Assembly (NCBI GenBank): GCA_913055635.1
Contig: CAJXLK010000002.1
Span: forward strand, 1 to 64,000
From: an uncultured Bacteroidota bacterium
GTDB taxonomy: Bacteria > Bacteroidota > Bacteroidia > Bacteroidales > UBA12077
Reading direction: 5' to 3'
Length of the DNA: 64,000 nucleotides
Shown here: in pieces, positions 1-64,000 of the stretch
How the letters are laid out: each line of letters opens with the position of its first letter
Position numbering within the stretch: the first letter of the stretch is position 1
Translations under genes and position numbers: made by a program
The notes under the pieces: generated by a model
Seen by the model: only the letters and a program-made list of their open reading frames with translations
Told to the model about the DNA's origin: nothing
The model's database searches: none

Positions 1-378
1 AAGCAGAACCTCCATCCCTTCGGCTTTAGCCCTCCTGATGGCTTTTTTTACATCCTTATAATGATTATATATGGGTTTTTGACCCTGGCCATAAACTTCA
101 CCGGTCCATTCCGGGGTGTGAAATAACCGCAACCTTACTACATTGGTTCCATGTTCTGCAAAAATGTGGTAGGGATTTTTCACTTCCCCTGAATCTTTAT
201 ATGTGCATCCATGATTCAGCGCCTGATTAACATAGGAAAGGTCTGCCCCCATCACAAATTCTTCCGGTGCATATGACCTTGAAGTGTTCTCATGCTCGTC
301 CTGATTCTTGGCCTGACAACCTGCCGAAAAAATCACAAGTAAAGCAAGCATTGTAGCACGTTGACTGATATCTACCAT
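1..378 (-). CDS. GH53 endo-beta-1,4-galactanase (5' part; C-terminus beyond window)
   Basis: This reading frame is open from an ATG at 378 to the left edge (126 codons) and is absent from the ORF track because its stop lies outside. It starts with a lipoprotein signal peptide ending in the lipobox FSAGC. The mature part begins with FVMGADLSYVNQ, followed by a segment ending in NVVRLRLFHTPEW. This is the N-terminal pattern of glycoside hydrolase family 53, arabinogalactan endo-beta-1,4-galactanases. Family knowledge predicts cleavage of beta-1,4-galactan side chains of pectin, here by a surface or periplasmic lipoprotein. The catalytic glutamates lie outside the window and cannot be checked. 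The gene is likely part of a galactan-use locus that continues to the left, which is inference. Confidence 0.8.
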   Translation of the reverse strand, partial: MVDISQRATMLALLVIFSAGCQAKNQDEHENTSRSYAPEEFVMGADLSYVNQALNHGCTYKDSGEVKNPYHIFAEHGTNVVRLRLFHTPEWTGEVYGQGQKPIYNHYKDVKKAIRRAKAEGMEVLL

Positions 379-750
379 AACAGAAATATTCGTTTTAGAG
401 GATCAAATCTAAAATAGTGAATAATTTTGGAAATCCTAACTCCATAACCTCCTGCTTAGAAATTGCATTGCACATTGCGCGCATCCACTGATTTTTAAAG
501 TCTGTATATAATGCATGCAGTTTCCACCATAGGCGTTTAAAACAAATAGGTCATCCAATATTTTACTAATTATAAAGCTATTTATTAAGAGTAATGACCT
601 TGATTGGCCTTTAGTAAAATTAGATCTGAGAAACTCCCATTGCTATGAAATTTTGTTAAACTTTATGTTTATATCATTAGGCTTTATCTTTGATGATAAT
701 GTTCCCGCTAAGGGGTTTATGTTAGATGTCACCGATCAAAAAATAATTCT
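379..750. other. Divergent intergenic region with possible nfo promoter
   Basis: This 372-bp AT-rich stretch lies between the divergent GH53 and nfo starts. No open frame in it looks coding. A TATCTTTG at 685-692 fits the Bacteroidota -7 consensus TAnnTTTG, 59 nt before nfo. I see no convincing -33 box at the right distance, so the promoter call is weak. Confidence 0.35.
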
Positions 751-1596
751 ATGAAGTATGTAGGTCCCCACGTCAGTGCAGCAGGAGGCGTTGAAAATGC
801 TCCGGTCAATGCCCATAAACTGGGCGCCAAAGGATTTGGCCTGTTTACAAAGAATCAAAGGCAATGGAAGGCCAAACCCCTTTCGGATGAACACATCCGC
901 AAGTTCAAGCAAAATTGTGAACAATATGGTTATGCGCCTCACCAGATTCTTCCCCATGACAGCTATCTGATCAACCTGGGCCATCCCGATAAGGCCCAGC
1001 TGCAAAAATCGCGGGAAGCTTTTTTTGATGAGATGAAACGCACTGAGCAGCTTGGCCTGGACCGATTGAATTTTCACCCGGGGAACCCTTTGAAAAAAAT
1101 CTCCGATGAGGCATGCCTCAAAACCATTGCTGAGTCGGTCAACCTGGCCCTGGACCGGACGAAAGGGGTGATTGCCGTGATAGAGAATACGGCCGGCCAG
1201 GGGACCGATCTGGGATATTCATTCGAGCAGCTGCGTTTTATCATTGATCATGTGGAGGATAAAAACCGGGTGGGCGTATGTGTGGATACGGCCCATGGTT
1301 TCGCCGCCGGGTATGATTTTGCTTCGGACCACGGATATGAGCGTGTATGGCAGGACTTTGACCAGATCATCGGACTGCATTATCTGAAAGGCATGCATCT
1401 GAATGATTCCAAAAAGGAGCTGGGCTCGCGGGTTGATCGCCATAACAGCATCGGAAAGGGATACCTGGGAGAAGAAGCCTTCAAACGTATTATGCAGGAC
1501 GAGCGGCTCAATGGCATCCCCATGATCCTTGAAACGCCCGATAAACAGCTTTGGGCCCGGGAAGTGGAATTGCTCTATGGGTTTATGAATGAATAA
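751..1596 (+). CDS. nfo: Deoxyribonuclease IV (AP endonuclease IV)
   Basis: This 281-residue protein has the full length and fold signature of endonuclease IV. The enzyme is a TIM-barrel trinuclear-zinc enzyme that cuts DNA 5' to abasic sites in base excision repair. It opens with [12 protein letters not shown], the family N-terminus. The metal-ligand motifs are present in order: [43 protein letters not shown] with GKGYLG, and ILETPD near the C-terminus. The start is the only sensible ATG, since the family motif follows at once. The gene stands alone, with long AT-rich spacers on both sides and no clear terminator downstream. No key residue appears to be missing. Confidence 0.96.
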
Positions 1597-2201
1597 AACA
1601 TCGACCCGTCTGAACCTGCCCCCTAAACACGGCTGCTGCGCTTATTTATTCTTTGATGGTCAACATATGGTTATCAACATGAATATGAATGCGCATTGTT
1701 TTTTTTTAACGGCTCCAGCAAATACTTAACGGGATCAATCAACATGCTTTATGCATGCCTTTGATTTGTAAGTTCGTGCATGTGTATTTCCTTAACAAAT
1801 TAAACCATTAAGCTATCCAGAATCGTTGATATGTGGGAAAAATCTGGTACATTTTTTGTTATTTGAGAATTTCATTTATATTTTAGTTTTCAATACTTTG
1901 ACGCACTATAAAACTGTGGCGTAATAAATTTATATACAGATATTTATAGTATATTGAGTTGTTATAACCATTGAAATCATTCATATTATATCAATTATTC
2001 GACCTACCCATAAAATGGAACCCATGTTATTGCAATCTGTTTTGAGTGCCAGGGAACCCCCGTTTTAATTGCTTCCTTCGAAAATGAATTGGCATTGATC
2101 AGGCAAAGTTTTATGTGAAAACGTGATGCGTTCCATAGAACCATCAACATGGAATCTTCATTGTATTTTCTTCTTTTCATGCCTGGTTTTAATTTTTCAG
2201 T
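1597..2201. other. Long intergenic region with one dispersed hairpin repeat copy
   Basis: About 600 bp without a convincing gene. Listed ORFs here have atypical composition and no recognisable motif. The only structured element I can support is the minus-strand hairpin repeat at 1742-1783, listed separately. Confidence 0.5.
1742..1783 (-). repeat. Dispersed hairpin repeat, copy D
   Basis: Read on the minus strand, arms ACATGC and GCATGT enclose a loop containing GAACTTACA and TGCATAAAGC. Those two blocks are shared exactly with the copy at 39803-39850. The arms differ from those of the other copies but still pair. Confidence 0.55.
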
Positions 2202-3164
2202 ATGAATCATCAAATAAAAATACTAATGCGATATACGATTTATGTTCTATTGATATCTCTAATGATGGGTGCTTGTACGACACATCAGGAGGTTGTGGAT
2301 GTTGCCCCTGATAAACAAAATATACAGCAGCCAGAGAAAGAGCAGGTGCTTAAGCGAAAAGTTGCCATTGCACGCTTTTCCAACGAGACTCAGTATGCCA
2401 AGGGCATATTTTATGACAAGGAAAATGATCCCATTGGCAAACAAGCCCTGGATATATTGTCTTCCAAGCTTGCCTCTACCAATAAGTTTATTTTGCTTGA
2501 GCGGGAGGATATGGATAAAATTGTTAAAGAATTGGAGATTGCCGGGAAGGAAGGATACAATAACGTAGGGGCCGATTTTTTGATCATAGGTTCGGTGACG
2601 GAATTTGGCCGCAAGACCAAAGGCGATGTGGATGTTTTTTCCCGCAGCAAAACACAAACTGTACAGGCCGGAGTCAATATCCGGCTGGTAGATGTTTCAA
2701 CCGGTCAGATTATCTATTCGGAAGAAGCCAAGGGGCTTGCTGAAACCACCAACAAAACCACTATGGGCATGGGAGAGAGAACAGGATATGATGCCACATT
2801 GAGTGACAAAGCCATATCTGCTGCAATCTCCAAATTGGTGGAGAACATCGTGAACAATTGTATGGACAAACCCTGGAAATCTTATTTTCTTTCTTATGAA
2901 GACGGGGATATATTGATTTCAGGTGGTGAAAGCCAGGGAATCGACGTTGGTGACACATTCAGGGTTGTCAAGAAGGGCAAAAGGGTAGAGAACCCCCAGA
3001 CCGGCATGATGATGGAACTCCCGGGTGAAACCGTTGGAAGGGTCAAAGTGGAATATACCGGAGGTGCAACCCCGCAGAATGAATTTTCGAAAGTCTCCTT
3101 TATTGAAGGGGGCATCAACCAGGATAATTTACAAAACTATTACATCAAGGAGCTACCAAAATGA
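2202..3164 (+). CDS. CsgG-family lipoprotein
   Basis: This 320-residue lipoprotein has a signal peptide ending in the lipobox LMMGAC. The mature protein contains VAIARFSNETQYAKG, then a segment with LLEREDMDKIVKELE and FLIIGSVTEFG. This is the pattern of the CsgG family, known from the curli secretion channel and from related lipoproteins outside curli systems. No csgA/B/E/F-like gene is nearby, so curli export is not implied. It is the first of four tandem lipoprotein genes that overlap or nearly touch (CsgG, a small lipoprotein, DUF4810, DUF799). Related CsgG/DUF4810/DUF799 trios are known in proteobacteria such as Neisseria. An alternative start at the internal ATG 2226 gives a shorter but equally good signal peptide. 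Confidence 0.85.
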   Translation: MNHQIKILMRYTIYVLLISLMMGACTTHQEVVDVAPDKQNIQQPEKEQVLKRKVAIARFSNETQYAKGIFYDKENDPIGKQALDILSSKLASTNKFILLEREDMDKIVKELEIAGKEGYNNVGADFLIIGSVTEFGRKTKGDVDVFSRSKTQTVQAGVNIRLVDVSTGQIIYSEEAKGLAETTNKTTMGMGERTGYDATLSDKAISAAISKLVENIVNNCMDKPWKSYFLSYEDGDILISGGESQGIDVGDTFRVVKKGKRVENPQTGMMMELPGETVGRVKVEYTGGATPQNEFSKVSFIEGGINQDNLQNYYIKELPK

Positions 3165-3496
3165 AAAATGTGCTATATCTGATTCTCACCGGGCTGCTCC
3201 TGTGTTCGTTTGGTTGTACCGGTGTCAAGACCGAAGCGACCGGACTGAAGGACGAGGCCCTGATTAAGTTTATTGGAAAACCAGGCAAATACCGGAAAGG
3301 ACTGGAAGTACAAATCGATGATGACATCACCTTTACCGCCGAGGTGGTAAGGCCCCATTCGGAAAGACCGAAGGGAGAGGCTTATTCCATTCCTCCCGGC
3401 TCCCATTTGGTTACGATAACCTATAAAGATGAACTCATCTATCGGAAAAAGATTTTTGTGTCAACCCGGGAAACGAAAAAAATTCAATTGCCATGA
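3161..3496 (+). CDS. Small lipoprotein in the CsgG operon
   Basis: This 111-residue protein starts in a 4-bp ATGA overlap with the CsgG-like gene, so the two are almost surely translated together. The signal peptide ends in the lipobox LCSFGC. The mature part of about 90 residues ends with IPPGSHLVTITYKDELIY and a final strand rich in charged residues. That resembles a small PEGA-like or transthyretin-like beta domain, but I do not recognise the family. Proteobacterial relatives of this operon usually have only CsgG, DUF4810 and DUF799, so this fourth member may be a lineage-specific accessory part of the same complex. That role is inference from position. Confidence 0.7.
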   Translation: MKNVLYLILTGLLLCSFGCTGVKTEATGLKDEALIKFIGKPGKYRKGLEVQIDDDITFTAEVVRPHSERPKGEAYSIPPGSHLVTITYKDELIYRKKIFVSTRETKKIQLP

Positions 3497-3837
3497 AAAA
3501 ATGGATCCTTTATATCGGCGCGTTAGTGATACTGGCTTCTTGTTCAACCCAGAAACCTTTGTATACCTGGGACGGCTATGAAGCCTACAGCTATAAATAC
3601 CTAAAAGACAGGGACAAAGAGTCAAGAGAGCAGCTCATGGAATCCTATGAAAAGATTATCAATGAGCAGGAAGGAAGCCGGGATACTGTGCCTCCCGGTA
3701 TTATGGCTGACTATGGGTTTTTGCTGATGCAGGCCGACCAGCAAAAGAAAGGCAAGAAAATGCTCACCAAAGAGGTTAAATATTATCCTGAATCAAAGGT
3801 TTTTATTGACAGGATATTAAAGATGATTGAACAATAA
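3493..3837 (+). CDS. DUF4810 lipoprotein
   Basis: This 114-residue lipoprotein has the lipobox ILASC and a mature start reading STQKPLYTWDGYEAYSYKYL, the typical opening of DUF4810 proteins. The rest is helical and charged (RDKESREQLMESYEKII, then PPGIMADYGFLLMQ), resembling a short TPR-like helical repeat. It overlaps the preceding gene by 4 bp and is followed after 89 bp by the DUF799 gene, which matches the known neighbourhood. The function is unknown. The likely site is the periplasmic face of a membrane, in a complex with the CsgG-like and DUF799 lipoproteins. Confidence 0.83.
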   Translation: MKKWILYIGALVILASCSTQKPLYTWDGYEAYSYKYLKDRDKESREQLMESYEKIINEQEGSRDTVPPGIMADYGFLLMQADQQKKGKKMLTKEVKYYPESKVFIDRILKMIEQ

Positions 3838-3926
3838 AGTCTCACGGATAAAATCATCGGCTTTACCGAAAAAGAAAAACGAGGATTTTATCCGGGTAGG
3901 CTATCTTGACGAAAAAAGCATATACT

Positions 3927-4604
3927 ATGAAAAAAACGATATATCTACTAGTGATTTCAGCCATGATAATTCTTGGCGGCTGCAGTACAACCACCAAATC
4001 GGAGTTATACGGCGATATGTACGAAAAAAAGCCGGTTTCGGTGTTAATCATGCCACCCATCAACAACAGTACCAAGGTGGAGGCCAAAGAGTACTTCCAT
4101 TCCACGTTGAATGTGCCCCTGGCTAACCAGGGATATTATGTGATACCTCCCTTTTTATCCATGGAGATTTTGAAAAGGGAAAGCGCATATAATGCCCAAC
4201 GTTTTATGGATGCAGATTTGACCAAGTTTCAGGAGGTTTTCGGGGCCGATGTGGCTTTGTTTACCGTCATTCATAAATGGGCTAAATCTTCCATCGGATC
4301 AAATGTAAAAATAGAGATTGAATACATCCTGAAGTCTACTCAGACCAATCAGGTTTTATTTTCGAGAAAAGGGGAGATCATTTATGATACTTCAGTGAAT
4401 ACCGGCGCTGGCGGCTGGGTAGGATTGATCGCTGATGTTGCCGCTTCGGCTTTGAACACGGCCCTCACCAAGTATATCAGTGTGGCCCGCTCGTGCAATG
4501 ATTATACCTTTTCCGATTTGCCGCATGGCAAATACAGCCCCCGGTTTATGGTGGACAGCTCAGATGTTGCTGGAGACAAGGAGTTTAAGCAGCGATTGAA
4601 TTAG
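3927..4604 (+). CDS. DUF799 (GNA1162-like) lipoprotein
   Basis: The ORF track starts at a TTG (3906). The ATG at 3927 gives a standard lipoprotein signal, MKKTIYLLVISAMIILGGC, and is preferred. The mature part has SVLIMPPINNSTKVEAKEYF and GADVALFTVIHKW, typical of DUF799/GNA1162 lipoproteins, whose alpha/beta fold resembles the TolB N-terminal domain and the CsgG core. Length is about 225 residues, as expected. It closes the four-gene lipoprotein operon and is followed by a strong hairpin at 4683-4727. A role in envelope transport or pore assembly with the CsgG-like protein is inferred from conserved gene context only. Confidence 0.85.
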   Translation: MKKTIYLLVISAMIILGGCSTTTKSELYGDMYEKKPVSVLIMPPINNSTKVEAKEYFHSTLNVPLANQGYYVIPPFLSMEILKRESAYNAQRFMDADLTKFQEVFGADVALFTVIHKWAKSSIGSNVKIEIEYILKSTQTNQVLFSRKGEIIYDTSVNTGAGGWVGLIADVAASALNTALTKYISVARSCNDYTFSDLPHGKYSPRFMVDSSDVAGDKEFKQRLN

Positions 4605-4682
4605 CAACCATTAGCAACACCAATGGATTGAGCAGCAGTCCTTTTTCTGGATAAAGGGAGTTGCCGGTTGAAAGCATAACAG

Positions 4683-4728
4683 ATAAAGCTGACTCCCAAA
4701 GGATTTATTAAGGGTGGTCAGCTTTATT
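4683..4728 (+). terminator. Terminator hairpin of the lipoprotein operon
   Basis: A perfect 11-bp inverted repeat, ATAAAGCTGAC and GTCAGCTTTAT, has a 23-nt loop and lies 79 bp after the DUF799 stop. The T-tract after it is short (TTTG), so termination may be weak. It could also serve the converging minus-strand transcript. Confidence 0.6.
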
Positions 4729-4734
4729 TGTAAG

Positions 4735-4907
4735 TTCCCCTTTTGCTCCGTTTCTGGCTGACTTTAGGGGCAGCGGATTCCCTTTTACTCCGTTTCTGAG
4801 GGATTTCAGGGTAAGTGGCTTGCCCTTTGCTTAGGTTCTGGCTGACCTCAGGGGGCAACTGCTTGCCTTTTGCTCCGGGTCTGACTAACATCGGGGGTAG
4901 CCGGTCA
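4735..4907 (-). repeat. 42-bp minisatellite encoding decayed 14-residue repeats
   Basis: Four imperfect tandem copies are recognisable by TTTTGCTCCG-like starts at 4741, 4783, 4825 and 4868. Spacing is 42, 42 and 43 bp. On the minus strand they translate to 14-residue units such as PEIPQKRSKRESAA, EVSQNLSKGQATY and DVSQTRSKRQAVA. The 43-bp spacing is a one-base insertion that breaks the frame. The copy next to the Spy-like gene is in that gene's frame but lies just behind its TGA stop. Confidence 0.7.
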
Positions 4908-5354
4908 TCTTTTGCCGATGCGCTTGCCGCTTCGACCCCTTCCGGCGGGGGTTGCTTTACCGAGGGCCCTGTTAGGCTCGCGCTGGTGTATCTTCGAATC
5001 ATTGCCCCTGACATAAGCATACCTGCGGTCAAAGTAACGCCTTTGATCTTCGTTTAAAATGTTCCTGATTTCTTTTCGGTGATGCTCCTGTAACATATCT
5101 ATCTTTTCCCGGACCTGCCCTTTTTGCCTCCAGCCTTTTTGCTGTTTTTTCTCCATTTCGAGTTCTTCCATCCGGATCAGATGTACCAGACGCATTTGCC
5201 GGATCTGCTCACGTTGTTGTTCCGTGAGGTTGGGAATGTTGTTGCAACATCGGGTCATTCTCCTTTCTTTTTGGGCATGAGCCGGAAGACTCATTAAAAG
5301 ACATCCCAGCATGATCGTAAGAAAGGTAGCTGCCAATGAAACTTTTGTTTTCAT
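4905..5354 (-). CDS. Spy/CpxP-like periplasmic protein
   Basis: This 149-residue protein has a cleavable signal peptide ending in PAHAQ. A helical region of about 100 residues follows, with NLTEQQREQIRQMRLVHLIR and a second block NEDQRRYFDRRYAYVRG. The LTxxQ-type motif and highly charged helices are the signature of Spy/CpxP-like periplasmic chaperones or stress sensors. A CCNN motif near the mature N-terminus could bind metal. The C-terminal 40 residues are basic and low in complexity. They run into a 14-residue repeat tail cut off by a TGA and a later frameshift (see the repeat at 4735-4907), so the native protein may once have been longer. No regulator is adjacent. Confidence 0.72.
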   Translation of the reverse strand: MKTKVSLAATFLTIMLGCLLMSLPAHAQKERRMTRCCNNIPNLTEQQREQIRQMRLVHLIRMEELEMEKKQQKGWRQKGQVREKIDMLQEHHRKEIRNILNEDQRRYFDRRYAYVRGNDSKIHQREPNRALGKATPAGRGRSGKRIGKR

Positions 5355-6000
5355 CTCTTTTTCTCCTCGTTATGATTCTATTCAACAATTGCATCAGACC
5401 CTAAGGGGCTATCATTTTTGGTTAAACTCTAAATGTTGGTTGATTTTGATGAAGCTGTTCAATCAAATCAACCATATTGAAAGAGGAACATTATTTAATT
5501 GTTGGTTGATTCGTTGGTCAAGAGGGATCATTGTCTAAATTGTCCATTGCTCATAGTTCATTGCTCATCGTTCATTGCCCATAGTTCATCGTTCATTGAT
5601 CTTTGTCCATTGCTCATAGTTCATTGCTATTTGCTCATTGTTCATCGTTCATTGCCCATCATTCATTGTTCATAGTTCATCGTTCATTGATCTTTGTTCA
5701 TTGCTCATTATTCATCTTCTCATTGCCCATTGGCCTGCAAACTTAATGATCAACCATCGTAGAATATGGTCAAATATATTTAACCCTTTATTTTTGGACT
5801 GTTTATGAAAATAATGGTCACTGAATTACCCGGGTAAATTCATGGGCAGTTGGGATTTTTTCGGTGATGAGCACGATTTTTCAGTAATGAGCACAATACC
5901 ATTTCTGCACTAATGGAATCAGCCCCAAAAGCCCCCTTTCAATTTTTTGGCGAATAATACCCTGATGAAGGTTTTAGCAATTTTTTCCCCCGGTGAAAAA
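5355..6000. other. Repeat-rich intergenic region
   Basis: Between the divergent Spy-like promoter side and the 3' end of the T9SS cargo gene I see no gene. The centre is the minisatellite at 5540-5735. The rest is AT-rich with no clear motif. Confidence 0.5.
5540..5735. repeat. Degenerate TTCATTGCTCAT minisatellite with a 91-bp higher-order unit
   Basis: The stretch is built from roughly 10-nt words of the type TTCATTGCTC, TTCATCG and CCCATAG. A longer block beginning AGTTCATCGTTCATTGATCT occurs at 5583 and again at 5674, so there is a higher-order period of 91 bp. It has no spacer structure and is not a CRISPR array. Confidence 0.75.
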
Positions 6001-6040
6001 AAGCGGGATGCCCTGTTGATTTGATCAGAACATCCCGCCG
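6001..6040 (-). terminator. Intrinsic terminator of the triple-cohesin gene
   Basis: The inverted repeat GCGGGATG...CATCCCGC (6003-6010 and 6031-6038) is followed on the minus strand by a run of seven T. It lies 43 bp after the stop of the 1028-residue gene, so the gene appears to be transcribed alone or as the last gene. Confidence 0.85.
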
Positions 6041-6080
6041 GTTTAATTTTATGGATTTGCTTGTGCTGATTGTACGCAGG

Positions 6081-9000
6081 TTATTTTAGAATGATTTTTG
6101 TCGAACTGATTCCACCTCTATGGAAAATGCGCATCAAATAAACACCGCTCCCGATACTTGACAGGTCTATTTGCATTTGGCTGGGGGGATTTGAAGGTAT
6201 TTTTCTGCGGTAAACCATTTCTCCCAGCATGTTGAATACTTCCATTCGGCCGGTGCCACTGCAATCGTACAAAAGCACTTTTAAATGGCCCCGGCTGGGG
6301 TTGGGATAAACATGGAATGCCGGATTGGGCTGGGTTGTTTTTATGCCGACGATTTCGCTGATGTAAACGGAATCGGTGGCAGAACAGCCATGTTCATCGG
6401 TTACGCTAACCCAGTACCATCCCGCCTGAGTGGCCTCGAATGTTTGTTCCTGGCTACCATCCTGCCATTCGTACAATGCATATCCGGATCCTGCATCAAG
6501 GGTATATGGAAATGCTTCGGTTTCCAGTGTATCATCTCCGAGGTCCACATCGGGATAGCCAAACACCTGAACCAGCGTCTTAGAGGTGTCATTGGTCGGG
6601 CTGATATCCTGACTCCAACAGGTATAGGCCGTCAGGTTATGATCTCCTGTTGAACTGAAATCCAGTTTGGGTGCGAAGCGGTGGTTCAAACTATCGCCGC
6701 TTGCAACGTCCCGTATGGTGGTATGGGTTTCCTCAATGGTGTCAACCTGGTTCATAATCAAGACAATGGGAAAGTGGTCGCCTTCCTTTAATGGTGCCGG
6801 TCCGTAGTTTTTCACCCTGACCCGGACGTATTCCGTATCTGAGAGGGCACAGGCAGAGGAAGGTTCGTAAAAATGAGCGACCCCAATGTCGCTGACCGCC
6901 TGAATGTAAACCGAATCGGTATTGGTGCAGCCGTTTTCGTCCGTCACCCGTACCCAATATAAGCCATAATCTGTGGCGCTGTAGGTTTGTCCCTGGCTGC
7001 CGTCCTGCCATTCGTAGAGGGCATACCCCTCACCCGCGTCGAGCAATACAGGTAAATCGGCCGTGGTGATGGTGTCAGCTCCCAGATCCACCTCAGGGAG
7101 CCCATAAACCTGGATGGTCTTTTCCAGGGTATCGTTTTCGGGAATTTCATCTCCCGTTAATTCCGTGTATACCTGAAGCCTGTAATCCTGGGGGTGGGAC
7201 AGGTCGATGGTTTGATCAAAATCTGCGATTAACTGATAACCTGGTTGAAAATTGTTATTCAGGGTGTAGGTTTGCCTGATGGGGTTACCCTCATTCACGG
7301 TAAGGACAACAGGGATGTTTTCGCCCGCAGCAATGGTTTGATCGCCGGTATTTTCCACACTAGCCGTTAGGGTTTCCCGGGCCGACAGCTCGCAGGCTGA
7401 CTCCGGGTAATCGATGGCTGCTACCGCTACATCCCTGACTGATGTGGAGGGTAAAAAGGTGATGCTCCCATTTTTTGACTGCGCCATGGGGAAACCTTCG
7501 TTCAGCATGATTTGATCAAATTCAAGCGGGGTTGTCTGGTCCGGGGTGACCTGTTCTTTGACATAAACATCAAGTTGGAGCAGGAGGCCGGGATGGGTTA
7601 GGGTGTCAGAACCGGCGGAAGCTATTTTTAATGTGCCGTTGCTGCTCTGGTAGGCAACCATCCAGTTTTCCGTCCGACCTGCTGCATTAACCTCTTTAAT
7701 GAGGAGGGCAGCGGTGTCATAAAGAAGGCTCATGTCAAGAGATAAGATGCCTTCCCCTTTAGGGAATCCACCGATGGAAATGGGAATTGTCGATGTTTTG
7801 GCGATTTTCAGGGAGGTGTCCGGCAGGCTGATTTGGGTGCTGTAAATGACAATTTCCTCTGTGGTGCCTGTTGCTCCGAGGGCGTCGGCGGCCTTAACGG
7901 TTAAGACACCTCCCCGGTGAGCTGTGAGCAGCCCGTTTTCATTGATCGTGGCGATGGTCGTATCTGAACTCGACCAGTTATAGGGAGGTGTACCATTGGC
8001 TACGCTAAACTGCAGGGTTCCCCCGGCCATCATTTGACCGGTTTGAGGATTGATCTCCAGTTCAGGCAGAGGCATGACTTCCACCCGGGCAGCCTTTGAT
8101 GTAAAAAGAATATTCTGGTTGAACCGCCCGGATTGGACTTCGATGTTGGAGGATCCGCTGTTCATGTGGTTCAGCTTAAAATCAATGTAGAGCAAGATAC
8201 CGCTTCCGGAAAGCGGTGAAGTACCGGCAAAAGAAAAGGTGGTTTTCCCGGATTCGCTGGTATGCATGTTGATGTTGGGACAATCTTCCAGAAGGGTACC
8301 GGCGTTGCTCCAGCCGGTGGCCTGAAGCAGGTTGTCGCGATAGGTCAGGCTCACCTGTCCCGATACAATGTTTAAACCGGAAAGCTGGCTTGAATAGAGG
8401 GGCATACGGACGGTGGTGCCCTGCCAGCCGCTTGTATCCCGCAGGCTCAATGCCACAGCCCTTACTTCGATATCGCCATCGGTGGTGTCTGATATGCCGT
8501 TCCGGTCGGTGGCCACCACCCGTGTGAAGCCTCTCTTTTCTGCTGTTAGCAGGCCGCTGGCCTGATCAATGGTGGCTACTGAATCATTGGTGATTCCCCA
8601 GCTATAGGGTGCTGTGCCACCACTTACATTGAACTGGAGCGTTTCTCCCGTGGTAAGCAGACCGGTGTTGGGCGTTACACTGACCGTTGGCAGGGCAGAG
8701 ATGCTGAGGGAGCCGCCCTGGGTTATGACCGGCGGGCTGCCCTCGTTCAAAAAAGTGGCCCCTTCAGGATCAAACCGGAGGGTGCTGCTGCCCGGTTTTT
8801 TTACATAAAAAACAAGCCTTACCAGTGCTCCTTTCCCTTGCAGGGGCTCGGCTCCCGCTCCGGCAATGGCCAGATGCCCTTCTGATGGAGAGCTGCTGAA
8901 TGAAATCTCCCCCCATCCTGCACTCATGCTCCCTGAAGTGTCCAGGTCAATGAACTCCAGGTAAGAGGGATTGTGGCTTATTTCTACCTGGTAAGCGACT

Positions 9001-9167
9001 ACATTTTCCCCGGTCATCGAAGAATCAACCCAAACCGGTATCCGGATGGTGTCGTGTTCGGTGGCCGTGGTGTCGGGAAGGCGCAGGCCTATGGGGCCGG
9101 CCTTGACCGGCCCGGCCAGGGACATCAAAATGATGAGTCCCAGTATTGATATGGTGATGTTTTTCAT
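6081..9167 (-). CDS. T9SS cargo protein with three cohesin-like modules
   Basis: This 1028-residue exported protein has a signal peptide ending in PVKAG. Its rough order is: cohesin-like module (25-155), BIG2-like Ig module (155-235, GTAPYSWGITNDSVATIDQ), second cohesin-like (237-365), second BIG2-like (366-445, GTPPYNWSSSDTTIATIN), third cohesin-like (447-572), two CARDB-like plus Ig-like pairs with repeated GYALYEWQDGSQ and GCTNTDSVYI, and a type A T9SS sorting domain from VYPNPSRG to the end. Such proteins cross the outer membrane through the Por system and are anchored at the surface. Cohesin modules bind dockerins in cellulosomes, and the next gene upstream in the same direction carries a dockerin, so a contact is plausible but unproven. 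No catalytic domain is visible. Confidence 0.85.
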   Translation of the reverse strand: MKNITISILGLIILMSLAGPVKAGPIGLRLPDTTATEHDTIRIPVWVDSSMTGENVVAYQVEISHNPSYLEFIDLDTSGSMSAGWGEISFSSSPSEGHLAIAGAGAEPLQGKGALVRLVFYVKKPGSSTLRFDPEGATFLNEGSPPVITQGGSLSISALPTVSVTPNTGLLTTGETLQFNVSGGTAPYSWGITNDSVATIDQASGLLTAEKRGFTRVVATDRNGISDTTDGDIEVRAVALSLRDTSGWQGTTVRMPLYSSQLSGLNIVSGQVSLTYRDNLLQATGWSNAGTLLEDCPNINMHTSESGKTTFSFAGTSPLSGSGILLYIDFKLNHMNSGSSNIEVQSGRFNQNILFTSKAARVEVMPLPELEINPQTGQMMAGGTLQFSVANGTPPYNWSSSDTTIATINENGLLTAHRGGVLTVKAADALGATGTTEEIVIYSTQISLPDTSLKIAKTSTIPISIGGFPKGEGILSLDMSLLYDTAALLIKEVNAAGRTENWMVAYQSSNGTLKIASAGSDTLTHPGLLLQLDVYVKEQVTPDQTTPLEFDQIMLNEGFPMAQSKNGSITFLPSTSVRDVAVAAIDYPESACELSARETLTASVENTGDQTIAAGENIPVVLTVNEGNPIRQTYTLNNNFQPGYQLIADFDQTIDLSHPQDYRLQVYTELTGDEIPENDTLEKTIQVYGLPEVDLGADTITTADLPVLLDAGEGYALYEWQDGSQGQTYSATDYGLYWVRVTDENGCTNTDSVYIQAVSDIGVAHFYEPSSACALSDTEYVRVRVKNYGPAPLKEGDHFPIVLIMNQVDTIEETHTTIRDVASGDSLNHRFAPKLDFSSTGDHNLTAYTCWSQDISPTNDTSKTLVQVFGYPDVDLGDDTLETEAFPYTLDAGSGYALYEWQDGSQEQTFEATQAGWYWVSVTDEHGCSATDSVYISEIVGIKTTQPNPAFHVYPNPSRGHLKVLLYDCSGTGRMEVFNMLGEMVYRRKIPSNPPSQMQIDLSSIGSGVYLMRIFHRGGISSTKIILK

Positions 9168-9319
9168 ACCGCAGTGAATTTTGTTAGAAGGCCGGGGAGA
9201 AGATGCATTGTCAGAGAAAAAATCCGGAAAATTTTGGATGAAGAAATTTCTGGCTTGCGCTTTTTATAAATGGTCTGGCGGATCTCTCCATAAGAAGGCC
9301 TTTTTATGGGTTAAAAGAA

Positions 9320-9350
9320 AAAACCTGTCCTACCCGTGGGCAGGACAGGC
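9320..9350 (-). terminator. Intrinsic terminator of the beta-helix gene
   Basis: The arms CCTGTCCTACCC (9324-9335) and GGGCAGGACAGG (9338-9349) form a 12-bp stem with one wobble pair and a 2-nt loop. On the minus strand a T-rich tract follows. It ends the 1752-residue gene and separates it from the cohesin gene. Confidence 0.85.
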
Positions 9351-9356
9351 TATCCA

Positions 9357-12300
9357 TTAATGTAAAATGATTTTATGAACCCGGGTTTGATCATTTATTG
9401 TGACGCTGATGTAACAGATTTCACTGGCCACAGGCATCAGCTTTTTCAGGTTAAAGACATGGTGGTGGGCTCCTGCAGGCTGCTGTTCATAACGTACTGC
9501 ATGCATCCTGTTCCCCAGGGCATCATAAAAACCGATGTCAACTGTTTGGGGGCCGTTTTCAACCGTATAAGTCAAGTGCACCATTCCGTTTGAAGGGTTG
9601 GGATAGACAAGGCTGGCGAGGTCTTCATTTTTCGGCTCTATACCTACCGCAGTTGTTTCAATGGTGTAGTTTTTTGGCTTTTGGTAGATGCCTTGCTCAT
9701 TGGCCTGAGCTTTCTTCAGGGTGAATGAAAGCTCAGCCGCGCTCTTTTCAGGGGTGCTGATGGTCATTAAGAGCAGGGGGCCGTCCGTTGTAAGTTCACT
9801 GGCACCAGCCATAGCAATCAAAACCTGTCCCTGCTCCTGCCGGATGTTGGATTCCATCCCCATCCCCTCGGCCAGGGTCAATTTTTCTACCCGGATCATA
9901 TTGATTTGGTTGGGATTATATTCCAGTTCCAGGTCCAGGGCAGAAAAGCTTCTGACCTGTTTGGCGGTCAGGGCCAAAGTGATTTCACCGCCGGCGGTTT
10001 CCCTGACTTTTTCAATGTGGATGTTGCCAACGGGGGGTTCGTCAGGAAATGATTTTTTGATTTCTGCGGGGAAGGCGTCAATGGAGCCTGAAACATATTG
10101 AAGAACCAGGGAGGCATCGTAGGCGGTGATGCCTTCTTCTCCGGAGACATCTGCTACTTTCACCTGTTCGGGCAGGAACTGGATCAATTGAGCCACTTCC
10201 TGAAGGATCAGTGAAGCATCGAAGGCCTGGATGTAACCATTCAGGCTGACATCTCCCATGGCCGGGTTAAGCGTGCCGCCTCTGAAATCACTGTAATCCA
10301 CCATATCGCTTACCGCGTCGCCTGTCCCATCTGGATTGCCTGGATGGGTTGGCCCTGTGGACGCCCCCCACCAGTTATAGCGGGCATCGATGGTGAAGGA
10401 TTTATTGACGTTGTTTACCCCATAATATCGGTTGTCGTAGATGTCGCAATGATTGATCAGCGGGTTGGAAGCGCCTTCTGCCCGAAGCCCGTTGGAATTG
10501 TAAGCCAGGGTGGTGTAGTGTATTTGAGGGCTGGCAGATTCGGTGGTGATGGCCGATTCATGATCATACCAGCCGGCATGCCTTATCACGCAGTGTTCAA
10601 ACTGGCAAAGGTTATCCAGGGCCTGGTTGTCGAAGATGATGCCATCCCAGGTTGTACGGTAACTACCACCGGGTTGGGTGGCATCCCCATCGCTGTTGGA
10701 GTCGCCGCCATAAAAATCGTCGCGGATGCTGGTAAATACAATCGTACTGTCGGCAGTGGACCCTCCCCGTGCCATCAGCCCACGGAAAACTCTAACATGC
10801 GAGTTGTCGTTGAATTTGAGTACCACCCCGGGGTCGATGGTCAGCACCACGCTGGTGCCAATGGTATAATCGCCGGAAAAGTAATAGGGGATGTTTGGAA
10901 TGCCGGCGAAGGTTTTTTGATGGAGGGTTACATCCTGTACCAACTCTTCATCGACCACTCCAATGGTACGATAGGTGCTGCCGGTGATCGTATTTTCACG
11001 GGTTGATTCGGGATAGGACACCAGAGAGATTTGCAGGGGGGCATAGGTCAGGTTGTGGAAGGTGTTGGTGTCAACCGCCGGTTCGGAGACTCCGTTCAGA
11101 ATGATGCCCCAGTGGGTGTCTTCGAAATGCGATTGTGCAACGGTGGGAGAGGCCTGCCGAAGGTTTACCCCGGCCTGTTTATAGCGGAAAATGGCATGGC
11201 GGATGGTGCTGGTGTCATTGCTGATGTCTGAGAAATCCAGATGGTATCGGTTGCCGGAGATAGAGGGGTTGCTGTCATCTCCGTCTTCGTTGGTATCCAT
11301 GGGATTGCCGTAATCATCATCATGTTCATGGGTAAAAACCACCGGCTCCTCTTCGGTGCCTTTTATCATCACAGCCCCGTTGACATTAAAGCAGTCAATG
11401 CCATCCATCTTGAAGACCACCCCGGCCGGAATGGTTAGCACGGTGCCTGAGTTTATGGCACAGGTATTGTGTATAAAGTAGGTGATGTTCTGATAACCTG
11501 CAAAATTGCGTTTGGGAATGGTTGCGTCCAGGGCATAGGTTTCCTGGGCGATGCCAATGGCCATGCGCCCCAGGTTCGAGACATTATTGCCGGAAAATGC
11601 AGGAGAAGCAAACATGCTCATTGTCACCGGTGTTTGTCGAATGTTGTGCATTTCACAGTTGGTGATCCGGGGACTGGCCGAGCCATAGACACCCACGGCT
11701 GAAGTGTGGGATTGTTCAATCCGGCAGCTGTCGACTTCAACGGATGAATTGGAAAAACGGATGGTGCCATAGTCTTTTCGGTTGGTATAGCCTGACTGAT
11801 CCCGCCCCCCGTAGTTTAGCACACAATTGTTCAGCAGGCTCGCTGTGTCGCGGGCCGATTCATTAAATACAATGCACCACCAATCGCCTTTCTCGGGATT
11901 TGAAGCGTTGCCGTCGTCGTTGGTGTCTCCCCCCTTTGAATCGTCTTTCAGGGAAGTGAAGATGATCTCTTCACCCGGGTTGGCATTGGACCTCAAGGCC
12001 CCATTGACCCGGATGTAGCTGTTGTGGCGCAAAAATTTGATGACCACTTCGGGATGGATGGTCAGGGTGGCATCCGGTTCGATGATCAGCCGGTCAATGA
12101 TGTAGGCAATGTTATAGATGCCCCCTACATCCCTTTGAATCAGTGAGGCATCCGATGAAAGGGTCCCCTCCAGAATCCGTATGCCATTGCTGCCATTGCC
12201 GTTGGATTGGAGAGTCATCCCGGCAAAAGAAAAGACCGGGTCAGATTTGAGCGACATGGCAATTGGATCAAGCCGACAATTTTTTATTTCTACGTTGGTC

Positions 12301-14615
12301 GAGCATACGGGGGAGGCGATGCCTTCACATCTTAACCCATAGGAACGGGAGTCCGATATAAGCATGTTGGATAGGGTTCCTCCGGCATCGGAGAAGATCA
12401 CCGTGCCGTCGTTGTTGCCTCCATATAAGAGCAGGCAGTGGTTCAACAGGTTATAACTGTCGTCGCTGGTTGAGCCGAAACGGAAGTTGCCCCAGTCACC
12501 GGAAGAGGGGGAGGAAGCATCGCCGTCGTCTTCTGTGTCTTTGGGATTGCCGTAATTATCATCTTTTACGGAGGTGAATACGATGGTGTCCGATAAAGTA
12601 CCGGGTGCCTTCATGCCCCCGTTGATCAGGATGTCGGTGTTGCGGTTCATTTTAACCACCACTCCGGCCTCCACATCCACGTAGGTTCCTGAATTGATGG
12701 TTAGATCCTCCAGCAGCACATAAGAGATGGAATCATAACCGGCTACGTCACGCAGCCGGATGGTACCGTCAAAGCCCAGTTCTTCCCCGATCAGACCCAG
12801 CGCTGTTTGCCCTGTATTGATGAAGACGTTGTCGCTGAAGTCAGGATTGGCTGATATGGAGAGGGCGACGGGGGTATACCGGGTGTTGGAGATCTCGTTG
12901 TTGGACAGGGTGGGATTTGAGGCCTGAAAAGCATATACCGCATAATCGGTGTTGTTGATGATGCAGTTGTTGATGGTGGGGTTGGCATTGACGGTGGTAA
13001 TGGTTCCCCCTGATATGCGCCGGGTGTTGTAATGAACAGAAGGCATGCGGGCATATTTGAATTGTCCGTAGCTCAGCAGGCAAGTGTCGGCGCTGGTGGC
13101 TTCAAAGACAATTCCGCCCCAATCGCCCGGGTCGGGATCGGATTGGGTGCCATCCTTATTGGTATCCGACGGATTGCCATGGTTGTCATCCCGGGCGGAC
13201 GTGATTACCACCCGGTGGTCGGGATCTTCCCCATCGGCCATCAGCGCTCCCTTAACGACAATGCGGTGATTGGAATGAAAACCTTTGATGACGATTCCCT
13301 TGTTGATGGTCAGGCTGTAGGCTTCCGGGATGGTTAGTCGCCCCAGCATCAGGTAAGTGACATTGGGGATGCCTGTGACGTCGCGTTGCTTCAAAATCGT
13401 GTTCCTGGCCAGGGTACCCCCAAGGAGCCCGATGGCATCGTATTCATTATTGGAAAAGGAGAAACTGTTGTTCAAAAACAGGGGATCCGCATCGAATGAC
13501 ATGGCGATGGGCACCACATCGCTCGAGCCGATCATGTTGTAGCGGAAGGTGGGATTGGATAAGCCAATAAACTCGGCGCCGAAATAGTTGTTAAAGAACT
13601 CACAGCTGTCAATTACGGGGCTTGCGTTTTCGGCTATGACGCCGCCGTGGTTGCCGGAGCCTCCATAGGTGATGCGGCATCGTTTCAGCAGACATTGCTC
13701 ATCGTTGCTGGAGGCCCGAAAGTGTATCGCCCCCCAGTCCCTGGAGCTTGGAGAAGTGGCAGTGCCGTCGGCATTGGTGTCGCCCCCCAGGTTGTCGTCT
13801 TCATAAGCGGTGAAGTAAATTTTTTCGCCTTCTCCGGCAGCGGCGACCAGGGTGCCTTCCACGGCCAGTGTGCTGCTGGATTTGATGATGTTGCCCGAGG
13901 CTATCTCCAGGGTATGACCGGGTTCAATGGTGAAGGAACTGTAGAAGTAATAGGGGATGGCAACAGTATCCAGCAGCAAATCGCTGTTGAGATGACGGAA
14001 CCGGATGTTGATCCCCTCATGGGTGTTTCCCGTGAGGTTGTTGCCTTCACCGAAAAACACCGAACCGGGCCCTGTATAGGCAATCGGAAGTTTGTTGGCT
14101 GAAATAACGGTGTGGGATAAATTCAACGTGCCTTGGGTATGAATAGCTATACCTGCATTATTGGAACGTGCAATTTCATTGTTCCCCCTGAAAGTCGCTG
14201 AACCACGCGATACCGTGATCATGCCATAGCTGTTGTTGGAGCTGGCATGCCCGCCGTACTCAATGATGCAGCCATAAAATGCAGCATGGCCTGTTTGTGC
14301 ATTGTTCCCAATGCGGATATCGTCCCAGTCGCCCCTGGAAGGATTGGCTGCATCGGTGGTGAACCGACATTTATAAGCATCCAAAGCTCCGCGGATCTCC
14401 ATCCCAAGATTGCTTTGGAATCGCACCACAACCCCACTGTCAATGCTAAGGGTGGCTCCCTCATTGACAATGATCGTTCCTGTTACAATAAAGGGACTTC
14501 CGGATAAACTCCAGGTACTGTCAACACTTATGTTGCCTGAAACATTGGTGTCTGCTTTGGCAGATTGGAAAATCAAAAAACCCAAAAACAGAGCAAGGGT
14601 AAAACATTTTTTCAT
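9357..14615 (-). CDS. Giant T9SS parallel beta-helix protein with dockerin and cohesin-like module
   Basis: This 1752-residue exported protein has a signal peptide ending in SAKAD. About 1400 residues of right-handed beta-helix follow, in units of around 200 residues. Most units contain an acidic loop of the type DDNYGNPKDTEDDGDASSP followed by GDWG; I count about seven, some with the DxNxDGD spacing of calcium loops. Next comes a dockerin-like pair, DVSLNGYIQAFDASLILQ and DVSGEEGITAYDASLVLQ, then a cohesin-like domain (GEITLALTAKQVRSFSALDLE), then a T9SS sorting domain starting VYPNPSNG. Beta-helix units of this kind occur in polysaccharide lyases and adhesins, but no known active site is recognisable. 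Carrying both a dockerin and a cohesin suggests self-assembly or binding to the neighbouring triple-cohesin protein. The start ATG is well supported by the signal peptide. Confidence 0.85.
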   Translation of the reverse strand: MKKCFTLALFLGFLIFQSAKADTNVSGNISVDSTWSLSGSPFIVTGTIIVNEGATLSIDSGVVVRFQSNLGMEIRGALDAYKCRFTTDAANPSRGDWDDIRIGNNAQTGHAAFYGCIIEYGGHASSNNSYGMITVSRGSATFRGNNEIARSNNAGIAIHTQGTLNLSHTVISANKLPIAYTGPGSVFFGEGNNLTGNTHEGINIRFRHLNSDLLLDTVAIPYYFYSSFTIEPGHTLEIASGNIIKSSSTLAVEGTLVAAAGEGEKIYFTAYEDDNLGGDTNADGTATSPSSRDWGAIHFRASSNDEQCLLKRCRITYGGSGNHGGVIAENASPVIDSCEFFNNYFGAEFIGLSNPTFRYNMIGSSDVVPIAMSFDADPLFLNNSFSFSNNEYDAIGLLGGTLARNTILKQRDVTGIPNVTYLMLGRLTIPEAYSLTINKGIVIKGFHSNHRIVVKGALMADGEDPDHRVVITSARDDNHGNPSDTNKDGTQSDPDPGDWGGIVFEATSADTCLLSYGQFKYARMPSVHYNTRRISGGTITTVNANPTINNCIINNTDYAVYAFQASNPTLSNNEISNTRYTPVALSISANPDFSDNVFINTGQTALGLIGEELGFDGTIRLRDVAGYDSISYVLLEDLTINSGTYVDVEAGVVVKMNRNTDILINGGMKAPGTLSDTIVFTSVKDDNYGNPKDTEDDGDASSPSSGDWGNFRFGSTSDDSYNLLNHCLLLYGGNNDGTVIFSDAGGTLSNMLISDSRSYGLRCEGIASPVCSTNVEIKNCRLDPIAMSLKSDPVFSFAGMTLQSNGNGSNGIRILEGTLSSDASLIQRDVGGIYNIAYIIDRLIIEPDATLTIHPEVVIKFLRHNSYIRVNGALRSNANPGEEIIFTSLKDDSKGGDTNDDGNASNPEKGDWWCIVFNESARDTASLLNNCVLNYGGRDQSGYTNRKDYGTIRFSNSSVEVDSCRIEQSHTSAVGVYGSASPRITNCEMHNIRQTPVTMSMFASPAFSGNNVSNLGRMAIGIAQETYALDATIPKRNFAGYQNITYFIHNTCAINSGTVLTIPAGVVFKMDGIDCFNVNGAVMIKGTEEEPVVFTHEHDDDYGNPMDTNEDGDDSNPSISGNRYHLDFSDISNDTSTIRHAIFRYKQAGVNLRQASPTVAQSHFEDTHWGIILNGVSEPAVDTNTFHNLTYAPLQISLVSYPESTRENTITGSTYRTIGVVDEELVQDVTLHQKTFAGIPNIPYYFSGDYTIGTSVVLTIDPGVVLKFNDNSHVRVFRGLMARGGSTADSTIVFTSIRDDFYGGDSNSDGDATQPGGSYRTTWDGIIFDNQALDNLCQFEHCVIRHAGWYDHESAITTESASPQIHYTTLAYNSNGLRAEGASNPLINHCDIYDNRYYGVNNVNKSFTIDARYNWWGASTGPTHPGNPDGTGDAVSDMVDYSDFRGGTLNPAMGDVSLNGYIQAFDASLILQEVAQLIQFLPEQVKVADVSGEEGITAYDASLVLQYVSGSIDAFPAEIKKSFPDEPPVGNIHIEKVRETAGGEITLALTAKQVRSFSALDLELEYNPNQINMIRVEKLTLAEGMGMESNIRQEQGQVLIAMAGASELTTDGPLLLMTISTPEKSAAELSFTLKKAQANEQGIYQKPKNYTIETTAVGIEPKNEDLASLVYPNPSNGMVHLTYTVENGPQTVDIGFYDALGNRMHAVRYEQQPAGAHHHVFNLKKLMPVASEICYISVTINDQTRVHKIILH

Positions 14616-15146
14616 AGGTCAGTGGATTTAATGTTATAAAAGCAAACATGATTGGAATGAAATATGATTGGATGGACTATGATGGTATTCCTCAGCGCTG
14701 GGAATAAATCAATGTAGTGGTTAAAAGGGGCTATTAACAATATAAGCAGAGTAACACTGAAACTTATAAAAAGACAAATAACAGCTTTTAATGCTTGATA
14801 AAACACTCAGCCGCTTATTGGCAGGCTTGAGGAAAGAAAGAAAGGTCAAATACAAGGGAGGCAAGATGGCCATAACCCTTTCGCAAAGTAAGATAGGAAG
14901 AAAACCAATAGGTGTCAAGGATTATTTAGAATTTATTGCTGATCTTCAGTATTTTTTTTTTTTACCCTCCTGCGATCACCATTTCATTTTAGCCCACAAA
15001 TAAGCGGATGGTTTTCGGTGCAAATAGGGGTTGCTTGCATTTTATTTTTATTAATTTTGATACATTAAACGTATTTTATTTGAAACCAGCATGCCAATGC
15101 AATATAAGTAAAGGTTTTATCCATCTTCTTATTAATCTTTATACCC
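14616..15146. other. Divergent intergenic region, no gene seen
   Basis: This 530-bp AT-rich region separates the beta-helix gene from the C69 peptidase gene. It must hold both promoters. A run of fourteen T at about 14950-14963 stands out. The listed ORFs have no recognisable content. Confidence 0.45.
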
Positions 15147-16730
15147 ATGAAAGGCAAGCGAATATATGCAACAGCGGTGGCTATAATAGTGGCCGCATTC
15201 TTTTTATCGGATCACTCTTATGGATGCACTGTTTTGATCGCCGGCAAGCATACGACCGAGGATGGATCCATATTGTTTGCCAAGACAGAGGACGATGGGG
15301 GGATGCATGTGGATTATCTCTGGCGTTTTTCACGGGGTCAGCATGATCAGGAGGCATTTTTGCAGGCCAATCTGGAGGGTTTGAAGGTTCCCCAGCGTGA
15401 GCAGACCTATAGCTATTGGCTGGATGAATGTCCACCGACGCATTATTCGAATATGGTGGTCAATGAGTGGGGGGTTGCTTTAGGCAGCAATGGCTGTCAA
15501 TCGCGGGAAGATCCAATTGAAAAACTGGAGCAGCGGGGTCAGATTGAACAGGGAGGCATAGGTTTTATGCTTCGGATTATACTGGCTCAGCGGGCCAAAA
15601 CGGCGCGTCAGGCTGTTTTGATGGCCGCTGATTTGATTGATCGTTATGGTTACCGGGCTTCAGGCCGCAATCTGAATATTGTGGGGCCGGATGAAGCCTG
15701 GCAGCTGCAGATGGTCAGGGGCAAACATTATGTAGCCCGCCGGGTAAAGGATAGTGAAGTTGCCGTGGTATCCAATACCTTTAGCATACGCGAAGTGGAC
15801 CTGGATGACCGTAATAATTTTATTGCCTCGCCCGATTTGATTGAATATGCCATTGATCGGGGATGGTATGATCCGGAAACCGATGGTGAATTTGATTTTG
15901 CCGAAGCTTATGCTTCCCGCGAGGCCCACCTGTCCAACTCCAACAACCACCGCCAATGGATCCTGGCTAAAATGATGAATCAGGATTTTCCCGTTTCCCT
16001 GGAGGAAGCAGAACTGGGGGGCATGCCGGTTGCCGTGCAACCTGAACACAAATTGAGCCTGGCCGGGGTGATGGACATTATGCGCAATCACTATGAGGGA
16101 ACTGCCCTGGATAAGTCGAATGGACATCAGTACAATCCCCACCATACCCCACACACCGTTTGCCGTTATTCCACCCACAAGACGACCATCGTCCAGCAAC
16201 GCAGCGACATGCCCGTGGAAATAGGCACGGTCCTCTGGCGCTCCCTCGGTCAGCCCTGTCTTAGTGCTTTTGTTCCCTGGTACCTCGGCACCCAGTCCTT
16301 CCCCAACATATATACCCGAAAGGAATATAAACGTACCGGCAAATCTAAAACTGAATTGTTGAACGATCAGGCCACCAATGCCCCCTTTATGGCCTATCAT
16401 TTTAATTTTCCCTTTTGGAAGCATCGTGAAACAGATCCGCAAACCGCTTCAGGTGTGTTTCACGCCCTGAGCAGAATAGCCGATGCCCGATATGCCCGTT
16501 TTTACCCAATGGTGCGGGAGGTTTTTGACCGGCTTGAAAACCAGGCCCTTCAAATGCAACCCCTTATAGAAAAAAAGGCCCGCACACTCTATGAAAAGGA
16601 TAAACAAAAAGCACTGGACTACCTCACCGATCAAAGCCATTATTATGCCAGGGAGGCTGTGGAAAAGGCCCGAAGCCTCAATGTCCGCCTGATGGTGAAA
16701 CCCCGAACAGAGATTTATAAAAAGAAGTGA
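15147..16730 (+). CDS. Peptidase family C69 (dipeptidase-like Ntn hydrolase)
   Basis: This 527-residue exported protein has a signal peptide ending just before a cysteine, in SYG then CTVLIAGKHTTEDGS. Family C69 enzymes (dipeptidase A/U34 type) are N-terminal nucleophile hydrolases in which this cysteine is the nucleophile. Further family-like segments are FAKTEDDGG, NEWGVALGSNGCQS and NFPFWKHRETDP. Length matches secreted Bacteroidota members of about 520-550 residues. The C-terminal 60 residues are helical and charged. It is likely periplasmic and acts on dipeptides or small amides. It stands alone, with about 220 bp before the next gene and no clear terminator. Confidence 0.88.
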   Translation: MKGKRIYATAVAIIVAAFFLSDHSYGCTVLIAGKHTTEDGSILFAKTEDDGGMHVDYLWRFSRGQHDQEAFLQANLEGLKVPQREQTYSYWLDECPPTHYSNMVVNEWGVALGSNGCQSREDPIEKLEQRGQIEQGGIGFMLRIILAQRAKTARQAVLMAADLIDRYGYRASGRNLNIVGPDEAWQLQMVRGKHYVARRVKDSEVAVVSNTFSIREVDLDDRNNFIASPDLIEYAIDRGWYDPETDGEFDFAEAYASREAHLSNSNNHRQWILAKMMNQDFPVSLEEAELGGMPVAVQPEHKLSLAGVMDIMRNHYEGTALDKSNGHQYNPHHTPHTVCRYSTHKTTIVQQRSDMPVEIGTVLWRSLGQPCLSAFVPWYLGTQSFPNIYTRKEYKRTGKSKTELLNDQATNAPFMAYHFNFPFWKHRETDPQTASGVFHALSRIADARYARFYPMVREVFDRLENQALQMQPLIEKKARTLYEKDKQKALDYLTDQSHYYAREAVEKARSLNVRLMVKPRTEIYKKK

Positions 16731-16950
16731 TGATATCCTAAAAGAGGGATGATGTTGTATTTTATGTTTAAATGTTGACGAATAAGGCATGCATAGCAAT
16801 ATGAATGGTTGTTATCACTAAAAATACTTTTGGAAATAAAGATATTCTTGTGGAAGCCAACCAAACATTTAGAATTTTACCAAAAAAGATTAAAAAAGCT
16901 TTATAATTAATCTCCTGAAAGCCTGACAAATCAATCCTGAACCTCCATAG

Positions 16951-17652
16951 ATGAAAAAGTTGCTGCTAACATTGCTGATGACCCTGAGCGGGATGAACCT
17001 GCTGGCCACCCATCATATGACCTATTTCGTTTATGTGGAAAGCCATTTTCCCCAGGGATACTGGAAAGATTCAGATTTAATTGATGCCCGTCAGGGGGCT
17101 TTTCTTTATCCTTATCAATATACGGATCTTTTGGGAACAGTGCAGCGGGACTTTTTCCAAACCCTGCTTGATCGGCTTGAACAACACCATGATTTTTATT
17201 CCCGGGTAGAACTGGCCTCCCCCAAAAAAGCTGATGCCCCCAATGGTGAATCTGACACGCTCGCCTTCGTCATTGGGCGCGGTTTGACACCGGATCAGCT
17301 CTCCACCCTGCGCAATGAACTTACTGCCACCCTCCTGAATACAGGCCTGGTCCGGGTGGTGGAGCTCAATTACCGGGATGGCTCAAAAAAACACTCGCTG
17401 GATGAGGACGATCTGGAGATCCCTTTGTTTGAATTGATGCCGGCAGGCAAGCAGGCCTTAGAGCGAAAAACACCGCAGGGTGTTCGTGATACGGTTTATC
17501 AGACCCGCACGGATACCGTCGCCATCCGGCCCGAAAGCTCCGAAAAAGGCCTTTTTTCCAGGCACTCCTGCTGGGACCGCTACCTATGGCTGGCCATCAT
17601 TGTAGTCCTATTGATTTTGTTGCTTAGACAAAGCGCCCTCAAACGAACCTGA
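16951..17652 (+). CDS. Exported protein with C-terminal membrane anchor, family not recognised
   Basis: This 233-residue protein has an N-terminal signal peptide (MKKLLLTLLMTLSGMNLLA), a polar region of about 185 residues and one strong C-terminal membrane helix, YLWLAIIVVLLILLLRQ, with a basic tail. The topology is an exported domain tethered to the inner membrane. Within the domain I see THHMTYFVYVESHFPQGYW and LAFVIGRGLTPDQLSTLRNE, which match no family I recognise. The gene is preceded by the peptidase gene in the same direction, 220 bp away, and followed at once by a cluster of CCCCGCTTAGCGGGG palindromes. The function is unknown. Confidence 0.65.
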   Translation: MKKLLLTLLMTLSGMNLLATHHMTYFVYVESHFPQGYWKDSDLIDARQGAFLYPYQYTDLLGTVQRDFFQTLLDRLEQHHDFYSRVELASPKKADAPNGESDTLAFVIGRGLTPDQLSTLRNELTATLLNTGLVRVVELNYRDGSKKHSLDEDDLEIPLFELMPAGKQALERKTPQGVRDTVYQTRTDTVAIRPESSEKGLFSRHSCWDRYLWLAIIVVLLILLLRQSALKRT

Positions 17653-17660
17653 CCCCAGCA

Positions 17661-17806
17661 GACCCCGCTTAGCGGGGTGCTCCAACATCACCCCGCTTAG
17701 CGGGGTCAAAAACTAGCCCCTTAAATTACCCCGCTTAGCGGGGTCAAAAAAACTTACCCCGCAGGGTCATCTATTACCGCTCTTTCTTACTCCGCTTAGC
17801 GGGGTG
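17661..17806. repeat. Cluster 1 of the CCCCGCTTAGCGGGG palindrome
   Basis: Copies are at 17661-17678, 17690-17706 and 17728-17744, with a truncated one near 17756 and a variant at 17790-17806. All show the CTTAG centre on the plus strand. The cluster lies directly after the stop of the preceding plus-strand gene, between convergent genes. Confidence 0.85.
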
Positions 17807-17860
17807 GTTTTTCACCCAAAATATATCCCTGGAATATCACGAGTCAGAGGTCCCCGCTGT

Positions 17861-18277
17861 TTATGGTGATCTGTTGAAATCCCGGGTTTTTACTGTAAAC
17901 TGGTAATGCTCATGGTCGTCGCTTCGCTGGATGATCTTCCAGGAGTTCCGCCGGAAAAAGTGTTTGTTGATCCGGGACTTTTTGCGGTTCCTCCATTCAT
18001 GCTCAAAAGTATCCTGTCCTGAAAACCGGATCTTTTCAATGGCCCCGGTGTAAAATCCACCAAGCCCGGCATGGGTATAGACCTGTTCTCTCTGGCCGGG
18101 CTTGATCAACATGGTATCCTTTTGGCGGTGCCCTCGCGCACTGATGCTATAATCAATGTATATCCGCAAATCTTCACGGGTCCCGTTGCGGATGTGATAA
18201 TGGAATTCCCTGGCATGCTCACATCCTGCCGTCATCAACATTGCAACCGCTAAAAGAAGATATTTTTTGTGCCTCAT
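17861..18277 (-). CDS. Small lipoprotein, unknown function
   Basis: The ORF track extends the N-terminus to 18319. The ATG at 18277 is preferred because it gives a clean lipoprotein signal, MRHKKYLLLAVAMLMTAGC, and has a GGAG about 9 nt before it. The mature part of roughly 120 residues is rich in His, Arg and aromatic residues (EFHYHIRNGTREDLRIYIDY, then GGFYTGAIEKIRFSGQ), suggesting a small beta-sandwich. I do not recognise the family. It converges with the preceding gene across palindrome cluster 1. Its upstream side is a 660-bp intergenic region shared with the two-component system genes. Confidence 0.6.
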   Translation of the reverse strand: MRHKKYLLLAVAMLMTAGCEHAREFHYHIRNGTREDLRIYIDYSISARGHRQKDTMLIKPGQREQVYTHAGLGGFYTGAIEKIRFSGQDTFEHEWRNRKKSRINKHFFRRNSWKIIQRSDDHEHYQFTVKTRDFNRSP

Positions 18278-18942
18278 AAATCTACACTCCTTTTTGCTAA
18301 CTTCGTCGTTATTAAGCACTCAACATGTTTAATACTTACAGATTTTAATGCCCACAGATTTATAGGTCTCGGATTTCATTTTCTCGATTTAAAAAGGTAC
18401 CGTATTTATATCAATTACAAGGACGAGTGTATTTTGTGTACCTGAAATTTTTTTCAAAACGTTATATGATCGTTGATCTTATGGTTTTTAAAATTTCTTA
18501 ACGGGAGCCATCCATGCCAATATAAGCTAAGTTAGATGCAGAACAATCAAAAGGGAAAATTGTCTTGTGGGAACACTCCCAAAAAGTATTTTTATACAGA
18601 TTTTATACAGAATTTAGCTTTATTATATTAAGCGGGGATTTTTACAGACGGAGATAGGGGGATTCAGGCAGAAGAAGTAGCTTCCGAACAGAGAAATTGG
18701 TTTCCCCGTAGAGAAAGTAGTCCCTGGACAGAGAAATTGGTTGCTCCGTAGAGAAAGTAGTCCCTGGACAGAGAAATTAATTTCGCCGTAGAGAAAGCAG
18801 TACCTGAAGTACCAACCCAAGCCTGGTGAACATATTCCTTGACCATCACCGGAGGGACGCTTCAGTCCGGAGATAGCAAAAAGGTTAATAGGAGGCATTC
18901 AATAAAGGTTGAAACCCAATCAATAAATCAGGAGGATAAAAG
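18278..18942. other. Intergenic region upstream of the two-component system
   Basis: No gene seen. The first 350 bp is AT-rich. The second half holds the 40-bp tandem repeat at 18668-18812. The Shine-Dalgarno sequence of the response regulator closes the region. Confidence 0.5.
18668..18812. repeat. 40-bp tandem repeat made of two 20-bp half-units
   Basis: About three and a half copies occur of a 40-bp unit composed of AGAGAAAGTAGTCCCTGGAC and AGAGAAATTGGTTGCTCCGT. The two halves share AGAGAAA and probably arose from one 20-bp word. Minus-strand ORFs through it are translation artefacts of the repeat. Confidence 0.75.
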
Positions 18943-19620
18943 GTGAAGATATTGCTGGTTGAAGACAATGCGGAGCTGGTGGACGATGTTACGGCTTTTT
19001 TCCGGGAAGAGGGTTATGTCATGGAAACGGCCTTTACCTTGCAGGAAGCCCGGGAGAAGGTTGGGGTATACAGCTATGATCTGGTGATATTGGATCTGGG
19101 GCTTCCTGACGGTGATGGGCTGGAATTGCTTGAGGATATGCAACGGGACCAGCCGCAGGTAGCTGTTCTCATTCTTACCGCCCGGGATGCCCTCGATGTC
19201 AAAGTTCAGGGATTGGAGCAGGGAGCCGATGATTACATCACCAAACCCTTTCATAAGGCTGAACTGAATGCCCGGGTCCATTCCATCCTTCGACGTAAAG
19301 TGGCGGGAGGCAGGCAAAAGCTTACTTTTAACGAGATCGCCCTGGATTTGAATGAAAAGAAAGTCACCGTGTATGATCAGGAACTGAGTTTAACCAGGAA
19401 GGAATATGATCTTTTGTTGTTTTTGATTTATAACAAGGACCGGCTTCTTACAAAAGAGAGCATTGCTGAACATTTGTGGGGCGACCACATCGACCAGGCC
19501 GATAATTTTGACTTTATATACAACCACATTAAGAACCTGCGGCGTAAGATAGGCCAGGCAGGGGGCCATAATTATATCCGGTCCATGTACGGTATGGGCT
19601 ATAAATTTGTAACTGAATGA
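18943..19620 (+). CDS. OmpR/PhoB-family response regulator
   Basis: This 225-residue protein begins with a GTG start preceded by a strong AGGAGG about 8 nt upstream. An N-terminal receiver domain (1-115) starts KILLVEDNAEL, has the phospho-acceptor aspartate in DLVILDLGLPDGDG, the conserved threonine in ILTARDA and lysine in ITKPF. A C-terminal winged-helix domain (128-225) has LSLTRKEYDLLLFL and RSMYGMGYKF, typical of OmpR-like transcription factors. It overlaps the histidine kinase gene by 4 bp (ATGA), so the pair is translationally coupled. The signal is unknown. The Ca2+/Na+ exchanger gene that converges on it could be a target but nothing in the sequence shows it. Confidence 0.95.
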   Translation: MKILLVEDNAELVDDVTAFFREEGYVMETAFTLQEAREKVGVYSYDLVILDLGLPDGDGLELLEDMQRDQPQVAVLILTARDALDVKVQGLEQGADDYITKPFHKAELNARVHSILRRKVAGGRQKLTFNEIALDLNEKKVTVYDQELSLTRKEYDLLLFLIYNKDRLLTKESIAEHLWGDHIDQADNFDFIYNHIKNLRRKIGQAGGHNYIRSMYGMGYKFVTE

Positions 19621-20912
19621 AAATGAGAAAACGCAAGTTCAGTCTGCTGACAAAAGTATTGTTTTATTATCTTTTGTTTACATTGGTTTCTTTTGTGATC
19701 AGTGCCATTATCCTTCAGAGGGAAGCCAACGAGCACATGCACAATATACTCGAGAAGAGGTTTGCTCATCGGGAACATCGCATTGAGCATATTCTGGAAC
19801 ACGAAAAGAACCTCGATAAGTTCAGACATTCATCCTATGCCAATATAAAACGGGTGGCTTCGGTTCCGCCCCGATTTGAGCCCACCTATACCGATACGGT
19901 GATGGTCAATGAGTATACCCAGCGAGAAAATGTATACCGTAAAAAGACCACTTACATGACTGTGGACGGCCGGCATTACAAGGTTGTGATGACCAAGGAG
20001 GCCGATGAGCTTTACCGGTTCAAGGATGATGTGTATCATATCGTGCTGCCCGTTTTTCTGTTGCTGGCAATGGCCCTTCTGGTAGCCAATTATGTGTTTT
20101 CGGGGTATCTGCTAGAACCCTTCCGGCGGATATTAAAGCAAATGGCCTCTTATAAGATTGGCCGGGCCGCTTCACTGAAGCACATCAAAACATCGACCCA
20201 GGAGTTCGACCGGCTTAAGCAATTGTATGAGCGGATGCAGCAACGCATTGAAAGCGACTATTTTCAATTGAAGGAGTATACCGAGAATATGTCGCATGAG
20301 CTGCAGACGCCCCTGAGCATCATTCAAAATAAAACCGAAGCCTTAATTTCTCATAACAACCTAACTTCGGAACAAGCCACTCAGATTAAGGCCATATATG
20401 AAGAGACCCAGCAGCTGTCACGGCTGGGCAGGGCGCTGAATCTGCTCACGCAAATTGAGAACCAGGAATTTCAGAACATCCAGACCGTTACAACTGCTCC
20501 GGTGATCGAGGATCACCTGCAGAAAATCCATGAGATGGTTGAAATGAAGGAACTGACCGTTGAAAAGGAGCTGGACCCTGAACATGCCCTGACCATTGAC
20601 CCGGGATTGCTGGATATATTGCTGCGCAATCTGTTCAAAAATGCCTTAAGGTATGCAACCCGGGGGTCAACCATTCGGATTGAAACAGGCCGGGGCAGGA
20701 TGGTTTTCTCCAACCCCGGGGCGCAGCCCAATTTTGAGTCAGAGCAGATTTTCGACCGGTTTAGTCGGGGCCGGGGCCAGAAAACCCTGGGCCTGGGCCT
20801 GGCCATTGCCAAAAAAATCTGCCAGGTCTCCGGTCTGGATATTTCTTACGCCTATGAAGAAGGCCGGCATGTGTTCCGGATTGAAGAAAAGGGACCCGAT
20901 TCGGATTTATAG
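19617..20912 (+). CDS. Membrane sensor histidine kinase (cognate of the upstream regulator)
   Basis: This 431-residue kinase has membrane helices at about 10-30 and 140-160 enclosing a periplasmic sensor domain of about 110 residues that is rich in Arg, His and Tyr. The dimerisation and phospho-acceptor helix reads ENMSHELQTPLSIIQNK, with Gln where most kinases have Arg. The ATPase domain has the N-box LLRNLFKNALRYA and the G2 box LGLGLAIAKK. The G1 position, usually DxGxG, reads VFSNPGAQPNF. This drift also occurs in some Bacteroidota kinases, but a reduced ATP affinity is possible. An alternative start at 19623 is as good. It ends 5 bp inside the converging exchanger gene. Confidence 0.92.
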   Translation: MKMRKRKFSLLTKVLFYYLLFTLVSFVISAIILQREANEHMHNILEKRFAHREHRIEHILEHEKNLDKFRHSSYANIKRVASVPPRFEPTYTDTVMVNEYTQRENVYRKKTTYMTVDGRHYKVVMTKEADELYRFKDDVYHIVLPVFLLLAMALLVANYVFSGYLLEPFRRILKQMASYKIGRAASLKHIKTSTQEFDRLKQLYERMQQRIESDYFQLKEYTENMSHELQTPLSIIQNKTEALISHNNLTSEQATQIKAIYEETQQLSRLGRALNLLTQIENQEFQNIQTVTTAPVIEDHLQKIHEMVEMKELTVEKELDPEHALTIDPGLLDILLRNLFKNALRYATRGSTIRIETGRGRMVFSNPGAQPNFESEQIFDRFSRGRGQKTLGLGLAIAKKICQVSGLDISYAYEEGRHVFRIEEKGPDSDL

Positions 20913-21950
20913 GAAAAGGTAGGCGTTTCCCGCCAGGTAGACCACGATGATCAGCATACTTTCCCAACCGATTTTGCCGATGCCCTCTCTTTCGCGGTGA
21001 AGCAGTCCCATGGTCAGGATGGTGGTCATCAACATGGTCAGGGCAGCTACGTAAACCTGGTTGCTGCTGATGGCATGCAGGATGCTGCCGTTTAAATAGG
21101 CAATATCTGCGAAGGCCACGAAAAGCACATCAAAGGTGTTGCCCCCGATGATGTTGCCTACCGAGAGGGTCAGGGCCTTTTGACGGACGGCCGCCAGCGA
21201 GACAATCAGCTCAGGGATGGAAGTGGAGATGGCCGTAAACAATGCCCCTACCAGGGTTTCGCTCAGTCCGGTCTTGCCGGCAATGGCGATGCCCGATTTG
21301 GCCACCGCATATCCGGCCAGTCCAACCGCAATGGCCAGTAAAATGAATTTTAGGGTGACGCGTTTAAGATTTAAATTTTCTATGTTTCGGCGGTCAGGTA
21401 CGTCCTGCACTGTGGCTAGTGTGATCCGCGGGCTCCACATGGGCCGGTCTTTGGCCCGTGATATGAGCCGGGAAGCTCCCAGGTACACCGCGATCATTAA
21501 AATCGAAAGCGGATGAATGTGCCAGAGGGTGATGTTTGGGCCTGACATGCCAAGCAGCACCAAAGCCAACAAACCGATCAATAAAATGCCCTGCATCAAA
21601 TTGGCAAAAGAGGCCGCGGCATGCTCCAGGTTGACTTTGCGGTAGGATATATCGGCAATCGATAAAAACAGGGTCTGTGCAGCTATGCCCCCGATGGCAT
21701 TGGATATGGCCAGTTGGGGATGCCCGTTGACGGCGGCTACCACCGAGGTGACAATGCCCGGCAGAGATGTGGTGCCCCCCAGGAAAATGGCCCCGAAAAG
21801 CGCTTCCCCCCAACCAGTGAGATCTGCCATCTGGTCCGCTACCCGCGTGAGTTTGGTCCCCGCTATGGCAATGACCAGCGTGGAGAACAGAAAAAGAAGG
21901 ATGGCCACCGGTAATTCCATAATAAAAATTTTGTGGGTAAAATTAATCAT
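20907..21950 (-). CDS. Ca2+/Na+ antiporter of the CaCA family
   Basis: This integral membrane protein of 347 residues (or 337 if started at the ATG 21920) has about ten hydrophobic segments. It contains the two inverted alpha-repeats of the CaCA superfamily: GAIFLGGTTSLPGIVTSVVA with NAIGGIAAQT, and GALFTAISTSIPELIVSLAA with GNIIGGNTFDVLF. The second repeat keeps the acidic residue of the classic TSxPE motif, but the first has SLPGI where family members often have SxPE, so its ion coupling may differ. It resembles YrbG-like sodium/calcium exchangers of the inner membrane. It converges with and slightly overlaps the histidine kinase gene. Confidence 0.87.
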   Translation of the reverse strand: MINFTHKIFIMELPVAILLFLFSTLVIAIAGTKLTRVADQMADLTGWGEALFGAIFLGGTTSLPGIVTSVVAAVNGHPQLAISNAIGGIAAQTLFLSIADISYRKVNLEHAAASFANLMQGILLIGLLALVLLGMSGPNITLWHIHPLSILMIAVYLGASRLISRAKDRPMWSPRITLATVQDVPDRRNIENLNLKRVTLKFILLAIAVGLAGYAVAKSGIAIAGKTGLSETLVGALFTAISTSIPELIVSLAAVRQKALTLSVGNIIGGNTFDVLFVAFADIAYLNGSILHAISSNQVYVAALTMLMTTILTMGLLHREREGIGKIGWESMLIIVVYLAGNAYLFL

Positions 21951-22302
21951 TCACCCCTAAATGCCCAAAGGCCTAAACCCGTTGATCATCCTTTCTTTAC
22001 ACGACAATGAGCTGAATACCAGCAATAAGATGAACATTTTGTCTTTATCCCTGTTTTTTGTCAAGTCTTCTAAAGATGACGCGTTTTATCTTTTTCCGGA
22101 CAGGGATTTTGGCCTACAGAATTTCTACAGAATTGATTGTTTAATTTGTATAGCCCAAGGTTCTGAAAGCGAATCTTAAAAACGATTTCTTTGCAGGATC
22201 TTTGACAAAGATCCATGGATAAGGCCGTGGGTTGGCAATGGATCTGATTAAAGGGATGTTATTGGATTGCAGTCATTTATGGATCATCAATCATTTTTAT
22301 AG
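21951..22302. other. Intergenic region upstream of the beta-barrel gene
   Basis: About 350 bp between divergent genes, with no gene seen. It contains the perfect inverted repeat at 22196-22214, listed separately, and must hold the promoter of the barrel gene. Confidence 0.45.
22196..22214. promoter_or_regulatory. Perfect 9-bp inverted repeat upstream of the barrel gene
   Basis: GGATCTTTG and CAAAGATCC are separated by one base, about 90 bp before the barrel start. The symmetric form suits a dimeric DNA-binding protein. It is not followed by a T-tract, so a terminator is less likely. Confidence 0.4.
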
Positions 22303-24750
22303 ATGGAATCAATGGGAAAAAAATGTTTTTTAGGGGTGGCTCTGGTGCTTATGCTCCTGTTTCAGGGGCATGCAATACAGGCGCAAAGTGGGCGTGGAAA
22401 TTCGCCCTACAGCATTCGGGGCACAGTGGTAGATCGTAGCAGTGATGTCCCCATGGAATATGCTACGGTTACGTTGTTGAGTTATCCTGACAGCAGCCTG
22501 ATCGGTGGGATTGCCACCGACATGCAGGGGCATTTTCAGTTGGAGGTCAGGCAGGCGGGAGGCTATATATTAAAAGTGGGTTTTATAGGTTATGCCCGCC
22601 AAATGCAGCAGATCGTTCTGGGCGAGGAGGCCAAGCAGCTTGATGTGGGAAAAATTGCCCTTGAGCAACTGGCTGCCGATATCGGAGAAGTCACCGTCCG
22701 GGCAAATGAGCATGCCATGGAATACCAGATCGACAAGAAGGTGGTGCATGTGGATCAACAATATACCTCCATCTCCGGTACAGCCGTCGACGTACTGGAG
22801 AATGTCCCGGCCATCCAGGTGGACATAGAAGGCAATGTCACCCTGCGTGGAAACAGCAATTTTACGGTGCTTATAGATGACCGCCCCACCGTACTCGAGG
22901 CCAACGATGCTTTGCAGCAGATACCTGCCGGAACGATCAAGGACATCGAGATTATTACCAATCCTTCTGCCAAATATGACCCCGAGGGGACAGCCGGCAT
23001 TATAAACATCATCACCAAAAAACGTACCCTTCAGGGCATCAGTGGCATTACCCACTTCGATGTAGGGCTTCAGGAAAAATATGGGGGTGATTTTTTATTG
23101 AACTACCGCAGCCGGAATTTTAATGTTTTTTTCGGAGCTGATTATACCGACAATACCTATCCCGGCTTCATCGAACAGGAGAACCGGACCTATGCCGGGG
23201 ATACCACCTTTTTTCTTACCACAGAAGGTGACCACCAACGCACCCGGAAATATTACAGTGGCCGGGCAGGGATAGAATGGACGCCCAATGAAAGCAATAC
23301 CTTTAGTCTTAGTGCCCGGTACGGATCCCGCGGTGGGGAACACAACGCCAATACCCTTTTCAGGGAATGGAACTCCGCTGAAGGAGTTTCCTATCAATAT
23401 GGAAGTGAGGAGTTGAATGACCGCGGCGGAGATTTTTGGGCCCTCAATGCCGAGTACTCCAAACGGTTTACCTCTAAAAAGCACAAACTGGACTTGCAGT
23501 TCATGTTCTATCAAAGAGATGGGGAAGATAATTCAATCAATACCTTGCGCAACGCTGAAGATAGAATCCAAAACGGCCAGAAATCCCTTGAAGGAGGCCC
23601 CGGAAAAGGTTTACGCTATCGGATCAATTATATGCAACCTTTTTCAGAAACTTTTCAGATTGAAGCGGGCATGCAGGGACGCCTTGGTAATTCGGATGAA
23701 TGGAATGAAGTGTATTATTACCACTCTAACCTGGGCGATTATGTCTTTCAGCCACAATACAGCCATGAATCAACTTACGGGCGAAGCATACACGCAGGGT
23801 ATGCCCTGGTAAGCGGGGAGTGGCAAAACCTGGGCTATCAGTTCGGGTTAAGGGGAGAGTATACCTACCGGGATATCCGCCTTGATCAAGTCGGGGAGCG
23901 ATTTAATATCGACCGCTGGGATTATTTCCCCACCCTTCATTTTTCTTATCAGCTTCCCAACAAAAATCAATTGATGGCCAGTTATTCCCGCCGAATAGAC
24001 CGCCCCAGGGGCTGGTTCCTCGAGCCTTTTATAACCTGGTCGGATGCCTATAATGTAAGGCAGGGCAATCCCAATCTGCAGCCCGAATACATCAACTCTT
24101 GGGAGATTGGTTATCAGAAGGAATTCAACCGGAATTCCTTTTCGCTCGAGGCCTACCACCGTTCAACCTCCAACCGGATTGAGCGCATAAGAAGTGTTTA
24201 TCAGGAGAACATCATGCTGCAGACTTTTGAAAATGTCGGGACCGATTATTCCCTGGGCGCTGAGTTGATGCTCAATATGAACCTGACCAGGTGGTGGGAA
24301 ACCAGCCTCACTGGTAATTTTTATGATTACCGCGTGAATGGTCAGCTCAACCAGGTGGATTTTGATAAGCACAGTTTTACCTGGTCATTGCGCTGGAGCC
24401 AGGTTTTCAACCTCGCTCAAAATACACGGCTTCAGATCAATCCTTTTTATCACAGCCCCGAAGTGGAAGCCCAGGAGCAGGAATCAGGTTACTTTGCCGT
24501 TCATGGTGCCCTTCGACAGTCCTTTTTGGACAATAAACTCAATTTTACCCTGCAGGCCCGCGATATTTTTAGTACGGCCAGGTATGAATCAGAAATCAAC
24601 GGGGCGGATTTTTATGCTTACCGGCTTTACCGGCACGACTCGCCCATCGTGATGCTCAATATTACCTGGCGCATCAACAATTATAAAAATGGGCGAAGGG
24701 CCGGCCGTGGCCAGGAAAGCATTGAATTTGACGAGGGTGGCATGGAGTAA
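22303..24750 (+). CDS. Outer-membrane beta-barrel protein (CarboxypepD_reg, plug, OMP_b-brl_3)
   Basis: This 815-residue protein has a signal peptide ending in AIQAQ. An N-terminal carboxypeptidase-regulatory-like beta-sandwich (about 35-110) reads IRGTVVDRSSDVPMEYATV. A plug-like domain (about 130-245) has VLENVPAIQVDIEGNVTLRG and PSAKYDPEGTAGIINIITKK. A long C-terminal barrel matches the outer-membrane barrel family common in Bacteroidota. These are relatives of TonB-dependent receptors that often lack a TonB box and SusD partner. No SusD gene is next to it. The substrate is unknown. A second start at 22312 (MGKKCF) is possible. It is followed by a good terminator. A paralogue of the same architecture lies at 54942-57299. 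Confidence 0.9.
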   Translation: MESMGKKCFLGVALVLMLLFQGHAIQAQSGRGNSPYSIRGTVVDRSSDVPMEYATVTLLSYPDSSLIGGIATDMQGHFQLEVRQAGGYILKVGFIGYARQMQQIVLGEEAKQLDVGKIALEQLAADIGEVTVRANEHAMEYQIDKKVVHVDQQYTSISGTAVDVLENVPAIQVDIEGNVTLRGNSNFTVLIDDRPTVLEANDALQQIPAGTIKDIEIITNPSAKYDPEGTAGIINIITKKRTLQGISGITHFDVGLQEKYGGDFLLNYRSRNFNVFFGADYTDNTYPGFIEQENRTYAGDTTFFLTTEGDHQRTRKYYSGRAGIEWTPNESNTFSLSARYGSRGGEHNANTLFREWNSAEGVSYQYGSEELNDRGGDFWALNAEYSKRFTSKKHKLDLQFMFYQRDGEDNSINTLRNAEDRIQNGQKSLEGGPGKGLRYRINYMQPFSETFQIEAGMQGRLGNSDEWNEVYYYHSNLGDYVFQPQYSHESTYGRSIHAGYALVSGEWQNLGYQFGLRGEYTYRDIRLDQVGERFNIDRWDYFPTLHFSYQLPNKNQLMASYSRRIDRPRGWFLEPFITWSDAYNVRQGNPNLQPEYINSWEIGYQKEFNRNSFSLEAYHRSTSNRIERIRSVYQENIMLQTFENVGTDYSLGAELMLNMNLTRWWETSLTGNFYDYRVNGQLNQVDFDKHSFTWSLRWSQVFNLAQNTRLQINPFYHSPEVEAQEQESGYFAVHGALRQSFLDNKLNFTLQARDIFSTARYESEINGADFYAYRLYRHDSPIVMLNITWRINNYKNGRRAGRGQESIEFDEGGME

Positions 24751-24788
24751 AAAGATGGCTCCTTTTGTCTGCCCATTCCCTGAAAAAA

Positions 24789-24838
24789 TAAACCGGAAAT
24801 CATCTTGGCTGCCCTTGCCATGGTTCTCCGGTTTTTTG
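24789..24838 (+). terminator. Terminator after the beta-barrel gene
   Basis: AAACCGGA (24790-24797) pairs with TCCGGTTT (24827-24834), followed by further T residues, 40 bp after the stop codon. The loop is long (29 nt). Confidence 0.6.
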
Positions 24839-24875
24839 GTTTGCAATTTTTTTATCTACAGAGCGAGATCCTTAT

Positions 24876-24945
24876 CACTGACTTACCCACACAATCAGAA
24901 CCTTCGCAACAAGGCTATGAATAAAGTTGTGGTTTACATGGCGAT
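24876..24945 (+). repeat. Dispersed hairpin repeat, copy C
   Basis: It shares CAACAAGGC, ATGAATAAAG and ACATGGC in the same order as the tandem pair at 39.8-40.0 kb. The 5' arm CACAA pairs with TTGTG, whereas the other copies use CCCCCAT/ATGGGGG or ACCCTCAT/ATGAGGGT. Confidence 0.5.
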
Positions 24946-25039
24946 AGGGCCGATAAGAATAGATGATTGTTCTATATAATTTGGATTAAAAACCCTAAAT
25001 GAGTCTTTAACCAAATAAAATAAATTTGCTATTTTTATT

Positions 25040-25205
25040 ACCCCCGCTTAGCGGGGTCGTTGTAATTTTACCCCCGCTTAGCGGGGGTGTGGTAAACGGG
25101 ATCGTTAAATTCTACCCCGCTTAGCGGGGGTGATCATAACCCCGCTAAGCGGGGGGGGGGGGTAAAAAAAACATAACCCCGCTAAGCGGGGGTCTAAGCG
25201 GGGGT
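25040..25205. repeat. Cluster 2 of the CCCCGCTTAGCGGGG palindrome
   Basis: Three copies with a CTTAG centre (from 25040, 25070 and 25113) are followed by copies with a CTAAG centre (from 25139 and 25176) and a partial one to 25205. The orientation flips in mid-cluster. One copy has a run of twelve G at 25151-25162. The cluster ends 23 bp before the thioesterase start, so it forms most of that gene's leader or promoter region. Confidence 0.85.
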
Positions 25206-25227
25206 CTAAAAAGCGATAACTAAATGG

Positions 25228-25998
25228 ATGATTATGGAAAAACTGGCCAGGGAGGATTTGATTTTAACCGCACCTTTTAGTGTTACATCTGCAGATACCG
25301 ACATGTATACCCGACTGCGACCCGGTGCACTGGTGAATTTTCTGATACAGGCTTCCATCCAGTCGGCCGACAGCCTCGGCTATGGTTTCAAGGGATTGAG
25401 CAAGCATCAGCTTTTTTGGGTACTGAGCAGGTTGACGGTGGAGGTTTATCGTCCCCTGAGGTGGTATGAGTCGTTGAGCGTGGAAACCTGGGCCAAGGAT
25501 GTGGAAAAGCTGATTTACCTGCGGGATTATATTGTCAGGGACGGGCAAAATGAGGTGGTGGCCCGCGGAACTTCCGGCTGGCTGGCGATAGATTATGCCA
25601 CCAAACGCCCGAAAAGGCTTGAAGGATCGGCCAGTGAAATTTTTGAACAACTTAAGGGCCGCAACAGCCTGGAATATTCACCTGAAAAAATATGTCACCC
25701 GCAAAACGGGGTTGTCCATGACATTCACCCGTCTTATTTTGACTTTGACCTGAATAAACATGTCACTTCCACCCGCTATGTGGATTGGATGATGGATACT
25801 TTTTCTTTCGAATTCCATCAGGATCATTATCCACGATTGCTGTCGGTCAATTACATGAGGGAGGTTCGGCCTGGAGAGGGCATCCGGCTTACCCGGAGCG
25901 AAGGCCCCGATAATCATTATATTTTTGAAGGGCTGAATGTGGCGGCGGATAAACCCTCATTTCGGGGCAGGATCGATTTTGGTGCCGCCCGCGAATAA
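25228..25998 (+). CDS. Acyl-ACP thioesterase
   Basis: This 256-residue double-hotdog protein matches bacterial acyl-ACP thioesterases of the FatA/FatB-like family, which release fatty acids from acyl carrier protein in the cytoplasm. The first hotdog domain includes TDMYTRLRPGALVNFLIQAS and LFWVLSRLTVEVYRPLRW. The second has DFDLNKHVTSTRYVDWMMD, which carries the catalytic Asn and His, with the acidic residue downstream. There is no signal peptide. The ATG at 25234 (MEKLARED) is an alternative start. Palindrome cluster 2 lies just upstream, so the promoter may be inside or before it. It converges with the trans-sulfuration gene. Confidence 0.92.
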   Translation: MIMEKLAREDLILTAPFSVTSADTDMYTRLRPGALVNFLIQASIQSADSLGYGFKGLSKHQLFWVLSRLTVEVYRPLRWYESLSVETWAKDVEKLIYLRDYIVRDGQNEVVARGTSGWLAIDYATKRPKRLEGSASEIFEQLKGRNSLEYSPEKICHPQNGVVHDIHPSYFDFDLNKHVTSTRYVDWMMDTFSFEFHQDHYPRLLSVNYMREVRPGEGIRLTRSEGPDNHYIFEGLNVAADKPSFRGRIDFGAARE

Positions 25999-26172
25999 TG
26001 CTTTCCGGAAATTTGACGGATACAGGAAACGATTTTTGTTGGAATCTGCCAATGGGTTCCTCCCGGGATGCAGCGGCATAGCCTTTTCCTTGTCTGGAAC
26101 GAAAAGGCAAATGGCGAGATTTTTTGCATTTAATGGGTTCGCGATGTTCAAGCAGAAGCCTGAATCATTGAA

Positions 26173-27339
26173 TTAAAGGCTTTCCAGGGCCTGGTCCAGA
26201 TCCTTAATCAGGTCATCGGGGTCTTCGATACCGACTGAGAGCCTGAGCATGGTATCGCTGATGCCTTCTCTTTCTCTTTCTTCCTGGGTAAGGCCTTTGT
26301 GCGATGTCAGGGCAGGTGAACAGATGGTCGAATCAATGCCGCCGAGGCTGACGGCCGGCCGGATCAGTTCGAGTCTTTTTTGCAGCTCAATGATGCTGGA
26401 ATGTTCCGGCTCAAAAGAGAGCATGCCTCCGAAGCCACTCATTTGTTTTTTAGCGGTTTCGTGTCCGATATGGCTTTTAAGGCCCGGGTACCAGACTTTC
26501 TTGATGCGTTGATGGGCTTCTAAAAAGTGGGCCAGTTGGTGGGCATTTTCATTTTGGGCTTTTACCCGAATGTACAATGTTTTCAGGCTTCTTTCCAGCA
26601 GGGAGCAAATTTGTGCGTTCAGGCTGCCTCCAAGGTTTCTGGCCACTTCCCAGATGTTCTCAATGTTTTCTTTGGAGGAGATGACCGCCCCTGCCGTCAC
26701 GTCGCTATGCCCGTTGAGGTATTTGGTTGCGCTGTGTATGACAATGTCCATCCACCAGTCGATGGGATTCTGGTTGACGGGTGAAGCAAAGGTATTGTCA
26801 ATGATGGATGTGATGTTGTTGGCTTTGGCCAGCCGGGCCAATTCTTCGAGGTCGGTTATCTTCAACAGCGGGTTTGAGGGAGTTTCAATGTAAATGGCTT
26901 TGGTGTTTTGTTGTATGGCCGCTTCGAAATCTTCTATGTGGGTGCTGTTGACAAAACTATAGCTGATGCCGAAGCGATTCAGATCGCGGGTAATGAACTT
27001 GATGGTGCCCCCGTACAGGGCACTTTGAAAGATGATGTGGTCGCCCTGGCTGAGCAGGCTGTAGAGGGTGCTGGTAATGGCTGCCATCCCGGAGCTGAAG
27101 GCCAGGGCACGTTCGCCGTTTTCCAGGGCACTGATCTTCTCGGCCAGTGCCTGCTGGTTCTTGGTGTTGAAGTATCGCGGATACATGGGGGTATCCTTGT
27201 CCAGGTAACCAAAAGAGGTGGAAGTATAAACCGGGGAATTGGCCCCTTCGTCTTCTTTGTCAATGATGGTGCCTTTATGGACACAAAGGGTTGATTTTGA
27301 ATATGAATGCATGGCTTTTGGCTTTATTCGTTTGTTCAT
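26173..27339 (-). CDS. Trans-sulfuration family PLP enzyme (cystathionine synthase/lyase type)
   Basis: This 388-residue cytoplasmic enzyme belongs to the Cys/Met metabolism PLP-dependent family. The PLP lysine is in HSATKYLNGHSDVTAG. Other family motifs are ENGERALAFSSGMAAI, YIETPSNPLLKI and DNTFASPVNQNP, and the C-terminal PAVSLGGIDSTICSPALTSH. Members act as cystathionine gamma-synthase, beta-lyase, gamma-lyase or methionine gamma-lyase, and the exact reaction cannot be read from sequence alone. The substrate loop reads MYPRYFNTKNQ, where many members have YSRYGNPT. An alternative start at 27312 gives MHSYSKSTLCVHKG, close to the usual family N-terminus. It sits alone; metE is 17 kb away. 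Confidence 0.87.
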   Translation of the reverse strand: MNKRIKPKAMHSYSKSTLCVHKGTIIDKEDEGANSPVYTSTSFGYLDKDTPMYPRYFNTKNQQALAEKISALENGERALAFSSGMAAITSTLYSLLSQGDHIIFQSALYGGTIKFITRDLNRFGISYSFVNSTHIEDFEAAIQQNTKAIYIETPSNPLLKITDLEELARLAKANNITSIIDNTFASPVNQNPIDWWMDIVIHSATKYLNGHSDVTAGAVISSKENIENIWEVARNLGGSLNAQICSLLERSLKTLYIRVKAQNENAHQLAHFLEAHQRIKKVWYPGLKSHIGHETAKKQMSGFGGMLSFEPEHSSIIELQKRLELIRPAVSLGGIDSTICSPALTSHKGLTQEEREREGISDTMLRLSVGIEDPDDLIKDLDQALESL

Positions 27340-27447
27340 TGGTATAAATGACAGGCCAGCCTTAAGGCGCGGGCCTATGGATCTTTGAAACCTCTAATTT
27401 AGAAATAAGGTTACAGAATAACAATGCAATGGGAGGGCTCAAACACC

Positions 27448-27668
27448 GATGAACCCGTATGCCTCATTTTTTCTTGGTGGCGGGAGTCCTGCTGGTTTGA
27501 TCCGGGTGAAGAAGCCCCGGATTTTCTCTCCCGCTTTATGGTTGAGAAAGGGCAGTTCACCTTTTAAACTGAAATATTGTTGCCAACTCAATGAGGGCGG
27601 TTCAACCTCTACTTTTTCTTGCAGCAGGTATGATTGAAGAGGGTTAATAACCGGTTCATCAGGGAATG
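27448..27668 (-). other. Open frame without start codon downstream of the antiporter
   Basis: After the antiporter stop, another minus-strand frame stays open for about 77 codons. It reads AFPDEPVINPLQSYLLQEK and later PFLNHKAGEKIRGFFTRIKP, ending ...GFIGV then TGA. The composition looks protein-like, but I find no usable start codon. It may be the tail of a decayed gene or chance. The rest of the region up to 27340 holds only the upstream side of the trans-sulfuration gene. Confidence 0.25.
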
Positions 27669-29612
27669 CTAAGACAACTGATTGGTGTTTCCTGCCGCCA
27701 GGCTGGAGCGGAATTTTTCCCGAAAGTCCTGCAATGCAGCTTCGGTGCCCATCACCGTTACAATGTCGTTGATATGCAGGTAGGTATCCCCATGGGGGAT
27801 GCTGGCTTTTTGCTGGTGCCTGATCAATATCAGTTCGCCGTCTTTGTGGAAGGGTAGTTCTTTAATTTGTCGTCCCTGGATGGCGGGATTGGTAATGGTG
27901 ATTTCCTCGAGCTTATAGTTTTCAAAAGATTCCACCAGGGTATGATAGGTACTTGGGCGCAGGATGAGGCTTTCGATGGTGGTGGCCATCAGGCGGGTGG
28001 TATCGAGGTATTCGACCTGCATTTTTTGGAGGTTTTTTTCTATAATGGAGCTGGAGCTCTTGGTGATGATCTTGGGATGAAGGAATTCTTCTTTGAGCAT
28101 TGTGGTGATCCGGGTATTTTTGAGTTCCGATTCAGTGACCACCACCACATAGTTGTAGGGTTTAAGGTGGAGGTTGTAGAAGGTTTGACGGTCGAATCCA
28201 CTTCCAAACCGAACATTGAGGCCTTTCGAACGCATCTCGCGGCAACGTTTTTTGTTGTTTTCCAGGATAATGGCATTTTTTCCGTGCATTTTGAGGCGGC
28301 GGGCCAGCAGAACCCCGGTGCTGCTTCCTCCCACAATGATCACCTTGTCGGTTTTGAGCATCTCCTCGGGGGCCATCATGTTGTAGATCAGGGGCGATAA
28401 GATGCAGGTGATAACGGCCATCAACACGAACGAGGCGTTGATGCCGGGGGTGATGATTCCGAAGTCGAGGCCGATTTTGGAGGCGGCAATGATCAGGCTT
28501 AGCCGGGAAGCCATCAGGATGCCCCCGGCCATAGCTTTTCGGAGACCGAAAATCCGGGCCCAAAAAAGTCCCGGTACCAGTTTGATGGCATAAAGGATCA
28601 CCAATAAGGCGAGCAGAAACAGCCAGGGGGATTGGTCCATTTGTTGAAGGGCACTTTCGTCAAAATGCACCCCCACCATAATAAAAAAGATGGGGATAAA
28701 AAAGCCATATCCCATCCCGTCGAGTTTCAGCAGCAGGATGGATCGGCTCTTGTTCAGGAAGACCGACAGCAGGATGCCGGCAAGAAAAGCCCCGAGCAGC
28801 ATGATTTCTTTGCCGATAAACTGGGCGAGCACCACAAAAAGAATGATCAACAAGAGGGTTCCCCGGATCTGTATTTGAGAAGCCGCATGTGAAAGTTGAT
28901 AGGTGAGCCTCTTGAACAGGGTCTTTTGTGTCAGCCGCTCTCCAATGCGGTAAAAAAGATAAAAAAGGAAGAACAACCCGATAATCAGCATCAATTCCGG
29001 CTGAAAACCATGTTTGAGGATAAAGGCGGTAAAGGAAAAAAGAATGATGCTCAGAATATCTGCTACTGCAGCAGAGGTGATGACCATTTGTCCGAAACGG
29101 GAGTTCAACTCGTTGCGTCCCTTTAAAACCGGAAGGATGATTCCCACTGAAGTGGTGACCATGATCAGGGCAAAGTACCATTTGTTTTGAATGGGAATCA
29201 AAAGGCCAAGCAGATGCGCACTGGCCAGGGATAAAAGCAGGGATGTGATGAAAAAAGCAACCCCTACCAATAGCGGATTGCTCAAAAAACGCCCGGCATT
29301 CAACTTTCTTTTGGGGAAGGAAGAGAGAATCTGGTTCACATCGATCTCCAGGCCGCTGAGAAACATCAGAAACATAAATCCGGAAAGGGCTAAAAAGTCG
29401 AGGGATTGAATGTGGCTCTCGGGAAAATCCACCATGATGAACCTGCCAATCAGGTAACCGGCAATGATTTCCACTATAACGGTGGGCAATTTCTGCAGCC
29501 TCAGTGCAGAAAGGGCCATTGGGATGAGCCATGCAACAAAAGCTACGATCAGCAGCGGATAATATTCAAAGTTGAATGAAATGTTTAGAGGAATCGGCAG
29601 GAACTGTGTCAT
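27669..29612 (-). CDS. Cation:proton antiporter, KefB-like (CPA2) with RCK domains
   Basis: This 647-residue inner-membrane protein has about twelve hydrophobic segments in the first 390 residues (Na+/H+ exchanger fold; FLMFLSGLEIDVNQIL is the typical acidic motif of CPA2 transporters). A cytoplasmic TrkA-N (RCK) domain starts VIIVGGSSTGVLLARRL, with a modified Rossmann glycine motif. A TrkA-C domain follows (about 560-640; FHKDGELILIRHQQK and DIVTVMGTEAALQDF). Related proteins move K+ or Na+ against protons under nucleotide control. RNase H lies divergently 127 bp away. Confidence 0.92.
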   Translation of the reverse strand: MTQFLPIPLNISFNFEYYPLLIVAFVAWLIPMALSALRLQKLPTVIVEIIAGYLIGRFIMVDFPESHIQSLDFLALSGFMFLMFLSGLEIDVNQILSSFPKRKLNAGRFLSNPLLVGVAFFITSLLLSLASAHLLGLLIPIQNKWYFALIMVTTSVGIILPVLKGRNELNSRFGQMVITSAAVADILSIILFSFTAFILKHGFQPELMLIIGLFFLFYLFYRIGERLTQKTLFKRLTYQLSHAASQIQIRGTLLLIILFVVLAQFIGKEIMLLGAFLAGILLSVFLNKSRSILLLKLDGMGYGFFIPIFFIMVGVHFDESALQQMDQSPWLFLLALLVILYAIKLVPGLFWARIFGLRKAMAGGILMASRLSLIIAASKIGLDFGIITPGINASFVLMAVITCILSPLIYNMMAPEEMLKTDKVIIVGGSSTGVLLARRLKMHGKNAIILENNKKRCREMRSKGLNVRFGSGFDRQTFYNLHLKPYNYVVVVTESELKNTRITTMLKEEFLHPKIITKSSSSIIEKNLQKMQVEYLDTTRLMATTIESLILRPSTYHTLVESFENYKLEEITITNPAIQGRQIKELPFHKDGELILIRHQQKASIPHGDTYLHINDIVTVMGTEAALQDFREKFRSSLAAGNTNQLS

Positions 29613-29739
29613 CTTGGGTTGCTTTTGGGATAAGCTTTTGGGGCTTGTTTTAATTTAACCTTGTATTTTCCGGATAAAACTTTATATTGTTATCTATATA
29701 CTGGCCGGATCATCCGGCAGGCAATTAAATTCATGGCCT

Positions 29740-30204
29740 ATGATCAAAGCCTTCACCGATGGCAGTGCCAGCGGAAAACAGGGCCCCGGGGCCTGGGCAG
29801 CGTGCATTGTAGACCGCCACGAGGAACAAATGCTTCATGGGACGGCCGAAAAAGCCACCCAGCATACCATGGAACTGACCGCTGTGATACAGGCACTAAA
29901 ATACATACAATTCAATAAAAAAAAGGTTGAATGGGCAGAAGTTTATACCGATAGCCAGTATGTGGTTGATCTCCCGCAAAGACGCCGGCGCCTGGAGATC
30001 AACCGGTTTGTCACCCGGGGAGGAAAACCGGTAAAAAACAGCGCACTGGTGCGGGAATTTTATAATTTGCTGGATCAAACATCGGTCAGGCTGATTAAGG
30101 TGGAAAGCCATGAGCGGGCAGGCAAAAGCGAAGCCACCGATTATAACCGGAAGGTGGATAAGCTTTCCCGCCGATTGCTGCGTAAAATGAGACGAAAAGG
30201 TTAA
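29740..30204 (+). CDS. rnhA: Ribonuclease H (type I fold)
   Basis: This 154-residue protein has the RNase H fold and all catalytic acidic residues: D in KAFTDGSASGKQG, E in HTMELTAVIQAL, D in VYTDSQYVVDL, and a final D in NRKVDKLSRRL. A His in VESHERAG probably matches the catalytic histidine of E. coli RNase HI. The C-terminus is strongly basic. The enzyme removes RNA from RNA-DNA hybrids during replication and repair. The start ATG is directly before the first catalytic strand. It is divergent from the antiporter and converges with the HU/SPOR gene 10 bp downstream. Confidence 0.9.
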   Translation: MIKAFTDGSASGKQGPGAWAACIVDRHEEQMLHGTAEKATQHTMELTAVIQALKYIQFNKKKVEWAEVYTDSQYVVDLPQRRRRLEINRFVTRGGKPVKNSALVREFYNLLDQTSVRLIKVESHERAGKSEATDYNRKVDKLSRRLLRKMRRKG

Positions 30205-30213
30205 TCTTCCGGG

Positions 30214-31506
30214 TTAATGATAAAGCAACCAGGCGGTGTGCCCTTGCTGTCTTAAACGGCGCAATTCTGCCCGGGCCTTTTCTTTATTTTGAAAAGAGCT
30301 ATAGCTTACCGCATGCATCCCGTCGCGTTCATCAATTATTTCTGCCTGGTAACCCTGGTCGAGTAATTTTTGATGGAAATGAACGGCGTTTTCTTTATTC
30401 TTGAAACTGCCGGCTACCAGGTAATACTTTTTCCCGCCCCTGGCAGCTTGTTGTGACTGATCAGTCCGTGATCTCTTCTGGCTGGCGGTGGTTTCGGACT
30501 TTTTCTCCTGTGCCTGGCCGGGGGATTGTTTTGCGGAGGGCTCCTTTTTACCGGCTGCTTCCTGGCCGCTCCGGGCAGCTTTTTTTTCTTCTGCCCGTTT
30601 GGAGGGCTCTTTTTGTTCGGTGGTTTGCTTGATTTTTCCGGGGCCGCTTTCTTTTTGGAACAGGTTCTGAACCGTATCAAAGTTGATCATGGCCCATATA
30701 AAAACAGCGGCCACCGGCACTCCAATGGCGATAGAAAGGATCAGGCCACGATTGCCTTTTGACCCGGATTTTTCAGTCTGTTTTTGCTGGTTTGGCGGGG
30801 GAGGGGGTGCTTGAGCGGTGCCTCGTGGGCCGGTAGATCGTGGGCCGGTCTTTTTTTGAGCAGTGGAGGATTGGCGGCCTTTTTTCTGGCCGGTGGCTTT
30901 CTGCCCCCCGCCTGCTGCCTGAGCTGAGGCACGTTTTTCCTGGCCGGTGGTGCGCCCGGCAGCCTTTTCGCCCTGCCGTTTATTGGCCTGAGCTGTTTCA
31001 GACCCTTGGGGTGCGGTTTTACCTCCGGTGGAAGCCCCGGTGCTACCTTGTTTTTCTTTTTCGCTCCCTTCCTGGCCCTTGGCCGAAACTTGCTCGGATG
31101 AATCGCCAGCCGCTGCCCCTGAAGCAGCATCCGCGCCAGTTCCCTCTGGCGAGCCCGTCGGGTTGACCTTGAATTGTATTTTTCCCTGCTGATCCATGTA
31201 AAAAGAACCCATCTCTTCCAGGGTATATGAACCCGCCTGCTGAACCTGCTCCTCGATGCTCTTGACATAGGAGTTGATCCTTTCCATGGCCTCCTCCTGA
31301 TGGACCCCCTCCTTCTCTATGATATGATTCACCAACAGTTCATCATTGAATTTTAAAAAGGGGCTGAAATATATATCGTCAATTTTTTCGGCTAGCACTT
31401 TCTTGTTTTTGTTTTTGGAAGTGGCTCTCAGAAGAAAAGCACCAAAATTCGGAATGATCACCCGATTGTTACTTGCAATCAACTCTTTAATATAACCATC
31501 CAGCAT
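30214..31506 (-). CDS. HU-CCDC81 and SPOR domain membrane protein
   Basis: The ORF opens at 31524, but the internal ATG at 31506 gives the family start MLDGYIKELIASNNRVIIPN and is preferred. The N-terminal 120 residues match the bacterial HU-CCDC81 pair of IHF/HU-like domains. A Gly/Gln/Lys/Ala-rich linker of about 130 residues follows, then one membrane helix (GLILSIAIGVPVAAVFIWAM), another charged linker and a C-terminal SPOR domain (KKYYLVAGSFKNKENAVHFH). SPOR domains bind septal peptidoglycan lacking stem peptides, so the protein should have a cytoplasmic HU-like end and a periplasmic septum-binding end. Whether the HU-like part binds DNA is unknown. This architecture is widespread in Bacteroidota. 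Confidence 0.9.
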   Translation of the reverse strand: MLDGYIKELIASNNRVIIPNFGAFLLRATSKNKNKKVLAEKIDDIYFSPFLKFNDELLVNHIIEKEGVHQEEAMERINSYVKSIEEQVQQAGSYTLEEMGSFYMDQQGKIQFKVNPTGSPEGTGADAASGAAAGDSSEQVSAKGQEGSEKEKQGSTGASTGGKTAPQGSETAQANKRQGEKAAGRTTGQEKRASAQAAGGGQKATGQKKGRQSSTAQKKTGPRSTGPRGTAQAPPPPPNQQKQTEKSGSKGNRGLILSIAIGVPVAAVFIWAMINFDTVQNLFQKESGPGKIKQTTEQKEPSKRAEEKKAARSGQEAAGKKEPSAKQSPGQAQEKKSETTASQKRSRTDQSQQAARGGKKYYLVAGSFKNKENAVHFHQKLLDQGYQAEIIDERDGMHAVSYSSFQNKEKARAELRRLRQQGHTAWLLYH

Positions 31507-31766
31507 AATGCAGATTATTTGCAATTTGTTACAGAATCAAATATAACAAAAAATCGTATTAAATTAAAATCCATTTATTTAGTAAACGGAATATTTTATA
31601 TGTTTGCTATGAAGCAACAACGATTTTGGTAATAATTTTCTAATATATTTAAAAGATGGACGACCATTAAATTTTGTGTACTAATTATCTATGAGCAATT
31701 TAAATAATGGTCTCTCTTCACCATCGAAACAACCAACATGCAGAGTTAAACTTAATTCTTTTGCTT

Positions 31767-32921
31767 ATGAAGGCTACCATACATTTATTGTTTCTTGCGG
31801 TGCTCTCATTGATGGTCATGACCGGTCCGGGAACTGTTTACGGGCAGGGGTCCGGATATGAGTTTAATGAACAGGTGAGGCTTCCGGCCACTTCAGTGAA
31901 AAACCAGGGAAACAGCGGAACATGCTGGAGTTATGCGACCCTGTCTTTTTTGGAATCGGAGTTGTTGCGAAAGGAGCGTGGCCGTTATGACCTATCGGAA
32001 ATGTATATTGTGCGGGAGGCTTATTTGGACCGGGCTGAGCTATATGTTCGTTTTCACGGGCATCTGAATTTCGGGCCCGGCGCCCAGGCCTGGGATGTGC
32101 TTCATGTCATGGACAAGGAAGGGCTGGTGCCACAAAAAGCTTATCCGGGCGAGCAAAAGGCGGGGGGGTTGCCCCGGCATGGTCAGATGGATGCTGTATT
32201 GCAGGCTTATATGCAGGAGGTGATTAAAAACCACAACGACCGGCTGTCTTCTTCCTGGAAGGAGGGTTTCCGCGGGATACTGGACGCATACCTGGGCGAT
32301 GCCCCGGGGAAGTTCCAGGTGGAGCAAAATACCTATGAACCCCACAAATTTGTGAATTCCCTCGGCCTTGACCCGGCTGATTATATGCCGGTCACCTCTT
32401 TTGAAAACCACGATTTTTATGACTGGTATGTGTTTGAGTCACCTGACAACTGGTCGATGGAACAGATCTTCAATGTGCCCCTGGATGAGCTGGTAAGGAT
32501 TGTGGAACATTCCCTGGAACAGGGTTATTCAGTGGCCTGGGCAGCGGATGTGACCAATCCCGGCTTCAACTTTGGTAAGGGCCTGGCTGTTCTGCCTCAA
32601 AAATCATGGCAAGAGATGGATGCCTATGAGCAAAGCCAGGTTTTTGAGCATCCAGTCAAACAGCAAGCTGTTACCATGGATATGCGGCAACGGGATTTTG
32701 ATCAGTATGCCACCACCGATGATCACCTGATGCATATCACCGGTATGGCTGAAGATCAAAATGGAACGAGGTATTTTATCGTGAAAAATTCCCATGGTTC
32801 TGCCAATCCTTACCAGGGATATCTGTATGTTTCCAGAGCTTATTTCAGGCTGAAAACCACTTCCCTGCTGATTAACCGGGAATCATTGCCGTCGGATATA
32901 GCCGGCCAAACCGGAAAATAA
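31767..32921 (+). CDS. Papain-like C1 peptidase, bleomycin-hydrolase type
   Basis: The ATG at 31767 is preferred over 31707 because it gives a proper signal peptide ending in VYGQG. The mature enzyme starts with the active-site segment SVKNQGNSGTCWSYATLSFL (nucleophile Cys after the oxyanion Gln). The catalytic His lies in DDHLMHITGMA and the Asn in YFIVKNSHGSANPY. The spacing and the long insert between Cys and His fit C1B peptidases (aminopeptidase C/bleomycin hydrolase). Unlike cytoplasmic C1B enzymes this one is exported. Length is 384 residues. The PagL-like gene follows 16 bp after the stop, so the two are probably cotranscribed. Confidence 0.88.
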   Translation: MKATIHLLFLAVLSLMVMTGPGTVYGQGSGYEFNEQVRLPATSVKNQGNSGTCWSYATLSFLESELLRKERGRYDLSEMYIVREAYLDRAELYVRFHGHLNFGPGAQAWDVLHVMDKEGLVPQKAYPGEQKAGGLPRHGQMDAVLQAYMQEVIKNHNDRLSSSWKEGFRGILDAYLGDAPGKFQVEQNTYEPHKFVNSLGLDPADYMPVTSFENHDFYDWYVFESPDNWSMEQIFNVPLDELVRIVEHSLEQGYSVAWAADVTNPGFNFGKGLAVLPQKSWQEMDAYEQSQVFEHPVKQQAVTMDMRQRDFDQYATTDDHLMHITGMAEDQNGTRYFIVKNSHGSANPYQGYLYVSRAYFRLKTTSLLINRESLPSDIAGQTGK

Positions 32922-32937
32922 ACTGAAGCTCGGACAG

Positions 32938-34008
32938 ATGCGTTTTCTTTTCCTGTTATTTCTAACCGGCCTGGCTTCTCTTGTTGCAGCCCAGGACAAG
33001 ACAACCAACCCTGTATTTTTAGGGGTTAAACCCCAGTATGGATTTATCATTCCCCATAGCAGTGCCATCCGCTCTTTAAGCCAATCCCGGCCCTATGGCC
33101 TTGCAGTCGATTATGGCTGGTTCATGATCCAGAAGAAGGACTGGCAGCGGTGCAACTGCTATTCCCGGGCCGGTTTTTCCATCTCGCATATAAATTTTAA
33201 TCAGCCACGTGTGCTGGGCCAGGCAACCAACCTGATGATGTTTGCCGAGCCCTTTTTCAACTACCGGGGCAGGGTGCTGACTTCCCTGAGAATGGGAGTG
33301 GGCCCCACCTACCTCAATAAGATCTATGATCCGGAAAAGAACCCCCGGAATCTTTTTTTTAGTACGCACCTGAGCTTTATCATTCACCTGGATGTGGCGT
33401 TAAATTTTCGTTTGACCCGCCAATGGTTTCTTAAGGTATACGGCAAATACAACCACATATCCAACGGCGGCATTCAGGAACCCAATAAAGGGATGAATTT
33501 TCCCACTTTCGGGGCAGGTTTGGATTATTTGTTTGCTCCTGTGGAATTGAAAAAACGCCAACCGCTGCCCCTGGAGGAAAAAGGCATCATCCCTTCCCTT
33601 GAAGTTTTTGCCACCATGGAGAATGTTACAAGGGGTGAAGGCGATGTTCAAAAGCGCACATACAGCTATGGACTTATCCTGAGGGGACGCCGGCGTATCA
33701 CCCGGCTGAATGCCCTGAATGCCGGTGTGGAATATTTATGGGACGGCCAGATCAAAGAGAAGACCGGTGAAGCCGGACATTCCCGGCAAATATCTTTGTT
33801 AACCGGTCATGATCTTGCCTTTGGTAAATTCATTTTTTCCCAGTTCTGGGGAACCTACCTGTATGCCCCCTATTACAACAAGCCTTTTTTCCAGCGGTAT
33901 GCCCTTACTTATCAGGTGAGCGACCATTTAAGGCTGGGGGTTACCCTGAAAGCCCATGCTGAAGTGGCACAGAATTTTAATGTGCTGGTCAGCTATGATT
34001 TTAAATAA
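32938..34008 (+). CDS. PagL-like lipid A deacylase (acyloxyacyl hydrolase family)
   Basis: This 356-residue protein has a signal peptide ending in LVAAQ and a beta-barrel-like pattern. The segment KYNHISNGGIQEPNKGMNFP carries the catalytic His-Ser pair with the downstream Asn-rich motif of PagL-type lipid A 3-O-deacylases. Barrel strands continue to the C-terminus, which ends in an aromatic/polar strand (FNVLVSYDFK). It is about twice the length of Pseudomonas PagL, so about 170 C-terminal residues form an extra barrel or plug part, as in many Bacteroidota homologues. It probably sits in the outer membrane and trims lipid A acyl chains. It is likely in one transcript with the C1 peptidase upstream. 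Confidence 0.83.
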   Translation: MRFLFLLFLTGLASLVAAQDKTTNPVFLGVKPQYGFIIPHSSAIRSLSQSRPYGLAVDYGWFMIQKKDWQRCNCYSRAGFSISHINFNQPRVLGQATNLMMFAEPFFNYRGRVLTSLRMGVGPTYLNKIYDPEKNPRNLFFSTHLSFIIHLDVALNFRLTRQWFLKVYGKYNHISNGGIQEPNKGMNFPTFGAGLDYLFAPVELKKRQPLPLEEKGIIPSLEVFATMENVTRGEGDVQKRTYSYGLILRGRRRITRLNALNAGVEYLWDGQIKEKTGEAGHSRQISLLTGHDLAFGKFIFSQFWGTYLYAPYYNKPFFQRYALTYQVSDHLRLGVTLKAHAEVAQNFNVLVSYDFK

Positions 34009-34097
34009 TAAATCGCATCTCGGGGGTTTATTGATTTAAGCGGCCGCCCCGGGCATAGACTGATCTTTTTATTCAAACGGGCTTATGATGGTTCTTT

Positions 34098-35093
34098 TTA
34101 TTGCATGTTCAGAATATCCAGCAGTTCACCGAATTTTGGAGTGAGGATGATTTCCGTGCGCCGGTTTTTCCTGCGGCCTGCCTTGGTGTTGTTGGTGGCC
34201 ACCGGCAGGTATTTACTGCGACCGGCTGCGATGATTCTTTCGCCTTTTATGCTGGAATGCTTCATCAGGATCCGGATAACCGCTGTTGCCCTTTTAACAC
34301 TCAGGTCCCAGTTGTCTTTGATGGCTTTGCTGCTGATCACCGGAACGGTGTCGGTGTGGCCTTCCACCATGATGTTGATGTCCTGGTTGCCTTCCAGAAC
34401 CCCTGCCAGTTCCTTGATGGCCTGCTTGCCCCTTTGATCAATAACAGTGCTGCCTGAAGGGAAAAGCAACTTTTCTTCCATCGAAACATAGACCTTGCCG
34501 TTTTTGGTCTTCACATCGAGGCCCTCATTCCTGAAACCATACAGGGCATCGCTTACTTTTTGCTTCAGGCGATCAACCAGCGAATCCTTCTGGTGGAGAA
34601 TCTTTTCCAGCTTGACCAGCCGCTGCTTTTTGTTTTCCAGCTGACGACGTAATTTTTTGAGCTGTTCGCGCTCCTGGTTCAGGTTTTCTTCCAGCACCTG
34701 TAAACGGTCTTCTTTGGCCTGAAGCTTTTCCTGACTGTTTTGTATCTCCCGGAGCAACTTTTTCGTTTCCTGCGTGGTGCCTTTAAGCAGCTTTTCCTGC
34801 GTGGCTTTCAGTGATTCATATTTGTCCTGAAGCCGTTCGTTTTTTTGCTGATAGCTGATCAGGCGTTTAGCCCGGCTGAGGCTGTCGCGCATCAGGCGTT
34901 CGTTTTTGTCTCGAAGCACCTCATTTTTGGAGGAAAGCTCTTTGTTGGCTACTTTTAACTTTCGGTTGGCGTGTTCCAGGGAGTCCTGCTTTTCCAGGCA
35001 GGTTTGCTTCTGTTGGCGGATCTTTTCAAATTCTTTCTGGGGTACGCATGAACCTAAAAGAATCAGGGCAAGAAATAGAACATGTATCTTCAT
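34098..35093 (-). CDS. OmpA-like lipoprotein with long coiled coil
   Basis: This 331-residue lipoprotein has the lipobox LLGSC. A coiled coil of about 150 residues follows (many Lys, Glu and Gln; for example LQDKYESLKATQEKLLKG). The C-terminal OmpA/MotB domain (about 205-325) has NIMVEGHTDTVPVISS, DLSVKRATAVIRIL and AAGRSKYLPVATN, with the peptidoglycan-binding Asp and Arg present. It is expected to connect the outer membrane to peptidoglycan, with the coiled coil as a spacer. It converges with the PagL-like gene and is divergent from dxs. Confidence 0.92.
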   Translation of the reverse strand: MKIHVLFLALILLGSCVPQKEFEKIRQQKQTCLEKQDSLEHANRKLKVANKELSSKNEVLRDKNERLMRDSLSRAKRLISYQQKNERLQDKYESLKATQEKLLKGTTQETKKLLREIQNSQEKLQAKEDRLQVLEENLNQEREQLKKLRRQLENKKQRLVKLEKILHQKDSLVDRLKQKVSDALYGFRNEGLDVKTKNGKVYVSMEEKLLFPSGSTVIDQRGKQAIKELAGVLEGNQDINIMVEGHTDTVPVISSKAIKDNWDLSVKRATAVIRILMKHSSIKGERIIAAGRSKYLPVATNNTKAGRRKNRRTEIILTPKFGELLDILNMQ

Positions 35094-35348
35094 ATGAATT
35101 GCAATTGATTGAACGTTTTTAAGAAAGGATTGTTAATATGTAGATCTTGAAGTTGTTATCAGGAGCCCTCATGCCGGGATCCTTTGATTTGTACTGGACC
35201 TCAAAACAAAGCGGTTCAAACCATATTTTGAGTTCATGTTTAAATGGCTTGTATCCATCTTTTAGAAGATCAACTTGACCTGACCTTTTCTCGTTAATGG
35301 GCAGGTGTAAGTAAGCAAATATAATAAATATGGAATTGACCGAGGGGG
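35094..35348. other. Intergenic region with a degraded hairpin repeat copy
   Basis: No gene. On the minus strand around 35165-35215 it contains TACAAATCAAAGG, shared with the repeat copy near 1742-1783, and GCATGAGGGCTCC, resembling the 3' arm of the copy near 39976. The 5' arm is missing, so this looks like a decayed copy E. Confidence 0.35.
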
Positions 35349-35381
35349 TTGTTTAACGAATTAAAATTATTCTTAATTTTG
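35349..35381 (+). promoter_or_regulatory. Bacteroidota-type promoter of dxs
   Basis: TAATTTTG at 35374-35381 matches the -7 consensus TAnnTTTG. A TTG at 35349-35351 lies about 22 nt upstream, as expected for the -33 box. The dxs ATG is 27 nt downstream, similar to two other candidate promoters in this window. Confidence 0.5.
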
Positions 35382-35407
35382 AAATAAAATATTAACCGTT
35401 TGTGGCC

Positions 35408-37336
35408 ATGAACTCAACAGGTGATAGTCTTTTAAGGCAGATTCAGTACCCCGGGGATCTGAAAGCGCTGGGAGAGGTGGATCTCATAGAGCTAAGCAAA
35501 GAGCTGCGGAAATTTATCATTGATGAAGCCTCGGTCAATCCGGGGCATTTTGGTGCAAGTTTGGGGGTTGTGGAGTTGACCGTTGCGTTGCATTATGTCT
35601 ACAACACGCCTTATGACAAGATTGTATGGGATGTAGGGCATCAGGCCTATGGCCATAAAATCCTGACCGGTCGCCGGGATGTTTTTCACACCAATCGTAA
35701 GTTAAATGGCATCAGCGGTTTTCCGAGCATGAGCGAAAGCAAGTATGATGCCTTTGGGGTAGGTCATGCATCGACCTCCATATCTGCGGCCCTGGGGCTT
35801 GCCAAGTCAGGAGAATTGCAAGATTTCAAAAACCGTCATGTGGTGGCGGTTATAGGTGACGGCGCCATGACCGGCGGGATTGCCTTTGAGGGGCTGAACA
35901 ATGTAGGGGTTGAGCGTTCTAACCTTTTGGTGATCCTCAATGACAACAATATGGCCATTGATCCCAATGTGGGGGCGCTGAAGGAATATCTCCTGGACAT
36001 CACCACTTCGCGCACTTATAATCGCCTGAAGAATGAAGTATGGAATTTACTGGGAAAAATCAGCAAACTGGGAGCGAACTATCAGCGACTGGCATCCCAG
36101 CTGGAGAGTGCGATCAAGACGGCTGTGCTTCAACAGAGCAATTTTTTTGAGGCCCTTAATTTCAGGTATTTTGGTCCGGTCGATGGCCACGATGTGGTAT
36201 ATCTGACCAAGCTGCTGGCGGATATGAAGCACATTGAAGGGCCCAAACTGTTGCATGTGGTCACCAAGAAAGGCAAGGGCTTCAGCCAGGCCGAAAAGGA
36301 TCAGACCACCTGGCACCGTGCTCCGGGTACTTTTGATAAAGATACGGGCCAGTTGCACAAGGTGGGTTCCGATACACCCAAACCGCCTAAATATCAGGAT
36401 GTATTTGGCCACACCCTGGTTGAGCTGGCAGAAAGGAACGATAAAATTGTAGGCATTACTCCGGCGATGCCCACTGGTTCCAGCATGAACATTATGATGC
36501 AAAAGATGCCGAGCCGGGCTTTTGATGTGGGGATTGCCGAGCAGCATGCCGTAACCTTTTCAGCCGGTTTGGCTTCAGATGGAGTGGTGCCCTTTTGCAA
36601 TATTTATTCCACTTTTATGCAGCGTGCCTATGACCAGGTGGTGCATGATGTAGCCCTTCAGAACCTGAATGTGGTTTTTTGTCTTGACCGGGCTGGATTG
36701 GTAGGGGGTGACGGAGCCACCCATCATGGAGCCCTCGATTTGGCCTATATGCGAGCGGTGCCCAACATGACCATCGCGGCTCCCATGAACGAGATGGAGC
36801 TGCGTAATATGATGTTTACCGCACAACTTTCCGATAAGGGACCTTTTACCATACGTTATCCCCGGGGTAGAGGTGTGAATATCAACTGGCAACAACCCAT
36901 GCAGGAAATTCCGGTGGGCAGGGGCCGCAAACTTAGCAGCGGCGATGAAGTGGCCATCCTTACCATCGGGCATCCCGGCAACTTCGCCCGGCAGGCCATT
37001 CAAAAACTCGCCACCGAAGGTATTTCAGTGGCCCATTACGATTTACGTTTTCTTAAGCCCCTGGATGAGGAGTTGCTCCATGAAGTGGGTCAGCATTACC
37101 ACCATGTCATTACCGTCGAGGATGGTACCATCATCGGGGGCATGGGGACGGCAGTGATGGAATTTATGGCAGAACATCAGTACCGGGTTCGGATCAGGAA
37201 GCTGGGCATCCCCGATCGCTTCATAGAACACGGGCAACCCGAAGAATTGCATAAAAAATGCGGTTTTGATGCTGAAGGCATATTCCAGGCGGTGCGTTCC
37301 ATCGTGAAACCCCAGGTATTCTCCAATGCGGGTTAA
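35408..37336 (+). CDS. dxs: 1-deoxy-D-xylulose-5-phosphate synthase
   Basis: This 642-residue thiamine-diphosphate enzyme makes DXP from pyruvate and glyceraldehyde-3-phosphate, the first step of the MEP isoprenoid pathway. The TPP-binding motif is [20 protein letters not shown]...NDNNMAI. The N-terminus has [19 protein letters not shown], and the pyrimidine domain has [16 protein letters not shown]. The C-terminal transketolase domain ends with the [11 protein letters not shown] segment. Full length, no lesion. The ORF track starts at a GTG (35402); the ATG at 35408 is preferred. The mnmH gene follows 53 bp later in the same direction, possibly in one transcript. Confidence 0.97.
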
Positions 37337-37389
37337 CCTTTGTCCGGGTGGTATGGGGGTGATCTTTGCTCTGGCAAATGCATTAAGTT

Positions 37390-38442
37390 ATGAAAGAAAT
37401 TGATATTGAGGAATTTCTTCAGATTCGTCATGGCATACCGGTTGTTGATGTGCGTTCACCGTCTGAATTTAAGAGAGGGCATATACCGGGGGCCAATAAT
37501 ATTCCTTTATTTGATGATGATCAACGCGCCCGGGTAGGGATCCGTTATCACCGGCAGGGTCGGGAGGAAGCCATCATGGAGGGATTGCGCATCGTTGGTC
37601 CCCACATGGAAGCACTGGCTAAGCAGGCCAGGGCACTTGCAGGCCAGCAGAGAAAACTGATTCTGCACTGCTGGCGGGGAGGCATGCGTAGTGAAAGTAT
37701 GGCCTGGCTTTTTGAAAGGCTTAGCATTCAAACCTATGTTTTGAAAGGGGGGTACAAAACATATCGGCGTTATGGACGGGCCAGGCTTCAACAGCCTGCT
37801 TCAGTGGTTGTCCTTAGCGGCTATACCGGCAGCGGGAAAACGGATATCCTGCAGGCCTTGGAACGGGAAGGCGAGCAGGTGCTCGACCTGGAAGGCCTTG
37901 CCCGGCACAAAGGATCGGCTTTTGGAGCCATGGGCCAAAAGGAACAGCTCCCCAACGAACACTTTGAGAACCTCATCTTTGAAAAATGGTTCCGTTTTAA
38001 CCTGAACCAACCCATCTGGATTGAAGATGAAAGTAAGATGATCGGTAAAAATGGGATCCCCGATGAGTTATTCGCTGTCATGCGATCAGCTCCCGTGATC
38101 AGGCTGGAGATGAGTAAATCCCTTCGTGTGGAAAGACTGGTTCAGGAATATGCCTGCTTTGATCAGCAAAAACTTCACCAGGGCATTGATAAAATCAGGA
38201 AAAGACTGGGCGGGGATAAAGCCCGAAAAGCCCATCAGGCCATTGATCAATGCGATTTTCATACCGCCATCGATATCACCCTTGATTATTATGACAAAGC
38301 CTACCTGCACGGATTGAAAAAACGCAATCACCATCAAATATATCCATTGGAGACCGACCGGGATGATCCCGATTGCAATGCCCGTATGCTTTCTCAAAAA
38401 GCTCCCCAACTGCTTAATGATGCCTATTCTTTCCATTCCTGA
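37390..38442 (+). CDS. mnmH: tRNA 2-selenouridine synthase
   Basis: This 350-residue protein joins an N-terminal rhodanese domain to a P-loop domain, the fixed architecture of MnmH/SelU. The rhodanese active-site Cys is in LILHCWRGGMRSESMAWLF. The Walker A motif is LSGYTGSGKTDIL. The protein converts 2-thiouridine at the wobble position of Lys, Glu and Gln tRNAs to 2-selenouridine through a geranylated intermediate, using selenophosphate. That needs selD, which is not in the window. It follows dxs directly. There are no missing key residues. Confidence 0.95.
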   Translation: MKEIDIEEFLQIRHGIPVVDVRSPSEFKRGHIPGANNIPLFDDDQRARVGIRYHRQGREEAIMEGLRIVGPHMEALAKQARALAGQQRKLILHCWRGGMRSESMAWLFERLSIQTYVLKGGYKTYRRYGRARLQQPASVVVLSGYTGSGKTDILQALEREGEQVLDLEGLARHKGSAFGAMGQKEQLPNEHFENLIFEKWFRFNLNQPIWIEDESKMIGKNGIPDELFAVMRSAPVIRLEMSKSLRVERLVQEYACFDQQKLHQGIDKIRKRLGGDKARKAHQAIDQCDFHTAIDITLDYYDKAYLHGLKKRNHHQIYPLETDRDDPDCNARMLSQKAPQLLNDAYSFHS

Positions 38443-38698
38443 TAAGTTCCTTCCTCCCCGACAAAACAAGTAAAACGATAACCGTTGGATATTCCGCCAC
38501 CAGGTTAATTTTCCGGGATTGACTTATTCCCCATCCTGATAAAAGGTGACCCCGCTAAACGAAAGGTCCCTCCTATCTTGTAGCTGGGCCCGTAGGCCAT
38601 CAAATGCCAGTTGATGATGGGTCCCTGGCTTACTGGTTGAAATCCATTTTTTTAGGATGGTGGCCCACCAGGCGGGCTTCAAATGAGAGAGCCTGGGT

Positions 38699-39718
38699 TT
38701 AATAATGAAAAAAGGCGTTGCTTTTAAGCTGAGAGGCGTCGAAATCGGCGTAATGTTCACCAATATAATCAAGGGTGTCGAAAAGTTCGTCGGGGTCGAG
38801 GGAAGTGACCAGCTTTGTACGCAAGGGTTTGAAGTGGGGCAGGCCTTTGAAATAGTTCGACAGGTGACGACGCATTTCATATATTCCCCGGGGCATTCCT
38901 TTCCATTCAATGGATTTTTCAAGGTGTTTTTTGGCCACCGCTACTTTTTCGCGGACATCGGGTTCATCAACCACACGGCCGTAATCCAGGTACTGGCGGA
39001 TGGATCGAAAGAGCCAGGGCTTGCCCACGGTGGCCCTGCCAATCATGATGCCATCGACCCGGTAATGGTCAAATGCCCGGGCGGCACCCTGGGGTGAGGT
39101 GATATCGCCGTTGCCGATCACGGGAATTTCTATTTCGGGATCATGTTTCACTTCAGCGATTTTTTCCCAATCGGCCTGGCCTTTATACATTTGTGCCCGG
39201 GTTCGCCCGTGTATGGCAATAGCCTGTATACCGGCATCCTGTAGCCGCCGTGCAATCTCAATAATGTGGACCGAATGCTCGTCCCATCCCAGGCGGGTCT
39301 TGGCTGTTACCGGAAGGCTGGTTGCCGCCACCACTGCCCGGGTCATCTGTTCCATGTAATCAGGATCCTGGAGCATCCCGGCTCCCGCCCCACGCGTGGC
39401 TATTTTTTTTGCCGGACAACCGTAATTCAGATCAATGAAATCAGGTCGCTTCGATTCTGCCAGCTTCGCTGCCTCCTGCATGGCTTCAATCCGGTTGCCA
39501 TACAATTGTACCCCAAATGGCCGCTCGAATTCAGCAATCTGCATCTTCTTTATGCTTTTGTCGCAATCCCTGATCAGCCCCTCTGAAGCAATGAACTCCG
39601 AGATCATCACATCGCTGCCGTATTCCTTGCATACGTGGCGGAACGACTGATCGGTGATGTCTTCCATCGGTGCCAGAAAAAGCGGCCTTGGCGGTATTTC
39701 TATGGACCCTATCTTCAT
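38699..39718 (-). CDS. dus: tRNA-dihydrouridine synthase (DusB-like)
   Basis: This 339-residue FMN-dependent TIM-barrel enzyme reduces uridines in tRNA. It begins with PPRPLFLAPMEDITDQSFR, and the catalytic Cys lies in DLNYGCPAKKIATRGAGAGML. Further family motifs are VTAKTRLGWDEHS, AIAIHGRTRAQMYKGQADW, VIGNGDITSP and GIMIGRATVGKPWLF. The C-terminal helical domain follows. The DusB-like subgroup is likely because of the GxDxIDLNxGCP region and its length, but Dus subfamily is hard to assign by eye. The ATG is well placed. Downstream (38443-38698) I see only a short non-homologous open frame, not a gene. Confidence 0.92.
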   Translation of the reverse strand: MKIGSIEIPPRPLFLAPMEDITDQSFRHVCKEYGSDVMISEFIASEGLIRDCDKSIKKMQIAEFERPFGVQLYGNRIEAMQEAAKLAESKRPDFIDLNYGCPAKKIATRGAGAGMLQDPDYMEQMTRAVVAATSLPVTAKTRLGWDEHSVHIIEIARRLQDAGIQAIAIHGRTRAQMYKGQADWEKIAEVKHDPEIEIPVIGNGDITSPQGAARAFDHYRVDGIMIGRATVGKPWLFRSIRQYLDYGRVVDEPDVREKVAVAKKHLEKSIEWKGMPRGIYEMRRHLSNYFKGLPHFKPLRTKLVTSLDPDELFDTLDYIGEHYADFDASQLKSNAFFHY

Positions 39719-39800
39719 TTGACGATCTCTCCAAGGGTTAAATGTGAAACGTTGGCTTACGGTTCATTGATGATCATGAACATCCTTTTTTTAAGCATGA

Positions 39801-39934
39801 CCCCCCCATACAGGAACTTACACAACAAGGCAATGCATAAAGCATGGGGGTTCCATGGCAGAGGGAAACAAATTATGCCATGTTGGAAGCAAAATTGTGT
39901 TGAAATACAGAACGTTAATTAAACTTTATACGAA
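39801..39934 (+). repeat. Dispersed hairpin repeat, copy A (first tandem unit)
   Basis: The stem CCCCCAT (39803-39809) and ATGGGGG (39844-39850) encloses a 34-nt loop containing GAACTTACA, CAACAAGGC and ATGCATAAAGC. A tail with GTTCCATGGCAGAGG and GTTAATTAAACTTTATACGA follows. The tail includes the inverted pair CATGGCA/TGCCATG. Confidence 0.7.
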
Positions 39935-40068
39935 ACCCTCATGCACCGACTAGCACAAAAGGTAATGAATAAAACATGAGGGTTCCATGGCAGAGGTTAC
40001 CGAGACCAACGAATTACATGCTATTATTATACTGAAATACAAACTGTTAATTAAACTTAATACGAATG
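39935..40068 (+). repeat. Dispersed hairpin repeat, copy B (second tandem unit)
   Basis: The stem ACCCTCAT (39935-39942) and ATGAGGGT (39976-39983) encloses a 33-nt loop with GGTAATGAATAAAAC. The tail GGTTCCATGGCAGAGG and GTTAATTAAACTTAATACGA match copy A. The arms differ from copy A at positions that change together on both sides. Confidence 0.7.
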
Positions 40069-40260
40069 AATAGAAATATTAAAGGTCTTTTCAATACAAC
40101 CTTTTCTTTTTATGGCCCAATACAACTTATCCTCCTAATCCTGCTGATTCCAACCCGGGCCAATTCCTCACGCTGAGTTCGGACTTATATTGGCCGGTTT
40201 TTAAAATTTATCTATTATTTTTATCCTGCAAAAATAGGAAGTTTTTAAATTTATTTGATC

Positions 40261-41175
40261 ATGCCAGGCCATTTCTTTCGCCATCCTTTTACCCAGCTTT
40301 TAACCGTCATTTTTATCATGATCACCTCCTATTTTGTCCTTTTTTCATTGGGTTTGCTTTTGGCGGTTCCCCTCTTTGGCATGTCGTTCGGTGAACTGTC
40401 TGCCCTTTTGTCGCAAGGCACCGGCTTTGATGACATCAACGTGTTGAAGTATTTCCAGAGTATTCAAACCCTGGGTCTTTTTGTCGTGCCTCCATTTATT
40501 GCAGTGCGGTATTTTTATCACCGGCCGGTGATGGCCCTGGGGTTGAGGGGTACTTTTACGAAGGGTTCTTTGGTGGCTGCCGTTTTGATGGTTTGGGTGG
40601 CTGTTCCTTTTATTAATTTTCTGACCCAGCTAAATCAGGAGGTTCATCTGCCGTGGTTTTTTGAATACCTGGAAGAATGGCTCATGGAAAAGGAAGGCAC
40701 AACAAAGCAAATGACACGGCAATTGCTCCAGGCCGATACGGTTGGGGTGCTGGCGATAAATATTTTTGTGATCGGGTTGTTGCCAGCGGTAGGTGAAGAG
40801 CTTCTGTTCAGAGGTCTCATCCAGCGGATATTCACACAATGGACCCGCAACGCCCACTGGGGCATTGTGATCGCTGCTTTTTTATTCAGCGCAATGCACA
40901 TCCAGTTTTATGGCCTGATTCCCCGTATGTTCCTGGGCGTGATGTTCGGATACCTTCTTTTGTGGAGCGGTTCCATCTGGTTGCCTGTGATCGGGCATTT
41001 CGTCAACAATGCCAGTGCGGTGGTCTATTATTACTTTTTTGATGAAGGGGCCCGGTTTTCTTCGACCCATTTTGATACCATGGGCGTTCATTTTCCCCTG
41101 GTATTGCTCAGTTCCCTGATGATTCTGTTTTGTGGTTATGTGATCTATATCAGTGAAAGGCGGCAAACCTCATGA
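40261..41175 (+). CDS. CPBP family intramembrane metalloprotease
   Basis: This membrane protein of about 304 residues has around eight hydrophobic helices. The catalytic glutamates are in GEELLFRGLIQRIF, the first metal His is in FLFSAMHIQFYG, and a second conserved region reads PVIGHFVNNASAV. This is the CAAX-protease/bacteriocin-processing (CPBP, Abi) family, related to Rce1. The bacterial substrate is unknown. The ORF track starts at a TTG (40255); the ATG at 40261 is preferred. Its 3' end overlaps the converging gene at 41170 by 6 bp. Confidence 0.92.
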   Translation: MPGHFFRHPFTQLLTVIFIMITSYFVLFSLGLLLAVPLFGMSFGELSALLSQGTGFDDINVLKYFQSIQTLGLFVVPPFIAVRYFYHRPVMALGLRGTFTKGSLVAAVLMVWVAVPFINFLTQLNQEVHLPWFFEYLEEWLMEKEGTTKQMTRQLLQADTVGVLAINIFVIGLLPAVGEELLFRGLIQRIFTQWTRNAHWGIVIAAFLFSAMHIQFYGLIPRMFLGVMFGYLLLWSGSIWLPVIGHFVNNASAVVYYYFFDEGARFSSTHFDTMGVHFPLVLLSSLMILFCGYVIYISERRQTS

Positions 41176-41904
41176 CTGGTGGGGGGTGTCGTCCAGAGAA
41201 CGTAGATTGAGGCGCCCCAGTTCGTTTTTCCTGAAGAAATAAACAACCCCGTATTGCTGGGCTTTGCTTCGCTTATTGGCTTCTGTTTCACCGGAGAAAG
41301 TGTTTTCCACCTCATCCCATATGCTGGCAATGATTTGATCGGCTTCCTTCCTGAGCTTATGAATGTTGTCCGCTGCCCGCTGATGATTTTCCTGGAGCTG
41401 TTTCTGAAACTGGTAGGCTTCAGCAAAATTGTCATAGTTGACCTTGACAACCGCAACGGTGGGATTGGTAACCGGCGGCAAACCCGCTTTCTTGCGCTGT
41501 TCTTCCCCGTCTATGATTTTTTTTCCCCACTCCAAAAGATCCTTTTCTGAAGTCAGGGAGGGCAGCCGTTTGGTATCCTGGTTTAATCCATAATAACCCC
41601 TGGTTTTGGGCGGCATTTCACCCCGTATAATGGACATATTCACCACCTGGATGAAATGGGAAATATAAAGCCGGGCCTTTTTCATTCTTTTTTGGTAGGT
41701 CTTCTGATTGGCCGTTTGCCGTTGATAGGCCTGGTGGTATTCGGACAGGGCCTTTTCATATTTGGGCAAAAAGGAACTCAATCGTTGAAGGGTCTCCTGG
41801 GAAAAGGCCAGTTTGAAAGGAGGGATTTCTTTTCCCTGGTGATGTGCGGTTTTTAAGGCTTTCAGCCTTGACTTGTCGGTGTTGGGTAATCTTCGGTAGG
41901 GCAT
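41170..41904 (-). CDS. Hypothetical cytoplasmic helical protein
   Basis: This 244-residue protein has no signal peptide or membrane helix and is highly charged. It reads MPYRRLPNTDKSRLKALKTA at the start, then long helices with many Gln, Lys and Glu (YHQAYQRQTANQKTYQKRMK), and a segment HFIQVVNMSIIRGEMPPKTR. Near the end it has AQQYGVVYFFRKNELGRLNL. The layout suggests a helical bundle of about 190 residues. I recognise it only as a type of conserved Bacteroidota protein of unknown function. It converges with the CPBP gene. Confidence 0.7.
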   Translation of the reverse strand: MPYRRLPNTDKSRLKALKTAHHQGKEIPPFKLAFSQETLQRLSSFLPKYEKALSEYHQAYQRQTANQKTYQKRMKKARLYISHFIQVVNMSIIRGEMPPKTRGYYGLNQDTKRLPSLTSEKDLLEWGKKIIDGEEQRKKAGLPPVTNPTVAVVKVNYDNFAEAYQFQKQLQENHQRAADNIHKLRKEADQIIASIWDEVENTFSGETEANKRSKAQQYGVVYFFRKNELGRLNLRSLDDTPHQS

Positions 41905-42186
41905 CGGCTGTTCATAAAATGTTCACAACTACATACGAATATAGTGATTTAATTGAGAATGTCAAGCAATTCGCAAATGAATTTCATCAGAACATTTTAC
42001 TGAATATGAAAATGATATCGAAAGATGCAGGGAAATATTGTTTCATTAACAATGGTGTTCATATCATGTTGTTGAAAAAAAGTGGCAAAAATATACAATA
42101 TTTCTTTCCGGGATGAATGCTAAAAAAAAGTCAGGGGTGATAGCCATCTGTTTGTCAGAAAAAGTGCAACTGTAAGAAGTTTTTCG
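41905..42186. other. AT-rich intergenic region
   Basis: About 280 bp of low GC. A 65-codon frame (41919-42116) is open, but its ATG lies 14 bp from the divergent start at 41904, leaving no room for two promoters. I treat it as non-coding. Confidence 0.4.
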
Positions 42187-42194
42187 TACATTTG
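42187..42194 (+). promoter_or_regulatory. TACATTTG promoter box of the small lipoprotein pair
   Basis: TACATTTG matches the TAnnTTTG -7 consensus and lies 28 bases before the TTG start at 42223. The same octamer at the same distance precedes the aldo/keto reductase at 43435. No clear -33 box. Confidence 0.45.
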
Positions 42195-42222
42195 TTATAA
42201 TCCATATCAAAATCCTAAGTCT

Positions 42223-42798
42223 TTGAAGGTTAAAAATATAATCTGGATCGGGGTGTTGTATGTACTCTTTTCCTGTCAGTCTGATCCAGGCAGGCAAAGC
42301 CTCAGTCAAATGGAGTTCACGGTGGATAGCAGCCGGCTGGCTCCTTTGATAAAGGACAGGAGCAGCGGACTTCAGTATTGTCCGCCAGCGGGCTGGGTGC
42401 GGGCACTACCTGCATCATTCAGAAGCTGCATCGATACCTCCTATTATGGCAGTTTGCCGCAAACGGTCAATGTGTTCAAGGATTCCGCTTCCACTGCTTT
42501 TCTTGTGGTTTCTGTTTATCCGGGAGAAACGGGCAACGTGGGGGATTTAAACCAATATAGGTTGAATCAGCAATCTCCCTGGCAGGATGCCCGAAAAGCC
42601 CGTTTTGAACATCATCAAATGCTTTTTGGTCAACTTTTGCTGCAAAGCCCCCGATGGGTTTCATTCCGGCTGTTTATCCAAAGAGAAAACCGGCCGGTGC
42701 GTTTTGATTATTTTGTATCCAGGTCCGTTTATCAAAATGAGGTCAGGAAGATTGAATCTTCCATTGGCTCCATCAATACCCTTTCATCGTTTAACTAA
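42223..42798 (+). CDS. Putative lipoprotein with TTG start, unknown function
   Basis: The frame has no early ATG. The TTG at 42223 gives a short lipoprotein signal peptide, KVKNIIWIGVLYVLFSC, and has a promoter box at the right distance, so it is taken as the start. The mature part of about 170 residues includes GLQYCPPAGWVRALPASF and SASTAFLVVSVYPGETGN, then QLLLQSPRWVSFRLFIQREN and FDYFVSRSVYQNEVRKIESS near the end. The order suggests a compact alpha/beta domain like small photosystem PsbP/MOG1-like folds, but this is only a guess. It is 11 bp upstream of the Bor-like gene, so the two are probably one operon. Confidence 0.65.
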   Translation: MKVKNIIWIGVLYVLFSCQSDPGRQSLSQMEFTVDSSRLAPLIKDRSSGLQYCPPAGWVRALPASFRSCIDTSYYGSLPQTVNVFKDSASTAFLVVSVYPGETGNVGDLNQYRLNQQSPWQDARKARFEHHQMLFGQLLLQSPRWVSFRLFIQRENRPVRFDYFVSRSVYQNEVRKIESSIGSINTLSSFN

Positions 42799-42809
42799 AA
42801 CCAAATGTT

Positions 42810-43109
42810 ATGAAAAAAACAGCAGTAAAAGTGTCCGTTTTTCTTTTGGGTGTGATGTTTCTTTTTGCTTCATGCAGCACCCATGTACACACCGTTGGGC
42901 AAGGCGCCCAGGGCAACGTCAAACAGGAGGAAAGACAATGGTATGTTCTCTGGGGGCTGGTCCCCATCAATGATGTCGATAGCAAAGAAATGGCCGGAGA
43001 TGCTGAAAATTACACCATTACCACCGAGCAACAGGCCCTGGATGTGATCATCAATTTGTTTACCACTTATGTGACGGTCGTATCCAGGACGGTTACTGTG
43101 GAGAAGTAG
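42810..43109 (+). CDS. Bor-like small lipoprotein
   Basis: This 99-residue lipoprotein has the lipobox LFASC and a mature start reading STHVHTVGQGAQGN. The pattern WYVLWGLVPINDVDSKEMAG followed by NYTITTEQQALDVIINLFT and a final VTVVSRTVTVEK recalls the Bor protein family, small lipoproteins first known from phage lambda (serum resistance) and common in Bacteroidota chromosomes. Its role here is unknown. It is the second gene of a two-gene operon that ends in a strong terminator at 43135-43184. Confidence 0.72.
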   Translation: MKKTAVKVSVFLLGVMFLFASCSTHVHTVGQGAQGNVKQEERQWYVLWGLVPINDVDSKEMAGDAENYTITTEQQALDVIINLFTTYVTVVSRTVTVEK

Positions 43110-43134
43110 GGGGTGAAAGTCCTCCTTTACAAAA

Positions 43135-43184
43135 AGGCCCCGGCATCTTTTCCCCTAGAAGGGATGCCGGGGCCTTGTTTTTTA
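43135..43184 (+). terminator. Intrinsic terminator of the lipoprotein operon
   Basis: AAGGCCCCGGCATC (43135-43148) pairs perfectly with GATGCCGGGGCCTT (43164-43177), with a 15-nt loop, followed by GTTTTTT. This is the strongest terminator in the window. Confidence 0.93.
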
Positions 43185-43189
43185 AATAA

Positions 43190-43290
43190 CCCCGCTTAGC
43201 GGGGTCGGAAAATTATCCCCGCTTAAAATTATCCCCGCTTAGCGGGGTTATGAAAGACCAGACCCCGCTAAGCGGGGTCTAAAAAAGCGG
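43190..43290. repeat. Cluster 3 of the CCCCGCTTAGCGGGG palindrome
   Basis: A one-base-deleted copy (43190-43205), a truncated half-copy, a full CTTAG copy (about 43233-43248) and a CTAAG copy (43261-43279) follow directly after the terminator. As in cluster 2 the orientation flips from CTTAG to CTAAG. Confidence 0.85.
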
Positions 43291-43398
43291 GGGCCCAAAA
43301 AAGCCATTTGGATGAAGGCTGCTGCTGATTATTCCCTTTGCCAAACCTGATCAATGGATTGGGTTCTGCCCGGGGTGTGACCATCCTGATTTTTATAT

Positions 43399-43406
43399 TA
43401 CATTTG
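43399..43406 (+). promoter_or_regulatory. TACATTTG promoter box of the aldo/keto reductase
   Basis: TACATTTG matches TAnnTTTG and lies 28 bases before the ATG, the same octamer and distance as at 42187. The -33 box is unclear. Confidence 0.45.
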
Positions 43407-43434
43407 ATGTTTTACTCAACAAAAAGCAACGAGT

Positions 43435-44337
43435 ATGGTGAACGTAAAACTCACGGAAGATTTTCATATGTCCCGTATAGTTAGAGGGATGTGGCGGCTG
43501 GATGAATGGGATCTGAATGATCAGCAGTTATTGAAAAATGTGGAAGAGACCCTGGATATGGGCATCAACACGTTTGATCATGCGGATGTCTATGGGGATT
43601 ATAGCTGCGAACAGTTGTTCGGACAGGTCTTTAATCTGAAGCCCGGTTTGAGGAAACGCATGCAGCTGGTGACCAAATGCGGGATCAAGATGCTTTCTTC
43701 CAAATACCCCCAGCGCAAGTTAAAACATTATGATACCGGTTATGACCATATCATATCGAGCGTTGAACAATCGCTGCAGAATTTCAACACCGATTACATT
43801 GATCTGTTGCTAATCCATCGCCCTGATCCGTTGATGGATCCGGCATCTACTGCCAGGGCTTTTGAGCAGCTGGCCAGAGATGGCAAAGTGCTCCATTTTG
43901 GGGTTTCCAATTTTACCCCGCGGCAATTTGAGATGCTGAATGCTTTTTATTCGGGTGAACTGGTTACCAATCAAATTGAGGTTTCCCCTTACAACCTTGA
44001 AAATTTTCAGAACCACAACCTGGAGTTTCTAATGAAAGAGGGCATAAGCCCCATGGGCTGGTCTCCATTAAGTGGTGGTGACATTTACCAGCCGTCGGAT
44101 CAAAAAGGGATGCGGGTAAAGAAGCAGCTGGAGGACGTTGCCCGGGAATTGGGTGTTGATGGGATCGACAAGGTGATTTATGCCTGGATTCTTCGTCATC
44201 CGGCAGGTATACTGCCCATCACCGGAACTGCTAAAACTTCACGGGTTCAGCGTGCCGTTGATGCTTTAAATATCCCCCTCACCCGCGAGCAGTGGTTCAA
44301 GATCTATTCGGCTTCCCTGGGAGCGGATGTGCCTTAA
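43435..44337 (+). CDS. Aldo/keto reductase
   Basis: This 300-residue TIM-barrel NADPH-dependent oxidoreductase resembles the YdhF group. The catalytic tetrad positions are visible: Asp and Tyr in NTFDHADVYGDYSCEQLFG, Lys in LVTKCGI and His in LLLIHRPDPLMD. The cofactor region includes ITGTAKTSRVQRAVDAL near the C-terminus. The physiological substrate cannot be told from sequence. It lies downstream of palindrome cluster 3 with its own promoter box, and converges with metE. Confidence 0.92.
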   Translation: MVNVKLTEDFHMSRIVRGMWRLDEWDLNDQQLLKNVEETLDMGINTFDHADVYGDYSCEQLFGQVFNLKPGLRKRMQLVTKCGIKMLSSKYPQRKLKHYDTGYDHIISSVEQSLQNFNTDYIDLLLIHRPDPLMDPASTARAFEQLARDGKVLHFGVSNFTPRQFEMLNAFYSGELVTNQIEVSPYNLENFQNHNLEFLMKEGISPMGWSPLSGGDIYQPSDQKGMRVKKQLEDVARELGVDGIDKVIYAWILRHPAGILPITGTAKTSRVQRAVDALNIPLTREQWFKIYSASLGADVP

Positions 44338-44459
44338 GACGCCTGTACAATAAACTTTTCAGAATGGTCTGTCCGGGGCTTCCGAAAGTTTTGGGTTATC
44401 GCAGCGCTGTATATGAACTGTAGCCCCCTGGATGCACCGCGGTTAAGCTGCCTTCGGGA

Positions 44460-46751
44460 TTATCGACGCAGGTCTTTGGCTGCCTTAACCATGTTTTGGA
44501 GGGCTGGCAGGGCTTCATCCCACTTTCGTGTCTTGAGCCCGCAGTCGGGATTGACCCAGATCTGTTGTTTGGGTATTACCTTTACCGCTTTTTTTAGCAG
44601 GTTTTCCATTTCAGATGCGGAAGGGACCCTGGGAGAATGGATGTCGTATACCCCCGGACCGATTTCATTGGGGTATTGATAATCGCCGAAGGCTTCCAGG
44701 AGTTCCATCTGAGATCGGGATGTTTCGATGGTGATCACATCTGCATCGAGATCGGCAATATGCTCTATGATATCATTGAACTCAGAGTAGCACATGTGGG
44801 TATGGATCTGGGTGTCATCATTCACTCCGGATGAGGCAATGCGGAAAGCTTTAACGGCCCATTGCAGGTATTGCGGCCAGTATTTTTTGCGCAGGGGCAG
44901 GCCCTCGCGGAAGGCCGGTTCGTCAATCTGGATCAGCTTGATACCGGCTTGTTCCAGGTCAGCCACCTCATCGCGGATGGCCAGTGCAATTTGGTGGGCT
45001 GTTGCATGCCGGGGCTGGTCATCTCTGGCAAAAGACCATTGAAGAAGGGTAACCGGGCCGGTCAGCATGCCTTTGACCCAATGATCGGTAAGCGATTGGG
45101 CATAAGATGACCATTCCACCGTCATCGGTTTTTTTCTTTCCACGTCGCCAAAGATGATGGGCGGTTTAACCCCACGGGTTCCGTAACTTTGAACCCAGCC
45201 GTTTTGGGTAAAGGCAAAGCCTTCGAGTTGTTCGCCGAAGTACTCGACCATATCGTTGCGTTCAAACTCGCCGTGGACAAGCACATCGAGGCCGATCTCT
45301 TCCTGTTGCCGGATGGCTTGTGCAATTAACCGGCGCAGGTGTTGTTCATACTCCCCGCGGGTAATTTCCCCCCGTCTGTACTGCCGGCGTACTTTTCTGA
45401 CCTGGCTGGTTTGAGGAAAAGACCCGATGGTGGTGGTCGGGTACTGAGGCAAATGCAGTTGATTGGCTTGTTTTTGATGCCTCTCCGGGAAAGGGTGTTT
45501 GCGGGTGGTCATATCCGGGTTAACCCCATCCATTCGCTCTTGTACGCTTTGTTTGTGGATGCGTTCCGACTTACCCCTGCTTTGAATGGCTTGGCGGTTG
45601 TTCGCGAGGGCCGATTTATACTGGTGATGTGTGGCCGGATTAGCTAATCCAGCCAGGGTTTTTACTTCATGCACTTTTTGCCGGGCAAAAGCCAGCCAGT
45701 TCTTGATCTCAGAGGGAAGATGATCTTCATCTTTTTCCAGCTCCAAGTCGTAAGGAACATGCAACAGCGAACTGGAGGGGGCGATGAAGAGTTGTTCGGG
45801 TTTCTTTTGTTCAAGGGCTTTTTGGGTCATTTGAAGCGATTGCTCCAGGTCGTTTTTCCAGACATTTCTTCCATCGATCAGGCCAAGGGAAAGGTTGAGG
45901 TTTTCCGGGGCGGATGCCAGTACATTGTCGAGTTGCTGCGGGTCACTGACCAAATCCAGGTGCAAACCCTGAACCGGCAGGGAAACAGCCAGTGAGGTGT
46001 TGTCGTGGAGCCCCTCAAAGAAGCTGGTTATCATGAGTTTCAACGACGGCAATGCTGCATGGAGCTGCTGGTAAACCTGCCGGTAAACATCCCTGGTCTT
46101 ATCATCCAGATCCAGCGAGAGAAAAGGTTCATCCAGTTGTACCCACTGAGCCCCGGCCTGCTGCAAGTCGGCAAGCATCTCCCGGTAAACCGGTAACAAA
46201 CGACTGATCAGATCCAGGCGGCTGAAACCCACATCCTTCTCTTTGCCCAGCAATAAAAAAGATACCGGTCCAATCATCACCGGTTTGGGCTCAAAGCCAT
46301 ATTCCTTGCCCTCTCTATATTCCCTGACCATCTTGTGCGAATGGCTGGTGAAAGTTTGATCGCTGGTAAACTCAGGCACAATGTAGTGGTAATTCGTATC
46401 AAACCATTTGGTCATTTCCATAGGGATGATGTCATGACCCCCCTGCTGATAGCCCCTGGCCATGGCAAAATACAAATCCATCGGATCCAACTCCTTTAGA
46501 ACCTGAAAACGCCGGGGAATGGCATCAACGGCAAATGCCATGTCCAGAATATGATCATAAAAGGAGAAATCATTGACCGGAACCATATCAATGCCGGCTT
46601 CCTTTTGAACCCCCCAGTTGTATTGCCGCTGCCGGCGGCCGGCTTCAACCAGTTCATCTCTTGTTATTTTGCCCGACCAGTATCGTTCACAGGCTTTTTT
46701 TATTTCCCTGTTGGCTCCTATCCGCGGATAACCTAACACATGCGTTATCAT
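44460..46751 (-). CDS. metE: Cobalamin-independent methionine synthase
   Basis: This 763-residue double-barrel enzyme transfers a methyl group from 5-methyltetrahydrofolate polyglutamate to homocysteine. The N-terminal barrel begins with HVLGYPRIGANREIKKACE. The C-terminal barrel holds the zinc site, with HTHMCYSEF (His and Cys ligands), a Glu in ITIETSRSQMELL, and NPDCGLKTR (last Cys). Full length. A GC-richer linker between barrels (about 390-440) is charged and repetitive. The start is preceded by AAAGGAGG with ideal spacing, unusually strong for Bacteroidota. An inverted repeat 73-88 bp upstream is a possible operator. No riboswitch is recognisable. Confidence 0.97.
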   Translation of the reverse strand: MITHVLGYPRIGANREIKKACERYWSGKITRDELVEAGRRQRQYNWGVQKEAGIDMVPVNDFSFYDHILDMAFAVDAIPRRFQVLKELDPMDLYFAMARGYQQGGHDIIPMEMTKWFDTNYHYIVPEFTSDQTFTSHSHKMVREYREGKEYGFEPKPVMIGPVSFLLLGKEKDVGFSRLDLISRLLPVYREMLADLQQAGAQWVQLDEPFLSLDLDDKTRDVYRQVYQQLHAALPSLKLMITSFFEGLHDNTSLAVSLPVQGLHLDLVSDPQQLDNVLASAPENLNLSLGLIDGRNVWKNDLEQSLQMTQKALEQKKPEQLFIAPSSSLLHVPYDLELEKDEDHLPSEIKNWLAFARQKVHEVKTLAGLANPATHHQYKSALANNRQAIQSRGKSERIHKQSVQERMDGVNPDMTTRKHPFPERHQKQANQLHLPQYPTTTIGSFPQTSQVRKVRRQYRRGEITRGEYEQHLRRLIAQAIRQQEEIGLDVLVHGEFERNDMVEYFGEQLEGFAFTQNGWVQSYGTRGVKPPIIFGDVERKKPMTVEWSSYAQSLTDHWVKGMLTGPVTLLQWSFARDDQPRHATAHQIALAIRDEVADLEQAGIKLIQIDEPAFREGLPLRKKYWPQYLQWAVKAFRIASSGVNDDTQIHTHMCYSEFNDIIEHIADLDADVITIETSRSQMELLEAFGDYQYPNEIGPGVYDIHSPRVPSASEMENLLKKAVKVIPKQQIWVNPDCGLKTRKWDEALPALQNMVKAAKDLRR

Positions 46752-47164
46752 AACAGCCTCCTTTGCTTATTTGATGGATCTTTCCCTGGATTATAAATGA
46801 TATGGACTCAATTTTTAATATCGGTTGATCTTGATCAACATGTTTTCAGTTTCTAGATTTTTTATTGGCCGGATGCATTTAACTTTAACCCGCCCTGGGG
46901 ACTATCCCTGTTCTACATACATGTTAACCATCTGCTGACATTTCATTCAACATCTTTTACTACATATGAACCCTTTTTTTGTTGAATGGAATGGGCTGAT
47001 TTTTAAATGGCCTTGTTGAATGGCTGAACTAAAAGGCGAAAAGGTGGAAAAATGTTGGGAGCTGTTATTTTAAATGGCTGACGAAATGGATGCCCTTAAT
47101 TCTGGGATAGGAACCAGGCATAAGGTCATTAATGGGCATAATGCAATTCAAGGGGTGGGAAGGC
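46752..47164. other. Leader and promoter region of metE
   Basis: This 410-bp region on the minus-strand side of metE is AT-rich with no gene. It contains the inverted repeat at 46824-46839. I looked for the conserved cores of SAM and cobalamin riboswitches and did not recognise any. Confidence 0.45.
46824..46839. promoter_or_regulatory. Inverted repeat upstream of metE
   Basis: GTTGATC and GATCAAC are separated by TT, a perfect 7-bp palindrome about 75 bp before the metE start. The symmetry fits an operator for a dimeric regulator of methionine synthesis, but the regulator is unknown. Confidence 0.4.
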
Positions 47165-48031
47165 TTAGATAAATTTCTGCAACAAGCCTTTGTTGGGGGC
47201 TTTTTTAAGTTTGCGCAGGGCGATGTTTTTAATTTGGCGTACCCTCTCCTTGGAAAGTTTCATGTTCCCGGCAATTTCGCCAAGGGAGAGTTTGATTTTG
47301 CCGTTTAATCCAAAGAAATGTTCTACGATCATCGTTTCCTTTGGGGTGAGAGAAGTAAGGGCTGAATTGATCTCTTTCTGCAGCGATTCGGTGAGCAGGC
47401 CATTATCCGGGGCCGGGTTGTTGGTGGGTACGATAAAATCGATCAAATTGCCTTTGTCTTCATCCTGGCCTTTTACCGGGGCATCGAGTGACTGGTGGCG
47501 GTTTTTGATGTGATGGGCCACCGCGACCATTTCTTCACTCATTTTAGCCTCCCGGGCGATCTCTTCATCGGAAGGTTCCCGTTCATATTTTTGTTCCAGT
47601 TCGGCAGCGGCCCGGTTGACCTTGTTGATGTTGGCAATTTTATTCAGAGGCAGGCGAACAATGCGGCACTGTTCACCAATGGCCTGGATGATGGCCTGGC
47701 GGATCCACCATACGGCATAGGAAATGAATTTGAAGCCCCGGGTTTCATCAAAGCGCCGTGCTGCCCGGATGAGTCCAAGGTTGCCTTCGTTGATCAAATC
47801 CTGAAGGCTCAGGCCACGACCCTGGTATTGCTTGGCGACGGATACCACGAATCGCAGATTGGCCAGGGTAAGCCTTTCCAGGGCCTTTTCATCCCCCTGT
47901 TTGATCAGCCGTGTCAGCTCCACTTCCTCCTGAGCCGAGAGCAACTCGTACTTGCTGATGTCATGGAAATATTTATCTATTGAGTCCTGACCCCGGTCAG
48001 TGACCTGCTTGGAAATGATTAATTGTCTCAT
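47165..48031 (-). CDS. RNA polymerase sigma-70 factor, RpoD/SigA family
   Basis: The ATG at 48031 gives the family start MRQLIISKQVTDRGQDSIDK and is preferred over 48070. The 288-residue length is that of short Bacteroidota sigma factors. Region 2 is highly conserved (NLRFVVSVAKQYQGRGLSLQ, NEGNLGLIRAARRFDETRG, YAVWWIRQAIIQAIGEQ). Region 4 is more divergent: LSLGEIAGNMKLSKERVRQI instead of the usual LTLEEIGxxFxLTRERVRQI. This may be the housekeeping factor or a second, RpoD-like group 2 factor; the drift in region 4 favours the latter. It sits upstream of metE in the same direction but 413 bp away. Confidence 0.9.
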   Translation of the reverse strand: MRQLIISKQVTDRGQDSIDKYFHDISKYELLSAQEEVELTRLIKQGDEKALERLTLANLRFVVSVAKQYQGRGLSLQDLINEGNLGLIRAARRFDETRGFKFISYAVWWIRQAIIQAIGEQCRIVRLPLNKIANINKVNRAAAELEQKYEREPSDEEIAREAKMSEEMVAVAHHIKNRHQSLDAPVKGQDEDKGNLIDFIVPTNNPAPDNGLLTESLQKEINSALTSLTPKETMIVEHFFGLNGKIKLSLGEIAGNMKLSKERVRQIKNIALRKLKKAPNKGLLQKFI

Positions 48032-48187
48032 TGTACCATTGATAAAATAAAGTTTATTTAAACACTCCATTACCCCTTTACCGGTTCAAGATCTGGGTAT
48101 CAGGTAGGGTGTGGGAACAGAAAACTTTTTTGTAAGGGCTTTCAGCCTTTTTTCTTCTATAAGTCCACCCTTATAAGTCCGTCGGGA

Positions 48188-48457
48188 CTATGATTTTCTT
48201 CTGTTGTAATTATTCTTTTTTGGTTTGGCAATGTTCACCCGGATATGCCGCCCGTCAACCTCCTGGCTGTTGAGGTGCTGTATGGCTTTCCTGCCTTCAT
48301 CGTCATTCTTCATCTCCACAAAACCATATCCTTTACTGTCGCCCGTTTCCTTATCGGTAATGATCCTGGCTGAAGCAACTTCGCCGTACTTTTCGAAGGT
48401 TTTTCTAAGTTTGTCTTCGTCTACCGTGTAATTTAAATTGCCAATGTAGATGTTCAT
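48188..48457 (-). CDS. Small RNA-binding protein with one RRM
   Basis: This 89-residue protein is a single RNA recognition motif. RNP2 is NIYIGNLNY and RNP1 is SKGYGFVEM, both with the aromatic residues that stack on RNA bases. A short basic tail (KPKKNNYNRRKS) follows. Such proteins are common in Bacteroidota and Cyanobacteria; some act as global RNA-binding regulators. It lies 156 bp upstream of the sigma factor in the same direction. Confidence 0.93.
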   Translation of the reverse strand: MNIYIGNLNYTVDEDKLRKTFEKYGEVASARIITDKETGDSKGYGFVEMKNDDEGRKAIQHLNSQEVDGRHIRVNIAKPKKNNYNRRKS

Positions 48458-48738
48458 GGTTTTGGTCTTTGGAATAAAAAGTTAAAGTTCAGACAAAAAT
48501 CCGGTGCTATAAGTTCAACTCCAAATCAGGTTGATTTATTGCGATCCCATCATTAAATAAGGATACATCTCATCATTCAGGGGTTTGAGGTTGATTATGC
48601 CGCCGGTTGATTCTTTGAACCTGACTGCCCGATATATTTTTAGGGGTCAGGATCCCGGTATGGAAACCTATAAAGGTAATGATTTTTTTTGACAATATGA
48701 AGCGTTTGTATAAAGGGAAGAAAGAGGGTAATGTGGGG
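48458..48738. other. Intergenic region, nothing recognised
   Basis: About 280 bp between two minus-strand genes. AT-rich, no gene or clear hairpin seen. It should hold the promoter of the RRM gene. Confidence 0.4.
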
Positions 48739-49392
48739 TTATTGTTCAATCAGGGTGGGCAGTTGATTGATCCGCTTTTGGGTTTTTGACGAATAAAAAG
48801 GTTGGGTTAATTTTGGGTAGAGTTTTCCGGGAAATGCCTTTTCAATGGCCTGAAGGCTTTTTAGTCCGAAGATAGAAGCAATGGCGATGGGATCGGTTCG
48901 CCAGTAGGTATGGCCTTCATAGAATCCGTAGCGCATGATGTATTGGGGTTCAATTTCCACGGTATTGATGGTGGTAAGGGATTTTTTGAGCCGTTTAAAT
49001 TTTTCGGGCGACAGGTGGGCGTATTTTTCTTCGAGCCAATGGGCTTCCTGCTCATTCATTTCGCGCTGAAGGGTAATGTGAAAACCGCCTTCAATGTTGT
49101 CATTAAAAATGGATTTTTGGCCACCTTTGGTGTCTTCAGCGTCCACATAGATTTGTTTGCCGTTGTAATAAAACCGGGAGATATTTTCCCATCGGTGGCG
49201 GGTCACCGCGATGATGAATTCCTGTTGGTCGGTGGTGGTAAAAGGAGATGCCAGCCGGGGGAAGTGATCGTTTACCTCCGGGTAAAGCCGGTAAGGCAAT
49301 GTATCCAAAAGGATGGGCCGGGCCTGCGTTTTTCCCCCAGTGGTTAGTACCACAAGCGCCCAAAAGACAGCTATTTGCACAATATTTTTCAT
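48739..49392 (-). CDS. Exported protein of unknown function
   Basis: This 217-residue protein has a signal peptide ending in KTQARP and no later membrane helix. The mature part contains PFTTTDQQEFIIAVTRHRWEN, a helical acidic stretch (REMNEQEAHWLEEKYAHLSP) and ALEIEP-like strands around EPQYIMRYGFYEGHTYWR. I do not recognise a family. The alternating strands and helices suggest a small periplasmic alpha/beta domain. It stands alone between the RRM gene and the divergent histidine kinase gene. Confidence 0.62.
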   Translation of the reverse strand: MKNIVQIAVFWALVVLTTGGKTQARPILLDTLPYRLYPEVNDHFPRLASPFTTTDQQEFIIAVTRHRWENISRFYYNGKQIYVDAEDTKGGQKSIFNDNIEGGFHITLQREMNEQEAHWLEEKYAHLSPEKFKRLKKSLTTINTVEIEPQYIMRYGFYEGHTYWRTDPIAIASIFGLKSLQAIEKAFPGKLYPKLTQPFYSSKTQKRINQLPTLIEQ

Positions 49393-49754
49393 GGTTTTTG
49401 TAAGTTACGAAAAATGATCGTTGGGCGCCAATACGAAATTTTTTACCCGGGTCTCTTCAGACATCGACATATTGAATAAGGTATTTGCCGGAGTGCCTGG
49501 CCTTTGAAATGTTGCAAAACATTTGGTCAATGAATCTCTCTCTATAAATTACTACAACCCTGCATCATTTTTTGCGTAAAAAAATCATAAAAATTATAGT
49601 TTGTTGACAGTCAACATATTAATTACGTGTTGTTTTCCCGATCCATTCATGGGTGAATGGTTTTACCTGAACCAGGATTTTGTTTGCTTCTGTACCAATT
49701 AGCATAAGTGGATTTTAAGAAGTTTAGATTTTAGAATGCTGAATTTTTGAATAT
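49393..49754. other. Divergent intergenic region, nothing recognised
   Basis: This 360-bp AT-rich spacer must contain two divergent promoters. I see no consensus box with good spacing, no hairpin and no gene. Confidence 0.4.
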
Positions 49755-51341
49755 ATGGTAAAGGATGAAAACGTAACAGAAACGATTAGGCGGGAAAATG
49801 AACAGCTAAAGCAACAATTGGCCGAGGTGCGGCAGGAGAATGAAAGGTTGAAGCAGGCTGAATGCAATGATTGTTATCGCACCATCGTGGAGCATCTCAT
49901 TGATGCATTGGTCATTCACGATTTTGATGGGACCATTCTTTTTGTCAACCAGCAAACCTGTAAATTGTTGGGATATTCGGCTCAGGGGCTTCGTGGCAGT
50001 CTCCTGACAAGTATTCATCCTTCACGGGGTCGGGAAAAGATAAGAGAAGTTATTGACCATCAGATGTGGTATGCTGAGCGGGTGATTGAGCAGGAATTGC
50101 TGGCCGCAGATGGCACGGTTATACCGGTTGAAGTTACCGTCAAAATCGTTTCCCGAGAAGGGAAGGGTCAGATTCATAGTTTTGTTCGTGATATTCGACA
50201 AAGAAAAGAGGTGGAAGCCCAATTAAGGGCAAGTGAGGAAAAGTTCAGAAGCTTTGTGGATCATTCATCTGACTCCATGTCCATAGTCGATGAGACCGGT
50301 AGGATTATTTTTGTCAATAGGGCGCATCAAATGTTAACCGGTTACAGGGAGAATGAGGTTTTGGGTTTATACATCTGGGACCTGGCATATCAATTGATGT
50401 CGGAAACCGATAAGGCCAGCTATGGTTATCAATATGTAAAACGCACCATAGCTGAATTTATCAGGAACCAGGAGGATAATCCGGATTATATGAGTCATGG
50501 CATGAGTCTGCAGAGCAGGGATGGTTCTGTTCGGTATGTTCAGGAGGTAGTCTTTTGCATTCCGGGTGAGGAGCAAGTTCGTTTTGGAGCCATCCAACGT
50601 GATGTCACTCAATTGAAGCAGCAGGAGGGGAAACTGCGGGAAGCCAACGCCACCAAGGATAAATTTTTTTCTATTATTGCCCATGACCTGAGAAATCCGT
50701 TCAACAACATTCTTGGGTTTTCTCAGTTGGCATTAAGGCACTTGCACAAGCAAAACTATAAAAAACTGGAGCAGTATTGTCGCAGCATACATGATTCGGC
50801 CTATCAAACATGGTATTTGCTGAACAACCTGCTGCATTGGTCCAGGTTGCAGCGGGGACAAATGGAGTTCAATCCCCAACCGCAATATCTTTATCACACA
50901 GTTTCAGAGGCACTTAAATTATTTCAGCCGGATCAGCAGAAGAAAGCCCTTGAGATCAGCGTAGATGTTTCTTCGAACCTGCAGGTAATAGCCGATGCGT
51001 TTATGCTGGAAACCATTTTGCGCAATCTCCTCTCCAATGCCATCAAGTACACCAATAAACAGGGACAGATTAGCGTTGAAGCATTGCAGGAAAACGGAAC
51101 TGTTCGCATTTCGGTTCAAGACGACGGCGAAGGAATGCCGGAGGAAGTGAGGCGGGCGCTTTTTCGCATGGACAGAAAGAATTCAAAGCCGGGCACCGAA
51201 GGGGAAGAAGGCACCGGCCTGGGTTTGATCCTTTGCAAGGAATTTGTCGAACAACATGGCGGTGCAATCCGGGTGGAAAGCGCTCCCCAAAGGGGCTCGA
51301 CTTTTACCTTTACCCTGCCCGGTGATGGGGAAAATCAATGA
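49755..51341 (+). CDS. Cytoplasmic PAS-PAS sensor histidine kinase
   Basis: This 528-residue kinase has no membrane helix or signal peptide. An N-terminal coiled coil (about 1-40) leads into a PAS domain (about 45-165, HLIDALVIHDFDGTILFVNQ and DIRQRKEVEAQL) and a second PAS domain (about 165-290, DSMSIVDETGRIIFVNRAHQ). The phospho-acceptor region is FFSIIAHDLRNPFNNILGFS. The ATPase domain has LRNLLSNAIKYTNKQG, VQDDGEGMP and GTGLGLILCKEFVEQHGG, all intact. It probably senses an internal signal. A LytTR regulator follows 354 bp later in the same direction and may be its partner, though LytTR regulators more often pair with LytS-type kinases. Confidence 0.93.
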   Translation: MVKDENVTETIRRENEQLKQQLAEVRQENERLKQAECNDCYRTIVEHLIDALVIHDFDGTILFVNQQTCKLLGYSAQGLRGSLLTSIHPSRGREKIREVIDHQMWYAERVIEQELLAADGTVIPVEVTVKIVSREGKGQIHSFVRDIRQRKEVEAQLRASEEKFRSFVDHSSDSMSIVDETGRIIFVNRAHQMLTGYRENEVLGLYIWDLAYQLMSETDKASYGYQYVKRTIAEFIRNQEDNPDYMSHGMSLQSRDGSVRYVQEVVFCIPGEEQVRFGAIQRDVTQLKQQEGKLREANATKDKFFSIIAHDLRNPFNNILGFSQLALRHLHKQNYKKLEQYCRSIHDSAYQTWYLLNNLLHWSRLQRGQMEFNPQPQYLYHTVSEALKLFQPDQQKKALEISVDVSSNLQVIADAFMLETILRNLLSNAIKYTNKQGQISVEALQENGTVRISVQDDGEGMPEEVRRALFRMDRKNSKPGTEGEEGTGLGLILCKEFVEQHGGAIRVESAPQRGSTFTFTLPGDGENQ

Positions 51342-51695
51342 AAATATACAGCCTCGCTAACGATAATTTGCTGATTCAATTATGACCAGCCGCTGCCATT
51401 TTTTGATCAATTGATTCCTGTGATGTTTGAATGGCGTATCCGATTGGTGTAGCCAACCTCCTTTTTTCTTAACTGTTGGGAGCACAAGGGTGTTTTTATT
51501 TTTAAGCCATCCCTGGCTTCCTGTAGGGCATTGGAAGGGTGGCTTGAATCCCCTTTAAATGGTTTTTTAATGTTGCCCGGGATGCAAAAGACGATTTTTT
51601 TTATTGGCCCCCGGTTTTTGTTGGGGGTCTGCTTTTTTATATTTTTATAATGGAGGTTTGCTAACTGTTGAACCGAAGTAACCGGATTTGTCCTT
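51342..51695. other. Spacer between kinase and LytTR regulator
   Basis: No gene. Around 51605-51640 a GGCCCCCGG...GGGGGTC hairpin followed by a T-rich stretch may end the kinase transcript. The LytTR promoter should lie just after it. Confidence 0.45.
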
Positions 51696-52439
51696 ATGTA
51701 TAAAAGTAGCATTCATACCATTTTGGTGGACGACGAAGCCCATGCGCTTGATGCCCTTGAAAATTTATTGGGTTTTTATCCTGATATTCAGATCATAAAT
51801 AAAATTACGGATCCCGCCCATGCAATCCGGGCCATTCATGCACATCAGCCGGATTTGCTGTTTTTGGATATTCAGATGCCTGGATTGGATGGTTTTCAGC
51901 TCCTGGAAGCCATTAACCCGCTGGAAGCAGATCCTTCTGTTATTTTTACCACCTCTTACGATGAGTATGCCATACGGGCCATTCGATATGCTGCCTTTGA
52001 TTATTTGTTGAAACCCGTTGAGATTCGTGAGCTGGCCAATGCCATTGACCGGTTCAAGAACAATTACAGGGAAAGTTCTCCCGCTGGGAAGTACGCCTCA
52101 GCGGACTATGATTGCCCTCCAAAAATCAAGTTTAATACCCAGGCCGGCACCATTTTGTTGCGTCCGGATGAAATTGTTTACATTCAAGCCCAGGGCAATT
52201 ATTCACGGCTCTGCTTAAATGATCAAAAGCACGAACTGGTTTCCATGAATATTGGTAAGTTGGAAGATCAACTCTCCAGGCCTCCTTTTTTCCGGGTGAG
52301 CCGCTCTGCCATCATCAATTCCCGGTATCTTCAAAAAATTGACCATAAAAACAAGCAATGTCATTTGGTCTGTGATGGAAATACCTATGAACTATCAATC
52401 AGCAAAAACCGCATCAGGGTATTGGAGCAACAAGTTTAA
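51696..52439 (+). CDS. LytTR-family response regulator
   Basis: This 247-residue protein has a receiver domain (about 5-120, HTILVDDEAHALDALENLL, phospho-acceptor in LLFLDIQMPGLDGFQLLEA) and a C-terminal LytTR DNA-binding domain (about 145-245, IKFNTQAGTILLRPDEIVYI, then LSRPPFFRVSRSAIINSRYL). Phosphorylation is expected to drive DNA binding. The 3' end overlaps the start of the C59-type hydrolase by about 50 bp in another frame, an unusually long overlap, so the two genes are likely coupled. Confidence 0.94.
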   Translation: MYKSSIHTILVDDEAHALDALENLLGFYPDIQIINKITDPAHAIRAIHAHQPDLLFLDIQMPGLDGFQLLEAINPLEADPSVIFTTSYDEYAIRAIRYAAFDYLLKPVEIRELANAIDRFKNNYRESSPAGKYASADYDCPPKIKFNTQAGTILLRPDEIVYIQAQGNYSRLCLNDQKHELVSMNIGKLEDQLSRPPFFRVSRSAIINSRYLQKIDHKNKQCHLVCDGNTYELSISKNRIRVLEQQV

Positions 52440-53382
52440 ATACTTCATCAGCCTGTGGTTTATTGTTATTGCTGTAGGCATCGATAAACCCCTCCAGGGA
52501 TGTACTTCATTCTGTATAAAAGAGGGAAAGCATCTGTTGTTGGCCAAAAATCTGGACTGGCCGATAAATGACGGGTTGATCCTGATCAATAAAAGGGGGC
52601 TGAAAAAAACCGCATATATTCAGGATTCAAACAAGCTGGTATGGACTTCGAGATATGGAAGTATTACTTTTAATCAGTTTGGGAAAGAATTTCCCCTTGG
52701 AGGGATGAATGAAAAAGGACTGGTCATTGAAGAACTCAATTCCTGGGGAAAGATACCGGATGATGACCAGGCATACCGGGTTAATGAATTTCAATGGGTT
52801 CAGTATTGCCTGGACAATTTTTCCACCATCGGGGAAATCATTGCGTTGGGAGACAGCATTTTGCCGAAGATTATGCTGGTCCACCTCCATTACATCATCA
52901 CGGACCGCAACGGAAATTCCCTGGTTGTAGAGCATCATGGTGACAAATCCCGGTTCATTTACGGGGAAGACCTCCCATACCCCATCTTAAGCAACAACCA
53001 TTATCAACAATCTTTGAATTATATCAAAAATTATAAGGGTTTTGGAGGAGATCTCAAGGTAAGGTCCAATTCTTCCGGAGAACGTTTTGTGAAAGTGGCT
53101 TCTTTGCTTAAAGCAATAGAGCCGCACCCCCAAATGAAAGAAACGGCTTTTTCCGTGCTTGATTCCGTAAGCCAGGATGATACCCAATGGAGCATTGTCT
53201 ATGATATTGGCCATAAAACGATACATTTTAGAACGGCAGGGGATCAAAAGATGAAGTCCATCCGACTGGACCGGTTTGATTTTTCTTGCAAAACCCCGGT
53301 CTTGTATGCGGATGTAAATGCTAAAGCTACCTCCTGCGGTAGGGCAATGACCATTAGCTGTTATGCCGGGGTGGTGAATTAA
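52387..53382 (+). CDS. Linear amide C-N hydrolase, family C59 (choloylglycine hydrolase-like)
   Basis: The ORF begins at 52339, deep inside the regulator gene. The ATG at 52387 gives a signal-like N-terminus (KFKYFISLWFIVIAVG) ending at a Cys in LQGCTSFCIKEG, and is preferred; 52375 is also possible. In this Ntn-hydrolase family (bile salt hydrolases, penicillin V acylases, N-acylethanolamine amidases) that Cys becomes the N-terminal nucleophile. LLLAKNLDWPIND, GGMNEKGLVIEELN and NGNSLVVEHH are further family motifs. It is probably exported, and the substrate is unknown. The overlap with the LytTR gene suggests that the regulator controls its own downstream hydrolase. Confidence 0.83.
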   Translation: MNYQSAKTASGYWSNKFKYFISLWFIVIAVGIDKPLQGCTSFCIKEGKHLLLAKNLDWPINDGLILINKRGLKKTAYIQDSNKLVWTSRYGSITFNQFGKEFPLGGMNEKGLVIEELNSWGKIPDDDQAYRVNEFQWVQYCLDNFSTIGEIIALGDSILPKIMLVHLHYIITDRNGNSLVVEHHGDKSRFIYGEDLPYPILSNNHYQQSLNYIKNYKGFGGDLKVRSNSSGERFVKVASLLKAIEPHPQMKETAFSVLDSVSQDDTQWSIVYDIGHKTIHFRTAGDQKMKSIRLDRFDFSCKTPVLYADVNAKATSCGRAMTISCYAGVVN

Positions 53383-54173
53383 ATTTCATTTTGCTTTATT
53401 TTTGCCAGGGGGGAAGTGGCCCGGTTTTTATATCCATGCCAGGAGATGGCGACCAATAATACGCCGGCAGCCAGGAGGCCGGCATATACAATTTCCGGAT
53501 GGGCAGACCATTGACGCACTGCGATGGCGATGAATGCCCATATTCCTACCAGGGCTGCTTCACGCATGTTTCTAGTAATGATCAGCAGCAGATAAATTCC
53601 CGTCGCCACGGCGATCAGTATGAGTGTCCAGGCAGAGGGGGAAAGCATGCCGCCCTGCCAGCCCAGGCTGACCAGGAAGGCTGCCACATTAGCCACCGAG
53701 GCCACCACGATCCACCCCAGGTAGATACAGATAGGCCACCAGACAAATGCGATGGTGCGCAACGGGGCATCCCATATTTCCAGGCGAAGCCTCAGGGTCA
53801 GCATGATCAGAGAGAAAAGGAGCAAGAAAATCAATACCACGGAGATGCCCATATATTCATTCAGCCAGGCGAAGATCCACAAACCGTTGGCCAAATTGCC
53901 CAGTGCAAACCATAAGCCGGTTTGCTTTAAAGCTGTATCTTCCCGGTTTTTGAGCCAGGCGTACCATTGGTAACCCACAAAGAGGAGGAGCAATAAATAG
54001 ATGATTCCCCAAATGGCGAAGGCATAGCCGGCAGGGGCAATCAATGTATCGTACCGGGCGCTGATGTCCCCAACGGTTTTTCCATTAAAAGCCCCGCTAC
54101 CTGCCAGCCCGTTGGCCACCAGTGTAAAAGCCAGGGTTAAGGTGTTGGTGGTCAATAGCACATTTTGCTTCAT
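53379..54173 (-). CDS. TspO/MBR-like membrane protein
   Basis: This 264-residue membrane protein has about seven hydrophobic helices and is rich in Trp. The helix pairs AGYAFAIWGIIYLLLLLFVG, GLWFALGNLANGLWIFAW, and FVWWPICIYLGWIVVASVAN recall the tryptophan-rich TspO/mitochondrial benzodiazepine receptor family, though it is longer than classic TspO (about 160 residues) and has extra C-terminal helices. TspO relatives bind tetrapyrroles. It overlaps the converging hydrolase gene by 4 bp. No operon partner. Confidence 0.8.
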   Translation of the reverse strand: MKQNVLLTTNTLTLAFTLVANGLAGSGAFNGKTVGDISARYDTLIAPAGYAFAIWGIIYLLLLLFVGYQWYAWLKNREDTALKQTGLWFALGNLANGLWIFAWLNEYMGISVVLIFLLLFSLIMLTLRLRLEIWDAPLRTIAFVWWPICIYLGWIVVASVANVAAFLVSLGWQGGMLSPSAWTLILIAVATGIYLLLIITRNMREAALVGIWAFIAIAVRQWSAHPEIVYAGLLAAGVLLVAISWHGYKNRATSPLAKIKQNEI

Positions 54174-54429
54174 TTGGATAAAGACTTATTATAGGTTTTG
54201 GTTCATTCTAAATGTGGGTTGATTTGTCTCTGAATGTAAACAAATTTCCGCCGCTCATGGTTTTAAAATTAAAGCAAAATACGGGCCAAATGAATAACAG
54301 AGGGCGGATTAGAGCAGAAAAAATTGACCGTGGATATTGGACCGGCTGGCACCGATCCTTTTATGCTCAGATGAGTGCAAGCAAAAGTGCGTTTGGTTGT
54401 CAAGGTTGTTTGACCGAGTGTATGCCAAT

Positions 54430-54463
54430 AAAAAAAGGAGCTGCAACCTTCTCTTGCAACTCC
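54430..54463 (-). terminator. Duplicated tRNA terminator (left copy)
   Basis: The stem GGAGCTGCAA/TTGCAACTCC (plus strand 54437-54446 and 54454-54463) has a poly-A on its left, a T-tract on the minus strand. It is identical to the terminators downstream of the tRNA genes at 59.7-60.0 kb but here follows only a tRNA fragment. Confidence 0.75.
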
Positions 54464-54475
54464 TTGTCTTTGAAG

Positions 54476-54515
54476 CTCCCCAGGTCAGACTCGAACTGAC
54501 GCCCTCTGATTAACA
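54476..54515 (-). pseudogene. tRNA-Asn 3'-half fragment
   Basis: It matches the 3' half of the tRNA-Asn at 59986-60059 from the anticodon loop (TGTTAATC) to the discriminator base, with two differences, and keeps the same terminator. There is no 5' half. A break in the anticodon loop is typical of tRNA-targeted integration. Confidence 0.8.
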
Positions 54516-54624
54516 ATTGTTGGACGGCTTTTTTGGCCTCAAGGCTAACCTGGCCGCAACCGACCCCGGGTAAAAGCATCCCCAGGAAAATCGGTAAGCT
54601 GAAAACAACCATCGCGGGCTTCAT
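54516..54624 (-). pseudogene. Truncated lipoprotein gene, cut at the tRNA fragment
   Basis: An ATG at 54624 starts MKPAMVVFSLPIFLGMLLPG, followed by VGCGQVSLEAKKAVQQLL, a good lipoprotein signal with lipobox and a mature start. After about 36 codons the frame runs into the tRNA-Asn fragment and becomes nonsense. This looks like the 5' end of a gene whose body was lost when the tRNA fragment came in. The original product is unknown. Confidence 0.5.
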
Positions 54625-54941
54625 GATGCCGGGCTTTTTGCATGCTGAAAAGCCTGATGGAGCTGAGTCGGTTGACTGCCCGCTATGACCGGGGTTTGCA
54701 GCTTCAGCAACAGGTGAAGCTGCTATTTGAAGCGCTGATGTAAGAAACCAGGGGTTAATGCGGCCCTTGTTTTCTCGTGAGGGACAATACATGCCCACGA
54801 ATCAGACCGGGGTTGAGCAGGCTGGTAATGTTTTAGCGTATCGTTGTGAAAAGGCGCCCGTATCGCGATGATGTTGGCATCAATAGGCCCGGCCCGGATG
54901 CATCCAGAAAGAGACTCTTGAAAGAGTTTTTGGCAAACGTT
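54625..54941. other. Region with no intact gene next to the tRNA fragment
   Basis: A 33-codon plus-strand frame (54642-54743, MLKSLMELSRLTARYDRGLQ) looks protein-like but has no support. The rest holds nothing recognised. GC is higher than in other intergenic regions, consistent with decayed coding sequence. Confidence 0.35.
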
Positions 54942-57299
54942 TCAAAAGCCTTTTTTGGCGCGTTGGTCCATCTCTTTGGGGTTGTGTTCAACCGCCCGGA
55001 TCTTTTTGCCTGAGCCGAACCGGTAACTCAAGCTGATCCATACAGGAAAACCCGACATCCGGATGTTTCCCTGTGAATCGTCCTTAAAATGCATGCCGGA
55101 GGTCTCCGAGCCCAGGTAAGTGAACGAGCGGTCCAACGGAAGGGCGCTTTTCACGCCCGCCTTGAATTGATTGCCGAAAGATTTTTCAACCGAGAAGAAG
55201 TAGAGGGGATCGTCGTAAGTCATGCCCTGGATGTTATGGTTCGCGCTGTTGTACTGGAGCTGAAAGGCTGCTGTCAGGCCAGGCTTGAAATCGGCCATGG
55301 CCGAAAGCCCGGCATCGTATTCCAGGTGGCGTTGACCCTTGATTTGACAGGCCGCGGCAAGCTCATTGGGACGGGTTTGCGATTCATACAACCGCAGGTA
55401 GGGGTTCAGGGAGATCATTCCCAGCCTTACTGCCCCCTTCACCTGAATGCCGTATTGGCTTATGTTCCCCAGGTTCAGGGTTTGCGTCTCGAACAGCCCC
55501 GCCTCGTTGATGTGTGTAAACCGGTTGATGACCCGTTGGGTTTGGTGGAAGAACGCGCTGGTGGAAAGGAAATGTCCGCCCAGGGTGGCTGTATAGGCCA
55601 GAGCCAGGTCGTGGTGCAGTTCGGGTTGGAGTCCCGGGTTTCCGCTTTGTACCGAAAAGGGGTCGGGTTCGGTGGAAACGGGATTCAGCTGGTAGGCATT
55701 GGGGCGGTATAGGCTTTGCCTGTAGCTGAGCCGCAGCCGGGATGACCGGCCAAATTTATGGCTGACGGCCAGGTGAGGCAGAAGAACTCTATCCCGGGTG
55801 CTGAATCCATCCTCCAGCTCAGAAAAGCTTTGTTCAGCCCTTAACCCCATGTTCAGGTCCCATCGCGAAGCGGTATAACCGGCCTGGATATAACCGGCCA
55901 ACACCTGCTCGCGGTAGCGGAAAGCCTCACGCTGCCTGTCGGTCAGATTTTGCAGGGCGCCCCGGGCTCCAAGCCTCACCTCCCAGTTATCCGGAGTGAA
56001 AGCATATTCTGTTTTCAGCAGGAACAGGCTCTTTTCCGGCCTTACCTCACTTACCGGCAGTGAGATGCCTGGTGCAGTGGTGCTGTCGGTCAGGTAACGA
56101 TTGATGGTGACCCCGCTCAGGCGGTAATAACTGCCTTCGGCGCTCAGCTGCTGGTTTTCATTAAAGCGGTGTTTGTAATGGATCGAATGCCAGGTTTTGT
56201 GGTTGCGGTCTTTCTCATCCTTGCGGGCCGACCAGTAGAGGTTGTCCATATCCTGCCCCTGGGCATGAAAAGTGACCTCTCCGTCAAATTCATGGGAGAA
56301 AGGGTTGTAATACCCGAAATAGCTGATCTGGTCCTTGGGGCCGGGATGGTAATCGACTCCGTACTGAAAGCGATGCGACCATTCTTTTTGTCGCACATCC
56401 TGCATGGAAGCGATACGGTTGGATGCTCCGGCGAATTGAAAAAACCGGTTTTCCGATTCCCGGATGTCGAAATTTTTCATGTCGCCCTGGTAGGAAGCAT
56501 GTAAGCTCCAGTTCTCCCTACCATACCGTAGACTGGCATTGGGCAACAGGTAGACTTCCGATCCCGAGGTCGGGGCTTCTCCGTACACATGTCCCTGGAA
56601 TCCTTCGTCCGGTTCTTTCAGCCGGATGTTGATCACCCCGTTCACATCCCCGGCATATTGGGCACCCGGAGTATCCATCACCTCAATTTTCTCGATCTGC
56701 CGGGGATGAAGCTGTCGCACATACGTCATGTCCCTTCGCCTGCCGTCGACTTCAATGACGATGTTCTCACGGCCCTGCAACGACAGATTCTGGTTGAAAT
56801 CGACCTGTATACCCGGTATGTGCTTTAACGCCTCGAGACCCGTGTTGGATGCTTTGGTTACCTGCTTATTCATGAAGAAGGTGGTTTTGGTGCCTTCCTC
56901 TTTGGCTTTGATTCGTTCGCCGACCACCACCAGCCTGTCCAACCGGAGGGACTTTTCTTCCATTAAGATGTTGCCGGTTTGGTACGAAGAATCACCGGTA
57001 AAGGCCAGGGGCCTTTCTGCCGTCTGGTAGCTCACGTGGCTGATGCGGAGCAGATAGTTGCTGGGTTCGATGTTTCCCAGTTTGAAGGTGCCGTCCACGC
57101 TGCTTAGTGTTCCCTTTACAAGGGAGGAATCGTTTGCATCGAGCAGGGCCACCGTGGCATAGAGCACCGGTTCTTCCCGGTGGTTTATCAAGTTGCCGTC
57201 GATGTGGTTTGTCTGTTGCCCCTGGACAGCGCCGTAGGCGAAAAGGAAGATCATGATCAGAAGCTGCCATTTGCTGAATGTTGAGACGAGTGTTTTCAT
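54942..57299 (-). CDS. Outer-membrane beta-barrel protein (CarboxypepD_reg, plug, OMP_b-brl_3)
   Basis: This 785-residue protein has a signal peptide ending in AVQGQQ. A carboxypeptidase-regulatory-like domain (about 35-115, SVDGTFKLGNIEPSNYLLRI) is followed by a plug-like region (GLEALKHIPGIQVDFNQN, EVMDTPGAQYAGDVNGVINI) and the large barrel, ending in a basic tail after ISLSYRFGSGKKI. It has the same architecture as the protein at 22303-24750 but is clearly diverged. The membrane-bound LytTR regulator gene lies upstream in the same direction, 151 bp away, and may control it. Substrate unknown. Confidence 0.88.
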   Translation of the reverse strand: MKTLVSTFSKWQLLIMIFLFAYGAVQGQQTNHIDGNLINHREEPVLYATVALLDANDSSLVKGTLSSVDGTFKLGNIEPSNYLLRISHVSYQTAERPLAFTGDSSYQTGNILMEEKSLRLDRLVVVGERIKAKEEGTKTTFFMNKQVTKASNTGLEALKHIPGIQVDFNQNLSLQGRENIVIEVDGRRRDMTYVRQLHPRQIEKIEVMDTPGAQYAGDVNGVINIRLKEPDEGFQGHVYGEAPTSGSEVYLLPNASLRYGRENWSLHASYQGDMKNFDIRESENRFFQFAGASNRIASMQDVRQKEWSHRFQYGVDYHPGPKDQISYFGYYNPFSHEFDGEVTFHAQGQDMDNLYWSARKDEKDRNHKTWHSIHYKHRFNENQQLSAEGSYYRLSGVTINRYLTDSTTAPGISLPVSEVRPEKSLFLLKTEYAFTPDNWEVRLGARGALQNLTDRQREAFRYREQVLAGYIQAGYTASRWDLNMGLRAEQSFSELEDGFSTRDRVLLPHLAVSHKFGRSSRLRLSYRQSLYRPNAYQLNPVSTEPDPFSVQSGNPGLQPELHHDLALAYTATLGGHFLSTSAFFHQTQRVINRFTHINEAGLFETQTLNLGNISQYGIQVKGAVRLGMISLNPYLRLYESQTRPNELAAACQIKGQRHLEYDAGLSAMADFKPGLTAAFQLQYNSANHNIQGMTYDDPLYFFSVEKSFGNQFKAGVKSALPLDRSFTYLGSETSGMHFKDDSQGNIRMSGFPVWISLSYRFGSGKKIRAVEHNPKEMDQRAKKGF

Positions 57300-57450
57300 G
57301 GTTCCCTGGTTTTAGATTTGTAAAAATGTTTTCAGCAAATAGACGGAACATTTTGCTGACATCCAAGGAATTGGTGTACTCGGCAAAGATTTGTGATGCG
57401 TGGAAAAAAACTGGGACGGAAGGCAATTTTTTGGGATGAATGGCAGTAGA

Positions 57451-58320
57451 TCATCCGTGATACCGGTCGAACAGGTTTTCGAAAAATTTGGCCCGCTTGC
57501 GTGAAACCGGCAGCTTTGCTTCGATATTTTTCAGGGTGAGTTGGTAGCCACCCACGTTGCCCTCTTTTTTGGTCACCTGTTGGAGGTTGACAATGAAGGC
57601 CCGGTGGGTTCGAACCAGGTAAGGAATCTCGGAGAATTGCTGCTCCAGGTTGCTGATGGAGTTGCGAATGGTTTTTTTTACCTCTTTGCCCTCACGAACC
57701 AGGTGAAAAATCACGTAGTTGCCTTCCGATTCGGCATACAGAAACTCGGACGGATAGAAACTCAACTTTTCCTTTTTCAGTTTACTCTGGATGGGGATCT
57801 TTTTTTCTTCCGGTTGGTGGGTTTGGGTATCTGTTGAGCCCGGTGAAATCACAGGCTGTGTCAGGTATTGATGCACATTGAGTGCGAAGAAAAAAGCAAA
57901 CGGCAGTATAAAAATCATAAACGACCGAACCAGGGAGTCCATAAATGTGGCCAGGTTCCAACGGTCGGCCGGGGGTTCGATGAGAAAAGCCAAAAAATAA
58001 ACCACAGTGCCCATGCCGATCATCATCAGCAGGATAGCCGCAAGTTCCCTGGGGAGCGTCCATTTTTTATTGTCCGCAAACCAGGGGATGCGCCTGATCA
58101 AAAGGATGAAGCCATACAGAAAAGCCCCGGCAAGGAACGAGTACAGGGCCATCGTCTCGGTATAGGTGAGGTTGTAGCCTTCGTGGCTGTTGAGTGGCCG
58201 GTAGAGGATGAGAAAGCCGAAGCAAAATGCGGCAATGATCAGGGAGCCCACCAGGGGATTCCGGATGATGAAGTTTGGCGGGAAACGCTTATTGATCCAG
58301 CTGAAGCGGTTCTTTTTCAC
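57451..58320 (-). CDS. Membrane-bound LytTR transcription regulator
   Basis: This 289-residue protein has four predicted membrane helices in the first 160 residues (for example NPLVGSLIIAAFCFGFLILY and LPRELAAILLMMIGMGTVVY). After a linker comes a LytTR DNA-binding domain (about 185-289, EFLYAESEGNYVIFHLVREG, IPYLVRTHRAFIVNLQQVTK). It has no receiver domain, so it is likely a one-component, membrane-anchored sensor-regulator. It precedes the beta-barrel gene in the same direction and probably regulates it. The start ATG matches the basic N-terminus (MKKNRFSWINKRFPPN). Confidence 0.9.
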   Translation of the reverse strand: MKKNRFSWINKRFPPNFIIRNPLVGSLIIAAFCFGFLILYRPLNSHEGYNLTYTETMALYSFLAGAFLYGFILLIRRIPWFADNKKWTLPRELAAILLMMIGMGTVVYFLAFLIEPPADRWNLATFMDSLVRSFMIFILPFAFFFALNVHQYLTQPVISPGSTDTQTHQPEEKKIPIQSKLKKEKLSFYPSEFLYAESEGNYVIFHLVREGKEVKKTIRNSISNLEQQFSEIPYLVRTHRAFIVNLQQVTKKEGNVGGYQLTLKNIEAKLPVSRKRAKFFENLFDRYHG

Positions 58321-58469
58321 GGTTTCGTTTTTGAGGTCCTGCCTTCCTTTTGTCTTTGCAAAATAACCATAAATTTTTGAAAATTGACACGATTTTGAGC
58401 CGGGTAAGGTAAAGGCTGGTCTGGTTCTGTTTTGTTTCTTGTCTTCGTTGTATTGGACTTCTATATAAA

Positions 58470-58862
58470 ACCTTCAGCCTATGGCACAGTGGACCACCTC
58501 ATCCGGATATCATTCAACTCGAACGCCGGGGCAAGGTGTATATCATGTCAACGGCCCGGTTTGGAGAGCCTTTTACGACGGTTGCACGCGACACCCTGAA
58601 AAAGGAAGAGGGACCCGGCGATGAGGCGTATGCCGGTCTTTTTCTTTGCTCACACAACGATCACGTCTTGTCCTTTGACTGCCAGTATATGGGTCTCAGC
58701 GATCATACACAGCATCCCCAAAACCAGTCGCTGATTTATGTTCTTCCGTCCGAAGGAGGTCAACCGGAGAGGGTCACACCCAATGCTCCTTCCTGGTTGC
58801 ACGGCTGTTGGCCGGACGGAAGCCATATTGCTTTTGTCAGCAATACGGATCGGAACAATTGA
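58470..58862 (+). pseudogene. TolB-like beta-propeller fragment
   Basis: A frame with LIYVLPSEGGQPERVTPNAP, then SWLHGCWPDGSHIAFVSNTD matches one to two blades of a TolB-type beta-propeller (PD40 repeats). It ends at a TGA right after DRNN, where homologues continue with DIY and further blades. No start codon or signal peptide precedes it, and the conserved G of the WSPDG motif has changed to C. It is clearly the remnant of a larger gene inside the 54.4-60.1 kb segment. Confidence 0.65.
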
Positions 58863-58966
58863 TCTTTCCTACAACTGCCAGCAAAAAAATCAGAGAAGTG
58901 TCATTCTTTGTACTCCAAAGTTTCAGCGCAGGCATGCAATTAAATAAAAAAAGCCATTGCTTTTGC

Positions 58967-58980
58967 AACTAAATATAGTT
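58967..58980. promoter_or_regulatory. Possible HicB operator
   Basis: The inverted repeat AACTA-AATA-TAGTT lies 12 bp before the hicA start. HicB-type antitoxins bind such palindromes upstream of their operon. Short arms keep confidence low. Confidence 0.35.
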
Positions 58981-58991
58981 ACTTTTACGTT

Positions 58992-59234
58992 ATGACTAAA
59001 AAAGAAAAATTAATTGCCCGGTTTTTAAGTATGCCAAATGATTTTCATTATAGTGAGGCAGTCAAATTACTGGGTTACTTTAATTTTAAAGAGGTATAAA
59101 AAGGGAAGACATCAGGATCCAGAGTAAAATTTGAAAATGATGAAGGAGTCCCGATCATTTTGCATAAGCCACATCCATCGGGAATAATGAAAAAATACCA
59201 GTTAAAACAAATTAAGGAGGTATTAGACTTATGA
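58992..59234 (+). pseudogene. hicA: HicA-family toxin gene with a premature stop
   Basis: Read from ATG 58992, the frame encodes MTKKEKLIARFLSMPNDFHY and LLGYFNFKEV, then a TAA at 59097-59099 (codon 36). After it the same frame continues KGKTSGSRVKFENDEGVPII, LHKPHPSGIMKKYQLKQIKE, and ends at a TGA overlapping the hicB ATG. The two halves together are a full 80-residue HicA mRNA-interferase-like protein of the Bacteroidota type. One nonsense codon therefore kills the toxin. A sequencing error is possible but the rest of the frame is clean. Confidence 0.8.
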
Positions 59235-59581
59235 GACATTTAGAATATAAAGGTTACACCGGAAGCATTGAGTACAGCAAAGAAGATGATTTACTGTACG
59301 GGAAAGTGCTTGGAATAAGAGGTCTCATATCTTATGAAGGTAAGACAGGCAGAGAGCTTGAAGAAGATTTTAAAGAGGCGATAGATACTTACCTTGAAGA
59401 CTGCAAACAGCGGGGAGTAGAGCCAGAAAGGGCTTTTAAAGGTAGTTTTAATGTCCGTATATCAGCAAAACTGCACCAAAAAGCTGTCCTATTGGCAATG
59501 GAAGAGAAAATGTCGCTGAATAATTTTGTTGCCGAATCCATAAGAGAACGGATTTTTAAAGAAACAGGTAATCAGCATTAA
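59231..59581 (+). CDS. hicB: HicB-family antitoxin
   Basis: This 116-residue protein has the HicB partial RNase-H-like fold at the N-terminus (KGYTGSIEYSKEDDLLYGKV, then GLISYEGKTGRELEEDFKEA) and a C-terminal ribbon-helix-helix-like DNA-binding segment (FNVRISAKLHQKAVLLAMEE, MSLNNFVAESIRERIF). It would neutralise HicA and repress the operon through the RHH part. Its ATG overlaps the hicA stop by 4 bp. With the toxin broken, the antitoxin appears intact, so it may now act only as a repressor or protect against a related toxin elsewhere. Confidence 0.9.
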   Translation: MRHLEYKGYTGSIEYSKEDDLLYGKVLGIRGLISYEGKTGRELEEDFKEAIDTYLEDCKQRGVEPERAFKGSFNVRISAKLHQKAVLLAMEEKMSLNNFVAESIRERIFKETGNQH

Positions 59582-59737
59582 CTTTCCAAATCACCCTTAC
59601 AGCAAGGCAAAAAAATCCGGCCGTCTTAATAAATGAGCTCAAACCACCTGAGCTGCTGCAGAATAGGTGTGAGTTAGTGCAATAAGCTTAAGGATTCATA
59701 AGCTTTTAGGAAATTAGTTAGAAGGTTGTTGAGGAAT
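59582..59737. other. Spacer between HicB and the tRNA region
   Basis: No gene seen. AT-rich. Confidence 0.4.
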
Positions 59738-59771
59738 AAAAAAAGGAGCTGCAACCTTCTCTTGCAACTCC
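59738..59771 (-). terminator. Terminator of the tRNA-like gene
   Basis: The same hairpin as at 54430 and 59939, GGAGCTGCAA/TTGCAACTCC with poly-A on its left (T-tract on the minus strand), 13 bp after the end of the tRNA-like gene. Confidence 0.75.
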
Positions 59772-59783
59772 TTGTCTTTGAAG

Positions 59784-59857
59784 CTCCCCAGGTAGGACTT
59801 GAACCTATGACCCTCCCGCCTACGGCGGGATGCTCTAACCAGCTGAACAACTGAGGC
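59784..59857 (-). tRNA. tRNA-like gene, anticodon reads GTA, probably nonfunctional
   Basis: It has 74 nt like the nearby tRNA-Asn, sharing its acceptor 3' strand CTGGGGA, D-arm (GGTTAGAGC) and terminator. The anticodon arm is TCCCG-CCGTAGG-CGGGA: the triplet is GTA (Tyr), but position 33 is C instead of the universal U, the variable arm is short (Tyr tRNAs have a long one), the first acceptor pair is G-A and the T-stem has a mismatch. The whole 17-nt arm is a near-perfect palindrome. It looks like a duplicated tRNA-Asn with a replaced anticodon arm. Confidence 0.55.
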
Positions 59858-59938
59858 CGGATAAACATTCAGAAGTCTAGTAAAGGATATTCCGGTTTTT
59901 TTAGATGAAGGTTTAGAAATTGCAACGAATTAGCAACA

Positions 59939-59973
59939 AAAAAAAAGGAGCTGCAACCTTCTCTTGCAACTCC
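59939..59973 (-). terminator. Terminator of tRNA-Asn
   Basis: The stem GGAGCTGCAA/TTGCAACTCC (59947-59956 and 59964-59973) is followed by a T-tract on the minus strand, 12 bp after the tRNA end. Third copy of the same hairpin. Confidence 0.85.
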
Positions 59974-59985
59974 TTGTCTTTGAAG

Positions 59986-60059
59986 CTCCCCAGGTCAGAC
60001 TCGAACTGACGACCCCCTGATTAACAGTCAGGTGCTCTAACCAACTGAGCTACTGAGGA
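59986..60059 (-). tRNA. tRNA-Asn (GTT)
   Basis: A complete cloverleaf: acceptor TCCTCAG with CTGGGGA, D-arm GCTC...GAGC, anticodon arm CCTGA-CTGTTAA-TCAGG (anticodon GTT, U33 present), T-arm GTCAG-TTCGAGT-CTGAC, discriminator G. CCA is not encoded. The gene is followed by its own terminator. Confidence 0.95.
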
Positions 60060-60330
60060 ATATGTTTTTGTCTGCGTTCGGTAACATCTTGAAAATTTAC
60101 CGCAGTAACGCCCCACTTATCCAAAGCCCGTTATCCTTTAACGCGAGGCAAAACTAAAAGCTTTTTCTTAATTTTCCAATACCTGAACGAATTTTTTTGA
60201 AGTGAATTGTTTGATTCCCCCTCCAAATCAGGTTTATGTTTTATTAACTACTTTATCTGGCTTCTTCTCAATGCAAAAAAAGCCGCGCCTTTGTGGCGCG
60301 GCTCATCTTCCAATCATCGAGGAAGGGGGT
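60060..60330. other. Spacer between tRNA-Asn and DUF4382 gene
   Basis: No gene. It contains the terminator at 60275-60303 and AT-rich sequence that should include the tRNA promoter. Confidence 0.45.
60275..60303 (-). terminator. Terminator of the first DUF4382 gene
   Basis: AGCCGCGCC (60281-60289) pairs with GGCGCGGCT (60295-60303) around a 5-nt loop, followed on the minus strand by a run of seven T. It lies 28 bp after the stop. Confidence 0.92.
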
Positions 60331-61236
60331 CTACTGGGAGGAAAGATCTAAAGTTATGGGGCGATTGGTGTTTTTTCGGCTTTCGACAACTACATCCTGG
60401 ACCACTTTAACAACCCCCTGAAACTGCCCGTCAAGGGTCTGGGCCAATACCAGGTCGTATGTCATGGGGGCCAGGTAATATAAGTGGTAGCTGTCTTTGT
60501 CTCCCACCTTATCGCTGGTGATGGCATTGGGGAAACGCGAGGTTTCGACCTCGGGATCTGCGGCTTCCTGATCTGAGTATGTGCCATCCTCATAGGCGTA
60601 GACTACGATCTCGCTGCCGTCGGTTGGCAGGCCTGTTATGCCTCCTGAGATGCTGCCGGCTTCATTATCGGCGATCAGCCTTACAGTGGGCTTAAGGATG
60701 TAAAGATCCCCCGAGCCCGATTCTACAATGGATTTTCTAGCATCAAAATCAGCGGTCAGCTCCACCGTACCGTTGGAGGGGACTTTGAAGGCGTGAACCA
60801 GCTTGAATCCGGATTGCTCCGCACTGGGAACATACAACGGCTCAGTGGTTCCCCCGTCAAACTCCAGGTAGCAACCCGGATTGGAAGGTGTGCCCTCTCC
60901 TCTTATCGGAGCGTTTAAGGTTAACCGGATCTGGTTATACTGCCCGGCATCCATCTCAAAACTGCCCAGTATGGCACTAACACTATCGGTTAATTCCATT
61001 AAATTGAAAGTCTTGGGCCCATCAAACTCTTTGAATGTGGCCCAGTCGTTGTTCTGCTTGTGATACTCCAAACCGTTGACCGTAATGTATACTCCGCTCA
61101 CATTGTCCTGATCAATGGGCGCGTCAGTGATAGAAAGGCTTAGCATACCGGTTTGGCTGGAGTCGTTGTCCTCACACCCGGTAGCAAATGCGAGGATAAA
61201 CAAGGTTACCGTGTAGATGAAAAATTTGGGTTTCAT
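60331..61236 (-). CDS. DUF4382 lipoprotein
   Basis: This 301-residue lipoprotein has a signal peptide with lipobox FATGC. A DUF4382 domain (about 30-170) starts LSLSITDAPIDQDNVSGVYI and contains FNLMELTDSVSAILGSFEMD. The C-terminal half (about 185-300) has the segment TVRLIADNEAGSISGGITGL, a CnaB/carboxypeptidase-regulatory-like beta-sandwich. Such proteins are surface or periplasmic lipoproteins of unknown role. A paralogue of the same design lies upstream at 61700-62632, in the same direction. Confidence 0.87.
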   Translation of the reverse strand: MKPKFFIYTVTLFILAFATGCEDNDSSQTGMLSLSITDAPIDQDNVSGVYITVNGLEYHKQNNDWATFKEFDGPKTFNLMELTDSVSAILGSFEMDAGQYNQIRLTLNAPIRGEGTPSNPGCYLEFDGGTTEPLYVPSAEQSGFKLVHAFKVPSNGTVELTADFDARKSIVESGSGDLYILKPTVRLIADNEAGSISGGITGLPTDGSEIVVYAYEDGTYSDQEAADPEVETSRFPNAITSDKVGDKDSYHLYYLAPMTYDLVLAQTLDGQFQGVVKVVQDVVVESRKNTNRPITLDLSSQ

Positions 61237-61260
61237 AGGTGGTTTATTTTAGGAATTGAA

Positions 61261-61410
61261 TTTTTTATCTAAGAGCTGCCTTTATATTAGGATCTTTTTT
61301 TTATCTAAGACCTGCCTTTATATTAATATCTTGTTTTTAACTAAGACCTGACTTTATATTAAGATCTTGTTTTTAACTAAGACCTGCCTTTGAATTAAGA
61401 ATTGAGCCGG
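61261..61410. repeat. 36-bp tandem repeat
   Basis: Starts of CTAAGACCTG units at 61269, 61305, 61341 and 61377 are exactly 36 bp apart. The consensus is CTAAGACCTGCCTTTATATT followed by AAGATCTTGTTTTTAA. Decayed traces continue to about 61490. It lies just upstream of the first DUF4382 gene. Confidence 0.85.
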
Positions 61411-61531
61411 TATTAATAGGGCCATCTCTGATGGTCTTATTGTTAATTAAGGCTTAACTTTTAATTAAGACGTTGCTTTTTAATATAAAGTGGGAACCTG
61501 TAACGACTTTTTTTAGTTTTTTAAGGAAAAT

Positions 61532-61630
61532 ACCCCGCTAAGCGGGGATAGGATTAGGTTTGTTGGACCATACCCCGCTAAGCGGGGGTAGGATTAAAGC
61601 GGAGATAGAACAGACCCCGCTAAGCGGGGT
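61532..61630. repeat. Cluster 4 of the CCCCGCTTAGCGGGG palindrome
   Basis: Three copies at 61532-61548, 61572-61589 and 61613-61630, all with a CTAAG centre on the plus strand, i.e. CTTAG on the minus strand, the strand of the upstream gene. The last copy abuts the terminator of the second DUF4382 gene. Confidence 0.85.
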
Positions 61631-61670
61631 AAAAAAGCCGTGCCGCGAGGGGAGTTGCGGCACGGCTTTT
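61631..61670 (-). terminator. Terminator of the second DUF4382 gene
   Basis: GCCGTGCCGC (61637-61646) pairs perfectly with GCGGCACGGC (61657-61666), followed on the minus strand by a T-tract. 30 bp after the stop. Confidence 0.93.
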
Positions 61671-61699
61671 CGAGGATTCGGGTGTTCGAGGATACTGGT

Positions 61700-62632
61700 T
61701 TAAAGGGAAGAGAGGTCTATGGGATAACCAGTGTTTTTCTTGCTTTCAACAGTAACGTCCTGGGCAACGCCCAATACCTCTTTGAATTCTCCGTTAACCG
61801 ATTCGGTTACCACCAGGTCATAGGTCATGGGCGCCAGATAATACAGGTGATAGCAAGTATTTTCGTGCTGGCAGTTTTCATTTTGTCCGGCTATATCCGA
61901 GGTAACGGCATTGGGAAACCGTGTTGCTCCCTCGGCAGGGTCTTCAGCCTCGGCTGCTTCATAAGAGTCATTTTCATAAGCATACACCGCGATGCTGCTG
62001 CTGTCGGTAGGGATATTGGTAACGGCCCCTGATATGCTGCCGGCTTCATTGTTGGCTACCAGGCGAATGGTGGGTTGCAGGATGTAGCGTTGTTGCACAG
62101 GACTGCCCGTGACCCGGACGGATTTTCTGGCGTCAAAATCGGCGGTCACTTCAACCGTTGCATTGGAAGGGACGGTGAATGCACCGGTTGCTTTATATCC
62201 ACTTTGTCCGCCACTGGGTACAAACATTGGCGCCGTCTGTCCGTCATCAAATTCGATGTAGCAACCCGGGCTGGTTGGCGGACCCTGGCCTTTTTCCGGG
62301 GCATCCAGCATGAATCTCAACTGGGTGTATTTGCCGGCTTCCATTTCAAAAGCTCCCATCATCTCACTGAGGCTGTCATTTAATGCCAGCAGGTTGTACT
62401 GCTGCGGCCCTTCAAAGCCTTCAAACGTTTTCCAACTGCTGTCCTGCATGTGATACTTGACGCCGGTGATGGTTACCCATACCCCGGTAATTGTGGTATC
62501 GTCAATGGGTGCATCGGTCAGAGAAAGCGCCATGGTTCCGGTTTGTGAAGAATCCACTTCTTCTTCCTCACATCCCATAAATGCAGCGAAGGATATGAGC
62601 AATGCCGCTAATAATGTGATTTTGGTCTTCAT
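61700..62632 (-). CDS. DUF4382 lipoprotein (paralogue)
   Basis: This 310-residue lipoprotein has lipobox AFMGC followed by an acidic EEEEVDSSQ tail-link. The DUF4382 domain has MALSLTDAPIDDTTITGVWV and YNLLALNDSLSEMMGAFEME, and the C-terminal CnaB-like half has TIRLVANNEAGSISGAVTNI. Similarity to the gene at 60331-61236 is obvious along the full length, so the pair is a tandem duplication. Spacing by repeats and a strong terminator shows they are separate transcripts. It has a CEHENTCYHLYYLAPMTYDL insert with two Cys absent from the other copy. Confidence 0.88.
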   Translation of the reverse strand: MKTKITLLAALLISFAAFMGCEEEEVDSSQTGTMALSLTDAPIDDTTITGVWVTITGVKYHMQDSSWKTFEGFEGPQQYNLLALNDSLSEMMGAFEMEAGKYTQLRFMLDAPEKGQGPPTSPGCYIEFDDGQTAPMFVPSGGQSGYKATGAFTVPSNATVEVTADFDARKSVRVTGSPVQQRYILQPTIRLVANNEAGSISGAVTNIPTDSSSIAVYAYENDSYEAAEAEDPAEGATRFPNAVTSDIAGQNENCQHENTCYHLYYLAPMTYDLVVTESVNGEFKEVLGVAQDVTVESKKNTGYPIDLSSL

Positions 62633-62717
62633 AGTCTTGTGGGTTTTGGATTCGTTTGTTACAAGACGAGGAGATGGGGTTAAAGGTGGGAAAGGAGAGC
62701 AAAAAAATTGAATTTTT

Positions 62718-63998
62718 TTATCTTGAGCTCAGGTTATACCTGATAGCCAGGCTTATATTGACTGAAGAGCTGTAGGTTTCATTAAACCGGGCCGGTAGTG
62801 AAGGGGTTCCTTCATATATATTGATCAAGCCGGGGTTGAAACGAACTCCGGCCGAAAAACTATACCTGCTGGTAATCCGGGTGTCCAGTTCATAGCCCAC
62901 GAGTAGCCCCAGGTTGTAGTTTTTGTAAGCCCCGCGGATGCTTTCCGTTTCGCCGCCGGTATTTTGCCGGGCACTTTTCAGGTATCCGGCATGGGTGCCT
63001 AAAATCAGGTGATGGGAGACGGGCAGTTGGAAACTGGAAGATAAAATTTCATAGCGGGCGGCCACATGAAGGGCAGTGTAGTTGAGCTGAATCTGGTTGT
63101 TCATTACCTGGCCTTCTATGTATTCCCGGTAATTTTGTCCGGTTTCGCTGGTGATCAGGGCTTCCATCTGCACATCCAGTTTGTCGCTGAGGTTGATGCC
63201 CCCTAACAAACCAAAGGATTTTCCTTTTTCCGGGGAAGCCTGGCTGTAGGGAGATTTACGGATGCTGTGGAGGGTTTTGTCACTTAAAAGCCAGGAATTG
63301 CCCAGTTCTCCGCTCATGCCTACATAAAAGCGTGTAGGTTGAGGGTTTTCGGATTGCTGGTCTGCCTCTGCCCGTGCATTTTGTTGATTGGGAGCTTTGG
63401 CGGTTAGCGGGGTCACTGGTTTGCCGCCACTCAACTGCACATGGACCGGATCGGCTTTGGCAAGGAGTTGGCTTTCTCGGGGAACATTTGTCAGCTTCGT
63501 TGTGTGTGTCAATTTTGCCTGATTTTTGTCAGAGGCATTGGTTTTCTGGGTCGGGGTGTTTTTTGTTTTTTGGCCACCAGCAGAAGCAGCTTGTGTGGAG
63601 CGGGAGTCCATGGCAAGGGTTTGTTTTTTATCGCTGGCTTCAGTGGTTACCTTATGCTGGAGGTTTCTCTCCCGGGAAGGGTCTGTTTCCTGATCGGTTG
63701 AAGCCGTTTGCTTTTGAACCTGTTCCTTTTGAAAGGCTTTTTGTCCTTCTTCTTTGGAAGGCTTTTGCTGTTTGTCGTGTTTCTGGGTTCCTGTTTCCTG
63801 TTTTTGGGCCACGTTAGTTTTTTCGCGGGGTTGGAAGGCTGTGTCATCGGCGGAAGGCAAGAATATCTGAAGGGCAAAAAGCAGCAAAGCGGCGGCGGCA
63901 ATGGCCGTAAAAAGTTCGCGGGTTCGTTTTCTCCAGGACCGGTCCAGCCGCTCTGAAATGCGCTGCCAGCTCTGGTCGATGTCCAGTTCATCCTGGAT
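62718..63998 (-). CDS. Inner-membrane anchored outer-membrane beta-barrel protein (5' end beyond window)
   Basis: The frame is open to the right edge, so the ORF-track start (63887) is internal. It begins DELDIDQSWQRISERLDRSW, an anti-sigma-like cytoplasmic stretch, then one membrane helix (FTAIAAAALLLFALQIF), then about 150 residues of Gln/Lys/Thr/Ser-rich linker, and a C-terminal barrel domain (about 190 residues, GLLGGINLSDKLDVQMEALI, GLLVGYELDTRITSRYSFSA) ending in a final aromatic strand, LAIRYNLSSR. The order implies one chain that crosses the inner membrane, spans the periplasm and inserts in the outer membrane. Such proteins are known in Bacteroidota next to ECF sigma genes, which would lie to the right. 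Confidence 0.72.
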   Translation of the reverse strand: MQDELDIDQSWQRISERLDRSWRKRTRELFTAIAAAALLLFALQIFLPSADDTAFQPREKTNVAQKQETGTQKHDKQQKPSKEEGQKAFQKEQVQKQTASTDQETDPSRERNLQHKVTTEASDKKQTLAMDSRSTQAASAGGQKTKNTPTQKTNASDKNQAKLTHTTKLTNVPRESQLLAKADPVHVQLSGGKPVTPLTAKAPNQQNARAEADQQSENPQPTRFYVGMSGELGNSWLLSDKTLHSIRKSPYSQASPEKGKSFGLLGGINLSDKLDVQMEALITSETGQNYREYIEGQVMNNQIQLNYTALHVAARYEILSSSFQLPVSHHLILGTHAGYLKSARQNTGGETESIRGAYKNYNLGLLVGYELDTRITSRYSFSAGVRFNPGLINIYEGTPSLPARFNETYSSSVNISLAIRYNLSSR

Positions 63999-64000
63999 GT

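Follow-up and report, generated by a model that had tools for sequence, protein, structure and literature searches.

Between a dus gene and a CPBP protease gene, two adjacent repeats of similar length each contain a potential hairpin. The question this locus raises is whether their stems, in which changes on one arm seemed to be matched on the other, belong to a structured RNA or to a hairpin recognised by a protein, the two readings offered by the original prediction. We examined the repeats in the window, meaning the whole 64,000-nucleotide stretch of DNA analysed here, and in related genomes.

The tandem pair in the window

The position described for the repeats was correct, between dus (PF01207) and an Rce1/CPBP-like gene (PF02517), and two adjacent units are present there, with the copies 132 bp apart. 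Compared with each other within the window, the units match with E = 7e-13. Their common loop blocks also stand where they had been placed: GGnAATGnATAAA at 39829 and 39961, GTTCCATGGCAGAGG at 39850 and 39982, and GTTAATTAAACTT at 39914 and 40046. The informative strand of the repeat is the minus strand. The features are as follows (T1, T2 and T4 are left-body types; RE is the right-end hairpin).

39930 to 40065, minus strand: element copy 1, type T1, 136 bp, with its left end at 40065 and its right-end hairpin at 39930-39988
39932 to 39988, minus strand: right-end hairpin of copy 1, ATGGAACCCTCATG-loop-CATGAGGGTTTC, from the alignment and pair counts and a relative's DNA fold
39983 to 39988, minus strand: candidate guide ATGGAA of copy 1, within the right-end hairpin
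40066 to 40070, minus strand: putative target TTCAT (ATGAA on the plus strand), directly outside the left end of copy 1
39857 to 39931, minus strand: T2-type left body, belonging to element copy 2 (nhmmer E = 9e-21 for T2 over 39857-39933)
39797 to 39856, minus strand: right-end hairpin of copy 2, stem damaged, ending GGGGGGGTCAT (nhmmer RE E = 6.8e-15; weak DNA fold)
24898 to 25013, minus strand: decayed element copy, T4-type body and partial hairpin (nhmmer RE E = 2.2e-6, T4 E = 7e-4)
1740 to 1790, plus strand: decayed right-end hairpin (nhmmer RE E = 6e-6)
38699 to 39718, minus strand: dus gene, context (PF01207, E = 3.4e-86)
40255 to 41175, plus strand: Rce1/CPBP-like protease gene, context (PF02517, E = 2.1e-19)

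The pair spans 39797-40065 on the minus strand, with copy 2 (39931-39797) directly behind copy 1. Each unit consists of a left body, rich in A/T and about 75-80 bp long, followed by a terminal hairpin that reads, on the minus strand, ATGGAACCCNCATG, a loop of about 30 nt (TTTATTCATtgCCTTGTTGTGtaagTtcctg) and CATGNGGGTTTCAT. Copy 1 matches the T1 profile with E = 6.7e-24 and the right-end hairpin with E = 2.3e-14 (nhmmer), and its unit recurs at more than 10 other loci of the host genome with 94-99% identity. The stem proposed for copy 1, GAACCCTCATG/CATGAGGGTTTC, is present on the minus strand, but that of copy 2 is damaged. Pairing also extends further than had been claimed, to 14 bp including the terminal ATGGAA/TTTCAT. 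At the junction of the two copies 4 nt are missing, giving GGGTTTC-GTATAAAG in place of GGGTTTCATTCGTATAAAG; undamaged tandem junctions at other loci have TTTCAT followed directly by TCGTATAAAG. The window pair is an ordinary, partly decayed tandem example of an element family. The window also contains unrelated short tandem arrays, at 61243-61400 and 5539-5715 (36-bp and 7-bp units; Tandem Repeats Finder).

Copies, boundaries and hosts

The host genome (G000; 4.08 Mb, 77 contigs) holds at least 40 further strongly matching loci, with E-values down to 4e-34. ATGGAACCNNCATG with at most one mismatch was matched 237 times, as against 8 times for the reversed pattern, and we estimate about 230 hairpin copies. 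A covariance model of the hairpin detected at least 147 copies in this genome and at least 22-91 in four congeners, with patchy matches in the sister genus. Across Bacteroidales it matched at least 25 of 198 genomes, some with at least 10-19 copies; genomes G062, G067 and G173 contain at least 18, 19 and 11. Named relatives that bear the hairpin are Bacteroidales metagenome-assembled genomes with the sample names CSSed and B1Sed10, which we take to be soda-lake sediment. Many contigs end inside the element, as near-identical copies that break assembly would lead one to expect. Phage and plasmid record collections gave no element match, an exact 25-base element pattern was found 0 times in viral contigs, and our literature searches on relevant terms found no description of the element. 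This is a real, widespread element family and, as far as those searches show, a previously undescribed one.

Five left-body types, T1-T5, occur in the host genome, all with the common right-end hairpin. Unit lengths are fixed, 134-137 bp for T1-T4 and 90-92 bp for T5, and left bodies and hairpin subtypes are shuffled among units. Within 856 kb of this genome, 110 of 111 hairpins were intergenic, against a background of 75% coding TTCAT sites, and none of the 111 belonged to a copy with an ORF. Two hairpins spaced 850 bp apart at locus L144 were considered as a larger autonomous copy and rejected: a separate left end belongs to each hairpin, and the intervening gene resembles a TetR-type regulator.

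The boundaries are sharp. Elements with no other element before them are preceded by TTCAT (T53 T52 C49 A53 T52 of 55, per position), itself preceded by T or A, and a further 32 elements sit directly behind the TTTCAT of another element. The 3' arm of the hairpin also closes with TTTCAT, and any position within the TTCAT common to both ends could be the exact cut. The right end keeps TTTCAT even with deviant left targets (TTGAT, TTTAC, TTTAT), so the common TTCAT does not represent a duplicated target site. Eight almost identical copies in G067 have eight different flanks ending in TTTCAT upstream and unrelated sequence downstream.

Some copies depart from the usual form. In G106, four copies of one 81-bp sequence (L302-L305), every one at the end of a contig, form a near-perfect palindrome flanked on either side by inverted left ends, and so resemble a REPIN made from this element. 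At L096/L176 (G000:C1:42643), a T1-type hairpin without a left body lies behind unrelated repeat-rich sequence, with the exact join CC/ATGGAACC. At L035 (G000:C23:1-230), a short-form left end, TTCAT/AAGG...CTT/ATGTAA, is joined to a CCGCTAAGCGG repeat array and not to its own hairpin, so these repeat families may be nested within one another.

We regard it as likely that the window repeats are tandem copies of a non-autonomous, guide-targeted mobile element, one that would move as a single strand. A simple insertion-sequence end, the outcome that had been named as speaking against the original prediction, fits in part: the hairpin behaves like a transposon right end, but none of the copies examined carries a transposase gene.

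Pairing, the candidate guide and start codons

Pairing was assessed on 58 distinct hairpins collected mainly by their terminal and loop motifs, with inner-stem pairing not required. Two-sided changes occupied 30 cells, compared with 11.7 in shuffles (0 of 500 as high) and 2-6 in slid controls; the copies share ancestry, and these counts are not independent events. Pair 10 is seen as G-C, T-A, C-G and A-T. The suggestion that pairing is under selection is borne out by the excess over both controls. The original observation is real and not due to chance, and the repeat is not a lone regulatory RNA.

Which strand folds bears directly on the RNA reading. An intact relative folds as DNA at -10.5 kcal/mol (z -5.0, with 0 of 200 shuffles as good), while the damaged hairpin of copy 2 gives z -0.6; folded as RNA, the full 276 nt does not stand out on either strand (z -0.6 and -1.2). 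Paired cells amount to 88.2% on the minus strand and 84.2% on the plus. Pair 4 is a conserved G.T on the window's minus strand, corresponding to an A.C mismatch on the plus. This conserved wobble indicates that the minus strand folds, so that the strand which folds lies antisense to the following genes.

ATGGAA opens the hairpin and is complementary, with one G.T, to the closing TTTCAT and equally to the left TTCAT target; a rarer form is GTGnAA. The last base of the target and the first base of the guide vary together (T/A 107, C/G 4, C/A 3, T/G 1; Fisher p = 2.5e-5, a value that overstates independence since the copies share ancestry). L240 and L246, which belong to different families, show joint changes in all three parts: the target is TTCAC, the guide GTGGAA and the right end TTTCAC. 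L005, L010 and L048 also combine a GTG guide with a target ending in AC. The co-changed cases come from different genomes and have different left ends. From these sequence patterns, the element appears to recognise its target by base-pairing with its own guide, and one guide is apparently shared by target and right end.

A further pairing is seen at the left end. In the short form, the first 3 bases of the element pair with the 3 bases before the guide (TTCAT/ACG...CGT/ATGGAA), as ACG/CGT, AAG/CTT, GTG/CAC, CAT/ATG or ATG/CAT, and across the order also as CTG/CAG. The two sides covary: over 46 short elements, 77% of the positions in this 3-bp stretch are paired, compared with 43% when shuffled (maximum 62%). 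Long forms show a small excess, 22% compared with 14%, and the forms of about 135 bp mostly do without the pairing.

TTTCAT is the reverse complement of ATGAAA, and many insertions lie exactly at a start codon: 21 of 43 external insertions in the host genome, compared with 238 of 856 intergenic TTCAT sites (odds ratio 2.5, p = 0.005; ORFs of at least 50 codons). The genes include metG, metF and pheT in the host genome and ispG and an epimerase in G067. Such copies supply the whole leader from the left end of the element. A+T content at -20 to -4 is 84-94% for all types but T4 and 72% for the few T4 copies, compared with 68% for genes generally. Bacteroidia initiate translation without Shine-Dalgarno pairing, through upstream adenines and low structure (PMC9976891), and this may be why start-codon insertions survive.

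The same start-codon excess would be expected of a cis-acting RNA leader, in which a sense GUUCCAU pairs either with an upstream AUGAAAC or with the downstream start AUGAAA as a two-state translation switch; tandem copies would then resemble tandem riboswitches. A switch is also favoured by covariation, in the short form, of the pairing that would mask the start codon. However, only about half of the copies adjoin start codons, the genes downstream are functionally unrelated, and on the sense strand the conserved G.T wobbles of the antisense strand turn into A.C mismatches. No known RNA family had been recognised in the original prediction, and an Rfam search of the window returned two tRNAs only. 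Near-identical copies at scores of unrelated loci, with clean boundaries, would require mobility in any case. We consider a structured cis-RNA improbable; a hairpin recognised by a protein, the other reading first offered, is the better fit, as the end of a mobile element.

Candidate mechanism, enzymes and known systems

A mobile element of this kind would move as single-stranded DNA, with an HUH-type enzyme and a circular intermediate. Its guide ATGGAA (rarely GTGnAA) would pair with the TTCAT or TTCAC target outside the left end, and also with the same sequence, TTTCAT, at the close of the right-end hairpin. If the strand were cut behind each of these sites and the ends joined, the element would come to lie 3' of a new TTCAT, with no duplication of the flank. 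Same-direction tandem arrays would follow from the TTTCAT end of each copy being a fresh target, and the many tolerated sites exactly at start codons from TTTCAT being the reverse complement of the frequent ATGAAA start. There, the A/T-rich left end would become the new leader, presumably a neutral one. Element orientation relative to GC skew, in 20-kb stretches, showed no bias of the kind that lagging-strand insertion might leave.

The mobilising enzyme was sought among known families. IS200-type Y1 genes of the family were tried as the autonomous partner and rejected, the hairpin being absent beside them. Across 63 Y1/RAYT loci with about 1.5 kb of flank, the only hairpin match had E = 0.91. 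Among the draft genomes searched, in which absence is not proof, G062 and G173 have neither Y1 nor RAYT and G067 has no free-standing Y1, its Y1 domain lying only inside a methyltransferase-like ORF. Y1/HUH transposase-like domains lie within methyltransferase-like (Eco57I-type) ORFs at L279 (G067:C51) and L081 (G011:C104), possibly as an in-frame insertion or a fused domain. A Y2 transposase (PF04986) was present in only 1 of 12 host genomes.

The elements could be REP-like and dependent on the single RAYT of the host genome, in the way proposed for TnpAREP with REPs and REPINs. This RAYT is split between contigs C51 and C64, carries the subclass 2.6 motif YIHQNP (TnpAREP subclass 2.6-like) and has homologues in all g1 genomes. 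Subclass 2.6 genes are reportedly flanked by atypical structures without GT[AG]G (PMC6006769). Against such a dependence, the host RAYT is flanked by a different REP with the core CCCCGCTAAGCGGGG (L046 on C51; L175 on C64), none of these hairpins is adjacent to the RAYTs of G001-G004, and a profile search at E<=0.01 found no RAYT in six element carriers (G062, G067, G173, G140, G167 and G046). We judge movement by this RAYT unlikely. RAYTs of the congeners carry their own, different repeats. The CCCCGCTAAGCGGGG-core repeats are a separate family that is clustered in the window (17665-17792, 25044-25179, 43192-43265 and 61535-61617), and the decayed element copy at 24898-25013 adjoins one such array.

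Miniature integron-like cassettes, to which a tyrosine recombinase adds units in one orientation through an attC-like hairpin, would account for the same-direction arrays, the hairpin at the 3' end of each unit and the inner AAC/GTT triplets. The ends, however, are ATGGAAC/GTTTCAT and not RYYYAAC/GTTRRRY, the 12 genomes contain no integron integrase (TIGR02249) over the cut-off, and insertions are dispersed over the genome instead of gathered at one attI. This origin is extremely improbable. For the guide-targeted mobile element, the most likely enzyme would be a divergent HUH nuclease. A broader proposal, in which an order-wide class of miniature elements uses one guide hexamer for both the genomic target and its own right end, is drawn by that hexamer to ATGAAA start codons and is moved by an enzyme other than known Y1 or Y2 HUH proteins, RAYTs or integron integrases, is possible, and we advance it tentatively.

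The elements are abundant, lie at the start codons of essential genes and break assemblies; given this, an influence on the leaders of genes in Bacteroidales is probable. Single-strand transposition in which the target is chosen by base-pairing is known from a few insertion sequences. The occurrence of ATG guides with CAT targets and GTG guides with CAC targets suggests natural retargeting at many loci and in several families, one guide being used for the two ends. The system makes it testable which enzyme moves the elements and whether one guide can indeed serve both ends.

Comparison with known systems places the element near two of them. With the IS200/IS605 family (IS608, ISDra2 and non-autonomous derivatives) it shares insertion 3' of a fixed short left-flank sequence without target duplication, a folded single-strand end and, apparently, a target read by pairing with a guide in the element (PMC5934647). 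IS608 selects its target by such guide-to-target pairing, with separate guides at each end (PMC5934647). In contrast, the present element has no attached tnpA, and in some hosts none was detected. Both of its ends are apparently served by one hexamer in place of two tetranucleotide guides, GL and GR, and its target and right-end sequence are identical. IS200/IS605 members have subterminal hairpins with their own guides at both ends, whereas this element has a single right-end hairpin, of 59 nt with a conserved loop of about 30 nt, and the left pairing of its short form uses the same ATGGAA.

Classical MITEs are likewise short, non-coding and present in many copies, but the element lacks terminal inverted repeats flanked by duplications, and its left and right ends differ. 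Integron cassettes (attC) also form arrays of hairpin-ended units; the element misses their core-site consensus, lacks an integrase over the cut-off and is inserted at dispersed sites. REPs and REPINs with their RAYTs, including subclass 2.6 of Bacteroidetes, are similarly high-copy, intergenic, hairpin-forming and clustered, and the inverted pair in G106 resembles a REPIN. Unlike REPs, the element has no GT[AG]G foot, its foot being CC/ATGGAA or T/ATGGAA; it does not lie beside a RAYT and is present in genomes without a detected one; and its unit of 90-137 bp has a fixed left body and forms same-direction tandem arrays. The element is best regarded as a variant of IS200/IS605- and REP-like single-strand mobile DNA, and not as a member of either.
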